From: Anaerolineaceae bacterium
GTDB taxonomy: Bacteria > Chloroflexota > Anaerolineae > Anaerolineales > Anaerolineaceae
DNA: 64,000 bases
NCBI GenBank assembly: GCA_002702705.1
Contig: PABH01000059.1
Span: 1 to 64,000 of the forward strand
Direction of reading: 5' to 3'
The translations under genes were made by a program, and so were the position numbers. The notes below the pieces were generated by a model, which made no database searches, was not told the origin of the DNA, and worked only from the letters and a program-made list of their open reading frames with translations. Below are positions 1 to 64,000 of this stretch, one piece after another. How positions within the stretch are numbered: the stretch's first letter is position 1; every line of letters begins with the position of its first letter.

Positions 1-716
1 ACGGGTGGTTTGCTCTGAGGCTATAAGCCTCTTTTGCTGGCTTACGCCTAAAGGCGCTTGCTTTTCCCTCTCTTGAGAGAATCATTTTTATTGGTGTTCA
101 AGCCTTTTGCCTTTGATTCTTTTGCTTACCCCTTAAGGGGTCTCTTTATTACCTGCCACCCCTAAAGGGGTTTTCATACTCTTTCACACTCAGCTTGTCC
201 AGTGCTATGTCATGCTGTTCTTGTTCTGCTATATATTTTTTGATCGTTGCTTCATTCAATCCTACTGTGCTTACATAGTATCCTTCTGACCAAAAATGCC
301 GATTCCCAAACTTGTATTTTAGATTCGCATGTTTGTCAAATATCATCAACGCACTCTTCCCTTTCAGATATCCCATGAAACTCGATACACTATATTTTGG
401 CGGTATGCTCACCAGCATATGTACATGATCCACCATCAAATGCCCCTCTATTATCTTCACTCCTTTATACCCACATAGTTTCCTCAGTATTTCTCCTATA
501 CTTTTTTTATATTCATTGTATATTATTTTCCTCCTATATTTCGGCCCAAATACGATGTGATATTTGCATATCCATTTTGTATGCGATAAACTATTGTTAC
601 GGTTTGCCATCAAATCACCTTTCTTTGCTTTTTTGTTGGGCTTGAACTTCCTTCTATTTTAGCAATAGGTGATTTGTTTGGTTTAACCCTTCTTACCCAC
701 CCGCATAGCGGGTGGC
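1..716 (-). mobile_element. IS200/IS605-type insertion sequence (one end cut by window edge)
   Basis: The element is defined by a lone Y1 (HUH) transposase gene on the minus strand and by hairpins at its ends, as expected for IS200-type elements, which have no terminal inverted repeats. The transposase-proximal end carries a perfect 8-bp stem (CCACCCGC / GCGGGTGG) with an ATA loop at 697-715. On the other side, small hairpins lie at 17-31 (GAGGC..GCCTC), 46-57 (CGCC..GGCG), 131-142 (CCCCTTAAGGGG) and about 159-170. The first bases of the window (CGGGTGG) resemble the right arm of the 697-715 hairpin, so the far end probably lies just outside. There is no accessory tnpB. The exact insertion point is uncertain but lies between 716 and 750, just before the DUF4405 remnant resumes. 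Confidence 0.8.
149..610 (-). CDS. tnpA: IS200-family Y1 transposase TnpA
   Basis: This is a single-strand transposase that cuts and rejoins ssDNA through a tyrosine at hairpin ends. It has 153 residues, normal for the family. The HUH metal-binding motif DHVHML is at residues 61-66 (His62, His64), and the catalytic Tyr is probably Y126 in the helix ATIKKYIAEQ. I start at the ATG at 610 (a TTG precedes it directly) because a GGTGA-like ribosome site lies about 4-5 bases upstream. The gene is complete and has no frameshift, so the element may still be active. Its neighbour is a disrupted DUF4405 gene. Confidence 0.93.
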   Translation of the reverse strand: MANRNNSLSHTKWICKYHIVFGPKYRRKIIYNEYKKSIGEILRKLCGYKGVKIIEGHLMVDHVHMLVSIPPKYSVSSFMGYLKGKSALMIFDKHANLKYKFGNRHFWSEGYYVSTVGLNEATIKKYIAEQEQHDIALDKLSVKEYENPFRGGR

Positions 717-749
717 TGCTCGTTTCTCTCGCTTCGCTCGCTCAACTGA

Positions 750-1083
750 CTAAAGTCTGAGTGGATCGGTACAGGGATGTTCGTGCTGTTTATCAGCCAT
801 CATCTTCTTAACTGGCACTGGTATAAAACGATGTTTAAGGGCAGGTACACCCTGTACCGCATTGTGCAACGTACCATAGATGTATTGGTATTTGCAGCCA
901 TGGTCAGTCTGATGATCAGCGGTATCATGCTTTCTCAGCATGTCTTTGTCATTTTCTCCATCTGTGGAGGAACCTCTTTTGCCAGAATATTGCACATGCT
1001 GGCAACCTATTGGGGTTTTGTTTTAATGGCGTTTCATTTTGGCCTGCAAGACCATTCTGCCATTTTGCAGTCACGGCGGCTGA
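750..1083 (+). pseudogene. DUF4405 membrane protein fragment, N-terminus lost
   Basis: The frame reads EWIGTGMFVLFISHHLLNWH, then KTMFKGRYTLYRIVQ, a hydrophobic stretch ending GIMLSQHVF, and ARILHMLATYWGFVLMAFHFG. This is the conserved core of DUF4405, a small multi-helix membrane family resembling b-type cytochrome subunits, with the paired His residues expected for haem-like binding. Homology is already in progress at 759 (codons for EWIG). It cannot extend left because of a stop at 747 and the IS200 element ending near 716, so the first helix is missing. Homology also ends near 1045 (HFGLQ); the open frame then runs to 1187 with an Arg/Gly-rich tail unlike the family. I read this as an inactive remnant, probably cut by the insertion. 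Confidence 0.72.
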
Positions 1084-1227
1084 AGTCTGGGCCAAACTCT
1101 GACGGCTATCGCCAAGTTGGCGCAAGATGCCGACCTGGCCGAGGCTCTGTCCGTCCATTATTCCGGTGGTCCAGGACTGGTGGATGAAATCGCAAGCTGG
1201 CTCAACCGCAATGGCATTAACGTGTAA
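1084..1227 (+). pseudogene. C-terminal fragment of an unidentified protein
   Basis: In a frame different from the DUF4405 remnant, an uninterrupted 47-codon stretch starts right after a TGA and ends in TAA at 1225-1227. It reads SLGQTLTAIAKLAQDADLAE and ends SWLNRNGINV. The composition is protein-like (amphipathic helices, no low complexity), but there is no start codon or ribosome site, so it looks like the tail of a second gene fused to the DUF4405 scar by deletion. I do not recognise the family. Confidence 0.4.
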
Positions 1228-1316
1228 TTTTTTTATAGGTCTAAGATGGCAAGGCAAAAAAAACCAACCCGGCTCCTTGAGCCCTAAACGAATTTCCTTA
1301 CATTTTGCTAAAACCC

Positions 1317-1347
1317 TTGACTTGGAGTTAACTCCAGGTAGTACGAT
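1317..1347 (+). promoter_or_regulatory. MerR-type promoter/operator of the DUF3737 operon
   Basis: The -35 is TTGACT at 1317-1322 and the -10 is TACGAT at 1342-1347, with a 19-bp spacer. The over-long spacer is the hallmark of promoters that MerR-family activators untwist. The spacer holds a perfect palindrome, TGGAGTTAACTCCA, at 1323-1336. The same arrangement recurs at 5550-5580 in front of the merR gene. Confidence 0.85.
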
Positions 1348-1364
1348 ATACTGAGAGGTGTAAA

Positions 1365-2291
1365 ATGAAAACTTTAGAAGCTGTTGAAAAAAATGAAATA
1401 TCGAGAAAAAAACCGATGGCTAATTTATCATCGAGGGTGAAGATAAAAAACCAGAGATTTGATGAAGAACGTGCTTTGTATAACCTCAGCCAGTCAGATG
1501 TTATAGACTGTATATTTGCAGGCCCTGCAGATGGTGAATCAGCATTGAAAGAAGTGCGCGATGTCAATGTAGTCAATTGTGAATTTTCCTTGCGATACCC
1601 TTTGTGGCATGCAGCAAAGTTCAGCTTGATTGACTCGGTAATGGATTCTCAGAGTAGGGCACCGATTTGGTATTCCGAAGATGGAAATATAAAAGGATGT
1701 CAGATCGATGGTCCTAAGCTCCTCAGAGAATGTCGGAATATACGGATAGAAGATAGCGTCCTTCTCTCTGCAGAATTTGGGTGGAGATGCCATGATCTTG
1801 ACATTGTGACTACCAGGATTGAATCGGAGTATTTGCTGTTTGGGAGCAGCCAGATAAAAATTGACCAGCTGCATATGCAAGGCAAGTATTCCTTTCAATA
1901 TGTGGAACAAATGCATATCAAAGATTCTGTGTTGGAAACCAAAGATGCCTTCTGGCACAGCAAAAATGTGACCATAGAAAACTCTGTTGTGAAGGGTGAA
2001 TATCTGGGTTGGTTTTCGGAAAATCTGACCCTGATCAACTGCCGGATCATTGGCACTCAACCACTTTGTTATTGCGAGAATCTGATGCTGATTAACTGCA
2101 CCATGGAAGATACAGACCTGGCTTTTGAATATTCAGACGTGGACGCAGACATCAATGGTCATATCGTGTCGATCAAAAACCCCAAATCCGGGATTATCTC
2201 GGCGGACAGTGTCAGAGAAATCATTCGGGATAATTCCGTGATGGAATTAAAAGCAGAAATAAAAATCAAAAAACAAACTTCGGTAATTTAG
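1365..2291 (+). CDS. DUF3737 family right-handed beta-helix protein
   Basis: This 308-residue protein consists of many short strand repeats, each with an Asn/Cys- and hydrophobic-rich rung (for example KNVTIENSVVKGEYLGW and NLTLINCRIIGTQPL), which predicts a right-handed parallel beta-helix. The conserved blocks FAGPADGESALKE, DAFWHSKNVT and ADSVREII match DUF3737, a family of unknown biochemistry that often sits beside aldo/keto reductases. The ATG at 1365 follows GAGAGG. About 30 residues of charged N-terminus precede the family core, so a start further in is possible but less well supported. It is the first gene of the MerR-controlled operon. There is no signal peptide, so it is cytoplasmic. 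Confidence 0.85.
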   Translation: MKTLEAVEKNEISRKKPMANLSSRVKIKNQRFDEERALYNLSQSDVIDCIFAGPADGESALKEVRDVNVVNCEFSLRYPLWHAAKFSLIDSVMDSQSRAPIWYSEDGNIKGCQIDGPKLLRECRNIRIEDSVLLSAEFGWRCHDLDIVTTRIESEYLLFGSSQIKIDQLHMQGKYSFQYVEQMHIKDSVLETKDAFWHSKNVTIENSVVKGEYLGWFSENLTLINCRIIGTQPLCYCENLMLINCTMEDTDLAFEYSDVDADINGHIVSIKNPKSGIISADSVREIIRDNSVMELKAEIKIKKQTSVI

Positions 2292-2364
2292 TTAATTCAT
2301 AGAAAGATACACATAAAAGGTTGAGCTATACCGGAATTGAAATCAACACAATAAAAAGGAGAAT

Positions 2365-3276
2365 ATGATGATTTTGAAAGAAACTTACACACTATCGAAT
2401 GGCGTGGCGATCCCAAAGCTGGGTCTTGGAACCTGGTTTATCAGTGACACCGATGTCGTACGGGCCGTGATCGAAGCTACGAAACTTGGCTACCGCCATA
2501 TTGATACAGCCCAGGCATACCAAAACGAACGCGGCGTTGGCAAGGGCATTCAGACCTGTGGCATCAAGCGAGAAGACTTGTTCGTGACCACAAAACTCGC
2601 GGCAGAGATTAAATCATTCAAAAAAGCTGTTTCAGCAATTGACAAATCGCTTACAGCACTTGGTCTTGATTATATTGACATGATGCTAATTCATAGCCCC
2701 CAACCTTGGAGTAAATTTGGTGATGAGGAACGCTATTTTGAAGGAAATTTAGAGGTATGGCGAGCGTTAGAAGAAGCCTATACAGCTGGAAAACTTCGTG
2801 CAATTGGTTTATCAAACTTTGAAGAAAATGACATTGATAATATTTACGAATCCAGTTCTATCAAACCAATGGTGAATCAAATCCTTGCGCATATCAGCAA
2901 TACTCCTTCAAATTTGATTCAATATAATCAAGAACGTGGAATCCTGGTCGAAGCATACTCACCGATAGCACATGGTGAATTACTAAAAAATCAGGAAGTA
3001 CAAGAAATTGCGGAAAAATATAATGTCACAATTCCTCAATTAAGTATTCGTTACGATCTTCAACTTGGTCTTCTTCCGTTACCAAAAACCGCAAACCCAC
3101 AGCATATGAAAAATAATGCCGACATTGATTTTATGATTTCAGAATCGGATATGGACTTTTTAAGGAATATCGAGCAAATAAAAGATTATGGAAGCGCCAG
3201 TATGATGCCCGTATATGGGGGTAAATTGAATTTAAAAACCCTATTTTCAATGATGTGGCGATCTATTCGAGGTTAA
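2365..3276 (+). CDS. Aldo/keto reductase
   Basis: A 303-residue NADPH-dependent oxidoreductase of the AKR superfamily, single TIM barrel, which reduces aldehydes or ketones. The catalytic tetrad can be placed: Asp47 and Tyr52 in HIDTAQAYQNE, Lys77 in TTKLA and His110 in LIHSP. The cofactor-binding tail appears around LLPLPKTANPQHMKNN. The start ATG follows AAAAAGGAG. It is the second gene of the operon, between the DUF3737 gene and a CMD-family gene. That neighbourhood, with a MerR regulator, suggests a role in electrophile or aldehyde detoxification; the true substrate cannot be read from sequence. Confidence 0.92.
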   Translation: MMILKETYTLSNGVAIPKLGLGTWFISDTDVVRAVIEATKLGYRHIDTAQAYQNERGVGKGIQTCGIKREDLFVTTKLAAEIKSFKKAVSAIDKSLTALGLDYIDMMLIHSPQPWSKFGDEERYFEGNLEVWRALEEAYTAGKLRAIGLSNFEENDIDNIYESSSIKPMVNQILAHISNTPSNLIQYNQERGILVEAYSPIAHGELLKNQEVQEIAEKYNVTIPQLSIRYDLQLGLLPLPKTANPQHMKNNADIDFMISESDMDFLRNIEQIKDYGSASMMPVYGGKLNLKTLFSMMWRSIRG

Positions 3277-3316
3277 AAAAACAACTTATTGAATGGATAT
3301 TAGAAATGGAGATGTT

Positions 3317-4081
3317 ATGATGGGTCGAGAAAAACAAACAACGAAAACAATGCAGCATTTGGGTATTCAGAACAATCATTTAGCAGTTGCGTTCCCTGAA
3401 TTTGAGACAATAAAAAATCAATTTATTTACGGCGAAGTCCGCAGGCAGGGAGAATTGAATGAAAAACTGCAAATGTTGGTTGTTATCGCAGCACTAATAA
3501 CTGTTGAGGGTGAGGATTTATCGGAACAGATCAATGCTGCTTTGCAGGTAGATGTTTCCCCAATTGAACTACAAGAGGTATTTCATCAGGTAGCACCATA
3601 TATTGGTTTTGCAAAAGCAGAAAAGGGATTGTCAGTTCTAAAAAAGGTTTTTGAAACAAGAGAAATTACTTTGCCATTAGAAAAGCAGAGCACAGTCACT
3701 GATGATACACGCCTGGAAAATGGCATCAATGTCCAAAAGACCTTATTTGGGCCTGTGATTGATAATATGAGAGCTAACGCACCGGAAGATCAAAGATTTT
3801 TACAAGATTATCTATCTGCTTACTGCTTTGGTGATACATATACAAGAGGAGGATTAGATATCAAGACACGCGAATTATTGACTTTCGTATGCATCATTTC
3901 GTTAGGTTGTTGCGAAAATCAAGCAAAAGCTCATGTTGGTGGAAATATGACGATTGGAAACGGTCCATCTGAGCTTCTGGCCGCCGTAACTCAGTGTTTA
4001 CCCTATATCGGATTTCCAAAAACATTGAATGCAGTTTCGGCTATTAATGAAATCATGAAAATGAAAAATAAAACAGAATGA
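3317..4081 (+). CDS. Carboxymuconolactone decarboxylase family protein (two CMD repeats)
   Basis: The protein has about 254 residues with two CMD/AhpD-like helical repeats. The second repeat carries RELLTFVCIISLGCCENQAK followed by HVGGNMTIG. The catalytic AhpD CxxC pair is not present in its usual form: the second repeat has CCENQAKAH. Peroxidase activity is therefore doubtful, and a decarboxylase- or isomerase-like role is equally possible. I place the start at 3317 (ATGATG) rather than at the upstream in-frame ATG at 3293, because GGAG at 3308-3311 is well spaced only for 3317/3320. It sits in the MerR-linked operon, followed 7 bp later by the cupin gene. Confidence 0.85.
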   Translation: MMGREKQTTKTMQHLGIQNNHLAVAFPEFETIKNQFIYGEVRRQGELNEKLQMLVVIAALITVEGEDLSEQINAALQVDVSPIELQEVFHQVAPYIGFAKAEKGLSVLKKVFETREITLPLEKQSTVTDDTRLENGINVQKTLFGPVIDNMRANAPEDQRFLQDYLSAYCFGDTYTRGGLDIKTRELLTFVCIISLGCCENQAKAHVGGNMTIGNGPSELLAAVTQCLPYIGFPKTLNAVSAINEIMKMKNKTE

Positions 4082-4088
4082 GGAAAAA

Positions 4089-4523
4089 ATGAAGTACAAG
4101 AATAAAAAAGATTTTGAGAATGCAAACATGTTTGGAACTGGTGTACCAAATGAAATGTTCGACAAATATTTCACAGGAGATTCTTTTCTAAATATATTAA
4201 CAAAACCGGGAGAAAGTCCTGTTTTTTTGGCAAACGTAACATTTGAACCGGGATGCCGCAATCATTGGCACATTCACCATGCAGCAAAGGGAGGCGGGCA
4301 AATCCTGATCTGCACAGCTGGAGAAGGATGGTACCAGCAAGAAGGAAAAGAAGCGGTCAGTTTACAAGAGGGATCTATTGTCTACATTCCTACAGGAATA
4401 AAACATTGGCATGGTGCAAAAACAGACAGCTGGTTTAGCCATATTTCTGCTGAAATTCCCGGTGAAGAAAAAAATAATGAGTGGCTTGAACCGGTTTCTG
4501 ATGAGTTTTATAACAAACTATAA
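4089..4523 (+). CDS. Cupin-domain protein
   Basis: A 144-residue single-domain cupin. Motif 1 is HWHIHHAAKGGGQILICTAG (metal ligands His-x-His, then Gln in place of the usual Glu region) and motif 2 is GSIVYIPTGIKHWHGA with the third His. Such small cupins with CMD partners are common in electrophile-response operons; some act as isomerases or dioxygenases. The gene is 7 bp after the CMD gene with AGGAAAAA as its ribosome site, so it is co-transcribed. It is cytoplasmic, and the substrate is unknown. Confidence 0.88.
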   Translation: MKYKNKKDFENANMFGTGVPNEMFDKYFTGDSFLNILTKPGESPVFLANVTFEPGCRNHWHIHHAAKGGGQILICTAGEGWYQQEGKEAVSLQEGSIVYIPTGIKHWHGAKTDSWFSHISAEIPGEEKNNEWLEPVSDEFYNKL

Positions 4524-4616
4524 ACATGATGAAGGTTTCAATCAAACCCATTGAGCGAATTGGAATTGTGTGGTTATTAAAAACCAAAAGAAAAACGATT
4601 TTTTAAAGGAGTAAAA

Positions 4617-5234
4617 ATGTTCAAACAAATTTACCCAACAAGTGTGTTCATTCTTTTTGCTGCCATTCTAGCAGCATGCACAAGAGCACCTTCACTCACA
4701 CCAGAGCCAACGGAAGCGCTTTCTCTCTCCGCCACTACTGTTTTAATAACCACTATTCCATCATCTTCTGTTTCTCCGCCCGTTACATCAACAGAAATTT
4801 TACCCAGTAAAACACCAACCCGCGAGGAAACACTACCGAACTCTATTCAAAATCATGCAGAATTTATGGAGATCAATCAAATGAATATAAAGATCGGAGA
4901 GTATACACTAAAAGCAACGCTCGCGGAAAATTCTTCGGTGGATGCTCTTAAAGAAGTGCTCGCCAAGGGTCCTATCACAATCGATATGCGAGATTATGCC
5001 AACATGGAAAAAGTTGGTCCGCTCGGTATGGACCTGCCAAGAAATGATACACAAATAACAACACAAGCGGGAGATATTATCCTTTATCAGGGTAGTGCAT
5101 TGGTAATTTATTATGAGCCGAATTCCTGGAACTTCACCAGATTGGGAAAAATCAATGATGTTTCAGCAGAAGAGTTGAAAAAAATTCTTGGTACTGGTAA
5201 CGTAACGATTACGCTTTCTTTAGAATCAGAATAG
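4617..5234 (+). CDS. Lipoprotein with cyclophilin-like domain
   Basis: A 205-residue exported lipoprotein. A hydrophobic signal peptide ends in the lipobox LAAC with the modified Cys at residue 21. A Ser/Thr/Pro-rich linker of about 65 residues follows, then a C-terminal domain of about 115 residues (MNIKIGEYTLKATLAEN ... ITIDMRDYANMEKVGPLG ... GDIILYQGSALVIYYEP). That pattern matches the cyclophilin-like beta-barrel family (Cyclophil_like) often found as the last member of such AKR/cupin operons. Prolyl isomerase activity is not established for this family. The start follows AAAGGAG. It is probably the last gene of the MerR operon, with 93 bp between it and the cupin gene. Confidence 0.85.
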   Translation: MFKQIYPTSVFILFAAILAACTRAPSLTPEPTEALSLSATTVLITTIPSSSVSPPVTSTEILPSKTPTREETLPNSIQNHAEFMEINQMNIKIGEYTLKATLAENSSVDALKEVLAKGPITIDMRDYANMEKVGPLGMDLPRNDTQITTQAGDIILYQGSALVIYYEPNSWNFTRLGKINDVSAEELKKILGTGNVTITLSLESE

Positions 5235-5549
5235 CCATAAGAAAATATTGGTTGTTTTCCTGGCAGAACGAGAATTAAATTCGGTAACATGTTGAGAGAA
5301 AGATGAAATAACTTATGACGATAAAGGTGGGGTTCCCCAACAACATGATTATCTTCTATATGCACAAAGTTAGTAGTCGTGAACTTATTGTATTTAAGAA
5401 GATCGGATCTTCAATAAAACCATAATCTTCAACTTAAGCTTTTTGTTTCACTTCTGTTTTTAGTTTTATCCACGAAAATCAAGAAAAGAAACCCGTCCAC
5501 ATTTTACGTGTTATTTTGTGATTAGCTCTGAGAAAAACAAACCGAATCC
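5235..5549. other. Intergenic stretch without recognisable gene
   Basis: About 315 bp between the lipoprotein gene and the merR promoter. I see no convincing open frame, RNA gene or GC-rich terminator. The composition is A/T-rich with short broken frames, so it could be decayed coding sequence, but nothing is identifiable. Confidence 0.5.
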
Positions 5550-5580
5550 TTGACTTGGAGTCAACTCCAAGTATTATTAT
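5550..5580 (+). promoter_or_regulatory. MerR-type autoregulated promoter/operator
   Basis: The -35 is TTGACT at 5550-5555 and the -10 is TATTAT at 5575-5580, with the same 19-bp spacer as at 1317-1347. The spacer region contains a perfect inverted repeat, CTTGGAGT-CA-ACTCCAAG, at 5554-5571. It lies about 78 bp upstream of the merR start and shares its operator with the DUF3737 operon. Confidence 0.87.
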
Positions 5581-5657
5581 ATAAACATAAAATTTGTGTA
5601 CTAGCATCCTTGAAACTAATAAAAAATCACAACAAGTGAAAAATGAGGTCATTATAT

Positions 5658-6044
5658 ATGAAAATTGCTGAAGTTAGCCAAAAATTTGATATATCAGCGG
5701 ATACACTTCGATACTACGAACGTATTGGTTTGCTCCCTGGTGTCAACCGAAGTGAAGGGGGCATAAGAGATTACACGGAAGAAGACTGCAATTGGGTCGA
5801 GTTTATCAAGTGCATGCGCGGAGCCGGACTATCAATCGAGTCACTAATTGAATATGTTTCTCTGTTCCAGCAGGGTGAAAAAACCTTAAAAGCAAGAAAA
5901 GAAATCTTAATCGATCAGCGGGAAGAATTGGAAAACAGAATAATCGAAATGCAGGAAACCCTGGAACGACTTGACAAAAAAATTGAATATTATGAGAGCC
6001 ATTTGATTCCTGCACAGGATATGCTAGTGATAGCAGAGAATTAA
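5658..6044 (+). CDS. MerR-family transcriptional regulator
   Basis: A 128-residue MerR protein. The N-terminal winged HTH is MKIAEVSQKFDISADTLRYY followed by ERIGLLPGV and GGIRDYTEED, and a long coiled-coil dimerisation helix follows (residues about 75-118). No Cys cluster of a metal sensor is seen, so an aldehyde/electrophile sensor of the AdhR/YyaN kind is more likely. The start at 5658 is preferred over the in-frame ATG at 5643 because GAGG at 5645-5648 is correctly spaced and because MKIAEV is the usual family N-terminus. It probably activates its own promoter and the operon at 1365-5234. Confidence 0.93.
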   Translation: MKIAEVSQKFDISADTLRYYERIGLLPGVNRSEGGIRDYTEEDCNWVEFIKCMRGAGLSIESLIEYVSLFQQGEKTLKARKEILIDQREELENRIIEMQETLERLDKKIEYYESHLIPAQDMLVIAEN

Positions 6045-6115
6045 TGTCCAAACTATATTCATATGTATGATAAAGCTTAAATAATTGAGCAAAACAAACA
6101 GGATTCGAGGTAAGG

Positions 6116-6973
6116 TTGGAAATTTATGTTGGGCTAGATATTGGCGGCACAAAGTTTATGGCCGCTAGTGCAAATAAAGAAGGTAAAATTCTTCACCGCG
6201 TTCGGGCTGATACTTCTACTAGTCTGGAAAAGGATCTTGCTCAATTACAGACCATGATCACGGAAGTCAGCCGGGGTAAAACCATCTCAGGCATTGGCGC
6301 TGCCATCGGTGGTCCCCTGGACTGGAAAATGGGTATTGTTTCTCCCCTGCACCAGCCAGCATGGCGTAATGTTCCTTTAAAAGAGATCATGGAAACTAAA
6401 TGGAACTGTCCATTTTTTGTAGATGTCGATACCAACGTAGCCGCCTTGGGAGAGTATTCCCGCTCCAACCTGAATGTTCACAAATTTGTTTACCTGACCC
6501 TCAGCACCGGTATGGGTGGTGCATTGATCATTGATGGAAAAGTAGACCGCGGCCTAAAGGGTGCCCATCCTGAAATCGGTCATCAATCCATTCCCTACCG
6601 CTGCCAATATCCCCAGCGAGTTTATTGTGAATGCGGTCTATCGGATTGTTTAGAAGGGTTAATCTCTGGCAATGCTATTCGCCGTATTTACCAAAAACCA
6701 GCCGAACAATTATTACCGGATGAATGGGAGGAAGTAGCTTACAATCTAGGACAAGGGCTGCGTAACATCGCCACCCTTTATGCGCCTGATCTCATTCACA
6801 TCGGCGGTGGTGTCGCGATAGGTGGTGGAGAAAAATTGATCCAAAAAACAGCGTTGGTTATGCAAGACCATTTACGTCTTGTCCCGCCGCCACAAGTTCG
6901 TTTGAGCACCCTCGGTTACGACACCGCTTTAATCGGTGCTTTAACCATCGCAAAAGAAGGGCTTAGCCAGTAA
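6116..6973 (+). CDS. ROK-family sugar kinase (copy 1)
   Basis: A 285-residue ROK kinase of glucokinase, fructokinase or N-acetylhexosamine kinase type, which phosphorylates a free hexose in the cytoplasm. The phosphate-binding motif GLDIGGTKFMAAS is at the N-terminus, the catalytic-Asp region is FVDVDTNVAALGE, the second ATP motif is LTLSTGMGGA, and the Zn-binding ROK signature CECGLSDCLE is present. The start is a TTG at 6116 after GAGGTAAGG; the paralogue at 50273 has an ATG in the same position and the same leader (GAGGTAAG). The two proteins have the same length, align without gaps and are roughly four-fifths identical by eye. The sugar is not determinable. Confidence 0.9.
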   Translation: MEIYVGLDIGGTKFMAASANKEGKILHRVRADTSTSLEKDLAQLQTMITEVSRGKTISGIGAAIGGPLDWKMGIVSPLHQPAWRNVPLKEIMETKWNCPFFVDVDTNVAALGEYSRSNLNVHKFVYLTLSTGMGGALIIDGKVDRGLKGAHPEIGHQSIPYRCQYPQRVYCECGLSDCLEGLISGNAIRRIYQKPAEQLLPDEWEEVAYNLGQGLRNIATLYAPDLIHIGGGVAIGGGEKLIQKTALVMQDHLRLVPPPQVRLSTLGYDTALIGALTIAKEGLSQ

Positions 6974-7090
6974 ATTTTCTCAGATAAGGTTTTATATAAA
7001 CCTGTGTGGTTCATCTCGAAGGTCTACGACCATTTTATAAGGAAGAGAAAGTGAAAAAAACAGGTCCTGTTCGATTTCGATTTACTCTGG

Positions 7091-7178
7091 TATCGAGAAG
7101 ATTTCGAACCTTCTGCCCAGACGATAAGTCATAATCCCAAATCCCTAGTTTTTATTCGGCGGACATTGTAAACACCTT
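7091..7178 (-). repeat. Degenerate tRNA-3'-half repeat, copy A
   Basis: Within the 347-bp gap between the ROK kinase and the SDR gene, the sequence matches copy B (8571-8755). A T-arm-like block GATTTCGAACCTTCTG, then ATAAGTCATAATCCCAAATCC, then a block TTCGGCGGAC..TGTAAACACC that corresponds to TTCAGCGAGT..TGTAAACC of the 14.1-kb copy. It is clearly degraded. The rest of the gap shows no gene. Confidence 0.5.
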
Positions 7179-7320
7179 CACTTGAAACCCTAATTATTAA
7201 ACCTTTTCATTTTTCAGAGATTGGACTAACATAAAGTATGGTACATAAATTAAGGGTAGGACAATTTTGTCCAGAATTATTAACGATTATGCCGCATGAT
7301 GATAAAAAGGATGAAAGCTG

Positions 7321-8166
7321 ATGAAATTATTGGACGGGAAAACAGCAGTTATTACGGGTTCAAGCAAAGGGTTGGGGTTCGCAATTGCCAAAGCCTTTGC
7401 GGAACAAGGAGCGAATGTCATTTTAGCAGCCCGAACAGAAAAAACACTTCAATCATCTGTGAATGACTTAAAAAACGAGGGATACAAGGCTGAAGGTTTC
7501 GCCTGTGATACTACGAAACTCGAGAATATGGAGATGTTAGCAGGGGAGGCTATTTCAACTTTTGGTCGTCTTGATATTTGGGTAAACAATGCCGGCATTG
7601 GTGCTCCATATGGATTAACCATGTCCATCTCTCCAGAGCGTATAAAAAAGGTTGTGGATACCAATATTATGGGTGTCTATTATGGCTCCCATGTGGCTAT
7701 GCAGCATTTTTTAGCTCAAGGCTCCGGTAAGCTGATTAACATGCTAGGTCGAGGAGATTCTGGACCAGTTCCCTTTCAAAATGCATATGCATCCAGTAAG
7801 GTTTGGGTAAAAAATTTTACTAGAGCCCTTGCCAAAGAATATGCTAGGACGGGTGTCGAAGTGATGGCTTTTAATCCGGGATTGGTGATTACCGATATGC
7901 TAACACAGGTAGATGTCATTGATGGATATGAAAAGAAAGTATTACCATTAAATACCGTCATTCGTTTCTGGGGTAATATGCCTGAAAAACCTGCCCAAAA
8001 AGTAGTCTGGATGGCTTCCTCAGCCACAGATCACAGAAATGGACTGATGGTTAATTTCCTGTCTTTTGGCCGGATGATGGTAGGCATTGGCAAGGAACTT
8101 TGGCGGCTGCTCACCCGCGCTCCAATTAAGACACCTACAATTCAAGTTCGAGTAACCAAAAAGTAA
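7321..8166 (+). CDS. SDR-family NAD(P)-dependent oxidoreductase
   Basis: A 281-residue classical short-chain dehydrogenase. The Rossmann glycine motif TGSSKGLG is at residues 12-19, NNAG at 89-92, and the active site is Asn115, Ser147, Tyr156 and Lys160 (YASSK). The C-terminal 40 residues are basic and extend beyond the catalytic core. The ATG follows AAAAGGATGAAAGC. It stands alone, with its own terminator downstream at 8238-8273. Neither substrate nor pathway is indicated by the neighbours. Confidence 0.9.
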   Translation: MKLLDGKTAVITGSSKGLGFAIAKAFAEQGANVILAARTEKTLQSSVNDLKNEGYKAEGFACDTTKLENMEMLAGEAISTFGRLDIWVNNAGIGAPYGLTMSISPERIKKVVDTNIMGVYYGSHVAMQHFLAQGSGKLINMLGRGDSGPVPFQNAYASSKVWVKNFTRALAKEYARTGVEVMAFNPGLVITDMLTQVDVIDGYEKKVLPLNTVIRFWGNMPEKPAQKVVWMASSATDHRNGLMVNFLSFGRMMVGIGKELWRLLTRAPIKTPTIQVRVTKK

Positions 8167-8237
8167 GTTTTTGAGAAGATTGTTGAAAAACAAACAATTT
8201 TTAGTTCATAACAAATAGGGAAAATGGTATCGAAAGC

Positions 8238-8273
8238 AAAAAGACCGCCTAAAATCACAGGTGGTCTTTTTTT
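8238..8273 (+). terminator. Rho-independent terminator after the SDR gene
   Basis: The stem AAAGACCGCCT pairs with AGGTGGTCTTT (one G-T pair) around an 8-base loop, followed by a run of T ending at 8273. It lies 70 bp after the SDR stop codon. Confidence 0.9.
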
Positions 8274-8536
8274 AGCAGTAGAAATAGGAGAAAATCATCT
8301 CCTATTTCCCATATTTAATTATCTGTTTCAGCGTTTTATTATTAGTTGATCATTATACAATATACATCCAATAATAAATGATATCTAGAAAAGGTTTTCA
8401 CCTAAAAAGAATTTTCATCTTAAGAGGAAAAAGCCCAGAAGTAAAGTGGACCAAATTGGGAAAAAAGAAGATAAAAGGATCCTTAGTGGTGATCTCCCCC
8501 TAGATAGGTTCCCACCAACGAAGAAACTTTCCTAAC

Positions 8537-8561
8537 AAAAAACCGTCCTATTCAGGACGGT
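8537..8561 (-). terminator. Rho-independent terminator reading leftward
   Basis: A perfect 8-bp stem ACCGTCCT / AGGACGGT at 8542-8561 with an ATTC loop is followed, in the minus-strand direction, by six T. It sits directly downstream of the tRNA-3'-half of copy B, closing the transcription unit that would start at the promoter at 8723-8751. Confidence 0.88.
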
Positions 8562-8570
8562 CTCTATCAG

Positions 8571-8755
8571 TAGCGGGGAGAGGATTCGAACCTCTGACCT
8601 CCGGGTTATGAGTCAAAATCCTAAATCCGTGCTGTTTGTGCGGCGGGCTCTGCAAATCAGCCAACCTGACGATCTCTGGTTCACGCTTGCCGGGCACACT
8701 ACGGTAGTTAATCGATGTTCGTATAGTAGCTAATTTATGTGGGTTCGTCAAGTAC
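8571..8755 (-). repeat. tRNA-3'-half repeat, copy B (best preserved tRNA part)
   Basis: Read on the minus strand, 8612-8571 is a correct 3' half of a tRNA with anticodon CAT: anticodon loop CTCATAA, stem strand CCCGG, variable AGGTC, T arm AGAGG-TTCGAAT-CCTCT, acceptor strand CCCCGCT and discriminator A. The matching 5' half is absent; the sequence 5' of the anticodon loop (8613 upward) cannot pair. It is instead the flank shared with the copies at 14.1 and 53.0 kb, including CTGGTTCACGCTTGCCGG and ACACTACGGTAGTTAATC. The break at the anticodon loop is where tyrosine integrases commonly recombine, so this looks like an attachment-site remnant. An open frame spans the repeat but is an artefact of the tRNA sequence. 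Confidence 0.72.
8723..8751 (-). promoter_or_regulatory. Sigma-70-like promoter inside repeat copy B
   Basis: On the minus strand TTGACG (8751-8746) and TACTAT (8728-8723) are separated by exactly 17 bp. Transcription would run through the repeat and the tRNA half into the terminator at 8537-8561, giving an RNA of roughly 180 nt. Copy E (53.1 kb) keeps a weaker version (TTGATG with an AT-rich block 17 bp downstream) and copy C keeps TTGACG. Confidence 0.55.
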
Positions 8756-9024
8756 TTATTCTTGCTAGAATTTTTTCGCGATCCGGGGAACGATGGATGA
8801 AAACACCTTGCATATTATCGAATTATGATTGCTAAAAGGGATGTTAATTTTAGATTTATTACTTGATCAACGGTACGCAACTCATTTGATCATTTCGAAA
8901 TTTGTCACTTTCCCTTGCAAGCTGAGATGACGAACAGGTTGTCCAGATATAGACCATCCAGTAAAAGACCGCCTGCAGCAGCTATTTTAAAAGAAAGCTT
9001 TAAAATTGACACGTTGGGGATTCA

Positions 9025-9208
9025 GTTCCATCACAGAGATCTTCCCTTAGCCATGCGTCTACAAATTCTATGGTCGTTGTCTCTCCGGCTCCGTTTAGCC
9101 CAAGCAGAACAAATATTTCCCCTTCGCGAATCTCGAATAAGTATCATCAACGGCGTCGTACATCCCATAAACTTTGCGCAACCGTTCAACTTGTTCGACC
9201 ATCTCCAT
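9025..9208 (-). pseudogene. Decayed N-terminus of an ABC transporter ATPase
   Basis: From an ATG at 9208 (preceded by GAGGAAAG) the minus strand reads MEMVEQVERLRKVYGMYDAV. After a one-base frameshift near the VDD codons it reads FEIREGEIFVLLGLNGAGET and TTIEFVDAWL. This is the start of an ABC-2-type ATPase up to Walker A. Besides the frameshift, the Walker A lysine is replaced by Glu (GLNGAGETT) and the rest of the gene is missing. It is the last cistron of the minus-strand SDR/flavodoxin group, so that operon once carried a transporter. Confidence 0.7.
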
Positions 9209-9243
9209 ATCTTTCCTCACTTCGGTTTTAAACTGATTTTACC

Positions 9244-9507
9244 CTAAGACAATGCTGTGCTTGAATGGTGGAAGCTTGAATTATCCAATTCATAGCTATC
9301 GGGATAACGGGTTACAGAAACCAGAGTTAAGTTGAGGGCATGAATTTTATTGAGTACACCAAACAAAGCCGCCTGATCCACAACAATCCCGCGTAGACTT
9401 GTTTCTCCGCTCCCGTCTGACTGGATCTTCAGATCACCAAACCAGTCCGACCAACGATCTGTAAGCAGTCCAGCAACCCGTATTTCATAAAACCATAACA
9501 TGTCCAT
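9244..9507 (-). CDS. Small conserved hypothetical protein
   Basis: An 87-residue protein with the pattern FYEIRVAGLLTDRWSDWFGD, then RGIVVDQAALFGVLNKIHAL and TLVSVTRY. I recognise this as a small family common in Chloroflexota and Actinobacteria (an RVxGxLDxRWxDWF opening and a VDQAALxGLL middle). It has no established function and often lies next to ABC transporters or regulators. There is no signal peptide or membrane segment. It lies 7 bp downstream of the flavodoxin gene and 36 bp upstream of the ABC ATPase remnant. Confidence 0.75.
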   Translation of the reverse strand: MDMLWFYEIRVAGLLTDRWSDWFGDLKIQSDGSGETSLRGIVVDQAALFGVLNKIHALNLTLVSVTRYPDSYELDNSSFHHSSTALS

Positions 9508-9514
9508 GGAACCC

Positions 9515-10183
9515 CTATTTCAACAAAAGCGGTTGCAAGCTCTTTGACCACTCCCGGATAGCCCCCCAGTCGCGATGGTCGCCTTCTGACCAGACTCCCG
9601 CCATCACGCTGATGCGGAACTTCAAACGGTCGCCAAAGGATGGGATTTTCTGAATATCAAGCGCTCCGGCAAATAAGCCCTCGCTGACCGGGCGAACTTT
9701 TGCACGCACCGGCCCCATCCAGGTGGCGGCCTGGTCCCGATACACTCCTTGCTTCATTGCCAGCGTCATACACACCAGAAATGCCGCAAAGGGCATGTTT
9801 GCAAGCTCCGAACGGTGAACCTCAACAAACTCGACTGCTTCCGGCAGCCACTGCCCAGCCTGGATAGCGCTGCCGGCAACCACAGCGCGGTAGGACTTCA
9901 GATCACCCACATTGGAAACTGGTAATACATCAACCGCAATACCACTTTCTGCAAGGGTTTTTCCAATTGCTTCCGCTACACCGGCCGTTGAACCGGTTCG
10001 GCTTGCATACGTTACAAGAACTTTATCAGACATAGTATTTTCTCCAAACCTGAAATCAGGCAAAGTTTCTACTGGCTGGTAAGCATCCAGCACATACAGA
10101 CCTGAACGCAGCAGTACCATGCTGCCGATCGCAATTCCGGACGCTTTGAGGAAACGTCTGCGGGATATGAGTCGTGAAGACAT
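9515..10183 (-). CDS. Tat-exported flavodoxin-domain protein
   Basis: A 222-residue protein. The N-terminus has a twin-arginine signal, SRRRFLKAS, followed by a hydrophobic stretch to about residue 33, so it should be exported folded with its cofactor. From about residue 52 it is a flavodoxin: FMN phosphate loop TYASRTGSTAGVAEAIGK, then AVVAGSAIQAGQWLPEA, resembling HemG/menaquinone-dependent protoporphyrinogen oxidase-type flavodoxins. Export of this fold is unusual. It starts 3 bp after the stop of the upstream SDR gene, so it is co-transcribed, with AGAGGTG as its ribosome site. Confidence 0.85.
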   Translation of the reverse strand: MSSRLISRRRFLKASGIAIGSMVLLRSGLYVLDAYQPVETLPDFRFGENTMSDKVLVTYASRTGSTAGVAEAIGKTLAESGIAVDVLPVSNVGDLKSYRAVVAGSAIQAGQWLPEAVEFVEVHRSELANMPFAAFLVCMTLAMKQGVYRDQAATWMGPVRAKVRPVSEGLFAGALDIQKIPSFGDRLKFRISVMAGVWSEGDHRDWGAIREWSKSLQPLLLK

Positions 10184-10185
10184 AT

Positions 10186-11064
10186 TTACACCTCTTGAGA
10201 AAACTTTTTTTGACCAACATCAGTACGCATTCGACCCATAAAACGCTTGCCAATGGCATTCAGCAAAGCAGGCGGAGTGAGGGAAAGGAAAGGAGCCATC
10301 AATTGGAAAGAAAGCACCTGGAGCTGGTTGCCCAAACCTGGCACGACCAGGGGGCGTCTGCGCCGCAGGGATTTATAGCCGGCTTCAGCCACTTGTTTTG
10401 CCGGCATCGATTTGCGGAAAATGCGTACATCCTGCATACCGTGTCGGGTGATGAAGGCGGTTTTAGTAGCACCCGGACATAGCGTGGTGACAGTTACTCC
10501 TGTTCCGGCCAGTTCCGCACCAACAGCCTGTGAAAAGCTGAGGACAAATGCTTTGGTGGCGCAGTAAACAGCATTAAGTGGGCCGGGCGCAAAAGAGCCG
10601 GTAGAACCAACATTAAGAATCTGGCCGTGCCCCTGCCGGATCATCCCAGGCAATAGGAGATGCGTAAGATGCATCAGAGCAATGCTGTTCACCTGAATCA
10701 GTTCTAAGAGCTGTTCCAGGCTGGCCTCATGGAAAGCACCATACACCTGCGTTCCGGCATTATTTACCAGGATTTCCACCTCAATCGACCGATGGGTGAG
10801 CTGGTCATAGATCACTTGCGAAGCAAGTGGATCGGCCAAGTCCTGGGCAATGACTGTCACCTGAATCTCATGTTCAGAATGAAGTTCGCCTCCCAAACGG
10901 TCGAGGCTGGCCTGGTTACGAGCAATCAGAACCAGGTCATATCCGTCTCTGGCAAACAGATGGGCCAGTTCCAACCCGATCCCACTGCTGGCACCGGTAA
11001 TCAAGGCTACCGGACGAGACACTTTTGAACTACTTTTTACGTTCCTTGTAATTTCTTTCTGCAT
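10186..11064 (-). CDS. SDR-family oxidoreductase
   Basis: A 292-residue classical SDR with TGASSGIG at residues 23-30, NNAG at 101-104 and catalytic Ser154, Tyr167 and Lys171 (YCATK). The C-terminus is long and partly hydrophobic (LSFQLMAPFLSLTPPALLN), as in DltE/YqjQ-type SDRs. A strong ribosome site AAGGAGGT precedes the ATG. It is the first gene of a minus-strand group with the Tat-flavodoxin, the small protein and the decayed ABC ATPase. Confidence 0.9.
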   Translation of the reverse strand: MQKEITRNVKSSSKVSRPVALITGASSGIGLELAHLFARDGYDLVLIARNQASLDRLGGELHSEHEIQVTVIAQDLADPLASQVIYDQLTHRSIEVEILVNNAGTQVYGAFHEASLEQLLELIQVNSIALMHLTHLLLPGMIRQGHGQILNVGSTGSFAPGPLNAVYCATKAFVLSFSQAVGAELAGTGVTVTTLCPGATKTAFITRHGMQDVRIFRKSMPAKQVAEAGYKSLRRRRPLVVPGLGNQLQVLSFQLMAPFLSLTPPALLNAIGKRFMGRMRTDVGQKKFSQEV

Positions 11065-11201
11065 TTATACCTCCTTAAGTGCGCTGTAAATGTTTGCTGG
11101 TTCGCTGTCATGGAATATGTTTGGTTTCTATACATCCAATATAGCCAAAATCACCTTCCAATTCACTGACTAAAAGAGGTGTTAAATGAATCTGGGATAA
11201 T

Positions 11202-11240
11202 AAAAAGGGTAGGTATACAAAAGTACACCTACCCTTTTTT
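11202..11240 (-). terminator. Terminator of the MalT-like regulator gene
   Basis: The long arms AAAAAGGGTAGGT and ACCTACCCTTTTT, with an inner TAC/GTA pairing around AAAA, form a strong hairpin 20 bp after the regulator's stop codon. Runs of A and T on both sides make it potentially bidirectional. Confidence 0.9.
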
Positions 11241-11260
11241 AAATCCGAATGGATTGGGAA

Positions 11261-13969
11261 CTAGTTTTGTTCCGATAATATACCCAGCTGGCGAGCGCTG
11301 GCGACCGCCTGCGTGCGGCTGTTAACACTCAGCTTCCCATAGATATTTCCGGTGTGTTTCTTCACTGCGCTTTCGGTAATGACCAGTTTTTTGGCAATCG
11401 TACGGTTCGAGTCACCGGCAGCGATCAGGTGAAGCACTTCTATCTCTCTTCCTGTCAGCGGCTCTACCAAACCAGATACGCTCCCTGAAGGACCAGGAGG
11501 CTCAAACTGTTCAACGTTTCTACCACCCACAGCATTACTGAGCTTATCCACGTAATAAGCCCTCCGTTGGTTGGTCTCAAGAAACTGGTGATGGCTTAAC
11601 ATCGCCAGCAGTTGATGCATTGGCTTACCAAACTTCAAAAATACTTGCACAAACCCTTCTGGTTCAGCCAGATCAAGGGCCTTAATAAAGAAAGACAGCG
11701 CCGTGTCTCTGTCTTTCTGCTCGTTCCACACATAGGCTTGCAAAGCCAGAGCCTCAATTAGCGCAGGCTTTCGCTCGCTTACCTCTAGTTCTTCAACCAG
11801 TGGGGATAAAATTTTCTGGGACTCGTTTGGCCTTGACTGCGCCAAGCGCAAGTTTGCAAGCAGCAGTAGTTCGTAATCGCGCAGTTCAACCCATCGGCTG
11901 GTCCCGGGTTGCAGCGCTTCCAACAATCGATCTGCAGATGTAAATTCACCAGCTTCGATGAATAACCGAATTTCCCATAAGTCAACCAACCGTGCCAGGT
12001 TCATCAGTACGGCATGGTTAGATTTGAGCTCTTTAGCTACGCGTAACGTTTCCAAAGCGCCTATAAGGTCTCCCTGTGCTGTTTGAAGTTGAATCAGTGC
12101 AAGCAAACTGTGTAACCGATCGGTTGGCATGGGCCAATTTTGCATGCGAGCCGTCACACCCTCTAATCGCCGCTGGGCTTCGTCCAGTTCATTTTGTTCG
12201 ATCAGCACTTCAATCAGCGGAGTCTCGAGTTTGGCGAGTGAACCAAAACCGGCTGCTTCATACGCGTCCAACCGACGCAAGGCTTGGTGGCAAATTTGAA
12301 CCACCTCACGCAGACTGCCCTGCGCCCGCCGGACAAGGGCAACTCCGGTCACCCCTGTAACCCAGACGATCAGGTTATCGTGCGCTTCTCCCATCTGGGC
12401 TTGGCGCTGAAACGCCTCTACCGCTTTTTCGAACTGCCCGCGTCCACGGTACGCTGCCCCAATCGTATACGGAAGCAGCCAGCGCACATGCACGCTCCGC
12501 TCGGGTAACAAACCTTCGGCGCGCTCGGCCAGCTGAAGGGCGATGTCATCTTCTCCCGCCATCATCGCAAAGAAGGCACGGATGGCAGCAGTAAAACCAA
12601 CAAGCTCGCAGGTTTCGGGTGTGTCACATTTTGACCCAGTGTAGGATTCAGCCAGTTTCAGGATCGGCTCAACTAGGCGGTATTCACCTGCGAGCGTGAG
12701 CGCCCAGACTTTGGCGATGATGATCTGCGGGTGCCGCACAATCACCTCATCAGGCAGCGCATCTGTCCAACTTAAGAAGGTCGCCAGCTCGCCGCGTGTC
12801 ATCATCTGGCTGCCATATTGCTCAAACAGGCGTGCCGCCGATTCAAAATCTCGGACAGCCAAAACATGGTTGACTGCCTCAGCAACAAACCCATTTTGTT
12901 CATACCAGGACGCGGCTCGCTGGTGGAGGGCTACAACGGCTTCTTGCGGAAAATCAGACTGAAGGCGTGCACGGAGCAGATCGGCAAACAACTGGTGATA
13001 TCGGAACCAGAGTCTCTCATCATCTAATGGCAGAACAAACAGGTTTTCTCGATAGAGGTTCTCAAGCATAATTTTTCCATCTTGCCTACCCATCACCGCA
13101 TCACACAAACCACCCGACAACCGATCCAAAATAGAAGTTTTTAACAGGAAAGATTGAATTTCTTCCGCCTGGTGCAGTAAGATCTCTTCGACCAGGTATT
13201 CTGCCACGTAAACGTTGCTGCCGGTAAAGGCTTTTACGAAACTGGACGGATTATTGCGGCCTTGCATCGAGAGCGCTGCCAGCTGCATACCAGCAACCCA
13301 GCCCTCAGTTCGCGCTGTCAGGCTTGCGACCTCTTGATCCGACAGCGGTAAATTCATAGTGCGGTTAAGAAAAGCTTCCGCTTCATCCTGGCGAAAACGC
13401 AAATCTTGAACACGCACTTCAACCAACTGGTTACGAGCACGAAAACGCGCCAGTGGCCAGGGTGGGTCAACCCGTGTGGAAATCACAACGTGAAGATTTC
13501 CAGGTGCATGTTCGAGTAAATATGTAAATGATTTATGAATCATTTCGTTCTGAACTGTATGGAAATCATCCAGAATGAGTACCAGGCTGCGGCTGAACAC
13601 GGCTAGATCATTAATAAGTATTCCCGGTACTACCTCAACGGGCAGCTGCTGGGCAGTTTGGAGCAGGGATAGTGCCGCGTCCCCAATCCTCTCACCATTG
13701 GTACGGCATGCCGCGATCAAATACGTCCAAAACCGGACCGGATCATTATCCCCTTCATCAAGAGATAACCAGGCAACTTTTTGATCCAACCGCACAGCCA
13801 ACTCACTCAGCAGAGTCGTTTTACCAAATCCAGCCGGACCAGACAACAAGATAAAACAACCAGGTTGGCTTAATCCTGCAGCAAGTTTTTTGACTAGGCG
13901 TGAACGGGGGACAGCATTTGATCGTACGGGGGGTATGAAAAGTTTTGTAGTGAGAACAGGAATCGACAT
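11261..13969 (-). CDS. MalT-like LuxR-family ATP-dependent regulator
   Basis: A signal-transduction ATPase of the MalT (STAND) type with about 902 residues. The N-terminal NTPase has Walker A GPAGFGKT at 44-51 and Walker B LVLILDD at about 129-135. A long TPR-like helical sensor follows, and the last 65 residues are a LuxR HTH (LTGREIEVLHLIAAGDSNRT). I start at 13969 because MSIPVLTTKLFIPPV is the standard family N-terminus; a longer frame to 14053 exists. A TATAAT lies 10 bases upstream of this ATG, so the mRNA may have almost no leader. The target is unknown; the SDR/flavodoxin group downstream on the same strand is a candidate. Confidence 0.93.
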   Translation of the reverse strand: MSIPVLTTKLFIPPVRSNAVPRSRLVKKLAAGLSQPGCFILLSGPAGFGKTTLLSELAVRLDQKVAWLSLDEGDNDPVRFWTYLIAACRTNGERIGDAALSLLQTAQQLPVEVVPGILINDLAVFSRSLVLILDDFHTVQNEMIHKSFTYLLEHAPGNLHVVISTRVDPPWPLARFRARNQLVEVRVQDLRFRQDEAEAFLNRTMNLPLSDQEVASLTARTEGWVAGMQLAALSMQGRNNPSSFVKAFTGSNVYVAEYLVEEILLHQAEEIQSFLLKTSILDRLSGGLCDAVMGRQDGKIMLENLYRENLFVLPLDDERLWFRYHQLFADLLRARLQSDFPQEAVVALHQRAASWYEQNGFVAEAVNHVLAVRDFESAARLFEQYGSQMMTRGELATFLSWTDALPDEVIVRHPQIIIAKVWALTLAGEYRLVEPILKLAESYTGSKCDTPETCELVGFTAAIRAFFAMMAGEDDIALQLAERAEGLLPERSVHVRWLLPYTIGAAYRGRGQFEKAVEAFQRQAQMGEAHDNLIVWVTGVTGVALVRRAQGSLREVVQICHQALRRLDAYEAAGFGSLAKLETPLIEVLIEQNELDEAQRRLEGVTARMQNWPMPTDRLHSLLALIQLQTAQGDLIGALETLRVAKELKSNHAVLMNLARLVDLWEIRLFIEAGEFTSADRLLEALQPGTSRWVELRDYELLLLANLRLAQSRPNESQKILSPLVEELEVSERKPALIEALALQAYVWNEQKDRDTALSFFIKALDLAEPEGFVQVFLKFGKPMHQLLAMLSHHQFLETNQRRAYYVDKLSNAVGGRNVEQFEPPGPSGSVSGLVEPLTGREIEVLHLIAAGDSNRTIAKKLVITESAVKKHTGNIYGKLSVNSRTQAVASARQLGILSEQN

Positions 13970-13979
13970 CTTAAAGTAC

Positions 13980-13985
13980 ATTATA
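13980..13985 (-). promoter_or_regulatory. -10 element of the MalT-like regulator
   Basis: A consensus TATAAT on the minus strand, ending 10 nt before the chosen ATG. No good -35 is present 16-18 bp upstream. Confidence 0.45.
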
Positions 13986-14112
13986 CAATGGTTAAATAGC
14001 CCTGGGAATTGCCCGAATTGCTTTAAAATCAATCTTTTGAAAGAAAAGAACATTGCTCAAAAAAGAGTGGTTAAACATAAAACCAGAGCCCGACGAAGCC
14101 TGGTTTGTCTCT

Positions 14113-14504
14113 AGTAGCGGGAAGAGGATTCGATACCTACAGGCACTTATTTACGACCTCCGGGGTTATTACAAGTCAAAAACCTGAATTCGTACCGTTT
14201 GTTCAGCGAGTTCTGTAAACCTTCTGCAGAGTTAATGTCAGCCAGCCTTACGATCTCTGGTTTACGCTTACCTGACACGCTGCAGTAGCTAATCAAAGTC
14301 CGTTTAGGAACTTTTTTTATGTGGGTTCGTCAAGTCTTTTTTTATTTACTAACGCAATAATTTTCAATACGATTTGGCCAAATTAATATTGTCCTGGGAA
14401 ATACCCCACCTAGATAATGGTAAAAAGTTTCTTGATTTCCGTTAAAGTTCCCCATTAGTTAGTGTTTCACAATCTTTATAATCCTGCACCAGGTAAAGGA
14501 TTAA
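14113..14504 (-). repeat. tRNA-half/att-like repeat, copy C (long form)
   Basis: The repeat starts with TAGCGGGAAGAGGATTCGAT (a decayed T arm and acceptor) and GACCTCCGGGGTTATTACAA (a decayed anticodon arm). It continues through GTTCAGCGAGTTCTGTAAACC, AGCCAGCCTTACGATCTCTGG and GGGTTCGTCAAGTCTTTTTT to CACAATCTTTATAATCCTGC and AGGTAAAGGAT. Each of these blocks recurs in the same order and orientation in copy E at 52940-53338. It lies between the MalT-like regulator and the left end of the glycan cluster, in a 515-bp gap with no gene. (Two blocks are quoted with one base trimmed from the reading length where needed.). Confidence 0.72.
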
Positions 14505-14568
14505 TATATTTGGAAGTTCATTTAGGACCTACCCACTACGATGAACCAGGTATTTTCAGTTAATAAGT

Positions 14569-15840
14569 TCACGCCGCGTCGGCGCGATTCGGCGTAGGTT
14601 CCGGCGCAAAAGGTTTATGGTTAGCCGGATTTAACTCCATACCATCTTTAGTTAATAGTTCACGCAGCGAGTTGATGTTAACTTTGTGAATATCCAAACA
14701 CCCTTCTTCAAGTGCTAACGCAACGGCAGTCCCAGCAGCCTGTCCCATTGCACATACGGTGGGGATCATACGGTAACTAGATAAAGCGACCTGATCACCA
14801 CTGATGGGTTTCCCTGCCACCAGTAAATTAGAAAACCCCTGAGGAATCATCGCCCGGAAGGGGATGGAGTATGGTTGTACAGCCTGTCGCCACCCAGCAT
14901 GCCCCGGCTTGGACAGGGAATGAAAATCAATTTGGGCAGTCGCCACGGCCACCCCATCCGGGAAGTCCTTAGATATCTCTCCCAGAATATCTTCTTGCGT
15001 AAGGCAATACTCTCCGAGGATACGGCGCCCTTCGCGAATCCCAATTTTCTGACCTGAAAAAATTAAAGCATACGTCGGGTAGAGAGTCTGGACATAGTAA
15101 TTAATTCGGACCAATTGTCGCCTTGCTTCCTGCTCGGCTTGACTTAAGCTTAGTGGATTTGTGGGATCATGCCCCATGATTTTGGTCATATTGGCATAAC
15201 GTCGGTTATCCGCCAAACGAACCGGACCTCTCAAGCCAGGCAAATCCTCCACAGAGTTAATTGGTTCATATCCCGGCGGTAGATAGTTTTTTCGTTTGAT
15301 ACCAGTATCATAAAACATTGCTGTTAAAGACATATGCAAGGTGCGTCCATTTTCTGGATTTCCCGAATCAAAATCTGCCCCAGCCAGAAAAGCGCCATCA
15401 CCTTCGCCAGTGGTATCAATATAGTATTTTGCTTTTAACCGCATTTGATAACTGCCGGACACCGCCACCACTTCTTTTATCCATCCATTTTTCGCGATGA
15501 CATCAATTACACTTGTATGAAACATGGTGTACACCCCAGCCTCATCCACCAGGGTCTGCCAAATCAACTTCAGATACTCTCCCTTAAAAAAGCGGCCTTC
15601 CAGGGCGTCAAACTGAGTGAGTTCGCTCACCAGATGGGAGAATATATTCCCCATTCCCTCCAGATTGGCATAAAATTCATTAACCCCGCCCGCGGTGGAT
15701 ACACCACCAAAGCAGTTCCCTTCTTCCAATACCAAAACTTTAAAGCCTCTTCTGGCTGCAGCCACCGCAGCAGAACTACCGGCTGTGCCGGCACCCATTA
15801 CAATCACATCGGGCTCAAAAGGAATCTGAATTGTTTTCAT
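14569..15840 (-). CDS. FAD-dependent oxidoreductase (PF12831-type)
   Basis: A protein of about 423 residues with an N-terminal FAD-binding motif PDVIVMGAGTAGSSAAVAAA (GxGxxG at about 16-21) and the glutamate of the ribose contact in VLVLEEGNCFGG. The latter is typical of the FAD_oxidored group, often found as the last gene of sugar loci. A second conserved block, FSNLLVAGKPISG, is near the C-terminus. The start is placed at 15840 (MKTIQIPF) after AAGGAAC; the longer frame overlaps the upstream phosphorylase gene. It could oxidise a sugar or a sugar acid released by the locus; the reaction is unknown. Confidence 0.85.
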   Translation of the reverse strand: MKTIQIPFEPDVIVMGAGTAGSSAAVAAARRGFKVLVLEEGNCFGGVSTAGGVNEFYANLEGMGNIFSHLVSELTQFDALEGRFFKGEYLKLIWQTLVDEAGVYTMFHTSVIDVIAKNGWIKEVVAVSGSYQMRLKAKYYIDTTGEGDGAFLAGADFDSGNPENGRTLHMSLTAMFYDTGIKRKNYLPPGYEPINSVEDLPGLRGPVRLADNRRYANMTKIMGHDPTNPLSLSQAEQEARRQLVRINYYVQTLYPTYALIFSGQKIGIREGRRILGEYCLTQEDILGEISKDFPDGVAVATAQIDFHSLSKPGHAGWRQAVQPYSIPFRAMIPQGFSNLLVAGKPISGDQVALSSYRMIPTVCAMGQAAGTAVALALEEGCLDIHKVNINSLRELLTKDGMELNPANHKPFAPEPTPNRADAA

Positions 15841-15850
15841 ATAAGTTCCT

Positions 15851-17320
15851 TTAAGGTCTGAACCGCTGGCTGGATTGATCTCTATCAGAAAATTCAATTT
15901 CCGTGTGTTTTGTGGTTAAGTTAACACTTAACCGCGCGTAGTGTTCCTCATGCTGCCACTGTAATTGAATCCGAGAGGGGTCAGTTTCTTCCACACGAAA
16001 CGCTCCCTGAAAAGCAGGGTGGCGGTTACGAAACTCGATTAATTTTAATAAACGCTGGACAACAGGCTGCTTCACGGCTCGTTTTATTTCATCATCACGA
16101 TAATTGTGGCGGTTAATTGCACGGTTTTCGCCCGTTTCGGCTATTGCCTCCTGATCATTTTCTCCCGCCAAAAGGCCCACATAATACACCTGTGGAATAC
16201 CCGGAGCAAAAAATTGAATAGCCCGCGCGGTGAGATAAGTATCATCATTACATTCTAAAGCGGAATAATAAGTACAATTAATTTGATGAGCATCAAATCC
16301 GCCATCCAGTGTATTCTGCAGGGAAAAAATGCGGCTGACATTCCCCCCTTGGCGGATACAGTGCTCAACCACCTGGCGCGCTCGCGAAACAGGAACAATG
16401 TCATTAATATCTGGCTGCACCGGAATACCGTCATGGCAATCCAGCATGGTGATTTGATTCCGGGGGCATGTTCGTAAATGCTCTTGCAAAGTCAGACTAG
16501 AACGATTCAGTAAAGTATCCAGAATCAACAAAGGCAGCACAAAATTGTAAACTGTAAAACCGTGTGCCGCCAATTCTTTTTGAAGGGCATAACGGGCATG
16601 CACTTCCGGCAGTAAGTGAATCTGATAGCGGTCTGCTTCCTCTCTTATCCAATCCAAAAACTGATAAATTTCCGGTTCAACAAAAAAACAATCTGAGCCA
16701 GCCTTTTTGGTAATAAAGGCAATCGCGTCCAATCTTAACACGCTGACCCGTTGTTGCTGCATAAAAGCCAATACTTTTTGGAAAAACTGACGCGTGATCG
16801 GAGAATTCACATCCAAATCAATTTGTTCCGACCAATCCGCTTTTCCGAAGGTTGCCCAAACTGTTTCCTCTTTCCCCGTCTTTTGAATAACTACCGTTTC
16901 AAAACAATGATTGGGACGTCGCAAGAAAATTTTTGAGAATTGCTCATCATCTACTATCCCATCTTTCCAAACCTTATCCAGCGTGAGGAACATATCCGCG
17001 TATTGAGAATCACGGCCTTCACGATTAAAATCCAAAAAATATTCCGAATGTCTGGAAATATGGTTAACCATTACATCCAAAAGCACATCATATTTTTTGC
17101 CTAATTGTTGGATATCCACCCAACTTCCAAATTTTGGATCAATTTCAAAATAAGTGACCGGCGCGAAACCCCGATCGCCCGTGGAAGGATAGGGTGGCAA
17201 AATATGAATCCCGCTAAAGGCAGCAGGGAAATACCTTTCCAAAATACAGTTTAGCGCCTGCAGAGATCCTCCCAGCGAATCGGGATAAGTGATCAATTGA
17301 ACTTCATTACGGATGGTCAT
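15851..17320 (-). CDS. GH13_18 glycoside phosphorylase (sucrose phosphorylase-like)
   Basis: 489 residues, close to bifidobacterial sucrose phosphorylase in length and order of blocks (VQLITYPDSLGG, GSWVDIQQLGKKYDVLLDVM, INRHNYRDDEI). The catalytic nucleophile is Asp198 (VLRLDAI), the acid/base Glu239 (LPEVHARY) and the transition-state Asp297 after His296 (MLDCHDGI), all present. These enzymes split a glucoside with phosphate to alpha-glucose-1-phosphate. The subfamily also includes glucosylglycerate and sucrose-6-phosphate phosphorylases, and the substrate loops here differ from the bifidobacterial enzyme, so the acceptor is uncertain. There is no signal peptide. It lies 10 bp upstream of the FAD oxidoreductase. 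Confidence 0.88.
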   Translation of the reverse strand: MTIRNEVQLITYPDSLGGSLQALNCILERYFPAAFSGIHILPPYPSTGDRGFAPVTYFEIDPKFGSWVDIQQLGKKYDVLLDVMVNHISRHSEYFLDFNREGRDSQYADMFLTLDKVWKDGIVDDEQFSKIFLRRPNHCFETVVIQKTGKEETVWATFGKADWSEQIDLDVNSPITRQFFQKVLAFMQQQRVSVLRLDAIAFITKKAGSDCFFVEPEIYQFLDWIREEADRYQIHLLPEVHARYALQKELAAHGFTVYNFVLPLLILDTLLNRSSLTLQEHLRTCPRNQITMLDCHDGIPVQPDINDIVPVSRARQVVEHCIRQGGNVSRIFSLQNTLDGGFDAHQINCTYYSALECNDDTYLTARAIQFFAPGIPQVYYVGLLAGENDQEAIAETGENRAINRHNYRDDEIKRAVKQPVVQRLLKLIEFRNRHPAFQGAFRVEETDPSRIQLQWQHEEHYARLSVNLTTKHTEIEFSDRDQSSQRFRP

Positions 17321-17366
17321 TTAAGAAAAGTCTTCCTTTCATATACTCGCTGATATCATCAAAAAT

Positions 17367-20300
17367 CTAAAACCATACCATGAAGGTTTTAATTTCATAC
17401 GGGCTTATATCAAAAGAAAGCTGGTGCGCCGAAAAAACAACTGGCTGGTGATTTTCTTCCATTAAGTCACATTCAACCGCCTTCTTTACTGTTTTTCCAA
17501 AGTTCAGGTTCACCTTTTTGTTTCGTTTTTGTTGGTACTCGTATACCCGGAATATCCAGCCCAAACCGTCTTCCGCTTTCTTTACCGTATCCACCAGCAC
17601 GTGATCAACATCCACAACTACCAACTCAAAGGACTTATGTCCTGCGGGTAAGGAAGTTGTCGTTTTTGATAAAAGAGGCAGGTTTAACATCCGAGCCTGA
17701 CGGGTTACATCTCCCCCCCGCCAATCTTCGGCATGCGGTAAAAGGCTGTATGTGAATCGATGATGTCCCTTATCTGCCAAGGCATCGGGACGGATAGCCG
17801 ATTTAATTAACGTCAGGCGCATCACATTGTCCTTTATATCATAGCCATATTTACAATCGTTTAATAATGCGACCCCGTAGTTTCCTTCCGAAAGATCAGC
17901 CCATTGATGCGCACTAACCTCAAATTTAGCCCAATCCCAACTGGTATTCCAATGAGTAGGTCGTTCCACCTGTCCATATTGAATCTCATATGTAGCACGG
18001 GTTGAACGTATGTCAACCGGGAATGCGGTTTTTAACAATACCTGTGATTCAAACCAATCCACATCGGTCTCAAAATCGATGCGGGGATTGTTGGCATAGA
18101 CATGCATCCGTTGAACAATGGTTGAATCGCCGTACTTCCAGGTAAACCGCAGAGTCCCCCGCAGCGGTCCATTGGCTTCAACCACCGCTTCAACACAATC
18201 CTTGATTTCCCGTTGGGTTTCCTGGTAATAAATATCAATGTCCCAAGCATCAAATGCCATTGGTTTATCTTGAAATACCTGTAATACATTTCCGCAACCC
18301 CCAGATGCTAATACTTCGCGTTTAAGTTGGCGGTCAAATAAAGAAATAATCTGACCAGCTTGATTAAATTTGATGTGGTAGTAGGGTGTAGAAATTTCAT
18401 TTACTGATATATGCAGTGTGTTTTCACAAGGGGAGGCGGGGATTAGTTCATAAGACCGGAAACCCAGAGAGGGAACCCCATCAACCTCACTTAATAGGTA
18501 AAGACCGTCTGGTGTATCCACCTCCTGAGACAACGCTGGAGACCCATCAGTCAACTTGATCGTCTTACCTTTTATATCATCTGTTAAGTCCAACCAAATT
18601 AAATCATCCCGCTGCCAAGACAAAGCATTAAACACCACCACCTGATTCTCACCCGAAACCTGATGGTTAAGTGACGAAAGAGCCTGCGCCACCACTTGCT
18701 CACCAATCCGGGTAATTTCTTCAAAATCCAATGCCGAATCTTCATAAACCTGTCGGATGGATGATCCCGGTAAAATATCATGAAATTGGTTTAATAAAAT
18801 CTTCTCCCAGCCTACGTTTAATGACTGCTGCGGATAAACATTTTTATCGTTTAAAAGATCTGCCAGGGCCGACAGCCATTCCGCTGTATGGTACAAGATT
18901 TCCGACTTGCGGTTATCTCGTTTAATCTTTGCCTGGGATGTGTACGTGCCCCGATGGTATTCCATATACAATTCACCATCCCATACCGGTAAAACCTTAT
19001 CTTGTACCCGCTTTTCCAATTGTTCAAAGTATGGCTCCGCTTTCCCCAGCGATACATACGGCTGACCCGGCAAGTTCTTCTGATGTATTGCCCATTCCAA
19101 CATATCACGCGTCGGACCTCCACCACCATCACCCCAACCAAAACTTTGAATCAATTCATCATTTACGTCTTTTTGGCGATAGGCATCCCAAATTCCTTTT
19201 ACATCCTCAGGGCGCATCTGCCCATTATAAGTGTAATACCAGGAATCTTCCTCAGGGGTCGTAATGAAATGGGTCAAGACTTCACTGCCGTCCAGCCCGC
19301 GCCAGTAAAACGTATCATTCGGAAAACGATTTAACTGTGACCAACTGATTTTGGTGGTCATAAAATAACGAATTCCACTTTTCTTAATTATTTGCGGTAA
19401 GGCGGCAGAATATCCAAACACATCCGGCAGCCACAATAAATTCATTTCGCGGCCAAAGGTTTCGCGTACATACCGTTTACCAAATAAAAATTGACGCACT
19501 AAAGACTCTCCGCTGGGAACATTCGTATCCGGCTCCACCCATGTTGCCCCGGTGATCTCCCACTGCCCATCTTCAATTTTTTCTTTCACCCTGGCAAAAA
19601 TTTCCGGGTAATCTCTTTGTAAGAATTTATATAACTGTGGGGAAGAATGTAAAAAGTGATAATCGGGATACTGACGCATCAGGTTTAAAGCGGTAGAAAA
19701 GGTGCGGGCCGCCTTTTGACGAGAATGTGCTAATCGCCATAACCAGGCCATGTCAATATGTGCATGGCCTATTCCCACCACACTGGGCTTAACTTCTTCC
19801 TTTTCCGCCCATTGCTGCATTTTTTCACGGATCATATTTAAAGCCTCTCGGATAGAAGCATAAAATCGCTCTGTACCCGGTTTGCTAAAATCAATCATCA
19901 AATAAGCCTGATTTAGCTCCTCCAGCATTTGTGTTCTGCGGAGATCATTTTCATCTAAAACCTTTATCGTCCGCACCAGGGTATCGGTAATATAAGCCAA
20001 TTGCTCAGCATCGAGGTCGACCCTCACCAATTGAGCCAGTTTAAATCGCCGGCGAGCAGGCACATTTAAAACCCCACTCCAGGCGTGTAAAGCAATATTA
20101 ATCTCTCCGGTTTGCACGATTTCCTGCGGCAGCCATGCATCGGGGTGCCAGATATCCAGACCTTGCAATGGGATGCCATTCACATACAACAGCGTTTCTG
20201 CGGTGGATTCACCATCATCGCGAGGGCCAACCAAAAAATATAAATACAGGCGTTCATTTTTCCAGGCTGCCGGAATTTGTACTTTAGTCCGAAACCAGGC

Positions 20301-20495
20301 ATAAATATCATATCCCCCCCATAAACTACCGACCCTAAAATCCGACCACAAGGTATCATCAAAATCGGGTGATTGTGCTCCCTCACATTCCCCTTCCAAA
20401 TACTTAAAGACGGGAATATCCAATCTTTCCCGATAAACCGCGTTTTTAATCTCGATATATAATTTTTCAATTTTTCTTAAGGTAAAAAATGTCAT
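17367..20495 (-). CDS. Alpha-mannosidase, GH38 (copy 1)
   Basis: About 1042 residues, cytoplasmic (no signal peptide). The Zn-binding and catalytic core starts with GHAHIDMAWLW at about 243-253. GATWVEPDTNVPSGESLVRQ and the nucleophile motif LPDVFGYS (Asp about 358) follow, and beta-sandwich domains lie C-terminal. GH38 enzymes remove alpha-mannosyl residues from oligosaccharides. The start at 20495 is chosen over an upstream TTG because AGAGG sits 6 bases before it. Its nearest relative in the window is the neighbouring GH38 gene, which shares the N-terminal carbohydrate-binding region (WGGYDIYAWFRTKV), so the pair is a tandem duplication that has diverged. Confidence 0.94.
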   Translation of the reverse strand: MTFFTLRKIEKLYIEIKNAVYRERLDIPVFKYLEGECEGAQSPDFDDTLWSDFRVGSLWGGYDIYAWFRTKVQIPAAWKNERLYLYFLVGPRDDGESTAETLLYVNGIPLQGLDIWHPDAWLPQEIVQTGEINIALHAWSGVLNVPARRRFKLAQLVRVDLDAEQLAYITDTLVRTIKVLDENDLRRTQMLEELNQAYLMIDFSKPGTERFYASIREALNMIREKMQQWAEKEEVKPSVVGIGHAHIDMAWLWRLAHSRQKAARTFSTALNLMRQYPDYHFLHSSPQLYKFLQRDYPEIFARVKEKIEDGQWEITGATWVEPDTNVPSGESLVRQFLFGKRYVRETFGREMNLLWLPDVFGYSAALPQIIKKSGIRYFMTTKISWSQLNRFPNDTFYWRGLDGSEVLTHFITTPEEDSWYYTYNGQMRPEDVKGIWDAYRQKDVNDELIQSFGWGDGGGGPTRDMLEWAIHQKNLPGQPYVSLGKAEPYFEQLEKRVQDKVLPVWDGELYMEYHRGTYTSQAKIKRDNRKSEILYHTAEWLSALADLLNDKNVYPQQSLNVGWEKILLNQFHDILPGSSIRQVYEDSALDFEEITRIGEQVVAQALSSLNHQVSGENQVVVFNALSWQRDDLIWLDLTDDIKGKTIKLTDGSPALSQEVDTPDGLYLLSEVDGVPSLGFRSYELIPASPCENTLHISVNEISTPYYHIKFNQAGQIISLFDRQLKREVLASGGCGNVLQVFQDKPMAFDAWDIDIYYQETQREIKDCVEAVVEANGPLRGTLRFTWKYGDSTIVQRMHVYANNPRIDFETDVDWFESQVLLKTAFPVDIRSTRATYEIQYGQVERPTHWNTSWDWAKFEVSAHQWADLSEGNYGVALLNDCKYGYDIKDNVMRLTLIKSAIRPDALADKGHHRFTYSLLPHAEDWRGGDVTRQARMLNLPLLSKTTTSLPAGHKSFELVVVDVDHVLVDTVKKAEDGLGWIFRVYEYQQKRNKKVNLNFGKTVKKAVECDLMEENHQPVVFSAHQLSFDISPYEIKTFMVWF

Positions 20496-20527
20496 CTCAC
20501 ACCTCTTCAAGAAAAGTAATTGGAATG

Positions 20528-23500
20528 TTAGTCAGCAAACCACACCTTTAATGTCTTAATTTCATAAGGTCGCATGGAAATGGAAACTGAATCATTGATG
20601 GTTTTCAAAGGTTGCAAATCCCTTTCTAATAAATCCACTACAACAACTTTTTTCACTGGGTGCCAAAACCGTAGTTGCACATTGTCATTCCGATATTGTT
20701 TGTATTCATATAAACGGAGTATCCAGGCTGGCTCATCCTCTGCTTGTTTAAGTGTTTCTAAAATGACATGATCTGAATCTACTTGGCACCAGGATAAAGA
20801 ACCTGGCAGACTGCCAGCAGGATTGGAAGGCACGACAGCCCAATGCTCTGGCGTGTTGAGGGCATAGGCCTCCCGTGCAATGACGGAATTGCGCCAGGTA
20901 CCCTGATGAGGCAGCAGACTGTAGGTAAATTGGTGTAGACCTTGATCGGCCTGCGGGTCCGGTTCGATCGGGGAACGGTGCAGTGTTAATCTCAAAACAT
21001 GCCCATGAATATCGTAACCATATTTACTATCATTTAGCAGCGCTACTCCATAATCTCCTTCGGAAAGGTCTGCCCATTTTTGAGCCGGATTTTCATAATG
21101 TGCCTGATCAAAACTTGTGTTTTTATGCGTGGGGCGCTGAATATTACCAAATTGAATTTCGTAGGTTGCCTGAGTAGCGCGCACATTCACTGGAAAAGCT
21201 ACTTTTAAAATCATCTGGTGTTGCTGCCAATTTAGTTCTGTGCGAAAATCAATCCGCGGATTTGTGCGGTACATGGTCACCCGTTGTGTAATCGTCGTCT
21301 CCGCAAAAGCCCATACCAATCGCAGCACGATTCGCAGTGGTCCGGTTTCCTCTACGACTTTTTCCAATAACTGCTCAATCACAATCGGCTTATCTTGATA
21401 ATAAGGATCAATCACCCAAGCTTCTCCATCTCCAGGGCGATCATCAAAAACAGTCAACAGATTTCCTTTTTCTCCGGGTGCTAACACTTCACAATCGGAC
21501 AATTTATCCCATATTGAAACGATCTGACCATTTTGATTAAATTCCAGGTGAAAAAATGAATTTTCCATAGATTCTTCAGAAATTAATAACGTATCTGATT
21601 CAATGGTAGTTGCAGCAGAAACCCAGGGATAAAAGCGATACCCCCAGGCGGGAATATCCTGTGCTTCCAATAAAATTCGATCTCCTTGACCCCCATTTAT
21701 TGACTGACATAAAAACGCTTGCCCATTATTGTCTGCGATCGTTTTTCCGGACTCGATTGCATCTGCTGGAATTTCCACTAATGCCGTACGGTTCCAAGGA
21801 AGAGGATTAAACACCACCAATCCTGCCTGAACCGACCGAATAAATTTGACCAGATGGGATTTGGCATGATCCAACAGAATTTCTCCACTTTCCATCACCG
21901 ATTCATAATCTCGCAAGGAATCTATTACAACAGCCTGAATAGAGGTTCCTGGTAAAACATCGTGGAATTGAAGATGCAGTAAATTTTCCCAGATCTTGTT
22001 TATATTTTGCTGAGGATAAAGCGTGCTGCCTGTTAAGGAAACAGCTAACACATTAAACCACTCCGTATTTTGCAGCAGTATCTCCGCCAGACGATTGGCA
22101 CGTTTATTTCGCGCTTGTGAGGTGTACACACCCTGTAAATCTTCATGATACAGCTCCCCATCCCACACCGGTACATCTTTATATGTTAATCGTGAATCCA
22201 GGTGTTTAAAATACGCCTCAACAGGCCCAATCTTCACATTTGGATGACCGGGAAGATCTGTCTGAGCTCGAATAGATTCAAGCATTTCTTTTGTCGGACC
22301 ACCCCCGCCATCGCCCCAACCAAATGGCATTAACAATTCATCATTGATTTGTTTTTCGCGATAATGCTCCCAAGCGGTGCGCACATCATAGGGCGCAATT
22401 AAACCATTATAGTTGTAGTGGTTTTTTATAGTCTCACCGGGCGCTGTAAAGAAATTAACCAAAACAGACGAGCCATCGACCCCCCGCCAGTAAAATGTAT
22501 CATGGGGAAAACGGTTAAACCGACTCCAGTGCATCACAGAAGAAGCGAAATATCTTAACCCACTTAATTTCATTAACTGAGGGAGAACCCAAGAGAAACC
22601 AAACGTATCCGGCATCCATAAAACCGTATTATCCACGCCAAATTCTTTTTTAAAAAAACGCTTCCCAAATACTATCTGGCGCACCAACGATTCCCCATTG
22701 GGAATATTGGTATCACATTCCACCCACATACCACCAGTAGCCTCCCAACGGCCAGCCTGGATGTGCTCCTTCACCCGAGCATACAGGATGGGGTCATCTT
22801 GTTTAACAAAATAGTATAACTGCGGGGAAGTATGTATATAATAAAATTCCGGGTACTGTCGCATCAGGTGTAGCATTGTAGAAAACGTGCGGCGCGCTTT
22901 TTCACGTGTATGCCGCGATTGCCATAACCAAGCCAAATCAATATGTGAATGCCCAATTGCATTCACCGAGGGTTTAACTTCCGATGTTTTAATTTTTTCC
23001 AATCTATCCTGCAAATAAGATAAGGCGCAGCGGATAGAATGATAAAATTCCGGCGATTTTAATTTAAGAAAATTTACCTGGTTGGTAGTTTCAATTAATA
23101 AATTTAAATAAAGCGGACGCTGATAATGATCATCTGAAAGCTGCTTAACCAATTTGATTAATGTATCCACCAAATAAAAAAGTTTTTCAGTGGATTCGTC
23201 AATCCACACCAGGCTTGCCTCAGCAAATCGCCGCTGTGGGGGAGTTCTAAATACACCGCTCCAGGCTCGGAGCGCTATTTGAATAAACCCTTTCTCCACA
23301 TATTCCAATGGTAACCAGGCTTCTTCGTGCCAGACATCCAGAGCCTGTAATGGGAAACCATCCACATACAGCTGGGTTTCAGCCGTAGAGCCATACCCAT
23401 CACGTGGGCCTGGTAAAATCCTTAGGGCCAGTTTTTCCTTTTGCCAGCCTTCTGGTATCGTTACAGTCGCCCGGAACCAAGCAATTTGGTCAAAACCACC

Positions 23501-23674
23501 CCAACGCTCACCAACCGGGAACAAAGACCAATCCTTATCATTTAATTCAGGACTTTCCGCGCCTGGGTAATCTCCTTCAAATATTTTAAAAACGGGAATG
23601 GGTAAGGACTCGCGATGGATCGCTTCTTTTATATCCATTAACTGTTTTTCGATTTTCTTTTCTGTAAAAAACAT
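20528..23674 (-). CDS. Alpha-mannosidase, GH38 (copy 2)
   Basis: About 1048 residues with the same architecture as copy 1: WGGFDQIAWFRATVTIPEGW N-terminal region, GHSHIDLAWLWQSRHTREKA, VECDTNIPNGESLVRQIVFG and nucleophile block MPDTFGFSWVLPQLMKLSG. The C-terminal part DLSEGDYGVALLNDSKYGYD is shared with copy 1. There is no export signal. The ATG at 23674 overlaps the TGA of the SIS gene (TGATG) and follows GGAGGTGA, implying translational coupling. Linkage specificity (alpha-1,2, 1,3 or 1,6) cannot be told from sequence. Confidence 0.94.
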   Translation of the reverse strand: MFFTEKKIEKQLMDIKEAIHRESLPIPVFKIFEGDYPGAESPELNDKDWSLFPVGERWGGFDQIAWFRATVTIPEGWQKEKLALRILPGPRDGYGSTAETQLYVDGFPLQALDVWHEEAWLPLEYVEKGFIQIALRAWSGVFRTPPQRRFAEASLVWIDESTEKLFYLVDTLIKLVKQLSDDHYQRPLYLNLLIETTNQVNFLKLKSPEFYHSIRCALSYLQDRLEKIKTSEVKPSVNAIGHSHIDLAWLWQSRHTREKARRTFSTMLHLMRQYPEFYYIHTSPQLYYFVKQDDPILYARVKEHIQAGRWEATGGMWVECDTNIPNGESLVRQIVFGKRFFKKEFGVDNTVLWMPDTFGFSWVLPQLMKLSGLRYFASSVMHWSRFNRFPHDTFYWRGVDGSSVLVNFFTAPGETIKNHYNYNGLIAPYDVRTAWEHYREKQINDELLMPFGWGDGGGGPTKEMLESIRAQTDLPGHPNVKIGPVEAYFKHLDSRLTYKDVPVWDGELYHEDLQGVYTSQARNKRANRLAEILLQNTEWFNVLAVSLTGSTLYPQQNINKIWENLLHLQFHDVLPGTSIQAVVIDSLRDYESVMESGEILLDHAKSHLVKFIRSVQAGLVVFNPLPWNRTALVEIPADAIESGKTIADNNGQAFLCQSINGGQGDRILLEAQDIPAWGYRFYPWVSAATTIESDTLLISEESMENSFFHLEFNQNGQIVSIWDKLSDCEVLAPGEKGNLLTVFDDRPGDGEAWVIDPYYQDKPIVIEQLLEKVVEETGPLRIVLRLVWAFAETTITQRVTMYRTNPRIDFRTELNWQQHQMILKVAFPVNVRATQATYEIQFGNIQRPTHKNTSFDQAHYENPAQKWADLSEGDYGVALLNDSKYGYDIHGHVLRLTLHRSPIEPDPQADQGLHQFTYSLLPHQGTWRNSVIAREAYALNTPEHWAVVPSNPAGSLPGSLSWCQVDSDHVILETLKQAEDEPAWILRLYEYKQYRNDNVQLRFWHPVKKVVVVDLLERDLQPLKTINDSVSISMRPYEIKTLKVWFAD

Positions 23675-24315
23675 CACTCACCTCCATCCGGAAAAAAATC
23701 CGCTTCCAAAACGGCGCAAATTGTATGGTAAACCGGCAAGTGTCTCTCCTGAACAAATGGTGTATTTTCACCGGGCACACGGATGATCACATCACAAAGG
23801 GCATTAAGTTTCCCTCCATCAGCGCCGCTTAACCCAATTGTTTTTAAGCCAAATGCTTTTGCAGTTTGCATCGCTAACAAAACATTGCGTGCGTTGCCGG
23901 ATGTACTGATTCCCCACAACACATCACCTGCTTTTCCATATCCATAAACTTGTTGGGCATACACCAATTCCGCGGAAACATCGTTAGAAAAAGCCGAGAT
24001 TAAGGAAGTCTGGCTGACCAATGAAATGGCCGGCAGTGCACCTTGCAAATGATTCTTAAGATAATCACCATCAGGTAAGGCAGCATCATTTAATGCCTGT
24101 TTTTGACCCTTGGACAAAGGTCGTTTACTCATGTAGCCTTTCATTAACTCACCCACGATATGTTCAGCGTCCGAAGCGGAGCCGCCATTGCCACACACCA
24201 ACACTTTTCCCCCGGCTGCAAAACAATCCTTCAAGAGGTCAATCGCAGTCTGAATCTGCGGTAAACATACATCCAATTCAGGGTAACGAATGACAAGTTG
24301 TTTAAGCCAATCCAT
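23674..24315 (-). CDS. SIS-domain sugar isomerase, GmhA-like
   Basis: About 213 residues. The single SIS fold has GGKVLVCGNGGSASDAEHIV, the phospho-sugar-binding ISTSGNARNVLLAM and GSGADGG-like turn SGADGGKLNALCD, as in sedoheptulose-7-phosphate isomerase (GmhA) and related isomerases. In this locus, without heptose-biosynthesis partners, it may act on another sugar phosphate. I start at 24315 (MDWLKQLVI); the frame runs further but then overlaps the UroD-like gene more. Its stop overlaps the GH38 start. Confidence 0.85.
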   Translation of the reverse strand: MDWLKQLVIRYPELDVCLPQIQTAIDLLKDCFAAGGKVLVCGNGGSASDAEHIVGELMKGYMSKRPLSKGQKQALNDAALPDGDYLKNHLQGALPAISLVSQTSLISAFSNDVSAELVYAQQVYGYGKAGDVLWGISTSGNARNVLLAMQTAKAFGLKTIGLSGADGGKLNALCDVIIRVPGENTPFVQERHLPVYHTICAVLEADFFPDGGE

Positions 24316-25270
24316 ACACACCTTCTTTCTTCCAAACATCTAACATTAATTCATAACGTTTTAAGGGCATGCCTGTATAAACACAATTACTGGTTGAAAA
24401 AATATACCCCCCTCCCGGCATCCCGTTTTGTAAGGCATAACGGGTGGATTCAATAACTTCTTCATCACTGCCGGTATCCAACAAACCACAATTAACATTT
24501 CCGATCAAACAAACATGATCCCCATATTTTTGTTTTACTTCTGCAATATCTACACCTGCCTGAGGATCAAGCGAATGCAGGGCATGGGGATTGGTTTCGA
24601 TTAACTGATCAAGGATGGGCATAATATTGCCATCAGTGTGTTTAATGGTGTAAAAACCAAGTTCCCGATACCCGGCGATAAGACGTTTTAAGAAAGGGGT
24701 CACAAATTGGCGAAACTGACGCGGGCTTAAGAAAGGCCCTGTATTGAGACAATAATCAGAACACATAGCAAACCCGTCCAATCCACCATATCTCTTTTGC
24801 TTTTCTGCTTTTGTAATCTGAAAATCAATAAAACGATCCATCTCATCTTTCATCTTTTGTGGTTCGTCTGCCATCCGATAACAAAATGCTGCCATTTGGT
24901 CTCCATCCGGAATACCATAGGTAACGTCCCCGTGTTTGAGCAGGCAATAAGTGTCACCTGATTTTTCCCGGATAATCTCAATCAAGCGGGCGCACTCTTC
25001 AAAGGTGCCAGGCTGTGGTTGCACCAAAATTGCACTGTGTTCATATTTTTCCGCGATTTGAATATAAATATCGGCAATTTCCAACCGATGTAATTGGCGT
25101 TCTTTTTCTTCCATTTGATTCCATTGTTCATAAGAACGTTGTAATGGATGTACCTTGCCAATCGATTCCATAGAAAGATAAAAAGCAAGTTCAAAATGGG
25201 GAACTCTGCCCGTAAGCGGCTTACGCTCTAGTGCTTTAATAAACCGTATGCGTGGTGTTTCTGAATTCAT
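24302..25270 (-). CDS. Uroporphyrinogen decarboxylase-like (UroD/MtaA superfamily) protein
   Basis: 322 residues of the UroD fold: RFIKALERKPLTGRVPHFEL start, FAMCSDYCLNTGPFLSPRQF, IKHTDGNIMPILDQL and GLIGNVNCG-like block HVCLIGNVNCGLLDTGSDEE. These match the corrinoid methyltransferase/UroD-like subgroup rather than true haem-pathway HemE, which would lie near other hem genes. Such genes recur in sugar loci without a known role. It overlaps the upstream DUF1537 kinase gene by ATGA. The reaction is unknown; a Zn site from the His and Cys residues named above is plausible. Confidence 0.8.
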   Translation of the reverse strand: MNSETPRIRFIKALERKPLTGRVPHFELAFYLSMESIGKVHPLQRSYEQWNQMEEKERQLHRLEIADIYIQIAEKYEHSAILVQPQPGTFEECARLIEIIREKSGDTYCLLKHGDVTYGIPDGDQMAAFCYRMADEPQKMKDEMDRFIDFQITKAEKQKRYGGLDGFAMCSDYCLNTGPFLSPRQFRQFVTPFLKRLIAGYRELGFYTIKHTDGNIMPILDQLIETNPHALHSLDPQAGVDIAEVKQKYGDHVCLIGNVNCGLLDTGSDEEVIESTRYALQNGMPGGGYIFSTSNCVYTGMPLKRYELMLDVWKKEGVYGLA

Positions 25271-26559
25271 AAATCCCTCAAATGATTAAGTGCATTTTGA
25301 AAAAAGTTTGTTTTGCCAAAACTACCAGATTTTAATACCAAGACATGCTGTGGTTCTATTAGGGAAACACAAGATGGCAGTCCCGGTTCGATTTCTATTC
25401 CTACGCGAAATCCAAAAAGCCCTAATTTTTTGCACACAGATGCTGAGGTTTCCCCTCCGGCCACGATTAATCCCCGCTGACCTGTTTTTTTCACTACTCG
25501 CTGGGTAATCTCAGCCAATGTGTCCGAAATCAAACGGGAAACCTGAAGCACCGACAACCCATAAACTTGCCCGAGCTGGCGCGTTAATTCCACCTGGTTG
25601 TTTTGATATTCCGAATGGAAAACCACATCCTCTCCCAAATTGATCAAATCCGAGAGTTCATTCACTTTCTTTAAAAGGTAAGGTTCTCTTTCCGCACCCT
25701 CAAACAAATGCTGGGCAAGCAATATGGAGGTTGCTTTTCCGTTTTTATTGAAGTATTCAATCTGAGCCGCGGTTTGCGGGGTTAAGCTACCAGCTGTAAT
25801 GAGAATTCCTTTGTTTGGATCGATACAATCAGGCTGTACTTGAAACAGTGTGGATTGGAAACCCCAAGCCATGGGCAATTCTTCTCCTAGGGCGGAACTA
25901 CCGCACAAAACCAGCTCATCCTTGACAGCTGCAGCAATCACCCCTAACGCTTCCTGGTCCAAAACGTCCAAGATTAAATAATTACACGCTGAGCGTTTTT
26001 TCTGGATCTCTTCCTTTAAAATATCTACTCCCTGGCTGATGATCTCATGGGACACCAGTTCCACTTTCCGTTTAGTTTGAGATTGTAAAATTTTCACCAA
26101 GTTGGATTCCCGCATGGGATGAATTGGATCATTCCGGAATTCGGATTCTGCCAGTAATTTACTATGCACATAATGAATCCCATCCCGAGTAACCCGTCCG
26201 TTTTTCGGAAAACCCAAGACAACTATCGCAAAATTTTTTTCAAGCGCATCCAGCATGGCGTCAAATTCTGCACCAATATTCCCACGAAAAACGGAACAGG
26301 TCTTGTTGTAAAACTGTTTACAGCCTGCTTGTTTTAATCTTTGAGTGGCCTCAAACACTTTGTGGTAAGCCATTTCAGTAGAATCCAAGCGAGAATTGGT
26401 ATCAAGCACAACCACATCAGCAGGATAATGGGTAAAATCCATAAAGGTTTCCGAACCAGGGATAATCGAATACACATTGGAAACACAACCGCCATTCATA
26501 AACATTATGCCGATATCATTGGCGCCGGTTACATCATCCGCCACAACACCGATTCGCAT
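25267..26559 (-). CDS. DUF1537 four-carbon acid sugar kinase family protein
   Basis: 430 residues with both halves of the family: N-terminal domain MRIGVVADDVTGANDIGIMF (substrate side) and a C-terminal nucleotide-binding domain with LIVAGGETSASVCKKLG and VLVLKSGSFGKTNFFQNAL. Known members (OtnK, DtnK) phosphorylate four-carbon acid sugars such as D-erythronate or threonate. It is followed by a UroD-like gene and preceded by a class II aldolase, the usual OtnK partner. The ATG follows GGAGG. Cytoplasmic. Confidence 0.9.
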   Translation of the reverse strand: MRIGVVADDVTGANDIGIMFMNGGCVSNVYSIIPGSETFMDFTHYPADVVVLDTNSRLDSTEMAYHKVFEATQRLKQAGCKQFYNKTCSVFRGNIGAEFDAMLDALEKNFAIVVLGFPKNGRVTRDGIHYVHSKLLAESEFRNDPIHPMRESNLVKILQSQTKRKVELVSHEIISQGVDILKEEIQKKRSACNYLILDVLDQEALGVIAAAVKDELVLCGSSALGEELPMAWGFQSTLFQVQPDCIDPNKGILITAGSLTPQTAAQIEYFNKNGKATSILLAQHLFEGAEREPYLLKKVNELSDLINLGEDVVFHSEYQNNQVELTRQLGQVYGLSVLQVSRLISDTLAEITQRVVKKTGQRGLIVAGGETSASVCKKLGLFGFRVGIEIEPGLPSCVSLIEPQHVLVLKSGSFGKTNFFQNALNHLRDL

Positions 26560-26560
26560 C

Positions 26561-27238
26561 TTAAGGCCTCCAAACCTGGCGTGGACGGTAGCCTGAATTT
26601 TCCAAGAATGCCACCACAGTCTCCTTTGGCAAACGGTTTAATTCAATTCCACTTTGTTTGGTGGTAACCACCATCCGGCATACCATCTCTAAGGTCAGCA
26701 TGGCCATCAGCGCTTCTTTGAGGGAAGAGTCGTATACTAATACACCATGATTTTCCATTAAAATTAAATTCGACTGTGACGCTTTTTGACGAACCGCTTC
26801 CCCCAAAGCCTGGCTGCCTGGATGGTGATAAGCAACCCGAGTAATCCGTTCCAGATAGTACATATCCTCGACAAATAAATCATTGGGAATTTCCAGATCA
26901 GAGCAAGCTGCTAAAGTGCTGAAAAACGGTGAAGAATGTAATATAGCGTTTACCTCGGGACGAATCTCATACACGGCGGTATGCATTGGGGTTTCTTTCG
27001 AAGGTTTCCCCATACCAAAAAAACTGCCATCGTTTAAGTTATAAATTACAAAATCGTCTTGGGATAATTGTGCCAAATGTGTTCCGCTAGCCGTTATCAA
27101 ATAATGATCAGCATCAATCCGCAAACTTAGATTACCCGCATTCCCTAAGGTCAAACCATGCTCAAACATAGCTTTCCCTGTCTCCTGAAGTTGTTGTTTT
27201 AAAGTGCTAATTGTCTTTTCATCCATTGTGTTTTTCAT
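26561..27238 (-). CDS. Class II aldolase/adducin family protein
   Basis: About 225 residues. The Zn ligands of the fuculose-phosphate aldolase fold are visible: His in LHSSPFFSTLA, the HHPG pair in RVAYHHPGSQALGE and His in MENHGVLVYD, plus GNAGNLSLR at the phosphate-binding N-terminus. It may be a sugar-phosphate aldolase (fuculose/rhamnulose type) or a decarboxylating OtnC-type enzyme acting on the product of the adjacent DUF1537 kinase. The start at 27238 is chosen because CGGAG precedes it; the longer frame begins with TTG and lacks a ribosome site. Confidence 0.87.
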   Translation of the reverse strand: MKNTMDEKTISTLKQQLQETGKAMFEHGLTLGNAGNLSLRIDADHYLITASGTHLAQLSQDDFVIYNLNDGSFFGMGKPSKETPMHTAVYEIRPEVNAILHSSPFFSTLAACSDLEIPNDLFVEDMYYLERITRVAYHHPGSQALGEAVRQKASQSNLILMENHGVLVYDSSLKEALMAMLTLEMVCRMVVTTKQSGIELNRLPKETVVAFLENSGYRPRQVWRP

Positions 27239-27268
27239 AAAATTCTCCGAAAAAAGCGAAACGTTCAA

Positions 27269-28603
27269 TCACTTCCAATCCGGCATCCACCGTGCTTGGG
27301 CTTGCAGCATCTCCGTCACCATAGCATCAATTTGAGGTAAGGTACAGACCGCGGCAGTCAGTGGATCCAATTTTATAGCGTGGTATACTGCGTCCCGGTC
27401 ACCCGTTAAGGCTGCCTGCACCGTCAATTCCTGAACATTGATATTGTTGCGGTTTAACGCTGCCAATTGGGTTGGTAATTTTCCCACCCTTTGGGGTTGG
27501 ATTCCTGCCGAATCAATCTGACAAGGCACTTCCACACAGCATCCATCCGGTAAATTGGTTATTAATCCATCATTTTTTACGTTCCCATTTATTTGAACCG
27601 GTTGGTTTGTTTCCATTGCCTCCATAATATATGAGCCATATTCATGAGTGCGTTCTTCCACCAATGGTTTTTTCTCATCCAGGGCTTCAGAAAACACCGA
27701 GGCCATATGGTTTTCCCAATAGCGACAGTTTTTCAGGTAACCACCGCTGCGGCCAAAATCAAACCAGCCAGAAGCAGCTTCGCTGGTGAATTTTTTTGCA
27801 AGATTTTCATTAATCACATGTGCATTTTTTCGAAAATAAGGAACGTACTCACTGGCATGCCCGCTTGATTCGGTAACAAAATAACCAAAGTGGTCCATCA
27901 AGTCAATCCGTACAGGTTCAAGCCCATAAATTTCTTCCCGATGGCTTATTTCTTTTAACTGGGGATACAAATTCTTACTATCAGCTTCAAATTCCAGGAA
28001 AAATGATTGGTGGTTAATGCCGGCACATAAAAAATCTACCGATGAATAAGTCACCTTTAACCAACCTGCCAACATTTTACTGGTATCTTGAACACTGTGG
28101 CACAAGCCCAACACAGGTCGCCCGGTTGCTTCATACACGGCCCAACAATTAATTGCCATTGGATTTACATAATTTAATAACAAGGCATCCGGAGCTACTT
28201 CATTTATATACTCACATAAAGTTAAAAGCACGGGAATGGTGCGTAAACCACGAAACACTCCACCCGGACCGATCGTATCACCGACACACTGCTCCACACC
28301 ATACTTCTGAGGAATCTCAATATCCAGGGCATACGCTTCCACTCCACCTTGCTGGAACGTCGTCACCACATAGTCGGCACCTCGCACCGCTTCTCGCATA
28401 TCCATAGTGGCTTCCACCCGAGTTTTTAAACCACGCCGCGCCACCATTGACTGGATCGTTTGATAAGCAATCGATAACCGTCCCTCGTGAATATCCATTA
28501 AGCGAATAGTACTATCCTGAAAGGCAGGCACTAACAAAATATCATTACATAAATTACGGGTAAAAACAACACTACCCGCACCAATAAAACTAATCACCGT
28601 CAT
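27269..28603 (-). CDS. GH4 family alpha-glycosidase (MelA-like)
   Basis: About 444 residues. GH4 enzymes use NAD+ and Mn2+ and a redox elimination mechanism. The Rossmann motif FIGAGSVVFTRNL opens the protein, NYVNPMAINCW and GLCHSVQDTS (Cys-His metal site of the alpha-galactosidase/glucuronidase subgroup) follow, and GHASEYVPYFRKN is the substrate region. Substrate is probably an alpha-galactoside or alpha-glucuronide, possibly phosphorylated. The ATG at 28603 matches the family start, although an in-frame GTG lies at 28621. It overlaps the GH2 gene upstream. Confidence 0.9.
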   Translation of the reverse strand: MTVISFIGAGSVVFTRNLCNDILLVPAFQDSTIRLMDIHEGRLSIAYQTIQSMVARRGLKTRVEATMDMREAVRGADYVVTTFQQGGVEAYALDIEIPQKYGVEQCVGDTIGPGGVFRGLRTIPVLLTLCEYINEVAPDALLLNYVNPMAINCWAVYEATGRPVLGLCHSVQDTSKMLAGWLKVTYSSVDFLCAGINHQSFFLEFEADSKNLYPQLKEISHREEIYGLEPVRIDLMDHFGYFVTESSGHASEYVPYFRKNAHVINENLAKKFTSEAASGWFDFGRSGGYLKNCRYWENHMASVFSEALDEKKPLVEERTHEYGSYIMEAMETNQPVQINGNVKNDGLITNLPDGCCVEVPCQIDSAGIQPQRVGKLPTQLAALNRNNINVQELTVQAALTGDRDAVYHAIKLDPLTAAVCTLPQIDAMVTEMLQAQARWMPDWK

Positions 28604-31190
28604 GTTGGATCGCTCTTTCACTCAACAAAACCTGATTCGTATTCCATCCGGTTACTCGTAAACTTCGACCTTCCGGAAGTACTTGCTCCCATCGAGCCAA
28701 AATGGTAATCGTTTCTCCGGGGAAGAGACTAATATAATTCTTATCAAAATAAACATATCCCGAGACCGGCAGATCACGCTCATCACTCAGCCACACATTC
28801 ATAGCAACCACGCTGCCCATATTGGTAATGGTTATTGACCAATTTCCGGCATTGGTTGTATGATCAACTCTTAGTTGTGTAGGCGAGGTATATAACAGCG
28901 AGGTAAGTTTTTCATCCCGGGTAAAACCATACCGATTAGAGGCCAAAAGCTCTTGATGGTCGTTTTGCAACCACAAATCCAGGAAAAAAACAGAATCCAA
29001 ATCGATCAAATCAGTTCCAAATTCATCCAGCATAGCTGCTACATCTTTTCCACAGGAGACTTGGGTAACTTTACTCTCCACCACTTTGCCGTTTCCATCC
29101 AGAAGACGGGTCGTCAAAACCAGTTCCTTTAAATCATCCGAAGTGCAATTCACTAACCACACCTGACAATGGAAGGCATTGCTTTCCGACCAGGTTAATC
29201 TATCAAAGCGAGCAGACAACGATAAATCAGCATAGGCCTTTTTAACAGCATAATAAACGGGTTTAGGCTGAGCATAATAATCAACCGATGAGGTACAGGC
29301 AGCCATAGGATATGGTTCATTAAACTGCCATGGTAGACTGCCGCTGTTATGATATTTTCGCCGTCGATTTGCCTCCAAAGCATATCTTAATCCATCATAT
29401 TGTAGGAACTGAGTCGCTTTTATGTAAGTCTCGATATCCGGCAAATCACCAAACACCTGCCCCCACACTACTCTGCGTACCCACCAAGCCCCCAGATGCC
29501 ACCAATAGCGGTTTTTATCTAACGATACCGGCCATTGATTCTTTTTCCGGATCGTCTTATCCAAGGTGTTTTGGTTGGTAATCCCTTCTACGCCAAATTC
29601 AGTATGGATTAAAGAGCTACCCTGATTAAATAAAGCATATTGTTTTTCAGTTCCCTGATATTCCCAAGGGCCGTGCACATCATGTAAGGCCGTCGGGTCG
29701 CGTTGTATATTTTCAAAAGAATTGCTAAAAACCCGTCCGGTCGGTGAGGTCGCCAACCACAACCGGTCCGGATCAAGCTGCTTCACCACAGCTTTTAAAG
29801 CGGCCAATGTGGGATGGGTATCATCCAGGGGCTGCTCGCTACCACTTTGTAATTCATTCCCGCCACACCATACAGCCAGGCTGACATGGTTTCGCTTCAG
29901 CGGAATGATCTGTTCGGCTTCTTCCTTTAATAATTTGATGAACGCCGGATCGGTGGATGGGCTATTTTCGATTCCTGAACTGGACTGGATAAATTCCTGC
30001 CATACCAAAATTCCATACTGATCACACAGCTCGTAAAAAGCCTCTTTTTCAATTAATCCACCGCCCCATACCCGCAACATATTAACATGCGCTTCTTTCA
30101 CCAGCGTTAATAAACGTTCCAATTTTTCCGGCCTTGGCACGCCGTATAAAACATCAATCGGTACCCAGTTCCAGCCGCGTATATACATTTGTTGACCATT
30201 CACCACCAAGGTATAAGGCAGCGCATCCGGCTCAGCACCCTGATTCGGAATCAATTCAATATGACGGATGCCAAAAGAAATTGATTTTTGGTTAGAACCC
30301 TTTTTGTTTACAAAAACCGTAATATGGGCTTGGTATAAATGCTGGTCACCATATCCGTTTGGCCACCAAAGTTTCGGTTCTGAAATTTTCATCATCATTT
30401 GATGAGAAGAAAGACCGTTTGTTAGTAAAACTTTTTCCCGCAGGGTTTGTTCTGTTTTACCGCCTTGCTGCAGCTTCACTTCAACTTCAATTTCACAATT
30501 CCTACTTGCATCCAATTGCAAATCAAAGCTGACTGGCACAGTGGACTGACCCGGTTGATAGGTTGGACGGATAAACACATCCTCAATCCGAACCGAATCA
30601 CTGACTTCCAAATAAACGTCATCCCAGATGCCCAGATGAATAATACGCGGTGAGAAATCCCACCAGTACCCCATTCGCCCTTTGTGTGTGGAGACTCGGC
30701 TGGTATATCCTACCTGAGGCTGCTCTTGGGGTGCGGGTTGCATTGCCACCACCACCAAATTGGGCTGGTCAAAGAGAATTTTTTCACTGATCTCAAAAAT
30801 TGCCGGCGTAAACATGCCCGTATGGGATCCTAAAAAAACACCATTCAGGTAAAAATCAGCCGTGTAATCCACGCCCTTTAACACCAAACGAAATCGTTTA
30901 CCCTCCAATTGTGATGAAATGGTAAAACTTTTTTTATAAAGCCAGCTGCGCTGCGGCACCCATTCTGCTAAAAGAGTGTTTTGCTCAAAATAGGGGTTCT
31001 CAATTTCACCTAACTGCCAAAGATCATTCTGTACACTGCCAGGCACCGTACCCTTTCGCCACCAACGGTAATCGGTCGTGTTGGATTCAAAAGATCCACG
31101 CCATCGCCAGTCCTCTCCATAAAAATCTTTAAACAACCAATCGTCACCATTTAAAAAAATTCTGTTTTGTTGATCCAGATTATGCGGCAT
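28590..31190 (-). CDS. Beta-mannosidase, GH2
   Basis: 866 residues, the size of bacterial GH2 beta-mannosidases. An N-terminal sugar-binding jelly roll (VPGSVQNDLWQLGEIENPY) and Ig-like domain precede the TIM barrel with GWNWVPIDVLYGVPRPE and LRVWGGGLIEKEAFYELCDQ. The acid/base is the Glu of LAVWCGGNELQ and the nucleophile the Glu of LIHTEFGVEG. It would release beta-linked mannose, as in the core Man-beta-1,4-GlcNAc of N-glycans or mannan. There is no signal peptide, so it is cytoplasmic. It overlaps the preceding GH38 gene by 11 bp. Confidence 0.93.
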   Translation of the reverse strand: MPHNLDQQNRIFLNGDDWLFKDFYGEDWRWRGSFESNTTDYRWWRKGTVPGSVQNDLWQLGEIENPYFEQNTLLAEWVPQRSWLYKKSFTISSQLEGKRFRLVLKGVDYTADFYLNGVFLGSHTGMFTPAIFEISEKILFDQPNLVVVAMQPAPQEQPQVGYTSRVSTHKGRMGYWWDFSPRIIHLGIWDDVYLEVSDSVRIEDVFIRPTYQPGQSTVPVSFDLQLDASRNCEIEVEVKLQQGGKTEQTLREKVLLTNGLSSHQMMMKISEPKLWWPNGYGDQHLYQAHITVFVNKKGSNQKSISFGIRHIELIPNQGAEPDALPYTLVVNGQQMYIRGWNWVPIDVLYGVPRPEKLERLLTLVKEAHVNMLRVWGGGLIEKEAFYELCDQYGILVWQEFIQSSSGIENSPSTDPAFIKLLKEEAEQIIPLKRNHVSLAVWCGGNELQSGSEQPLDDTHPTLAALKAVVKQLDPDRLWLATSPTGRVFSNSFENIQRDPTALHDVHGPWEYQGTEKQYALFNQGSSLIHTEFGVEGITNQNTLDKTIRKKNQWPVSLDKNRYWWHLGAWWVRRVVWGQVFGDLPDIETYIKATQFLQYDGLRYALEANRRRKYHNSGSLPWQFNEPYPMAACTSSVDYYAQPKPVYYAVKKAYADLSLSARFDRLTWSESNAFHCQVWLVNCTSDDLKELVLTTRLLDGNGKVVESKVTQVSCGKDVAAMLDEFGTDLIDLDSVFFLDLWLQNDHQELLASNRYGFTRDEKLTSLLYTSPTQLRVDHTTNAGNWSITITNMGSVVAMNVWLSDERDLPVSGYVYFDKNYISLFPGETITILARWEQVLPEGRSLRVTGWNTNQVLLSERAIQHDGD

Positions 31191-33621
31191 CAGCCATTTC
31201 CTTCTCCAGAAGGTTGGTTTCGACTACTTGTAAGGAAGGATCTTTTGGAACTCGGAAGGTCTTAATTTCCGATGGCCCGAATTGGGCTGTGATGGTACGT
31301 TGCCAATGCGGCAGCTTTATCACACAATCCGCTTGAGTTTTTTGAGTTTCGACTGCTCGAATGATCAGGTCGTCACCCTCTTCTGCTTGTTTTAAGGTGG
31401 TTATCAACACAGATGAGGATAATACAGAAATGAATGAATCACTTAAGGGCAGGTCTCCATCAGGATGAAAAGTGGCAAATAAAGCGCTTGGTTTTTGATT
31501 TAATTCAACTGCACGCTGTACCGTCTGGCTGGATTCCCAACTGCCCTGGTGGGGCAGCAAACTAATATGAAAAGTTTGCAAACCCTGATCAATGTACCGG
31601 TAAAAACGTCCAGGCTGTGGCTGTGCGGGAATATGATGAGCATAAGCCGGGCTGCGTAATACGGTCAGGCCAATATCACGCACATTCACATCCAATGAAT
31701 ATTTACCGTCATTTAACAGACTAAAACCATAACTCACATCTTTATCCCGCGACGTGCCCGAAACATCCACCCATTGTTGGAAGGGATATTCCTGTCCATT
31801 GGCAAAGGTTTCACTAATACCATAACCGACATCACGAGTTACCTTCATAAATTTAACATTCACAGGAAAACGTAGTTTGAGCATTTTGTAATTTTCATGC
31901 CAGTCTACCGTCACAGTAACATCAATCTGATCGCGATCCGGATACATACAAAAACGCTGAATAAGGGTCGAGTTTTCATAATGGCTAACTACCTGAATTA
32001 CAGATTTCACCGGTCCATGTTCAATTAACCGCACATCAGAAGCCTTAAAGTCACCAATCTCATTGTTCCAGGAGTAATAATTATGTCCCCAGGTATCCGA
32101 TGGATCATCCAATACCACAGCCCGAGCCGCATCACCCGAAAATACTTCAAGATCCAACGTCAAATCTCGCAAGCTGGTTATATTACCTGTAGTTTCATCA
32201 ATTTCTAGTCGATAGCGACCATTGGATAAGATCTGATCGGAAGCTTTCACCATCTCAAAAGAAGGGACATTTTTTCCTTCCAGTACCAGCGTATAGGTGC
32301 GGTAACCCAGGGCGGGTAAATCCGCATTAAAACTTAATCTCGCCCGTCCGGTGATCGTTGATGATTGCAAACGTTGATGTGCAACCAAGTGTCCTTGATC
32401 GTCCACCAAAACTGCACTGTCAGGCCAGTTACTGGCTTCCATTTCTATGTTGCTTTGTACCGGCCACGCATGTGGATTAAACACCACAAGCGGTCGGGTT
32501 TTTTCTTCCTGCGGGATGGCGATTTTCCAGGCAAAAGCTTGCAGCGCTTGATTGAGATTTCGATCCGCGATGCTGATCGCTTCCCCCATCGCGTTGCGAG
32601 CGTCTTCATAGGCTTCTTCCAGAGAAGTGCCTGCCATAATATCATGGAATTGATTAAACAAAACCTGTTTCCAGGCGTGTTCAAAATCAGTTGGATAGGT
32701 GCGATTTAGCACCCAAGCTGCTGCTGATGACCACTTCTCAGCAGCCTGCAGGCGATTTTCTGCGCTGCGGTTCCAGCGTTTAATACCCGAATGAACAGCA
32801 TAACACCCACTTGCATGATATTGCAGTTCATCATGCACAACGGGAATCGGCCAATCCGCTTGCCTCGCAACCTGAAAATAGGCATCTGGTGTAGAGCAAA
32901 CCAATTGGGCAGGAAACGCTTTCTCTTGATCAAGCAGGTGTAAACTCTCGATATTTTCAATGGTTGGGCCGCCGCCATGATTGCCTACCCCATAAAAGCA
33001 CATGATTTGATCAATGGGTTCCTTTAGCTCATCCATGCAGCGTTCGGCATGCATGCGCACATCTTTTCCCCATGAAAGGTATTCAAAGGGGATACGGAAG
33101 GTTAATACCCGCGAACCATCATCCGATTCCCACCAGAACAAACGAGCTGGCAGGTTTTTCTCATGCGGCATGGGGCGCAAAAAGACATAATTTTCTATGC
33201 CGCTTTTTTTTAAAATTTGCGGTAGGGAAGCTGCATGGCCAAAACTATCTACATTAAATCCGGTCTTGGCTGTTACCCCAAAATTTTTTAAAAAATAACG
33301 CTGGGAATACAAGCCATGCCGTACAAAGGACTCTCCGGAAGGAATGTTACAATCCGGCTCAATCCACCAGCCTCCTACAATGCCCCAACGGCCTTCTTTC
33401 ACCCGCTGCTTGATTTCGGCAAACATGGCTGGGTCGGATTGTTGCACCCATTCATAAAAAACAGCTGAACTGGAAACAAAGATAAAATCATCAAACTCAT
33501 TCATCCGGTCCAAGGCCGAACGAAAAGATGCTTTCACTTCATGAAAACCTTCCTGCCACTGCCATAACCAAACCGGGTCAATATGAGCATTACCGATCAT
33601 GTGCAATTTTTTATTCTTCAT
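31180..33621 (-). CDS. Alpha-mannosidase, GH38 (copy 3, shorter)
   Basis: About 813 residues and lacking the 230-residue N-terminal domain of the other two. It starts straight at the catalytic core, HMIGNAHIDPVWLWQWQEG, then GGWWIEPDCNIPSGESFVRH and FNVDSFGHAASLPQILKKSG (nucleophile Asp in NVDSFGH). The start at 33621 overlaps the stop of the MBL gene (ATGA) and follows GGAAGAGAG; the frame extends about 100 bp further upstream without support. It belongs to a different GH38 branch from copies 1 and 2 and probably has a different linkage preference. Confidence 0.93.
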   Translation of the reverse strand: MKNKKLHMIGNAHIDPVWLWQWQEGFHEVKASFRSALDRMNEFDDFIFVSSSAVFYEWVQQSDPAMFAEIKQRVKEGRWGIVGGWWIEPDCNIPSGESFVRHGLYSQRYFLKNFGVTAKTGFNVDSFGHAASLPQILKKSGIENYVFLRPMPHEKNLPARLFWWESDDGSRVLTFRIPFEYLSWGKDVRMHAERCMDELKEPIDQIMCFYGVGNHGGGPTIENIESLHLLDQEKAFPAQLVCSTPDAYFQVARQADWPIPVVHDELQYHASGCYAVHSGIKRWNRSAENRLQAAEKWSSAAAWVLNRTYPTDFEHAWKQVLFNQFHDIMAGTSLEEAYEDARNAMGEAISIADRNLNQALQAFAWKIAIPQEEKTRPLVVFNPHAWPVQSNIEMEASNWPDSAVLVDDQGHLVAHQRLQSSTITGRARLSFNADLPALGYRTYTLVLEGKNVPSFEMVKASDQILSNGRYRLEIDETTGNITSLRDLTLDLEVFSGDAARAVVLDDPSDTWGHNYYSWNNEIGDFKASDVRLIEHGPVKSVIQVVSHYENSTLIQRFCMYPDRDQIDVTVTVDWHENYKMLKLRFPVNVKFMKVTRDVGYGISETFANGQEYPFQQWVDVSGTSRDKDVSYGFSLLNDGKYSLDVNVRDIGLTVLRSPAYAHHIPAQPQPGRFYRYIDQGLQTFHISLLPHQGSWESSQTVQRAVELNQKPSALFATFHPDGDLPLSDSFISVLSSSVLITTLKQAEEGDDLIIRAVETQKTQADCVIKLPHWQRTITAQFGPSEIKTFRVPKDPSLQVVETNLLEKEMADAA

Positions 33622-35426
33622 AGTATCTCTCTTCCTTTTATTGAAATAAAAGCTTCTGCTTGCTGACCAAAACGATGGTTTCCAAAGGAGACATCCACCG
33701 CGATTCGTTCCCGCCAAACTTTTAAACCTAGCGGTGGTTGAACCTGAAAGGTTAAAACCAAAGATTTTTCTATTTTTAATTGCTGTTTCATTGGATTAGC
33801 TTCCCATCCTTCGGGCACAACCAGGTTTACCGTTAAAACTTCGGCCTGTGGATATGGGTTTTGGATTTCAACTGTAAAAGTTAATGGAGAATCGATCCGC
33901 ACTATCGTTTGATAGGGTTGGATTCGGGCGATAAATCCTTCACTACCCAAATCTACTTCTTCTGGCAGCAGGGAGGTTTGCAGATTTTCCATTTCAACTG
34001 CCTGCTCCATAATCGCCATCAAATACTCCGGGGTCACTTCAAAAGGCTGCCAGTGGCCTGGCAAAATTAGTTCCGGTTGTAGGCGCTGGTATAAGGCTGC
34101 CGTTTTTACATAATCACCAATTTGATAACGGTTTTGATAAACATAATTCCACAGTAAACCATCATCATTTTGATATTGATCGCCCACGGCTAACACTCGT
34201 TTTCCATCCACTGTCACAGAAACTGCCACTGCGTAACGGGTATGCCCAGGAAGGGCATATAGGATCAGGCTGTACTCTTCCCAAACAAAGACAGTATTTA
34301 AGGCTACTTTATTGTCAACCGGGATTGGGTCATACCACAAACACGGCAAATCATAACTCCGAGGATTTTCCAAAATATCCGCAAAATTCTCTGGCACCCA
34401 GGTTTGTGTTCCTTCCACCGTACGCAAGAGATTTAACCCTGCCACATGATCATCGTGATAATGTGTTGGCAAAACCACATCCACCTTCGTCACCCCAAAC
34501 TGCTTTTTCAGGGCAGGCAAAGTATATAACCAGGGACGTCGGGAAGCACGATCGCTCCCAGCCGAGATACCAGTTATAAAATCATAACCAAAATCGATCA
34601 TTAATGCTTTACCACTGTCTGAAAGCAAAACATACGTATTGGCCATGGATGCCCGGTGTTTTAATAAATGCGGCAATATAGCTTCATATGGCTTTTCCCG
34701 TAATTGAAACAGGCGTGGGTTCTGCCCTCGTAAACGCAGTAAATTCCACAACTTCTCAACTAGGATGTCCACAGCAGAGGGAACATCCTTCATGACTTCT
34801 CCATGCGAAGGAAGCAGCGCGATTACATCTCGTTCTTTCAGATCGAGCAGCGAAACAATCGTTGCGGGAATACCCTCCGCCCCATTGTAAGTCCATTGGG
34901 TTGCGGCTAAGGACCAAAGTTTGCCAGGGGCATAAATTAAGTCACCACAAAACGCAAACTTTTTCTGATCTTGATTTAAAATGATCGTTATGGAACCGGT
35001 GGTGTGCCCTGGCGTTGGTAAAATTTGCAGCGATAATCCAGAAAGTTCGATTTTTTGATAATCTTTTAAGGTGCCCATTATAGAGATGGAATGCAAGATG
35101 GAAAAACGATCCTGGCGAACGTTATAATTATTTTGGAGCTCACGGGATAACCAATGTTGGTCTACTTCTTTAAAAAGATCCTGCTCGGTATGTGGCACCC
35201 AAACGGGGATGTGACGAGCATTGGCAATTTTGAGTCCCTGTGCCTGATCGCGATGGTGGTGAGTTAATAAAATAGCAGTTACTTCCGTCACCCCAATCGT
35301 TGCCAAATGGGCTAGAACATCTCCGCTGCCAAAATCAACCAGTACGGCTTGTTTTCCATTTTTAAGGACATAGACATTACAGGTATCTACAAATTGGTAG
35401 ATTTGATTCGATATATGGTGTATCAC
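33618..35426 (-). CDS. Tandem metallo-beta-lactamase-fold protein with C-terminal beta-sandwich
   Basis: 602 residues in three parts. The first MBL domain (1-250) has the Zn motif THHHRDQ at 55-61 (last ligand His replaced by Gln), PGHTTGS at 139, CGDL at 160 and SHGE at 207. The second MBL domain (about 255-490) has a canonical THYHDDH at 321-327, PGHTRYA and LPGHW. The last 100 residues are a beta-rich domain similar to NEW3/invasin-type Ig folds (TFTVEIQNPYPQAEVL). It is a cytoplasmic hydrolase of unknown substrate. The GTG start at 35426 is used. It is translationally coupled to GH38 copy 3. Confidence 0.82.
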   Translation of the reverse strand: MIHHISNQIYQFVDTCNVYVLKNGKQAVLVDFGSGDVLAHLATIGVTEVTAILLTHHHRDQAQGLKIANARHIPVWVPHTEQDLFKEVDQHWLSRELQNNYNVRQDRFSILHSISIMGTLKDYQKIELSGLSLQILPTPGHTTGSITIILNQDQKKFAFCGDLIYAPGKLWSLAATQWTYNGAEGIPATIVSLLDLKERDVIALLPSHGEVMKDVPSAVDILVEKLWNLLRLRGQNPRLFQLREKPYEAILPHLLKHRASMANTYVLLSDSGKALMIDFGYDFITGISAGSDRASRRPWLYTLPALKKQFGVTKVDVVLPTHYHDDHVAGLNLLRTVEGTQTWVPENFADILENPRSYDLPCLWYDPIPVDNKVALNTVFVWEEYSLILYALPGHTRYAVAVSVTVDGKRVLAVGDQYQNDDGLLWNYVYQNRYQIGDYVKTAALYQRLQPELILPGHWQPFEVTPEYLMAIMEQAVEMENLQTSLLPEEVDLGSEGFIARIQPYQTIVRIDSPLTFTVEIQNPYPQAEVLTVNLVVPEGWEANPMKQQLKIEKSLVLTFQVQPPLGLKVWRERIAVDVSFGNHRFGQQAEAFISIKGREIL

Positions 35427-35501
35427 AGGAATCTCACTCTTTCTATCATTAAAATGCCAAAAAATACGACTGGCACAGAGGTAAGAATATCAAAATCCGG
35501 G

Positions 35502-36854
35502 TTAATCAGCATGAGATCTTTCCGATATCCATTCCGCCAAAGACATTAAAGAATTTCCCATGATGCGTTTTGGGTGTTTTTGAATAGCCCGCCGGGCTGT
35601 CTGGATGTCACGGATTGCTATCTGAAAATCAGAATCCGTTTCTCGAAGGTTTAAAGCGCGGATGGTGCTCTTGCCTAAACGACGCCACCAATCCCATAAT
35701 TCCAACCAGGGTAATAATTCAGATCGCAAAGCATCGTTTTGCATATAATTCGCTAAGGTGTATGAAGCCTGGTCAATCTGGTTTAAGTAATCGTCCAACG
35801 CCGCTTTCGCAGGGTCCTCAATCGATGAAACACCTGCCTTTAACGCTTCCATTACGGCAGACACCAAACTTTCCAATCGCACCGCATTGTGAATTTTTAG
35901 GGGGGATTTAAGCGCATTTTCAGCCATCAGCCGCAGAGCAGGTGCATATTGTAAACCCGCAGCTTCTTCTAAAGCCAATTCCCAGGAGGCTTGTGCATCA
36001 TAAATGATCGGATCAGCCATATAATTTGCATAGGTAGCCAAAGCAATTTTGGAAGCCTCCATTTGATTCATCGGGTTTATTAATACCCCACAAACTTGTT
36101 TATATAATTCTGGATCACGTCCCTGAATTGGTCCAAGGTGAAGATCAGCCGCCATTTCACCGTCATTAACCGGGTAATTATCCCAAATTAAAGGTTTCCG
36201 TTTAATGGCTTCACCATACGCCTTTGCATCTATACCTCGGATTTCTCGGGCACATACCTGAACGCCGGTATACATGATCATAATTTCGGGGTTTAACATT
36301 TGACCTAAGGTTTTGGTATACATGCTAAACGGTGGTGTATCCGCATAATCCGTGGGACACATACTCAATTCACATCCCTCATCACGATCTTTTAACCACA
36401 CATACATTCGGTTACAAAGATCAGCGTGAGCATGAGCGTACGACTCATATCGATCCCGATCTTCTGAATAGATAAATTCCGGGAGAATGTCATCCAGTAA
36501 CAATGAAAAACTACGCACACCCAAATCATAAAAATAAATAAATTTATCTGTGATGGACCGAAAATCCTCTGTAGATGAATAACAAACCGAAGTACCCGGG
36601 CTGATTCCATAACAAAAACGAATCTCGTTTTTAATAGCAACTTGTATCGTTTCAGAAAACAAAACCCTGGATTGTGGAGGATAGGGATCACGCCATCGGT
36701 CCCGATGGTGGCGGTCATTTTTGGGGGCGTATAAATACATGTTAAACCCATGCTGCCCCATATAACGAAGTAAGGCCATTCTTTCCTGGTGGGTATAATA
36801 AAAACCGTAAAAGCCTTCAACAACCCCTCGAATATTAAAATAAGCAGAAGACAT
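35502..36854 (-). CDS. Beta-N-acetylglucosaminidase / protein O-GlcNAcase, GH84
   Basis: 450 residues. The catalytic TIM barrel begins FNIRGVVEGFYGFYYTHQER, the GH84 hallmark, with YAPKNDRHHRDRWRDPYP and the catalytic Asp pair LLLDDILPEF (Asp121/122) needed for substrate-assisted hydrolysis. The C-terminal 170 residues are helical. It is compact, lacks the accessory domains of secreted enzymes such as NagJ, and has no signal peptide, so it would cleave terminal GlcNAc from imported oligosaccharides. A start with GAGGAGTC upstream is clear. Confidence 0.92.
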   Translation of the reverse strand: MSSAYFNIRGVVEGFYGFYYTHQERMALLRYMGQHGFNMYLYAPKNDRHHRDRWRDPYPPQSRVLFSETIQVAIKNEIRFCYGISPGTSVCYSSTEDFRSITDKFIYFYDLGVRSFSLLLDDILPEFIYSEDRDRYESYAHAHADLCNRMYVWLKDRDEGCELSMCPTDYADTPPFSMYTKTLGQMLNPEIMIMYTGVQVCAREIRGIDAKAYGEAIKRKPLIWDNYPVNDGEMAADLHLGPIQGRDPELYKQVCGVLINPMNQMEASKIALATYANYMADPIIYDAQASWELALEEAAGLQYAPALRLMAENALKSPLKIHNAVRLESLVSAVMEALKAGVSSIEDPAKAALDDYLNQIDQASYTLANYMQNDALRSELLPWLELWDWWRRLGKSTIRALNLRETDSDFQIAIRDIQTARRAIQKHPKRIMGNSLMSLAEWISERSHAD

Positions 36855-36875
36855 ACCGTTTGTTGACTCCTCTGA

Positions 36876-37775
36876 CTAAGCTGCTTTACCGCAACTCTCT
36901 AAAAAGTTTTCCATTTTTTCCAAAACCATATCCATCACAGCACTTTGGGCAGATTGGATTTTTTCCGGTGGCAGCTCATTCATTTCCTGGTTAAGCATCC
37001 TCTCCGAACGGCCTAAGGCTTTTAATGCGGTCAGTTCCAGATCGGTGGCGATATTGACCTTGCTAATCCCGCCTCCCGGAAGATGAATGGCAGCTTTCAC
37101 CATATCCGCTGGCACACCAGACCCGCCATGCAAAACCAGATGCACCCGGGTCAGCGTACGGATTTGGCTTAACCGGTTAAGGTCTATTTTGGGTAAGCGC
37201 ACTGTGTAGACACCATGGGCTGTGCCAACCGAAACGGCCAATGCATCGGTTTGGGTTTCTTCCACAAAACGTTGGGCCTCGATTGGATTGGTATACAGTT
37301 CCTCGTCCGTATCGGTTTCAATAAAGTCCGCTGTACCAATTCTCCCCAATTCACCTTCCACAGAAACTCCACGCGGGTGGGCATACGAGACAGCCTGTCT
37401 GGTAAGCTGGATATTTTCTTCCAATACTTTACTGGAAGCATCCATCATCACGGAAGAAAACCCGGCTTCGATGGCTTTATAGATGGTTTCCAAATTACGC
37501 GTATGATCTAAATGCAACACAACCGGTACAGTGATGTCTTCCTCATCCAAGATGGTGTAAAAGGTTTGCGCGAATGCTTCTGGTGTTACCTGATACCAAC
37601 CAAACTCATTTTCCGAGATTTGCACAATCAGCGGCGAACGAGCAGCTTGAGCTGCTTTTACTACCGGACGAATCATGGCCGTATAACGGGGGGAAAAAGA
37701 CCCAACAGCATAACCCACCAATTCAGCAGCTGGCAGGATATCTTTTAAGGTTAAAATCGATTTATTTAGGTTCAC
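36876..37775 (-). CDS. Class II fructose/tagatose-bisphosphate aldolase family protein
   Basis: 299 residues. Zn- and substrate-binding motifs of class II aldolases are present: VVLHLDHTRN (Asp and His), VEGELGRIG, SVGTAHGVY and LVLHGGSGVP. It could be a fructose-, tagatose- or other ketose-bisphosphate aldolase. The FGGY kinase immediately downstream on the map side (37793) suggests that the kinase makes its substrate. The start is GTG at 37775 after AGGAAA. Confidence 0.9.
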   Translation of the reverse strand: MNLNKSILTLKDILPAAELVGYAVGSFSPRYTAMIRPVVKAAQAARSPLIVQISENEFGWYQVTPEAFAQTFYTILDEEDITVPVVLHLDHTRNLETIYKAIEAGFSSVMMDASSKVLEENIQLTRQAVSYAHPRGVSVEGELGRIGTADFIETDTDEELYTNPIEAQRFVEETQTDALAVSVGTAHGVYTVRLPKIDLNRLSQIRTLTRVHLVLHGGSGVPADMVKAAIHLPGGGISKVNIATDLELTALKALGRSERMLNQEMNELPPEKIQSAQSAVMDMVLEKMENFLESCGKAA

Positions 37776-37792
37776 AATATTTGTTTCCTATT

Positions 37793-39274
37793 TTATCCAT
37801 TGTATTGGCGTAATGATTTTTGAAACATTAGATACCCACGCTGGTACAGATCTTGATAAAGCTGATGGGATCTGGGATCAGGATAAAAAGATTCAACCTC
37901 CCTTGGGGCGAGAGCCTGATGCACTTCTTGTGCGTTTTGATAAATCCCAACCCCGATCCCCGCAGCTAGCGCAGCCCCTAACAAGGTCGCCTCAGGCTCG
38001 GCTGATACATCAATCCGACAACCGGTGACATTCGCCTTAATCAAGGACCAGGCGCGATAACGAGTACCTCCTCCTGCTGCAATTAAGACAGGAATTTCTT
38101 TTCCACTCATCCTTTCACCAGCCTGGCGGATGAATTCCACCTCATACGATGTGCCTTCCAGTATAGCTTTGAGAATGTCTTCTGAACGATGATTTAAGGA
38201 TAAACCAATTAAAGCACCCCGAACTTTTGAATTGGTATGGGGCGAACCACTTCCTAACAAATAAGGAAAATATAAGATACCGGTTGGTTCCTGATTAATG
38301 GATGTTAAAAGATTTTCCAAATCCGCATAAGATGGAGATGGCGGCGGAAGTAAATTCCTTAACCACTCAATTGACCCACCTGACGTGGAAACACCACCCA
38401 TCCAGTACCCAAGCCCGGAAGCGACATGTGCTCCATATTGCAAACCGTTCTCATAATCTTCTTTGGTTAAAGGACGTTCATCCAATGCGCCGATTAAGGT
38501 TTCTGCAGTACCCATTGAATCAAACACCACCCCAGGCCGGATAGCTCCCATCGCAAGGGCTGCACACACGTGGTCATGTCCACAAATAGATACAGGCGTA
38601 CCTTTTTTTAAGCCAAACGCAGATTGTTTTACATAACCTACCGGTTGACCAGCCTGAAAGGCAGGCGGAAAAAGTGTTCTGGGCAATTCCCATTCCTGCA
38701 GCCATTCTTCATCCCAAACTTTTTGGTTTACCTTAAAAACCAGTGTTCTACACGCCAGGGAATAATCCGTGGCGAACAAATCCGTTAGCCAATAGGCTAC
38801 ATAGTCGGCTGCCGATAACCACACTGCACCTTCAAAGGAATAATTTTGCTCCCTTTTTAACCATAAAATTTTCGCCAGACTGGATTTAAAACTAACTTTT
38901 AGTCCATATTTTAAATAATAATCCAAGGGATCAGATTTTTCTTGAATTAAATCCGCCATGGGTTGGGTAACGGTTTCAAACCAGGGAATAAAATGGGAAC
39001 GCAAGTTACCATCTGCGCGGTTAACCAGAAGTCCGGTTTCTGCCATACTGGCAATGCCAACCGCCGAAATTGCGCCTGAATAATCTTGGGTAATCTCTTC
39101 CAAGGTTTCTGATACCATCGAAATGACCTGTCCAGGATCATAATAACTCCAGCCATCGGGCATTTTATACGAAACCATAATACGACTGGCAATTTTAATT
39201 ACCGACCCATCTTCGTAAAAAAGGCCTGCCTTGCAATGGGTAGTACCAATATCAATTGCGACAATAGCTTTCAT
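37793..39274 (-). CDS. FGGY-family carbohydrate kinase
   Basis: 493 residues. N-terminal phosphate-binding IDIGTTHCKAGLFYEDG, then SMGTAETLIGA and the C-terminal ATP-binding LIAAGGGTRYRAWSLIKANV followed by EATLLGAALAAGIG. The family covers xylulo-, glycero-, rhamnulo-, fuculo- and gluconokinases, and the motifs do not settle which. It stands between a racemase-family gene (TAATG overlap) and a class II aldolase, which suggests kinase-then-aldolase processing of a ketose. Confidence 0.9.
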   Translation of the reverse strand: MKAIVAIDIGTTHCKAGLFYEDGSVIKIASRIMVSYKMPDGWSYYDPGQVISMVSETLEEITQDYSGAISAVGIASMAETGLLVNRADGNLRSHFIPWFETVTQPMADLIQEKSDPLDYYLKYGLKVSFKSSLAKILWLKREQNYSFEGAVWLSAADYVAYWLTDLFATDYSLACRTLVFKVNQKVWDEEWLQEWELPRTLFPPAFQAGQPVGYVKQSAFGLKKGTPVSICGHDHVCAALAMGAIRPGVVFDSMGTAETLIGALDERPLTKEDYENGLQYGAHVASGLGYWMGGVSTSGGSIEWLRNLLPPPSPSYADLENLLTSINQEPTGILYFPYLLGSGSPHTNSKVRGALIGLSLNHRSEDILKAILEGTSYEVEFIRQAGERMSGKEIPVLIAAGGGTRYRAWSLIKANVTGCRIDVSAEPEATLLGAALAAGIGVGIYQNAQEVHQALAPREVESFYPDPRSHQLYQDLYQRGYLMFQKSLRQYNG

Positions 39275-39963
39275 TAAACGGATTTGCCTTTATTGGTTTC
39301 GGTTTTAATCGAATCGCGGATATTTTTAATACTTTCCATTGCCAGTCGTGGGCTGCTCAAGAATTTGTGTTGTTGTTCTTGCGGAATGCGGCCAATTACA
39401 CCCGCCATGGAAGCTTGAGCCAAAACCACAACTTCGCTTTGTTCGGCGAGTTTTGCCAACGCCTGGCTTAATATCAAATCATGTTTCTCCCGGTCTCCAG
39501 CCATTAATGCTTGGTATGCTTCATTAACCAAAATCTTATTTAAGTGGATTTCTTTTCCAGCTTGCTGGGCTTTCTCCAATAATAATTTTGATGTGGGATT
39601 TAGGGTGGTTCTTAACGTGGCCGCCACACCAATTTCACTTCCTTTTTGAACAGCCATGTCCGCCATCGCCTCATCTATCCGTACCACTGGAATAGAAAGG
39701 GCTAACTTCATTATTTTGGTCACTTCGCCAACAGAAGAGCAGGCTTCAAGTAAAATATCGGCACCAACCTGTTCTGAAAACCTTGCGTACGCCAAAAGAC
39801 GTTCTTCCACCACAGATAAGTCACCGTCATATTCCGCCAATTGCGGTAAGATCGAATCGTCCACAAAATTAATAACAGAACAATCCGGCATGTATTCCAC
39901 AGCCAATGACTTTAAACTATCCACTGTGGCGGGCGTAGTATGGATGATCGCTAATTTTGTCAT
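39274..39963 (-). CDS. Asp/Glu racemase superfamily protein
   Basis: 229 residues. The first half ends in ILLEACSSVGEVTK with a Cys in the position of the first catalytic Cys of the family; the second Cys position reads VVVLAQASMAG, with no Cys. With only one Cys the protein should not be a standard racemase. It may be an isomerase or decarboxylase variant, comparable to the racemase-fold sugar isomerases seen in tetritol and other sugar loci. It overlaps genes on both sides (ATGA and TAATG), so it is made together with the FGGY kinase and GH35 enzyme. Confidence 0.8.
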   Translation of the reverse strand: MTKLAIIHTTPATVDSLKSLAVEYMPDCSVINFVDDSILPQLAEYDGDLSVVEERLLAYARFSEQVGADILLEACSSVGEVTKIMKLALSIPVVRIDEAMADMAVQKGSEIGVAATLRTTLNPTSKLLLEKAQQAGKEIHLNKILVNEAYQALMAGDREKHDLILSQALAKLAEQSEVVVLAQASMAGVIGRIPQEQQHKFLSSPRLAMESIKNIRDSIKTETNKGKSV

Positions 39964-41999
39964 GCTGATTCTCCTTCCAGTCGGATCACAGCCCCGTTTT
40001 TTCGTGCTACAAACCCAGTTAATTGTTTATCAAATTTAAATGGTTTACCGGATACCATGTCGATTGCCTCTTGCTTGGATGCCTGCAAAAAATCGGGATC
40101 AAATTCCAATACAACGGTTTTATCTTCCGAGGTTGAATTGATCACAAATACATAATATTCATTTCCCCGTCTAAAAAGACTGGTGTAAATACCCGATGTT
40201 AAAGAACAAATTGCGCTCTTTTTTTGAAGATAATGGTGAATAGAAAGAATTAAATCGGGGCTAGGTTCAAGCCCAATCACGGTGATCTTTCCTTGGCCGA
40301 TGGTTTGGGTATACCCTATCGTATATTCCTGACCTGACTGCAAATCCCATTGCAACGCATTTTCCTCTGCCACTAAATTATCCGGTGATTTTCTCGTTGC
40401 AGTGATAGCCTTACCCGGCACCTTTTCAAAATGAAACAACCATTGGCTTTTACATGTGGTATTGAGCGATAAATCCAACGATAAGGATGGTAAACCTTTC
40501 AGGATTCCGTCCGGTTCGGGGATTCCCAATTCGTTACAAGGTAATAAAAAATCATCCAGATAGGGATATGCCCCTAATAATATTAAATGACCGCCTTGTT
40601 TCACATAAGATAATAATTTTTGTTGCGCCTGCTGAGCGAGCCAGACACCACCGGTGTAAAACAAAACCTCTTTGGTACAGCTGCCACCAGGCAGATCAAA
40701 AAAATCATAGTCCAGACCCGCATCATAAAAAGCTTGCAGCAAGTTCTGAGCAGGCCGTACCGTGGCACGCTGTAAAGGATCAAAAGTTAAGGCAGTGCGA
40801 GTTTGCTTTTCAAGTGTGTGGGGCTGGATAGTTTTTACAATTTCCATCATTTTGGAAAACGCATTAAAAAGATCGGGGCGCACCCGAGCCCATTCATTTA
40901 TCGGACTTTGATACCAATTATCGCGATTCACCAACATATACCAATTCCAACCCGCTGCCCCAGCCGCCAATGCGGATAAACATACCATTTGGTAATGGCT
41001 GGCCGTTAACATGCCCACATCCCCCAACCAATCATGCCAAATTCCGGACTGGAACTCGGCAATATAAGGCAGCCGAGAAAAAGAAAAAGCGTAACGCACC
41101 GCATCTAAAAAATTACGATGTTCATTACCTCGTTTTTCAAAATTCAGGGAAGGATAAATATCAGAACCTACCAGATCGGCAAAACTTTCCAAGGGGGACC
41201 ACGGTTGCGTTCCCACGCCACTATACGTATTTAAATAAATCGGAACATCTACACCAAGTTCTCTGTAGGTTGTTACGCCCCACTTTGCTACTTCCTGAAC
41301 ATACCAATGCGTAAATCGCCCAAAATCTAGGTAGCGGCGCATTTTGACCGGTTCTTCGGGAACCATATTCATCACTGCCCTCGCCTGATCAAAGGCTGTG
41401 TAGGAAGTTCCCCATATCCGATTTAAATCTTCAATACTGGGGTAATTTTGTTTGAGAAAATCCTGAAAAACTCCAGGCTGTTTGCCTAACCCCAATGCCT
41501 CCGTATACCAATGCGGCCATGGGTCGATTTCATTGTCTGACTGCCACAACATAATCCGCCCACCATTTGTCACCAAGTAGGGCAAAACCGCTTGGGTTAC
41601 TTCTTGCATGTATTGTTTTGCCAGTTTTTGAAACTCCGGGTGCAACCGGTGGTACTTTGCCGCCCAATCGGGAACGCCACCATTTTTCCATTCACTATAA
41701 ATATACGGGCCGGGGCGTAGAATGATCCAAAAACCTTCTTCGGTTAATAAGTCTAAAAAACCAATTAAATTTCGGCGGGAATCAGTTTCACCGCAGAAAT
41801 CGTATTTTCCCTGTTCATATTCATGAAAATCCCAGCAGACATAAGTGGCAATACAATCCAAACCCATTTCACGGGCACGATGTAAGACAGCCCGCCAGTT
41901 CATTGGGTCTAAACGCCAGTAATGAATCTCACCACTATAAAGAGGAATTTCTGTATTTTCGATTCTGATTACTTTTTGAATAATTTCTGCTTTTGGCAT
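39960..41999 (-). CDS. Beta-galactosidase, GH35-like
   Basis: 679 residues. N-terminal TIM barrel starts IPLYSGEIHYWRLDPMNW, with CWDFHEYEQGKYDF and LRPGPYIYSEWKNGG, the GH35 signature. Acid/base Glu157 is in WQSDNEIDPW and nucleophile Glu315 in PYIAEFQSG. A glutamine-amidotransferase-like middle domain (LSYVKQGGHLILLGAYPYL) and a small C-terminal sandwich follow. It would release terminal beta-galactose. No signal peptide is seen. Confidence 0.9.
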   Translation of the reverse strand: MPKAEIIQKVIRIENTEIPLYSGEIHYWRLDPMNWRAVLHRAREMGLDCIATYVCWDFHEYEQGKYDFCGETDSRRNLIGFLDLLTEEGFWIILRPGPYIYSEWKNGGVPDWAAKYHRLHPEFQKLAKQYMQEVTQAVLPYLVTNGGRIMLWQSDNEIDPWPHWYTEALGLGKQPGVFQDFLKQNYPSIEDLNRIWGTSYTAFDQARAVMNMVPEEPVKMRRYLDFGRFTHWYVQEVAKWGVTTYRELGVDVPIYLNTYSGVGTQPWSPLESFADLVGSDIYPSLNFEKRGNEHRNFLDAVRYAFSFSRLPYIAEFQSGIWHDWLGDVGMLTASHYQMVCLSALAAGAAGWNWYMLVNRDNWYQSPINEWARVRPDLFNAFSKMMEIVKTIQPHTLEKQTRTALTFDPLQRATVRPAQNLLQAFYDAGLDYDFFDLPGGSCTKEVLFYTGGVWLAQQAQQKLLSYVKQGGHLILLGAYPYLDDFLLPCNELGIPEPDGILKGLPSLSLDLSLNTTCKSQWLFHFEKVPGKAITATRKSPDNLVAEENALQWDLQSGQEYTIGYTQTIGQGKITVIGLEPSPDLILSIHHYLQKKSAICSLTSGIYTSLFRRGNEYYVFVINSTSEDKTVVLEFDPDFLQASKQEAIDMVSGKPFKFDKQLTGFVARKNGAVIRLEGESA

Positions 42000-42011
42000 A
42001 CAAATTTTCCT

Positions 42012-43688
42012 TTAAAGGTCGTTTTTATATTTCCACTGGTTCCAACAATCCCGGATTAATAAATAATCGTTCTCTTCCAGTGCTTCCCCAGTCGAATCGA
42101 TATGTGTGGCAAAATATAAAGAAGGGACTCCTAATTCAGGCTGAATTGAGACATAGTTTCGCCAGGCAGCCTTATCTTTCATTGGCCAGTTATCCGTGTC
42201 AATAATAAGGTTCGGACAGGCAATGGAAGCCACATACGCACGATGACGCATCGCCGAGTTGACAGGCTGTCCAGTATTTATGTCATTCAGCCGGATCATA
42301 TCCACTACATCGGCCAGATAAGGGTGTGGCGTGTGGGACATGATCAGTGCGTCTGGTTTATGTTTTTTGGCTTCTTCATATAAAATACGCAAATAAGCCT
42401 TCAATAATTCCAAGCCCCAGATTTTCCCATAGGCCTTTAAATCCGGGCCAGAGGGAATACGAGCGGTAAAATCAATCTTAAAGCCATCCGCGTTATATCC
42501 GTCTTCGGAGATCATTTTGCGCACCGATTCTCTCAGGCGTTTTTCGAACCGCGGGTTACTAGGATCAAATGCAACTGGCACTCCAGCCGCATTGGTTACG
42601 CACTCGGCTACAGGTAGGCCTTCCGGGTCCCAGGCTTTTAACCACAACAAAACTTTTTGACCAGCATTGTGTTGATTTTGGATAAAACCTTTGATATCCG
42701 GCCATTTCTGGGGATCAGCTTGGTTTTCGCCATAGGTTAACTGCCATTTATCATCCAGTACGACAATACCTGGAAAGATTTGGTTTTTTTTCAAGGTTTG
42801 CAAAAATTGAACATATAATTCCTGGCGAGAATAGTTAGGAGCATGTCCTTTTTCCAATGAAGCATGATAACACTGCTCTCCCCAGCCACAGAAAATGGGT
42901 GAATACCACCAATCGGGTATGTTATTTTTCTTTATATCCCAAGAGCAGTTCGCTTCAACATGGGCTTGCAGTGCATCATAAGGATCCTTTCGAAAGTCAA
43001 ACCCAATTGCCGGCAATGTGTAGCACCCTTCAACATGGGTATGCCCTTCATATGGCACTTGTAAATAAAACGCATCCCCCATCCCGCGGTACTCATAGCC
43101 TGTAAACTGGTTTTCTCCAGGGGATGCTTCAAGCCCCATGCCAATCCACCCGTCTTCATGCTCAAACGAAAAACAAAATGGCGGCGGGGTAAAGAACCAA
43201 TCCGCTTTGCCGGGTAAAGGTACACCGGTTAAGTTGATCTGAGACCCTGCAGAAGGTGAGAAGAAATAATTTTCTTGGGTATCGGGTTCCGGATTAAAGC
43301 CTTTTTTAAAAGTATTTCCTGAATAAAAAAAGCCGGAACCCCAGCGAACATGTCCCGAATAATAGCCACCAAAATAATTCACATCAAAAATATCACCCTG
43401 ACCTTCCACTTCCACAATGTAGGTAAAACGTTCCGGTCTACAAAAAAAACGAATGGTTTTGGACGACCACAGCGAACTTTTAACTTTTAACTCAAATAAG
43501 GTGGCATGTGATTGTGCTTGTTTTTGCCAGGTTTCAATTTTTAAAGTATCTTCTCGTTGGTGGACAGCATTAACACCGGATAAGACAAATAATTCCATCA
43601 ATCGCTTACCCTCTCCTGTGTCAACATAAACATACGGTCGATCTTCTGCAAAAGTGAGTTGATAGGCTTGTGAAGAATACTTAAACAT
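42012..43688 (-). CDS. GH36/GH31-like alpha-glycosidase
   Basis: About 558 residues. An N-terminal beta-sandwich of about 260 residues precedes a TIM barrel with GIVVLDDKWQ, KVLLWLKAWDPEGLP and the likely nucleophile Asp of NADGFKIDF. The barrel pattern (VLDD-W, DGFKID) is that of clan GH-D and GH31 enzymes, most likely alpha-galactosidase-like, but I cannot assign a family with certainty. The start at 43688 is supported by GGAGATAAC; it overlaps nothing, whereas the longer frame would run into the permease gene. Confidence 0.8.
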   Translation of the reverse strand: MFKYSSQAYQLTFAEDRPYVYVDTGEGKRLMELFVLSGVNAVHQREDTLKIETWQKQAQSHATLFELKVKSSLWSSKTIRFFCRPERFTYIVEVEGQGDIFDVNYFGGYYSGHVRWGSGFFYSGNTFKKGFNPEPDTQENYFFSPSAGSQINLTGVPLPGKADWFFTPPPFCFSFEHEDGWIGMGLEASPGENQFTGYEYRGMGDAFYLQVPYEGHTHVEGCYTLPAIGFDFRKDPYDALQAHVEANCSWDIKKNNIPDWWYSPIFCGWGEQCYHASLEKGHAPNYSRQELYVQFLQTLKKNQIFPGIVVLDDKWQLTYGENQADPQKWPDIKGFIQNQHNAGQKVLLWLKAWDPEGLPVAECVTNAAGVPVAFDPSNPRFEKRLRESVRKMISEDGYNADGFKIDFTARIPSGPDLKAYGKIWGLELLKAYLRILYEEAKKHKPDALIMSHTPHPYLADVVDMIRLNDINTGQPVNSAMRHRAYVASIACPNLIIDTDNWPMKDKAAWRNYVSIQPELGVPSLYFATHIDSTGEALEENDYLLIRDCWNQWKYKNDL

Positions 43689-43692
43689 GAAG

Positions 43693-44595
43693 TTATCTCC
43701 CGCCCATCCCTGAAAATGAAATACCTTCAATAAAGTATTGTTGGAAAAAAACAAAAATCAACAAGACTGGCAGCATCACCAATAAACTTGCGGCCATTAA
43801 CCAGTGCCAAGCTGGTGAACCGCCCGCGGCTGCCTCAAATTGGCGCAAACCGAGTTGAAGGGTATATAATTTTTCACTTTGTAAATATAAGAGCGGACCC
43901 ATAAAGTCTTGCCAGACACCGTTGAATGTAAAAATAGCAACCGTAGCTAAAACTGGCTTACACAATGGTAAGATAATACTCCACCAAATACGTAACTCAC
44001 CAGCCCCTTCCATACGTGCAGCTTCAGAAAGTTCCATCGGAATGGCTCGCATAAACTGTCGGAGTAAAAAGATATAAAATGCGCTGCCGGTAAAAGCCGG
44101 AACAATTAGTGGCAAGAAAGTATTTATCCACACCTTTGAACCCTGAAAACCAAAGGCTGGCAGCTTGGCAAATAAGACAAACTGCGGAATCATGGTCACT
44201 ACACCAGGTAACATCATCGTTGCCAACACCAATGAGAATAACAGATCACGTCCACGCCAGCGTAGTCTGGAAAATGAATAGGCAACAATAGAAGACGAAA
44301 CAACCTGTCCGATCACACTAGAAATTGTGATAATTAATGTATTTGTTGTCCATTGAGGCCACATACCAAACGAAAATGCGTCGCGGAAATTTTCCCATGC
44401 GAAACGAGCCGGAATCCAGTTTGTTCCAACTAAATCGGAAGGTTCTTTTAGGGAGGTGGAGATCATCCATAAAAATGGCACAATAAACATAATACTGATA
44501 CCAACCAACATGGTAAAAGCGGCAACTTTACCGACATTCCATTCCCGAAATAGTTTCGGCAGTGGTTGATTAATGATTGATTTTTGAGAAGCCAT
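43693..44595 (-). CDS. Sugar ABC transporter permease, MalG-type
   Basis: 300 residues with six predicted membrane helices and the EAA loop ELSEAARMEGAGELRIWWSIIL that contacts the ATPase. It is the second permease of a CUT1-class importer and follows the MalF-type gene by 11 bp, with AAGGAGAG as ribosome site. No gene for the ATPase subunit occurs in the locus, so a shared MsmX-like ATPase from elsewhere must energise it. Confidence 0.95.
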   Translation of the reverse strand: MASQKSIINQPLPKLFREWNVGKVAAFTMLVGISIMFIVPFLWMISTSLKEPSDLVGTNWIPARFAWENFRDAFSFGMWPQWTTNTLIITISSVIGQVVSSSIVAYSFSRLRWRGRDLLFSLVLATMMLPGVVTMIPQFVLFAKLPAFGFQGSKVWINTFLPLIVPAFTGSAFYIFLLRQFMRAIPMELSEAARMEGAGELRIWWSIILPLCKPVLATVAIFTFNGVWQDFMGPLLYLQSEKLYTLQLGLRQFEAAAGGSPAWHWLMAASLLVMLPVLLIFVFFQQYFIEGISFSGMGGR

Positions 44596-44606
44596 TTAAT
44601 CTCTCC

Positions 44607-45554
44607 TTATTCGCCTGATTCGTAATACACCCAGCGTTTTGAGAACCACAATTGAATCGCGGTAATGATCAGAATAATTGCAAACAGTACCCAGGCTAAA
44701 GCCGAAGCATAACCCATTTGCAAACCACCTACTCCGACCCGGCCAAAAGCGCGGTTGTATAAATAAAGCACATAAAATAACATCGACTGCCCTGGCCCAC
44801 CCAAAGCCGAATCAGTCCCTGACAAGATTAAGGCCGTCGTAAAAATTTGAAACGCACCGATAATACTTGTTACCACCTGAAAGAAAATCGTTGGAGAAAG
44901 TAAGGGCAGTGTAATATTCCAGATTTTGGTCCAGCCCTCAGCGCCATCAATCGAAGCAGCTTCGTAAAGTTCTTGGGGTATACCTTTTAATCCAGCCAAA
45001 TAAATGATCACCCCACTGCCTATCCACCACATACCCATTACCACCATACCAGGTTTTGTCCACACTGGATCTACAAACCAACTGGGACCTTTGATGCCAA
45101 TCAAATCCAAAAAGGTATTAAATAACCCTTTTGGTGAGAGGATCCACTGCCATAAAAAGATTGCAGCCACACCGGAAAGTACATTCGGTAAATAAATGAT
45201 TCCACGGAAGAACTTTTCCCCTGGCATTTTGATATTTAATAATAATGCTATAGAGATTGAAGCCAACAACACCAAGGGTGTCTTGATGATTACCATCCAA
45301 AAGGTGTTATAAAGTGATTTGTAAAATAATGGATCTTTGGTAAACATGGTTTCATAATTTTCAAAACCAATCCATTCTGGTGGCTTGATAATATTGTAAT
45401 TCGAGAAACTGGTGATTAAGGAATACATCATTGGACCGAAGGTAAACAATAAAAAGCCAATAATCCAAGGCAGGGCAAATAACCATCCTGTTAACTCTTC
45501 TTTTTGTGCAGGTCGTAAAAACAAACGTTTGATTTTGGAAGTTTCGGCTGTCAT
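44607..45554 (-). CDS. Sugar ABC transporter permease, MalF-type
   Basis: 315 residues, six membrane helices, N-terminus LTGWLFALPWIIGFLLFTFG and EAA loop ELYEAASIDGAEGWTKIWNI. It pairs with the MalG-type protein to form the channel of a CUT1 oligosaccharide importer. A strong ribosome site AAAGGAG precedes it. It lies 76 bp after the binding-protein gene, from which it is separated by a terminator-like hairpin. Confidence 0.95.
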   Translation of the reverse strand: MTAETSKIKRLFLRPAQKEELTGWLFALPWIIGFLLFTFGPMMYSLITSFSNYNIIKPPEWIGFENYETMFTKDPLFYKSLYNTFWMVIIKTPLVLLASISIALLLNIKMPGEKFFRGIIYLPNVLSGVAAIFLWQWILSPKGLFNTFLDLIGIKGPSWFVDPVWTKPGMVVMGMWWIGSGVIIYLAGLKGIPQELYEAASIDGAEGWTKIWNITLPLLSPTIFFQVVTSIIGAFQIFTTALILSGTDSALGGPGQSMLFYVLYLYNRAFGRVGVGGLQMGYASALAWVLFAIILIITAIQLWFSKRWVYYESGE

Positions 45555-45571
45555 GGGTGTACTCCTTTATT

Positions 45572-45608
45572 AAAAAAGGTCGGCACATCATCGGTTGATG
45601 CACCGACC
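45572..45608 (-). terminator. Intercistronic attenuator between binding protein and permeases
   Basis: On the minus strand GGTCGG pairs with CCGACC, with an inner CATCA/TGATG stem, followed directly by six T. It lies 22 bp after the binding-protein stop codon. Such partial terminators typically stabilise the binding-protein mRNA and lower permease expression. Confidence 0.8.
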
Positions 45609-45630
45609 CATCAACAGTTAGTCTAAAAAT

Positions 45631-47058
45631 TTATTGAACGACATCCATAACCGCTTGTTGCGCTTCATCAAGAGCTTCTTGAGCTGTTAATTCGCCGCTC
45701 CAAACCTTTTCCCAGCGTTGGTTCAGTTGTTCAGTCCAATTGGGATACTTGCTGACATAAACACCACCGGTGCTAACCGCCAAAGCATCATCCACAACTG
45801 TCCACAAAGGATTAGCGGAAAGTACAGGATCGGAAGCAGCAATGATATTGGTTGGCTGTGCCTGTGTATCACGTGCCCAGGATGCCTGACCTTCAGGGCC
45901 GGTAGCACATTTCATAAATTCCCAGGCAGCTTCTGCGTTATCTGCGCCGGAGGGAATGGAGAATGAGAAACCACCACTCCAGGTACCCGTCTCACCTGCA
46001 ACCTTGGAAGGCAATAAAGCGACACCCCAATCGGTGCGGGGGGTACTGCCGTCATCTAGTGTAGTTTTTGGTCGATAAAACTCGAGCTGGCTGTTGTAAC
46101 CAAAGATATCAGTCCGCATAGCTACCCCAGCACTCATGAAGTTATCATTTGGAGGAGCACCGAATTGAGCATTAAAGCTCTGGACAGCATCCCAACCACC
46201 ATACCGCTCAACCCATTTTTGAATCCATTCCACGGTTTCAACCATATCGGGATTATTAATTTGGGGGGTTCCATCGGGAGCGATCATTTCTTCGCCATTA
46301 GTATATTGCCAAATATCAACTCCGCGGTTCCACAGTGGGAAGAAACCAATGCGAGCATAGGTACCATCATCGTTTTTCACATCAAGGGCATCTGCATATT
46401 CCCAGACTTCATCCCAGGTCGTTGGTGGTTTTTCCGGATCTAAACCAGCTTGTGCAAATAATGTTTTATTGTAGAACAAAATGGAAACATCGGTTTCCTG
46501 TGGTAAACCGTAGGTGTTACCTTCATAAAGAGTCTGGTCCCAAGCCCAATCATAGAACATATCACGGGTGATGCCATCGCGGTCAGCCCAAGGTTGTAAA
46601 TTGGTGTAAATACCATCTGCGGCATCCTTGGGTAAGGTAGGTCGGTCAGAAACGATTACATCAGGCATACCAGAGCCAGCGGCTACAGCTGCGATATTTG
46701 CGGTCCAGATATCCCCCCAAGGTTTAACGGTTTCGTTAACCGTGATATTGGGTAATTTGGCTTCGCAAATGGCGATCACACGGCGAAGTGCATTTCGCCG
46801 TACGGGTGATGCCCAAAAATGCCATACTTCCACTTCACCGGCTACATCCGGGTTTAACATAACGGAACCTTCAGGTAAAGGTGCGGCAACTTCCACTTCT
46901 ACGGTTTCAATGACTTTTTCAACAATGGTTTCACCGGGAACTTCAACTTCCACGGTTTGTACAATCACTTCAGGTGTAGGGGTAGCACAGGAAGCCAAAA
47001 ATACAGTAATAACAAGTAACACAGCGAGAAACCGCCAAGACTTAAATTTCTTATTCAT
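45631..47058 (-). CDS. Sugar ABC transporter substrate-binding lipoprotein
   Basis: 475 residues. The signal peptide ends in lipobox LASC with Cys24, followed by a Val/Glu/Thr-rich tether (EVIVQTVEVEVPGETIVEK) typical of Chloroflexota lipoproteins. The rest is a family-1 solute-binding protein of MalE/UgpB type (VEVWHFWASPVRRNALRRVI, GLPQETDVSILFYNKTLFAQ, GGFSFSIPSGADNAEAAWEF). It captures an oligosaccharide at the membrane surface. A good ribosome site GAAGGAG precedes the ATG. It is the first structural gene after the repressor. Confidence 0.95.
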   Translation of the reverse strand: MNKKFKSWRFLAVLLVITVFLASCATPTPEVIVQTVEVEVPGETIVEKVIETVEVEVAAPLPEGSVMLNPDVAGEVEVWHFWASPVRRNALRRVIAICEAKLPNITVNETVKPWGDIWTANIAAVAAGSGMPDVIVSDRPTLPKDAADGIYTNLQPWADRDGITRDMFYDWAWDQTLYEGNTYGLPQETDVSILFYNKTLFAQAGLDPEKPPTTWDEVWEYADALDVKNDDGTYARIGFFPLWNRGVDIWQYTNGEEMIAPDGTPQINNPDMVETVEWIQKWVERYGGWDAVQSFNAQFGAPPNDNFMSAGVAMRTDIFGYNSQLEFYRPKTTLDDGSTPRTDWGVALLPSKVAGETGTWSGGFSFSIPSGADNAEAAWEFMKCATGPEGQASWARDTQAQPTNIIAASDPVLSANPLWTVVDDALAVSTGGVYVSKYPNWTEQLNQRWEKVWSGELTAQEALDEAQQAVMDVVQ

Positions 47059-47172
47059 TCTAATTCTCCTTCATAAAGTTGTGTTTGGTATAATAAGATC
47101 AGTGGTTAAATTTATTTTTTGGGCTTACGTTATCAGTTTTTGCCAAAAATTCGTATGTATGCCCGGATAGAT

Positions 47173-48441
47173 TTACCTCCTTTCAACTTGCTCGCCTTCC
47201 CCAAGGCGAGCAAGGGTTTCTATTGGATAAGACAATACATGATCATGGATTGTTGTAAAAGCACCCATTAAGGAAGCATCACTTCCAAAATGAGCGATCA
47301 CGATATCAGCACCCCTCCACGCCCATTCCAATGCTCGAGCCTGAACAGAGTTTTTGATTTCTTCCAACATAAGCGGGTAAGCCGGGCTTAAATAACCACC
47401 CAGCACTACCCTTTCTGGATTAAGTACATTAATTAAATTAGCTAAACCTAAACCAATATATTCCCCTGTTTCTTTTAATATCTCTCTGGAAAGCAAGTCC
47501 CCTTGCTCTGCTGCTTCCACCAACTTCGAAATAGTATGTTTGCTGAAGTGTTTTAAGGTCTCTTCCGTTATTAGCGAAGATTCACCGTCTTTTAATCGGT
47601 TTCGCATACGGCGTAAAACCGCAGGTGCGCTCACAAACGCTTCCCAACAACCTAAATTACCACAATTACATTGCGGGCCATGGGGATCAATCGTCATATG
47701 ACCAACTTCACCAGCAATCCCAGCCACACCAGATAAAATCTCTTTATTGTACACAATTCCAGAACCCACACCTGATGTGATGTTGATATATAAAACGTAA
47801 TTACTATCGCGGGCTGCCCCTAAAAATGATTCACCTAAAGCAGCCAGGTTCGCTTCGTTATTGATGTAAATGGGCAGATCAAAATGAGTTCCAAGCCAAT
47901 CTCTGAAAGAGAAATTGCGCCAACCCAAGTTGGGCGCAAATAATAAGGTGCCGTTATCAATATCAACCAAACCCGGAACACTTAATCCCAAACCTAAAAT
48001 TGGTCGGGATTCGTCTTCTACCTGGTCAACAGCTGCTAAAATCAAACTTAATAAATTATCTAAAATTAAGGTTTGCCCATCTTCCGGTGTATGCGCTAAT
48101 TCATTACGCCAAATAATATTTCCCGAAAAATCCGTTAAAATAACAGCATTGTAATCAATATCTAAACGGGCAGCGATAATGAACCCAGCCTGAGGATTAA
48201 GTTCAAGCAAAATGGAAGGCCTGCCAGTAGAAAGTGTTGATAACAGCCCTACTTCCTTCACAAAACCATAATCGATAAGTTCACGTACCAGCCGGGTAAT
48301 GGTGGCTTTATTCAAACCGGTTAGTTCTGCTAATGCTGCACGGGAGATAAGTTTGTTATTCCGCAGTTCACTTAATACAGCGGATAAATTCAGATTTCTG
48401 AGCAGGCTCTGATCGCCTGCATTTTGATTATTATTTGTCAT
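47173..48441 (-). CDS. ROK-family transcriptional repressor (NagC/XylR type)
   Basis: 422 residues. An N-terminal winged HTH (RAALAELTGLNKATITRLVR, then ELIDYGFVKEVG) is fused to a ROK sugar-binding domain with the Zn motif CNCGNLGCWE and GLGLSVPGLVD. Such proteins bind a palindrome and release it on binding a free sugar. A matching palindrome lies 36-60 bp upstream of this gene, between two divergent promoters. It probably controls itself, the 14.5-47 kb cluster and the rightward genes at 48554-52522. Confidence 0.93.
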   Translation of the reverse strand: MTNNNQNAGDQSLLRNLNLSAVLSELRNNKLISRAALAELTGLNKATITRLVRELIDYGFVKEVGLLSTLSTGRPSILLELNPQAGFIIAARLDIDYNAVILTDFSGNIIWRNELAHTPEDGQTLILDNLLSLILAAVDQVEDESRPILGLGLSVPGLVDIDNGTLLFAPNLGWRNFSFRDWLGTHFDLPIYINNEANLAALGESFLGAARDSNYVLYINITSGVGSGIVYNKEILSGVAGIAGEVGHMTIDPHGPQCNCGNLGCWEAFVSAPAVLRRMRNRLKDGESSLITEETLKHFSKHTISKLVEAAEQGDLLSREILKETGEYIGLGLANLINVLNPERVVLGGYLSPAYPLMLEEIKNSVQARALEWAWRGADIVIAHFGSDASLMGAFTTIHDHVLSYPIETLARLGEGEQVERR

Positions 48442-48467
48442 AACTGTTTTTCTTGGGATTAATTTGG

Positions 48468-48473
48468 TATAAT
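48468..48473 (+). promoter_or_regulatory. -10 element for the rightward isomerase/ROK/GH32 genes
   Basis: A consensus TATAAT, with only a weak -35 (TGTTTT) 17 bp upstream. The predicted start would fall inside the ROK operator at 48477-48501. Confidence 0.5.
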
Positions 48474-48476
48474 GAA

Positions 48477-48501
48477 TTAGTTGCTTTCTGCAATCAACTA
48501 A
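48477..48501. promoter_or_regulatory. Putative ROK operator
   Basis: Inverted arms TTAGTTG (48477-48483) and CAACTAA (48495-48501) are separated by 11 bp. This resembles the XylR-type operators of ROK repressors, which have a TTAGTTxGTTT-type half-site. It overlaps the likely start of rightward transcription and lies just downstream of the leftward promoter. Confidence 0.65.
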
Positions 48502-48505
48502 CCAT

Positions 48506-48534
48506 AGTTTACAATCGTTTTATCAAAATGTCAA
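48506..48534 (-). promoter_or_regulatory. Promoter of the ROK repressor gene
   Basis: On the minus strand a perfect -35 TTGACA (48534-48529) is followed after 17 bp by TAAACT (48511-48506). Transcription would then cross the operator before reaching the repressor start at 48441, which implies autorepression. Confidence 0.75.
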
Positions 48535-48553
48535 TAACCTTTTGGAGTTCCCG

Positions 48554-49978
48554 ATGAATGATGTTCAAAATACAACCCGCTTCTTGATTCAACAACCACT
48601 TTCTTTCTTAACGCGTCCACTGGCACGCGGTTTACCGATTCTCGCCAGACCCGGAAAACCAAGCGTAAACCTGGAAAAATTAAACCAGATTCTTGAAGGA
48701 ACAGCTCAATTAGAGGATCTAATTGCCATTCAAAACCCAGAACATTGGGAAAATCTTATTCTTAACGTGGAAGATTCCATCGATGCCCTTTTCCCCCTCA
48801 GCAACCCCGCCTATCCCACCGAAATTTGGAATTCCCATCCTTATCCTCTGGTCAAGCGCGGCCTACCGGTTGTTTTTTGGTCGCTTATAGAACATGATGA
48901 GCCTGATTTCTGGCGATTTGCAGCCCGGGATATGCTAAACACCTTAGGTGCCGATGTTCATATTGTCCGAAATAATCGCGAGGGATTAGTCCTAATGAAA
49001 GCATTCGCGATGAAACGTTTCTTAAAACAAAGCAAAATCGTAGTGTTTGGAGAACAAAATTTTCCCTGGAATGCCAGCGCAGCAGGCTTTAAAGTCACCG
49101 AAACCCTAGGTTTACAAATTTCCATCCGCCCAATTCAAAATTTTCGGGATCGATATGACAAGTTTACAAACACCGAGGTTGAAGCGGTTATAAAAAAACG
49201 CTTAGGCAAACGTTATCTTTTACAAGGTGTTCAAAACACAGACTTGCAGCAAGCCATTCGCACCTATTTAGCCATCCGTGAAATTTTAATAGAGGAACGA
49301 GCGATTGGGTTTGGCGTAAACTGCTTTGGTGATTTAATTATCCAGGGTGGACGTGATGTGCCCTGTTTGGCCCAACTGTTGCTGCGGGAAGAGGGCTTTA
49401 TCGCTGCCTGTGATGGTGATTTCATCGCCATGACTAGCATGGTCTTGAGTACCTATTTTTTAGAGAAACCCTGCATGACATCAAACCTCTATCCAGTCTC
49501 CTATATTGGCGCACTCACCGATCACTTTGGTGATCCACTCAGCCCAAGTGAAGATTATTCCACAGATCGTTGGAAAAACATCGCCCGCATGGCGCATTGC
49601 GGCTTTGTGGGTGTTGTCTCCCCCGAAATGACGCCTAACGGTCAGGTTAGCCTGCGAGATTGGGGAGGCACATATGAAATCCATCGTGATGGCCGTGGTT
49701 GTGGCATTGATGGTGACCTAGCCGCCAATCAAGAAATTACTGTATTTTCATTAAACTTTGGTGTTAAAAAGCTGATGGTCTCACCCGGAAAAATTTTAGA
49801 AACTACCCGTCATACCAATATGCCTCACTGTGAATCGAGCCTCTTACTCGAGTTAAATGACCTGCACGGTTTCTTTGAAGAAGTCTCTCGCGATCATGTC
49901 ATCGTGATCTACGGGGACCATCAGCGTGATCTCGAAATCTTGGCAAATGTACTTGGCCTTGAATTCCAAACCTATTAA
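48554..49978 (+). CDS. L-fucose/L-arabinose isomerase-like protein
   Basis: 474 residues. Blocks such as GVNCFGDLIIQGGRDVPCLA, ACDGDFIAMTSMVLSTYFLE and HTNMPHCESSLLLEL match the FucI/AraA isomerase-like superfamily, which interconverts aldoses and ketoses with a divalent metal. Not all canonical metal ligands can be assigned by eye, so it might be a divergent isomerase. The ATG at 48554 follows GGAG; an upstream TTG in frame is not supported. It is transcribed away from the repressor and probably under its control. Confidence 0.78.
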   Translation: MNDVQNTTRFLIQQPLSFLTRPLARGLPILARPGKPSVNLEKLNQILEGTAQLEDLIAIQNPEHWENLILNVEDSIDALFPLSNPAYPTEIWNSHPYPLVKRGLPVVFWSLIEHDEPDFWRFAARDMLNTLGADVHIVRNNREGLVLMKAFAMKRFLKQSKIVVFGEQNFPWNASAAGFKVTETLGLQISIRPIQNFRDRYDKFTNTEVEAVIKKRLGKRYLLQGVQNTDLQQAIRTYLAIREILIEERAIGFGVNCFGDLIIQGGRDVPCLAQLLLREEGFIAACDGDFIAMTSMVLSTYFLEKPCMTSNLYPVSYIGALTDHFGDPLSPSEDYSTDRWKNIARMAHCGFVGVVSPEMTPNGQVSLRDWGGTYEIHRDGRGCGIDGDLAANQEITVFSLNFGVKKLMVSPGKILETTRHTNMPHCESSLLLELNDLHGFFEEVSRDHVIVIYGDHQRDLEILANVLGLEFQTY

Positions 49979-50002
49979 CTCTGTTTAGAAAGAGAAAAGT
50001 TA

Positions 50003-50185
50003 ATGCCAGAGTTAACTGCCCACAAACACATGAGATTCGTCATTAATAATGGAAAACCAGACCGGATTTCCGTAGCAACCGATATTCCCAATATGAACCC
50101 CTGCCACCCGTCGGGGAAACCGTTTTGGGAAGTGTATGTTTTTACCGACCCCCCTTTATATAGGCCAATAGTTAAGCAATCATAA
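50003..50185 (+). CDS. Possible small protein
   Basis: A 60-codon frame with an AGAAAGAG-like ribosome site in the 294-bp gap between the isomerase-like gene and the ROK kinase. It has no recognisable domain and no signal or membrane segment. It could equally be a decayed piece or chance. Confidence 0.2.
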   Translation: MPELTAHKHMRFVINNGKPDRISVATDIPNMNPCHPSGKPFWEVYVFTDPPLYRPIVKQS

Positions 50186-50272
50186 ATTGGTTTTAACGGG
50201 CGGTTTACTCTTTAAATTGATCGAGGTCGCCAAGAAGTATAGGTGATATGAATAACAGAATTTGAGGTAAGT

Positions 50273-51130
50273 ATGTCATGCTACATTGGACTTGATATCG
50301 GTGGGACCAAATTTATGGTTGCCAGCACAGATCTGAATGGCAAAATCTTGCGCCGTGTTCGTTTGGATACATCCTCCAGCTTGGAAAAAGATTTGGATCA
50401 CTTGCACGCTATGATTGGTGAGGTCAGCGAAGGCCAACCAATCGCCGGCATTGGGGCTGCCATCGGTGGCCCGTTGGATTGGAAACACGGCATAGTTTCC
50501 CCACTTCACCAACCCGCCTGGCGTGATGTTCCTTTAAAACACATCATGGAAACTCGTTGGAATTGTCCATTTTTTGTCGATGTAGATACCAACGTGGCTG
50601 CCTTTGGTGAGTATTATCTTTCAAACCTGAATGTCCACAAATTTGTCTACCTGACGCTCAGCACTGGTATGGGAGGCGGCATGTTGGTTGATGGAAAATT
50701 AGACCGCGGACTCCACGGAGCACATCCTGAGATGGGACATCAATCCATCGCCTACCGCTGCCAATATCCACACCGCTTGCAATGTGAGTGTGGTGTCCCG
50801 GACTGCTTGGAAGCACTAATCTCCGGCAACGGCATTCGCCGCATTTACCAAAAGCCAGCCGAACAGTTATCTGCTGAGGAGTGGGATGAAGTGGCCTATA
50901 ATCTTGGTCAGGGGCTGCGTAATATAGCCACCCTCTACGCCCCGGATCTTATTCATATTGGCGGCGGGGTAGCCGTTGGCGGTGGAGAAAAACTGATACA
51001 AGCAGCGGCATTGACCATGCGAGATCATTTGCGCCTTGTACCTCCTCCTGAAGTTCGCTTGAGTACATTTGGTTATGATACCGCTCTGTGGGGTGCCCTT
51101 ACCCTCGCAAAACAAGGAATAAGTGATTAA
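50273..51130 (+). CDS. ROK-family sugar kinase (copy 2)
   Basis: 285 residues with GLDIGGTKFMVAS, FVDVDTNVAAFGE, LTLSTGMGGG and the Zn motif CECGVPDCLE, so a functional ROK hexokinase-type enzyme. It is a gap-free paralogue of the kinase at 6116, including an identical GAGGTAAG leader. It is followed 6 bp later by GH32, so a role as a fructokinase or glucokinase for sucrose- or fructan-type sugars is the simplest inference. Confidence 0.92.
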   Translation: MSCYIGLDIGGTKFMVASTDLNGKILRRVRLDTSSSLEKDLDHLHAMIGEVSEGQPIAGIGAAIGGPLDWKHGIVSPLHQPAWRDVPLKHIMETRWNCPFFVDVDTNVAAFGEYYLSNLNVHKFVYLTLSTGMGGGMLVDGKLDRGLHGAHPEMGHQSIAYRCQYPHRLQCECGVPDCLEALISGNGIRRIYQKPAEQLSAEEWDEVAYNLGQGLRNIATLYAPDLIHIGGGVAVGGGEKLIQAAALTMRDHLRLVPPPEVRLSTFGYDTALWGALTLAKQGISD

Positions 51131-51136
51131 AACAGC

Positions 51137-52522
51137 ATGGATTTTCATCGCCCCACCTACCACTTAACCCCACCAAAAAATTGGATGAATGACCCCAACG
51201 GCGCGATTCAATGGAAAGGTAAGTACCACCTATTTTATCAATACAACCCACATGCAGCGGTTTCTGCTACAAAACATTGGGGACACGCAGTTAGTGATGA
51301 TCTCCTCACCTGGGAGCATTTACCCATCGCCCTTACCCCGGAAGCTGGCCGGTATGATAAGAATGGTTGTTTTAGCGGCTGTATGGTGGTTAACAATGGT
51401 GTACCAACCATCATTTACACTGGCGTTAAACCGGAGGTGCAATGCCTGGCAACCAGCAGTGATGATTTACTGACCTGGAAAAAATACCCAGGCAATCCCG
51501 TCTTATCAAAATTTCCGGATGATATGAACCTTCGAACCTTCCGAGATCCTTACGTATGGAAAGAAGAGGAAGGACTGTGGTACATGCTCTTAGGCAGCGG
51601 AACCCGAGAAAGCGGTGGTCTTTGCCTTTTATATCGTTCATCAGACCTAATTAATTGGGAATATCTTCACCCATTGATGAAAGGTAACCGAGTGGAAACA
51701 GGGCTGGTTTGGAATTGTCCCAATTTTTTTAAATTAGAAGGACAACATATCTTGATCGTTTCAGGGCAGCCAGTTTGGAAACCTTTCTATTGGACTGGAA
51801 TCTATTCAGACCATCAATTCAGCCCGCAACATTCCGGCCTGGTGGATTACGGAGGCTGCTTATACGCGGGTTTAGTCTTTCACGACGAAAATAACCGTCC
51901 CATCTACTGGGGTTGGATCTGGGAAAGCCGCACAGATGCAGAAATTCTAGCAGCTGGTTGGGCAGGTGTGATGGCCTTACCACGTATCCCTTTTCTAAAT
52001 CCCCATGGAGGGCTTGGATTTAAACCAGCACCCGAAACAGAGAAGCTGCGCCAAAATAAAATAACCATCCCAGAAGAAAACTATGCGTTCCACCGTGGCT
52101 CACAAACTGTCTCTATTTTACAAGGGGCAGCTTTAGAAATTAAACTTACCCTAGAACCGGGAAACAGCCGTGATCTTGGCATTCAAGTGTTAAGTGCACT
52201 CGACCAATCGGAATACACACGCATTGGATTTAATCTCAAAAATAACGAACTTTATCTCGATCGTTCCCAGGCAAATCTTTCCCCTACCATGTTCTTTAAC
52301 TGGCCTAATCCCAATTACCACACCGCCCCCCTTAATCTGCAACAGGACGAACCCCTGACCCTTCACATCTTCATTGACCATTCTGTCATAGAAGTCTACA
52401 CACCCAGTGGAATCGTTATCTCCAGCCGCGTGTACACCAGCACCCCCCAGTGTGATCATGTTTTTTTATACGCTGATGAAGAAAATAGCCGAGTATTAAG
52501 TTTAGAAGCCTGGAAATTATGA
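51137..52522 (+). CDS. GH32 family protein with altered acid/base residue
   Basis: 461 residues: five-bladed propeller plus C-terminal sandwich, as in invertases and levanases. The nucleophile motif WMNDPNG (Asp19) and the transition-state motif FRDP (Asp137) are intact. At the third site, where the family has WECPD with the acid/base Glu, this protein reads WNCPN (Asn193). The DNA (TGGAATTGTCCC) is unambiguous in the given sequence. The enzyme may be catalytically weak, use another acid, or serve for binding. No signal peptide, so cytoplasmic. It lies 6 bp after the ROK kinase. No clear terminator follows. Confidence 0.88.
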   Translation: MDFHRPTYHLTPPKNWMNDPNGAIQWKGKYHLFYQYNPHAAVSATKHWGHAVSDDLLTWEHLPIALTPEAGRYDKNGCFSGCMVVNNGVPTIIYTGVKPEVQCLATSSDDLLTWKKYPGNPVLSKFPDDMNLRTFRDPYVWKEEEGLWYMLLGSGTRESGGLCLLYRSSDLINWEYLHPLMKGNRVETGLVWNCPNFFKLEGQHILIVSGQPVWKPFYWTGIYSDHQFSPQHSGLVDYGGCLYAGLVFHDENNRPIYWGWIWESRTDAEILAAGWAGVMALPRIPFLNPHGGLGFKPAPETEKLRQNKITIPEENYAFHRGSQTVSILQGAALEIKLTLEPGNSRDLGIQVLSALDQSEYTRIGFNLKNNELYLDRSQANLSPTMFFNWPNPNYHTAPLNLQQDEPLTLHIFIDHSVIEVYTPSGIVISSRVYTSTPQCDHVFLYADEENSRVLSLEAWKL

Positions 52523-52635
52523 TACAAGGAATTGATAACCCTTCCAACCAAATTCAATAATAAATGAATTACAAATACGAGTAGGTTTTTTTTATAAAAA
52601 AACAGAATCCCATAGTTTTTGGGCCTCGATCATTT

Positions 52636-52692
52636 GCGGGAGTAGATATGAATCAGTAACCATTAGGTTATGAGTGCAAATCTGAGATCCAT
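52636..52692 (-). repeat. Weak tRNA-half trace, copy D
   Basis: The order GCGGGAGTAGATATGAATC, then TTAGGTTATGAGT and CAAATCTGAGATCC, follows copy B (GCGGG, AGAGGATTCGAA, GGGTTATGAGT, CAAAATCCTAAATCC) with many substitutions. The flank is not preserved. It may be a very old copy or a chance match. Confidence 0.3.
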
Positions 52693-52939
52693 GAGGATTC
52701 TATTACGTTTTCATCGTCCAATTAATTGTGTTTATGAAATTGCAGTACAAAAATTTGAACGCGATATAAGGGGAACCTGAAAAAAACCTATCCATATCGA
52801 TATACTTTCGATTTAATATCTACCGATATTGATAGATTGTAATCAATTTTAGACAGTGTTATTCTTGATCTAAATTAATAGATCAAGGGATGAACGTATG
52901 TTAAAACAAAAAACGACCATATATGGACACTTTAGAAAT

Positions 52940-53338
52940 AGCAGCGGGAGCAGGGTTCGAACCACTCCCCTAAGGGGACTATGTTACATCCTGGGTATCC
53001 GTCAAAATCCTGAATTCGTACCGTTGGTGCACCGAGTTCTGTAAACCTTGCCAGGGACCTGCAGGACTAACGCCAGCCAGCCTGACAATCTCTGGTTCAT
53101 GCGTGCCAGGCACACTACGGTAGTTAATCAATATTCGTAATGTAGATATTCATATGGGTTCATCAAGTCTTTTTTTGATTTGCTAACGCAATATTTTCAT
53201 TAAGATTGAGACATACCGATTTTATCCTGGGAGGTGCGCCCCCCTGATATTAATAAAAAGTTGTTTGATTTCTGTTAAAGTTCACCATTAGCGGGTGTTT
53301 CACAATCTTTATAATCCTGCATCAGGTAAAGGATCAAT
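52940..53338 (-). repeat. tRNA-half/att-like repeat, copy E (long form)
   Basis: It begins with GCGGGAGCAGGGTTCGAACC (decayed acceptor and T arm), then GTCAAAATCCTGAATTCGTA, GAGTTCTGTAAACC, ACACTACGGTAGTTAATC, TCATCAAGTCTTTTTTT and CACAATCTTTATAATCCTGC. All are shared in order with copy C at 14113-14504, about 38.5 kb to the left. It fills the gap between GH32 and the ParA-containing module; the rest of that 875-bp gap (52523-52940) shows no gene, only A/T-rich sequence with the palindrome ATATCGATAT at 52794-52803. Confidence 0.75.
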
Positions 53339-53409
53339 TCGATTTCCTTAACCCTCTATTTGCATACCATTTTGCAGTTCTTTTTAGAAACTTCGGAGTG
53401 TCATTAAAA

Positions 53410-54000
53410 ATGTCAGATAAAAAATTTGATTATTTGTTACCTCAACCAAAAGAAAACCCGATTGAGCATAGGGGTTATGTTTGGAAAGTTATTGGGGATC
53501 CAACTCGTAATAACGATGATCCTGGCATATTCTTTGGAAGATTATTTCGAATGATTGATATTCGACTCAACCGGGACGAAAAATCAACCTGGCCAGACGG
53601 AATTGTATTTGAAAATGTGACTTCAGGTTGCCAGCTCACTTTTCAAAACGGCGTATTGATGGATCTAACAAATTCCAAAGTAATCCAAAAAAAGCCAAGA
53701 GTTCGTGATCGTGGACATAGATCAAAACGAGTGGAAGAGGCAAATGATAGAAAAAACGTCAACAATGTTGATCCTATCCCACCTAATGCCCAACTTCGGC
53801 GTTTTGTACTAGTGCGGTGTGAAGATATAAACGGCATATCAGGCACAGGAGAAGTTGCAGAGGGAACTGTTTTTAGAAGTGGGATGGCCGTCATCAACTG
53901 GCTAAGAGAACCATTTGCCATCGGCGTTTATCAGACTATGGAGGATGTCATCCTGGTTCATGGACACGAAGGACGTACACAAATTCAATTTATTGATTAG
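53410..54000 (+). CDS. Conserved hypothetical protein, first gene of the integrative module
   Basis: 196 residues, no signal peptide. The last 60 residues (ISGTGEVAEGTVFRSGMAV, NWLREPFAIGVYQTMEDV and HGHEGRTQI) match a small beta-rich domain that I know from phage and actinobacterial hypothetical proteins (pattern GxGxVAEGxxFxxGxxxxxWL, then HGHxGxTxI). The N-terminal 130 residues are unfamiliar and charged. The ATG at 53410 is used; GGAG lies 12 bases upstream, a bit far, and a GTG at 53398 is too close. It sits 9 bp before parA. Confidence 0.6.
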   Translation: MSDKKFDYLLPQPKENPIEHRGYVWKVIGDPTRNNDDPGIFFGRLFRMIDIRLNRDEKSTWPDGIVFENVTSGCQLTFQNGVLMDLTNSKVIQKKPRVRDRGHRSKRVEEANDRKNVNNVDPIPPNAQLRRFVLVRCEDINGISGTGEVAEGTVFRSGMAVINWLREPFAIGVYQTMEDVILVHGHEGRTQIQFID

Positions 54001-54009
54001 GAGGATCAG

Positions 54010-54780
54010 ATGACCACTAAAGTGATTACCGTTTCAAATCAAAAAGGCGGTGTTGGAAAAACGACCACTGCTGTAAACCTGTCACACGCTCTGACATTAA
54101 GGGATAAACATGTTTTATTGATTGACCTGGATCCTCAAGGGCAATGTGCTACGAAATTAGGAATGGATAGTCAGATGGGGACTTATTACTTTCTGACCAC
54201 CCAGCCAGGATCTTCAAGTGAAATCACATTTGTTCGTCAATGGATTCGAGATACTGGCAGAGATTACCTCCATCTACTCCCTGGAAATTCAATGACAGCA
54301 GCAGCGCAAATGATGTTGAGCGTTCAAGACCAGCCTATCTCTTATATAAAAGAATTGTTGAAGATCTTCTCTAAGGATCGTTTGGATTATATCATTTTTG
54401 ACACCTCACCTTCTGTTGGTGGTTTACAGGAACGTGCGATCTGGGCTGCTGATTTGGTCATCATTCCAACCGCGACCGAATTTGCTTCTTTGGATTCATT
54501 GTCAAAAACGGTCACTACGATCCATACCTTGCGAGATAAGAAAAACTGGAAAGGGGGGCTACTTGGTATCCTACCAACCTTTTTTGATGGCACCAACGAA
54601 TCCCGCGACTCTATTCTGGATCTACAGGCAACCTTTAAAGAAAAAGTATTATCGCCGATTCATCGGGCGACCGTGTTGCGTGAATGCTGGTCAGAAGCAA
54701 AGACGATTTTTGAGTACGCATCAGGGACCCGGGCAGCTGAGGAGTATAGGTCCTTGGCAAGTCTAGTTTTAAAGTATTAG
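54010..54780 (+). CDS. parA: ParA-family partition ATPase
   Basis: 256 residues. Deviant Walker A KGGVGKTT at residues 12-19 with both signature lysines, LLIDLDPQGQCATKLG (Walker A') and YIIFDTSPSVGG (Walker B). Lacking the long N-terminal HTH of P1-type ParA, it is of the short type Ib/Soj class that works with a small DNA-binding partner. The downstream ribbon-helix-helix protein is that partner by position. Ribosome site TAGGAGGA. It should segregate the excised or replicating form of the element. Confidence 0.93.
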   Translation: MTTKVITVSNQKGGVGKTTTAVNLSHALTLRDKHVLLIDLDPQGQCATKLGMDSQMGTYYFLTTQPGSSSEITFVRQWIRDTGRDYLHLLPGNSMTAAAQMMLSVQDQPISYIKELLKIFSKDRLDYIIFDTSPSVGGLQERAIWAADLVIIPTATEFASLDSLSKTVTTIHTLRDKKNWKGGLLGILPTFFDGTNESRDSILDLQATFKEKVLSPIHRATVLRECWSEAKTIFEYASGTRAAEEYRSLASLVLKY

Positions 54781-54788
54781 GGGGCGGT

Positions 54789-55493
54789 ATGGCCAGACGT
54801 GATGCTTTTACAGATTTACGCAATTCCCTTCCTACGGAAAGTGTTAAAAGGCATCAAGAACTGAATTCCTTGATGCACATGCAACAGCCACTGGACTTAA
54901 TTCCCACCGCAAACCGTAAGAAAAAACGGTCTCGGAACTGGGAAAAAGTTCACAGGCAGGAAACCGTAACTTATCGAGGAATACCTCGCAAAGTTGTGGA
55001 TCAAGTCGTGGATATTGCTCAAAACCTTATGGTGCCGAGGGATGAAGTTGTCAGAGCATTTCTTGAAAATGGAGTGAGACTTTATCGATCTGGAGACCTC
55101 AATCTTTTTGCCTATCCTAAGGCTCAACGCATGACATTATTTCCGGAAACGGATCAAGGTAATACGATTTCTTCTCTATCCAAAAATAAAAACCGGGGCT
55201 GGTTATCGGAAGCATTTCCTGTTCCTGAAAAGAAACCAAGCACTGTCAGGAGAAAAAAAACTAAAGAGGAATTGGATGTCATCCCACAATGGGAAATCAG
55301 AGTGACCTTCCGTATTCCAATTGAACTGAAAGATGAGGTTCGAACGATCGCTACAGATCATACCGTACCGGTTGGGGAATTGGTCTGGTTCTTTGTTAAT
55401 GAAGGATTGAAAGCCTATCAAATCGGGACCTTACTCCTTCAACCATTACCCAAGACGATCGGAAAAACTTTATTTGAAAGAGGTTCTGAATGA
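54789..55493 (+). CDS. Tandem ribbon-helix-helix-like DNA-binding protein (ParB-like partner)
   Basis: 234 residues with an internal duplication. Residues 60-110 (VTYRGIPRKVVDQVVDIAQN, then VVRAFLENGVRLYRSGDL) and 171-221 (VTFRIPIELKDEVRTIATDH, then LVWFFVNEGLKAYQIGTL) align with each other along their whole length: a strand, then two helices, the ribbon-helix-helix pattern. The link between them is basic. Position directly after parA, 8 bp downstream, fits a centromere-binding partner like ParG/Omega but with two motifs in one chain. The family itself is not one I recognise. Confidence 0.7.
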   Translation: MARRDAFTDLRNSLPTESVKRHQELNSLMHMQQPLDLIPTANRKKKRSRNWEKVHRQETVTYRGIPRKVVDQVVDIAQNLMVPRDEVVRAFLENGVRLYRSGDLNLFAYPKAQRMTLFPETDQGNTISSLSKNKNRGWLSEAFPVPEKKPSTVRRKKTKEELDVIPQWEIRVTFRIPIELKDEVRTIATDHTVPVGELVWFFVNEGLKAYQIGTLLLQPLPKTIGKTLFERGSE

Positions 55494-55545
55494 TCGTTCT
55501 GATTTCTCAAAAAATCAACCGATATTTTTATAAGTCGAAAACCCC

Positions 55546-55608
55546 GTCTGCGTCCATGTTGACGTGCCGCAGACATGCTGTTGACACGACGCAGACGTTG
55601 ACGCAGAC
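55546..55608. repeat. Iteron-like cluster, candidate centromere or origin
   Basis: GACGCAGAC occurs at 55588-55596 and 55600-55608, a one-mismatch copy GCCGCAGAC at 55566-55574 and an inverted copy GTCTGCGTC at 55546-55554. TTGAC precedes three of the sites (55559, 55581, 55598). It lies between the RHH gene and the initiator gene, in a 262-bp non-coding gap, which is where partition sites and origins usually lie. An 84-codon open frame there is not convincing. Confidence 0.6.
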
Positions 55609-55755
55609 GATACCGCTGACGTTTGATGAACAAAAAGACAGAATAAAGTCATTTCCTGGGAGCAATGGAATAATTCCTGTCATTTTAGAAAAAGCTGTTA
55701 TTTCGCTATTTTTGTGTTTTTGGTTCCGGAGATCTAGCCAATAGGGAATTCTTTT

Positions 55756-57936
55756 ATGAATGCAGTCGTTGAATTTTCACCAGAAAAAGCCTGGCAAGCA
55801 GCCATAACCTATCTAAAAATGGAGATGTCACGGGTAGATTTTAATACCTGGGTTAAACCAATCCAATTGGTGGAATATTCCAATGACAATTTTGTGATTG
55901 GCTGCATCAATATATATGGTCAGAATTGGCTAGAAAATCGTTTGAGCATGACCTTGCAAAAGTTCTTATCCGGTGTATTAAACAGGGAAGTAAAAATTCG
56001 TTTTGTTATTTATGACCAGGGAGTTGATGATGAGGATGGCATCTGCCAAGAAGAAAAAGATAATTCTAAGAATAACGAGGAAAATCCTATCGACTTGGAT
56101 ATCCACTATAGTTCTATCCGTAATTTCCTTCTGGAACCCGAGCGAATCGTTCGATTACCGGTTTATTATTTTCGATGGATGCCTTATGTTGGTTCACGAA
56201 TCATTTTCCTGGTGATGGCAATGTGGCAGGAATATTTTCTTGCAAGTGAAGGAAAAAAGCGAAAAGGAAGTTGCAAAGTTTCCGTTCGGGCTGAGCGGAT
56301 TTGTCAGTGGGCTGGAATGAGCCGTGCTCAGTTTTTCCGTTTGCTTCAACCTGGAAGCAAACTGGGATGGTTTGCTCGGAAAATTGAAACTGATTATGAA
56401 ATTGATAAACGTTCAGGAAGGACGAAAAAATCCTCAAACAAATATGAAATTTACGAATCACCTCTCACACCTGGAGATGCTGAAGACTTAAGTGCTTTTT
56501 TGGTTTCTCACGGGATAAAAGAAACACCGGAATCCGCACTTCAGATCGCTGTTAGTGCAAACCCCAAAGAAATCTTGCAGTATCCAGTTCAGTGTCCTCC
56601 GGAGGATTTCGAAAAAATGCTTCCAAGCTATCAGACAGTTCAGAGTGTTATCAAAAAATTGGTAGGTCATCGGCTTGATGGAGAACTTGAGAACCTCGCT
56701 AATCAGCTTGCCAACCGATTAACAGGGCCAGGAGATTTTATACTGGTTAGTTGGTATTTTCTTAAAAATTGGTTACCCGTGTTGGGATCAGATGCAGCCA
56801 TGTTTGTTCTGATATTACGGAATCTATGCTACTTCAACGATGCGATTGGCGAAATAAGGGATGAGGTCTGGATGGATGGCGGTTATGAATCGATTGCTAT
56901 TCGTTTAGGGATCAAAAACCCGCGAATAGTCGCAAACTGGTTGCCAGCCCGGATAGACCGGGGAAAACGCAAAGAAAAACTTAGTGAACGCACGAACAAA
57001 GAGATCTCACGCCGGCAACATCTTCAAGATTTGTTAGGCCTGTTTGTTCAACGTACTGACCACCGGCTCAATGCTGAGGGCAGTTATGGCTGGAAATTCA
57101 AAGTACAACGAATCGACCCACTGACACCACAACATCAGGCAATCCAACAAGCTGCTTCAACTCTTTTGATGAAATCAGAAGACCAATTTGTTCTGGATGA
57201 GCTTGATAACTGGATTAGTAAATTAAGTAATGATTGCGCACAGCGTCCCCGAGCGCAGCGAGAGGGATTGGCGTCTGCCCGCCTTTGGCGTGAGACTATC
57301 AACCCAGAGGCAATGATTGTTTCGAGACTCTCGGATTTATCCAATGATTGTTCAGATACTCTCAAGGGCATCCTCAATGATTGTCTTGAGACACTCGACC
57401 TACAAGCCAAAGATTGTTTTGAGACCCTTTTAAAGATTCTAAAAAGCTTTAAAGATTCCAAAAAAGTTAAAGATTCCTCAACAACCCAAGATGCATCTTT
57501 TTCGCAAAACGAATCATCAAGCCGGGCGGTTGCGGTAGTGACTGATTCAAATGGCAATTGGTCATTGGATAAATTATTAGCCCGTGCCGACAGGAAAAAT
57601 CGATCTGTTCTTGTAGAGCAAGAAAATACTGCAATACCCTTTGTGTCCTGGATCATTTATGGCGTGTCTCAAAGCACTATCCAGAATCCGTACAGTCTGG
57701 CCATTGCCAAGCTTAAAGAGAATCCTGGGGTTGGTGCCGGCGGAGCGAGTGAGCGTCTGGCTGCTATGTCGCCACGAGAATTTGCTATCCTCATCGAACA
57801 GTCATTTTCGTTTTATGGATCTTCGAATAAAGATTGGCAGATGCTTTTTAGTGTAGCTAATAACGATCGCATCCAACTTCTGGTTGACTTGCTGGGATTA
57901 GTTTTGAATACCAAGGAGGATCATTGGCAGATATGA
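55756..57936 (+). CDS. Replication initiator-like protein with DnaA domain I
   Basis: 726 residues. Residues 1-87 are a DnaA N-terminal domain (WQAAITYLKMEMSRVDFNTW, then ENRLSMTLQKFL), known to bind helicase loaders. There is no AAA+ domain. Residues about 115-240 contain RLPVYYFRWMPYVGSRIIFL and a basic wHTH-like segment VRAERICQWAGMSRAQFFRL, as in plasmid-type initiators. The middle and C-terminal parts are unfamiliar helical regions, with an 11-residue repeat near 520-560 (NDCSDTLKGIL, NDCLETLDLQA, KDCFETLLKIL). Downstream is an SSB-like gene. I infer a replication initiator for the element; this architecture is not one I can name. Confidence 0.72.
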   Translation: MNAVVEFSPEKAWQAAITYLKMEMSRVDFNTWVKPIQLVEYSNDNFVIGCINIYGQNWLENRLSMTLQKFLSGVLNREVKIRFVIYDQGVDDEDGICQEEKDNSKNNEENPIDLDIHYSSIRNFLLEPERIVRLPVYYFRWMPYVGSRIIFLVMAMWQEYFLASEGKKRKGSCKVSVRAERICQWAGMSRAQFFRLLQPGSKLGWFARKIETDYEIDKRSGRTKKSSNKYEIYESPLTPGDAEDLSAFLVSHGIKETPESALQIAVSANPKEILQYPVQCPPEDFEKMLPSYQTVQSVIKKLVGHRLDGELENLANQLANRLTGPGDFILVSWYFLKNWLPVLGSDAAMFVLILRNLCYFNDAIGEIRDEVWMDGGYESIAIRLGIKNPRIVANWLPARIDRGKRKEKLSERTNKEISRRQHLQDLLGLFVQRTDHRLNAEGSYGWKFKVQRIDPLTPQHQAIQQAASTLLMKSEDQFVLDELDNWISKLSNDCAQRPRAQREGLASARLWRETINPEAMIVSRLSDLSNDCSDTLKGILNDCLETLDLQAKDCFETLLKILKSFKDSKKVKDSSTTQDASFSQNESSSRAVAVVTDSNGNWSLDKLLARADRKNRSVLVEQENTAIPFVSWIIYGVSQSTIQNPYSLAIAKLKENPGVGAGGASERLAAMSPREFAILIEQSFSFYGSSNKDWQMLFSVANNDRIQLLVDLLGLVLNTKEDHWQI
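57312..57429 (+). repeat. Four DNA repeats inside the initiator gene
   Basis: Four copies of a 21-bp unit beginning AATGATTGT (third and fourth slightly altered) with GAGAC or GATAC in the middle and CTC or CTT at the end start at 57312, 57343, 57376 and 57409. The first is in a different reading frame (MIVSRLS) from the others (NDCxxTL), so conservation is at DNA level. A half copy, AATGATTGC, lies at 57229. Confidence 0.65.
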
Positions 57937-58003
57937 AATGAAATAATTTTGAAGACGTTTTATTTAGGTTCAATAATCATTTATTAAAAAGGAGAAATAA
58001 ATT

Positions 58004-58447
58004 ATGGCACAAGGCAATCTAACCTGGCATCGTGGAGACATCACTGGTGATATCTACTTTGATTATTTGCATCCATCGAATCATGACCCAATTCCTTATG
58101 TTCGTTTATATCTGATGATCGACGGCAGCCCTGAATCTAAACCGGTAAAGGGCTTACGGGTATTGGTTTATGGCACATTGGCAGAATTAGTTTATGGACA
58201 TGTCCGGAAAGGAAGTCGGATTGGCGTAGAAGGGCATATTCAATTGCGTTACCGTCCAAATACCACAACTCCGGTGTTTGAAGTCGTTGCTGAAAGAATC
58301 GAATTTATCCGCAACATCGATTACGAACGTGGCAAACAGGTAATCACTGAGTTGAAACAAAGAGGAAAACGAAATTCTGCTGCATCTGACTTGGAAATCA
58401 TCACTCAGATTCTAGAAGCAGGAGACTCCAGTAATGGTAGTGAATAA
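58004..58447 (+). CDS. SSB-like single-stranded DNA-binding protein
   Basis: 147 residues. An OB-fold-like core with FDYLHPSNHDPIPYVRLYLM, VKGLRVLVYGTLAELVYGHV and RKGSRIGVEGHIQLRYRPN is followed by FEVVAERIEFI, the usual ending of SSB domains. The acidic C-terminal tip of chromosomal SSB (DDDIPF type) is lacking; the tail ends in acidic and Ser residues. It probably coats ssDNA during transfer or replication of the element. It follows the initiator gene and has a strong ribosome site AAAGGAG. Confidence 0.8.
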   Translation: MAQGNLTWHRGDITGDIYFDYLHPSNHDPIPYVRLYLMIDGSPESKPVKGLRVLVYGTLAELVYGHVRKGSRIGVEGHIQLRYRPNTTTPVFEVVAERIEFIRNIDYERGKQVITELKQRGKRNSAASDLEIITQILEAGDSSNGSE

Positions 58448-58976
58448 TTTTGATGGACCAGAAATTCAGATCTCTGAAGAAAAACTGCAAAAATTTGGTT
58501 GGATCCTTTTAGGACTTGCTGTGATTTTCACAATAATTGGCGCCCTTGTTTCCCCTATCGATGATCTTGGAAAACCAATTCTCTTATTGCCGGAGGTTAA
58601 GGCTGTGGAGGATTACCGGAAATCTGCTCAGTCATGGATTTCGGAGTTGACTATTTTAGATAGTGAGATCGCGCGTGTGATCTCAACTGAACAACAGGGC
58701 GATTTATTTTCGCAGTCGAGATCTGCACAACAGACTCTCCAGCACGCTGTTGAGATCGCCCAGGAAGTGGATCGCACGAAGGTTCCTCCTATCGGTATGG
58801 GGTTGCATGAGCAAATGCTGTCGACAACGCTGAGTTATCTTGAAGCTGCTCGCAGCGCTTTGCAGTGGGTTAGCGCACCAGAGCAGGAAAACCAAGACCT
58901 GGCTATTCAGATATTGGAAGTCGCGCGTGAGATGAAATCAGAATTGGAGAAAAACAAGTGGTTGGTCTCACTTTAG
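58434..58976 (+). CDS. Single-pass membrane protein of unknown function
   Basis: 180 residues. One hydrophobic segment at about 21-41 (FGWILLGLAVIFTIIGALVS) is followed by a helical, Gln/Glu-rich domain (residues 58-175) that may form coiled coils. It overlaps the SSB gene by 14 bp with its own AGGAGA site and overlaps the next gene. I do not recognise a family. Confidence 0.6.
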   Translation: MVVNNFDGPEIQISEEKLQKFGWILLGLAVIFTIIGALVSPIDDLGKPILLLPEVKAVEDYRKSAQSWISELTILDSEIARVISTEQQGDLFSQSRSAQQTLQHAVEIAQEVDRTKVPPIGMGLHEQMLSTTLSYLEAARSALQWVSAPEQENQDLAIQILEVAREMKSELEKNKWLVSL

Positions 58977-60262
58977 AAGAATTCCAACGGAACCAGTCAA
59001 CTCGGATTTCCAGAGACATTATCGGGCAGAGTGAGGAGCACGAGCAAAAAATGCAGGCCAATGCTCAGAAATTATGGGAAAATGCCCATAAAAAGCTTGT
59101 CGCACTATTAAGGCTTCTGGATCAGGATTACGATGAATCCTGCGAAAAGGCAAACCGACCACTAGACTCATTTAGTGATGATGATCTGGCTTATCTAATT
59201 CATGTTCGGTTGCGGGCTATGCAGGAGGTCGAATCGAGAAGAAAATTGCCTGATGAAACCAATGAACTTGAACTTGGTTTGAAAGAGCTCAGCCAGAAAT
59301 ATACCGATCTGGAAAATGAGCTTTTTACCGCGAAAGAATTGATAAAGAACTTACAAGTTGAGAAATCAGCCCTGGAAGCGCACCTATCTGCAATTCGCCA
59401 AGTCCAGAAGGAAATATCGTCTCAAAATAATCCCACACAAAAACCGGATTTGGATAATTTGGAGACATTAATACCTGTTCCTGATTGGATAAAGACTTGG
59501 AGAGGTACGAAGGTATTCGAGAAAACATCAACCGCTATCTTGGTGATGGGAGAGATGGGACTTGCATTACGCCCATCCATTATAAAAATGATGGCCAGAT
59601 GCTTGTCTCTTGCGGTCACAAACAAAAATCTGGATGAAGCATTGAATTGGTTGATGAATCCCGATGAAGAATCTTGTCTTGAATTAATTGAGCAAATCGA
59701 GGGAATATCAGCGCAGGGATCAAGTTCGGGAGGAAATCAGCCGGCGGTACTGCGATTGACCAAAGAGGGGGAAATTGCCTATCAAGTATTAACTGGTAGT
59801 CTCCCGAAGGAAAATGAATATGATAAATTGCTTAGACACCATTCCTCACCTGAACATACTATTTTAAACATTCAGGTAACCGAAGTATTAAATGAAGAAG
59901 GTTATCTGATTCAAGGACAGGCTAAACCCATATATTTATCAAATGGCGAAACTTACATTCCGGATATTATCGCTGTAGATCCTAAAACCGGTGAAATTGT
60001 TTTCATCGAGGTAGAACGGGATGTGAATAAAGATTATGGAACCAGAAAAATGAGGTGGATGAAGTTTTTCGAAGCCTCTAACGGAAACTTGTATGTGTTT
60101 TGCGACAACCTGAACTGCCAGCGAGCTATTCAGGGAGAAATCAATCTTGCTTTAAGTGGATTAAATTACAACTCATTCCTGACGAATCTACACGGATTAC
60201 GAAATGGGAAGCGAGCGGGAAAAGATGGTAGCATCTGGTTTTCTCAAAGAAGAGGTAATTAA
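58958..60262 (+). CDS. Coiled-coil protein with C-terminal nuclease-like domain
   Basis: 434 residues, GTG start after GGAG. Residues about 20-160 form long helices and a coiled coil (LKELSQKYTDLENELFTAKE). A wHTH-like middle follows (PAVLRLTKEGEIAYQVLTGS). Residues 290-400 read YIPDIIAVDPKTGEIVFIEV, ERDVNKDYGTRKMRWMKFFE and YVFCDN, compatible with a PD-(D/E)xK fold (Asp, Glu-x-Glu, Lys). The wHTH-plus-nuclease order recalls replication-relaxation proteins of mobile elements. Function could be DNA processing in transfer or a nuclease in defence. It overlaps the membrane-protein gene by 19 bp. Confidence 0.6.
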   Translation: MVGLTLEEFQRNQSTRISRDIIGQSEEHEQKMQANAQKLWENAHKKLVALLRLLDQDYDESCEKANRPLDSFSDDDLAYLIHVRLRAMQEVESRRKLPDETNELELGLKELSQKYTDLENELFTAKELIKNLQVEKSALEAHLSAIRQVQKEISSQNNPTQKPDLDNLETLIPVPDWIKTWRGTKVFEKTSTAILVMGEMGLALRPSIIKMMARCLSLAVTNKNLDEALNWLMNPDEESCLELIEQIEGISAQGSSSGGNQPAVLRLTKEGEIAYQVLTGSLPKENEYDKLLRHHSSPEHTILNIQVTEVLNEEGYLIQGQAKPIYLSNGETYIPDIIAVDPKTGEIVFIEVERDVNKDYGTRKMRWMKFFEASNGNLYVFCDNLNCQRAIQGEINLALSGLNYNSFLTNLHGLRNGKRAGKDGSIWFSQRRGN

Positions 60263-60414
60263 TAATGGAACGGTGTGCACTTCGTTCTTTCTACATCGTT
60301 CTTCTAGAGTCTAAAGAGGGAAGAGTGTAATCTATCCTATCATTTTTTAAGGTTTTCGATAGTTCCCCTAGAATAATCCTTACCTTTCATAAAAAACACT
60401 AAAAAGCATTAAAA

Positions 60415-63400
60415 TCATCTTAACGAACGAATCTCAAGCAGGACTTTACCAAGAGTATGAGAGATAGAGATGGGAATATCCGAGTATAGACGATTTAGTA
60501 ATCGAAGTGCTATCGGTTTTGTTTCACTCCACCGAGATAGAATTCCCATCATAAGGCGTTCAAATTCATCAATTACTTTATTCTCTGTCATAGATTTTGA
60601 AAGTTGGACAGCTGATTCAAAAAGCAATGCGGATAATTCAACCTCCAGAACATTGTCATCCGGTATGCTACTCTGTCCGGGATACAGCTTCGAACAAGCC
60701 TCCGCAAGTCCTAGTAATTCTTCAATCAAGTGGTTCTTAGCATTATCCGATAGTTGCTTAGCCTGGCATGTTGAGAAGTAAAAACCAAGAATGACAATCA
60801 TCGGGTTCAAAGAGATCAATCCAACAAAATTAAAACCGGAGATTTTTTTCTCGAAATCAAATAAGAGGTCTTTAGGAAGAAGTTTTGTATGGTATAAACC
60901 AAAAAGGAACTGGAAGCCTGCTAAAGCGGAATCTGGGGAAGACAACCATTCTATAGCTTCAGAAGCGAGATTTTTTAATGATGAATTTGATAATGCTGTA
61001 ATTCTATCTTCTTCACCAGAAGTCAAGGATATAAGTGAATTTGAAATCTCTTTACCAAAGAAAGAATTCAAAACATTTGTATATGATTCCCTTTGTTCTA
61101 ACAAATCCACAGCCGGCAAAATGTTATTTTCTTTCCATGGAAAGACTTCATTTAGCAATATATCTCGTTCTTCTTTACAAAGAGTCTTATTATCTCCAAG
61201 CGCATAATCTACCCCAAGAATTTTGAATGGTAATACATCCAATCTACTTGGATGTATTACATCATTCCATTCGAGGGATGCTGAAGCAAAAATATATCTA
61301 AAAGGTAATTGAGGTTTTTTTTCTTTCAAAACACTTATAAGCCAATCAAATGGAACTCCAACTTGTTTGAAAATAGTAAACAGTTCGTTGGTATGCCCCC
61401 ATGAAAGTAAAAGTTTTTCTTCTGCTGTAAACTGGTTGTCCCCCGGAAGATCATCAAGTTCGTCTGAAATCCATCCTAATAAAAGAAGAAAAGCAGATAT
61501 TTCTATGTTCATTTCTTCTGTAAAGAAAGAATTTACTAACATTGCGGTTTGATCTTCATCACCGAATTGGCCTATCAATCGAAGATATTGCAACCGGCTG
61601 ATAGGGGTAATAAGAACATCGGAAAGTCCTGAGAGGAATTTCTGTCGTTCATCAAATGATAGTTCTTGGATTTCATCAAGTAAAACGGTTGGGATTCCAA
61701 TTGGAAAAGCCGATATTCTTGATGTTGCAGTAAATATACCAAGTCTAGTGATCACATTTCTCGCATACAGATTTATTTGTTCTTCTATAGTGGCAATGGC
61801 ATTATCACTTGAAACAAAACCGAAGAATTGGTGTAAACCTTGTCGAGATGGCGGTAATAGACGCGCAAAATCGAGAGTTTTAGTGGATAAGAGTTTTTCT
61901 TTGAGACTATGATAATAATTTCCTATACTTGATTTTCGTAATTCGTTTAGTTCTTCCATCCGTTCTGCCGGACTTTTCAGTAAACAAATCTTTGAGATAT
62001 TGGCTTCTAGCTCGTTTGCTGACCATTCACGGAAATAATCATGATTACTTTCAAGCCAAAATTGTTTATTTGCATTAAGAATAAATACAAAATCTCCAGA
62101 TTCTATGTTGATTTTTTCCCCATTATTGGGATTGATGAAAGTTGCGCTCAACTTCTTCCTAGATGTATTTGGTGAAAATAAAACTTCTACCTTGGGATTA
62201 ACAGCCTCAATGGCGATGGATTCTCCTTCTAAAGTCTTGGCTAAATTGTCCCAAAAGTTTGCGGCTGGAAACATTAGGCCAGCCACATCAATCACAGAGA
62301 TGATCTCAATCCCAATTTGCTCTAAAAATTTTGGGTCCCTATTAATTATTGTTTTTAATGGATCCGGAAGATCCTGGTAAAGCCTTTGGCTAAAAAGGCG
62401 TATGTATGGATCGAACTCCGAATTGGCATTACTGGAAATTTGGGAAGATAAAGAATCCTTGATTAATTCGGCTGTTCTTTCGAGCAATCCTGAGTTGGCA
62501 GCAAATCTCGGCTCACAGATTTTATAGTAAAACCAATCATAGAACTGTTTACGCGGTGACTTATCAGAGTCATCCTTTATAAACTGCAAACCATTCAAGA
62601 AATATTCTGCCAAGCTTAATGCTACAAGGAATACATGATCTTTGTGATCCCTTTCCCATCCAACAATATTGCATAGAGTCAGTATGTCGAGAAAAAGATT
62701 TTCAAAAATCCACGATGAGCGAATTTGCTTCAATTCCTCAGACACGTTATCTTGCCAAATTTTCATTACTGCATAGGAAATGCTGTGCACGATATTAATG
62801 ATATATTCGAATTCTCCCATTGCCTCTACAGAGTCAATGGGCAGCCTTGGTATTTGTATCTTCCTACCTGTTATAAGAGAGGACGATATATATTCTTTGA
62901 GAATCCTAAGATTGGAATTTTCCTGAACCACTTTATTCTCAATCGATGCCGTCTTGATATGGAACACTATCTCAGCACTTGAAATTGGGATATATCGTAA
63001 GTCAGCTTTTCGAAATTCTATAAGGAGATCATAGTATCTAGCTTCTTCAATCAACCCTTGATTAAACGCCGACCAAACTAATTCATAAATACCTATAGCA
63101 TTAACGCCATGATAATGAAGTTCCCTCTGAATAAAAAGATCATCAATAGCAGGTAGAAAGTTACTACTTTGTCCTGCAATGAAATTTTCTGAGAGGTTGT
63201 GTAATAATGAATCTTCTCTAGCAGTAGATTCGATTTCATTACCTAGCTTCTGTTGAGGTAGAAATGAATACTTCCTCTCTTCAATACCTTTACTAATTCT
63301 ATCAATAAGATTTTGGAGCCGATTCGCATACATAGAACGATTTCGCTCTTCACTCACAGAAGCTTGTAAGTTGAATGTTTCACTACTTTCTGCCCAAACA

Positions 63401-64000
63401 GTATACGCCGAACAAACCTGGTTCAAGATATCAGTTTGTGCAAGCAATTGAATAGTATTAGCGACAAAAAATAAGTTTGACCCTTTAGGTACTCCATTAT
63501 TCGTTTTAACAAGCCCTTCTGTTCCCAATCGATCAATAGCTGTAATTCTTTCAACTTCAGAAATGATCGCATCTGCACGAATATTTTCAACAATGTCAGC
63601 AATGGTAATGAATGTTAAATTACTGGTTCTGTGCTCAAGGCTATCCCAAATGTTTCTTTGTGAAGCAAATCCAACCACAAAACCTTGAAGGTTTCCAAGA
63701 CTATCGATCAAATTTAATATGATGTCTATATCGAAATCACCAGTAAATTGATTTGAATTAATCTCAATTTTTCTTATCTTGTTTACATTTAAAAGCTCTA
63801 GCAATAGTTTTGATGCCTGAACAATTTCCGGTTGATACTGCTCAAGTGACTGTTTCATATTTACTAGAGCAAGGACAGTTTCACCGGGTAGATTGATTGG
63901 TTTTCCAATTTCCTCAAAGACATCAAGAAGAGAAAAGTGATCCAATAATAAAAGGCTTGTTACATCAAGGGATAAATGATCCAATGCAATTGGTTCATCA
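60415..64000 (-). CDS. Very large unknown protein with PIN-like N-terminal region (incomplete)
   Basis: At least 1194 codons; the frame stays open to the window edge (codons DEPIA precede the first apparent TTG start at 63984), so the true start is outside. The visible N-terminal part (LSLDVTSLLLLDHFSLLDVF, then GKPINLPGETVLALVN) has the acidic-strand-then-helix look of PIN-type nucleases, with later acidic residues in NSNQFTGDFDIDIIL and ITIADIVENIRADAI. The remaining 1000 residues are mainly helical, with HEAT/TPR-like spacing and no ATPase motif. Its stop is 153 bp from that of the nuclease-like gene facing it. Large PIN-plus-helical-repeat proteins are known from biological conflict systems; a link here is a guess. 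Confidence 0.5.
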   Translation of the reverse strand, partial: DEPIALDHLSLDVTSLLLLDHFSLLDVFEEIGKPINLPGETVLALVNMKQSLEQYQPEIVQASKLLLELLNVNKIRKIEINSNQFTGDFDIDIILNLIDSLGNLQGFVVGFASQRNIWDSLEHRTSNLTFITIADIVENIRADAIISEVERITAIDRLGTEGLVKTNNGVPKGSNLFFVANTIQLLAQTDILNQVCSAYTVWAESSETFNLQASVSEERNRSMYANRLQNLIDRISKGIEERKYSFLPQQKLGNEIESTAREDSLLHNLSENFIAGQSSNFLPAIDDLFIQRELHYHGVNAIGIYELVWSAFNQGLIEEARYYDLLIEFRKADLRYIPISSAEIVFHIKTASIENKVVQENSNLRILKEYISSSLITGRKIQIPRLPIDSVEAMGEFEYIINIVHSISYAVMKIWQDNVSEELKQIRSSWIFENLFLDILTLCNIVGWERDHKDHVFLVALSLAEYFLNGLQFIKDDSDKSPRKQFYDWFYYKICEPRFAANSGLLERTAELIKDSLSSQISSNANSEFDPYIRLFSQRLYQDLPDPLKTIINRDPKFLEQIGIEIISVIDVAGLMFPAANFWDNLAKTLEGESIAIEAVNPKVEVLFSPNTSRKKLSATFINPNNGEKINIESGDFVFILNANKQFWLESNHDYFREWSANELEANISKICLLKSPAERMEELNELRKSSIGNYYHSLKEKLLSTKTLDFARLLPPSRQGLHQFFGFVSSDNAIATIEEQINLYARNVITRLGIFTATSRISAFPIGIPTVLLDEIQELSFDERQKFLSGLSDVLITPISRLQYLRLIGQFGDEDQTAMLVNSFFTEEMNIEISAFLLLLGWISDELDDLPGDNQFTAEEKLLLSWGHTNELFTIFKQVGVPFDWLISVLKEKKPQLPFRYIFASASLEWNDVIHPSRLDVLPFKILGVDYALGDNKTLCKEERDILLNEVFPWKENNILPAVDLLEQRESYTNVLNSFFGKEISNSLISLTSGEEDRITALSNSSLKNLASEAIEWLSSPDSALAGFQFLFGLYHTKLLPKDLLFDFEKKISGFNFVGLISLNPMIVILGFYFSTCQAKQLSDNAKNHLIEELLGLAEACSKLYPGQSSIPDDNVLEVELSALLFESAVQLSKSMTENKVIDEFERLMMGILSRWSETKPIALRLLNRLYSDIPISISHTLGKVLLEIRSLR

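Follow-up and report, generated by a model that had tools for sequence, protein, structure and literature searches.

The window analysed here is a stretch of 64,000 nucleotides from a contig of an Anaerolineaceae bacterium (PABH01000059.1). On its minus strand, from 8751 to 8537, a promoter, a repeat flank, the 3' half of a tRNA and a perfect terminator follow one another, an arrangement that had been proposed in the initial annotation and that we confirm. The features of this locus, hereafter copy B, are the following:

8746-8751, minus strand: -35 box TTGACG of an outward-facing promoter, in at least 34 of 46 class-1 copies
8723-8728, minus strand: -10 box TACTAT after a 17-bp spacer, in at least 34 of 46 class-1 copies
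8613-8722, minus strand: conserved class-1 leader of the element end, spanning the 110 nt that separate the -10 box and the tRNA half
8604-8625, minus strand: putative att motif TTTAGG-N7-CTCATAACC, with one mismatch to the consensus (TTCAGG in most copies)
8606-8612, minus strand: CTCATAA, anticodon loop of tRNA-Met(CAT), onset of the tRNA homology and presumed crossover
8571-8612, minus strand: 3' half of tRNA-Met(CAT), CTCATAACCCGGAGGTCAGAGGTTCGAATCCTCTCCCCGCTA, a displaced fragment with T arm AGAGG/CCTCT
8537-8561, minus strand: intrinsic terminator recognised by eye, an 8-bp perfect stem ACCGTCCT-GAAT-AGGACGGT (8561-8542) followed by five T (8541-8537)

The tRNA half runs from the anticodon loop to the discriminator base, and its 5' half is missing. 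The RNA would probably start near 8716 and, counted from about there, its length agrees with the roughly 180 nt predicted earlier. The promoter match is by itself at chance level (one found, with a mean of 1.0 in shuffles) and would not be enough; we place the unit above chance because it is conserved. The terminator was not flagged by the same scan (0 found), though its 8-bp stem and T run are plain by eye, perhaps because G-T pairs, which the scan allows, take up the T tract. Neither ARAGORN nor Rfam at the gathering score called a tRNA anywhere in the window, as expected from the presence of only half a tRNA at B; weak Rfam matches below the gathering score were taken as chance. When the att motif was scanned for, none of 100 shuffles reached two matches, and this motif is likely the core site of an integrase.

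Copy B is the best preserved of five ends in the window, all of which share one direction. The others, and the backbone beside the last of them, are:

7090-7176, minus strand: copy A, a strongly decayed element end with tRNA half
14113-14333, minus strand: copy C, a decayed class-1 end in which the T arm and the -10 box are broken
52631-52700, minus strand: copy D, a decayed tRNA half closing a Z-type segment after E
52941-53166, minus strand: copy E, a class-1 end adjoining a ParA module
53398-60262, plus strand: backbone by end E, namely a 200-aa protein, ParA, a 234-aa and an 84-aa protein, a DnaA_N-domain protein, SSB, a 180-aa and a 434-aa protein

The relatedness of B to copies C and E, already noticed before our analysis, is real, and the stretch upstream of C (14360-14505) matches that of E (79%). 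The leader of B shares 91% identity with the common class-1 type, those of C and E 72% and 65% over the aligned part, and these values indicate that B is the orphan end of a separate event rather than a recent copy of E or C. The genes between the ends are ordinary metabolic cargo (mannosidases, GH32, transporters, SDR and a MalT-type regulator). No integrase was found after any of the ends in the window or the rest of the contig, nor were integrase remnants detected after B, where the tblastn matches, as near C, fall in the tRNA half and terminator. A pair of ROK-family genes (6116-6973 and 50273-51130; 71% identical over 300 nt) lies near ends A and E/D. The Z segment, present in L056 (1023-1440) and decayed in the window (52,640-52,940), is bounded by a tRNA-Met 3' half on one side and another, decayed half on the other; its query matches 25 of the 147 family genomes, at several places in some. 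Of the 25 copies listed, nine were measured, seven being 386-389 bp long and the others 274 and 427 bp, and this segment could be a miniature integrase-less island.

Searches of the own genome and 60 relatives recovered nearly the whole 231-bp unit at 86-88% identity in three genomes (G002, G027 and G006) and the leader with the tRNA half at 88-91% in seven further ones, so that ten other genomes, from several genera, contain the unit beyond the tRNA part alone (86-91% identity). The repeat flank of which the initial annotation had spoken would be the conserved end of an integrating element. A leader query without the tRNA half matched 35 of the 147 family genomes (E <= 0.001; the count includes the own genome, and some matches are partial). 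Across the order, 22 of 301 genomes matched, 19 of which belong to the same family. By genome name, 32 of 37 stretches fall under Chloroflexi or Anaerolineae-type names, including Levilinea saccharolytica, Flexilinea flocculi and Leptolinea sp., and five come from MAGs labelled Nitrosomonas, Bacteroidota, Bacillota, Clostridiales and Pelotomaculum, labels that likely reflect mis-binning. A phage or plasmid origin was considered and rejected: neither viral_contigs nor the phage records hold an exact match of the pattern, and the matches at the ten places listed from 39 plasmid records span just 23-25% of the query, corresponding to the tRNA half.

Two classes of leader precede such tRNA halves. 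A promoter of the same shape is present in 38 of 46 class-1 copies (37 with the 17-bp spacer) and in 17 of 19 class-2 copies, the class-1 copies being deduplicated only for identity over 120 nt and therefore not independent. The distance from CTTGAC to TAACC is 149 and 150 nt in the two classes, whose sequences are otherwise different, and the pattern CA(G/T)G-N7-CTCRTAACC recurs in both (class 1, 38/46, 37 of them with N7; class 2, 16/19, all with N7), copy B having TAGG at the CA(G/T)G position. In the class-2 leader (e.g., L104, 293-447), we also observed a second CTCGTAACC located 100 bp before the att core, as well as a near-complement of this core (CCTCCGG/CCGGAGG). Among the 69 diverged pairs (those of 136 with a gene identity below 90%), the leader identity is 86.3%, compared with 73.9% for the adjacent intergenic DNA and 77.1% for the gene of the 200-aa protein, and the leader exceeds this gene in 67 of the 69. 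The conservation of the class-1 leader would seem to exceed the apparent need of a promoter and an att motif, and arm sites, a function as RNA or repeated exchange could explain this excess.

In the aligned copies, the sequence from CTCATAACCCGGAGGTC onward (some terminators included) recurs downstream in intact tRNA-Met genes, and the sequence upstream of it alternates among the tRNA 5' half, the class-1 leader, the class-2 leader and others. The intact genes are called by ARAGORN in all six cases given and by Rfam in three of three. We found a tyrosine integrase (PF00589) after the tRNA half at 21 of the 67 distinct places for which 1 kb or more of downstream sequence exists: after five of six intact tRNAs, among them the tRNA-Met of the own genome on contig C71, 9 of 38 class-1 ends, 5 of 18 class-2 ends and two of five others. 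The class-2 count includes L028, assigned by a loose motif although its leader is a diverged class-1 relative, and becomes 5/17 without it. In 12 of the 14 examples listed (18 loci), the ATG of int is at +89 after the tRNA end; elsewhere the distance ranges from 80 to 95 nt.

The tRNA alleles add to these observations. In G090, one rare T arm, ATACG/CGTGT, is shared by the intact tRNA and by the ends of class 1 and class 2 (3/3 halves found). The 3' fragments match the target tRNA, have a fixed breakpoint and, in G090 and G036, lie in direct orientation. The picture would be the standard one in which island ends are marked by displaced tRNA fragments, here with a crossover in the anticodon loop; the target tRNA-Met(CAT) we take, from features of its sequence, to be of the initiator type. 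The T arm of copy B (AGAGG/CCTCT) does not match that of the own intact tRNA on contig C71 (GTAGG/CCTGC) and, therefore, B would have come with, or been made from, another allele. Other peculiarities were observed in these regions. A second, convergent tyrosine recombinase (open frames of 381-388 aa) lies by the type-X integrase in several genomes (L107, 6135-7277; L109, about 4038-4592). Short palindromic inserts of roughly 18-40 nt occur at a few spots in the leader and in the tRNA half, where they lie in the anticodon loop, before the T stem or in the T loop (L021, L022, L040, L043, L047, L049, L059, L088, L090 and L111). One end of the L041 contig (minus strand, about 14-230) carries head-to-tail repeats, spaced about 96 bp apart, of a tRNA half with its terminator.

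The order of the ends was also followed along contigs, the next end being defined by the two leader queries, so that other ends may lie between. In G090, we found in one direction the tRNA, int X, 77 kb, a class-1 end, int Y, 30 kb and a class-2 end, int X and int Y being 60-61% identical. Int Y (L012 type) is followed 22-39 kb on by a class-2 end in all seven contigs holding both (G036, G090, G001, G002, G018, G111 and G067, the last with a partial int). After int X, the next end is of class 1 in three of four contigs (G090, G067 and G110), at a distance of 77-125 kb. The exception is G169, whose type-X int is decayed, with one stop, and has a class-2 end some 5 kb further along. By sequence, an outward promoter is conserved at the int-distal end, as in ICEs with a circle promoter.

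Beside some class-1 leaders, the module u200 - ParA - u234 - u84 - DnaA_N - SSB - u180 - u434 reads away from the leader, which lies 228-236 bp from the gene of the 200-aa protein in 17 loci (230 bp in E). Among distinct places having 800 bp or more of upstream sequence, u200 or ParA is located within 1.5 kb at 16 of 42 class-1 places, E included, and at none of 17 class-2 places. A parA module at the far end is also a feature of ICEclc-family elements. Past the module, the contig of the window encodes a T2SSE-type ATPase, RcpC/CpaB and an AAA_10 match below its cut-off, and then ends. The class-1 leader would thus represent the int-distal end of an ICE-like element and, as in B, would also occur without the genes of that element. 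Indeed, 26 of the 42 class-1 places, including B and C, lack a u200 or ParA gene within 1.5 kb, and a class-1 leader therefore need not mark the end of that ICE.

The region upstream of int gives a possible role to the promoter. At one leader-int junction (L012), a consensus scan found the leader promoter as the only sigma-70-like site before int, and at one intact tRNA-int locus (L109), it was the tRNA promoter. Among cultured members, Levilinea saccharolytica KIBI-1 (L034) and Flexilinea flocculi TC1 (L066) have an intact junction of leader and int. Between the tRNA end and int, there is a terminator and then a hairpin holding the ribosome-binding site and the start codon. In an alignment of this 5' UTR (14 stretches, reduced to 13 related rows by dropping L085), 8 of 23 pairs changed on both sides, and the covariation score was 0.311 compared with 0.179 in shuffles, none of 500 shuffles being as high; the number of further pair types was not above shuffles (14 compared with 15.6). 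In L012 (1692-1810) and L109 (2746-2865), the start codon lies inside a long covarying hairpin just past the tRNA terminator, and the first int codons resemble the arm of that terminator. It is possible that this hairpin serves as a translational gate.

We consider it probable, from these sequence comparisons, that copy B is an attR-type end of an ICE-like island that uses a tyrosine integrase to enter a tRNA-Met(CAT) gene at its anticodon loop, and an orphan end, since no integrase follows it. In the integrated element, the host tRNA promoter would transcribe int through the terminator and the hairpin hiding its start codon. Excision and circularisation would place the outward promoter of the leader ahead of that tRNA half, its terminator and int; in the circle, this promoter would drive int and so enable re-integration. 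While the element is integrated, the same promoter, then at the distal end, would yield nothing more than a by-product, a terminated RNA about 180 nt long. Copy B, without an integrase after it or a ParA module before it, would be a leftover or hitch-hiking end in the tandem array A-E. Its anatomy, conservation and neighbours are as observed above; its transcription, the circle junction and the function of its promoter we infer, the promoter being taken as a circle promoter left at the distal end because the int region matches what was measured in ICEKp1. Several observations speak against this explanation: 29 of the 38 class-1 copies with 1 kb downstream are not followed by an integrase, which is expected of distal ends but also of decay, and to these are added the order in G169, the T-arm mismatch between B and its own tRNA and the class-1 places devoid of the ParA module (26/42). 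The read-through that int transcription would require at the terminator, the excess conservation of the class-1 leader and the one covariation measure of the int 5' UTR that is not raised count against it as well.

The initial annotation had left open an uncharacterised structured RNA with a tRNA-like 3' end and had named as a check covarying pairs outside the T arm. Such an RNA, acting in trans, appears very unlikely to us. Its conservation would fit, as the leader surpasses the neighbouring coding sequence in nearly all diverged pairs, and the two class-2 RNAs tested fold better than shuffles (z -2.8 and -3.1). Nevertheless, none of the 17 RNAalifold pairs in the class-1 leaders (16 leaders, 121 columns) showed a two-sided change, and both the cells paired and the covariation score equalled the shuffled means, in an alignment whose mean column identity of 91% gives limited power. 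These 16 rows derive from 40 with a readable tRNA end, reduced to 24 by removing near-identical ones, to 23 by dropping L152 and then by dropping seven with inserts or end differences. The leader and tRNA half of B fold no better than shuffles (z 0.41), nor do two other class-1 RNAs (z 0.38 and 0.01). In class 2, none of 34 pairs covaries, in only 10 rows that are 96% identical (14 rows, 11 after removal of near-identical ones, 10 without L111), and no Rfam family reaches its gathering score. Covariation sits in the integrase 5' UTR, in contrast to the leader pairs, from which it is absent. Changes within the T arm were rejected as a sign of RNA function, since the three G090 halves share ATACG/CGTGT and a copied host tRNA allele explains them better.

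The absence of RNA covariation in either leader class would suit a leader that works purely as DNA, through integrase arm sites and directionality control, with a minor promoter and an incidental transcript. The shared CA(G/T)G-N7-CTCRTAACC at fixed spacing and the constant length of 149/150 nt point in this direction; we nevertheless judge this alternative unlikely, as two leader classes that differ elsewhere have both retained the promoter hexamers with their 17-bp spacer, and no further promoter-like site precedes int in the one junction scanned. A partial tRNA-Met duplication without any mobile element would leave half a tRNA lacking its 5' half, and several decayed copies do exist in the window. 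However, many genomes show the same anticodon-loop breakpoint with the same leader attached to it, and integrases adjoin the tRNA half in part of the places, which makes such a plain wreck extremely unlikely. The initial annotation was right that a conserved transcription unit surrounds half a tRNA. Its wrecked tRNA gene comes close but leaves out the agent, this half probably being the displaced fragment of an element that integrates in the anticodon loop. We would give a small chance to a more active role, in which B and other orphan ends are attachment sites still live and armed with a promoter. Each would offer the next element a target (CTCATAA in a tRNA half) and a promoter, so that integrase-less metabolic cargo accretes in tandem as on an integron-like platform, with the unusually conserved leader of about 107 nt, as RNA or DNA, as controller.

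On present evidence, copy B is a real, conserved feature, explained by a system of known type whose anatomy is its own, and does not define a new RNA class. Reading B as the orphan end of an ICE-like island explains a conserved "half-tRNA RNA" that would otherwise be open to annotation as a new ncRNA, and makes the leader with its tRNA half a sequence tag for mapping island ends in Anaerolineaceae; a loose end that lends itself to testing is how strongly the leader is conserved. If true, this reading would extend to Chloroflexota the state-dependent int promoter design of ICEKp1, ICEEc1 and ICEclc. Literature searches for such elements in Chloroflexota listed no description of them, as judged from titles and the first lines of abstracts.

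Among known systems, Islander treats the displaced 3' tRNA fragment as the mark of the far end, records tandem arrays and includes an anticodon-centred crossover class, with 2083 islands (PMC4383910). It requires an integrase for each tandem member, in contrast to the segments between ends in our window, which have none. For ICEclc, Pcirc is listed as the promoter of the intB13 transcript (table in PMC2892462) and described as constitutive and outward-facing (PMC6561031). The target of ICEclc is tRNA-Gly and its host belongs to a different phylum, the likeness drawn here being one of design.

The closest parallel is ICEKp1, for which the switch of the int promoter was shown by experiment, from the host tRNA promoter when integrated to a promoter at the 3' end when excised, a similar switch being reported for ICEEc1 and ICEclc from reporter assays (PMC13023037). 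In the account of the same source, the int 5' UTR of ICEKp1 holds attenuating stem-loops that act as a potential terminator. Here too, int lies beside the tRNA in the same direction and would be served by the tRNA promoter if integrated and by the far-end promoter if circular, stem-loops occupy the int 5' UTR and the displaced tRNA terminator is found at the far end. In contrast to ICEKp1, our elements are from Chloroflexota and known from sequence alone, their target is tRNA-Met(CAT) and the crossover falls in the anticodon loop, so that the far end carries 42 nt of the tRNA. Moreover, the conserved leader puts 110 nt between the -10 box and the tRNA half, whereas the start in ICEKp1 is placed 15 bp from the junction (PMC13023037).
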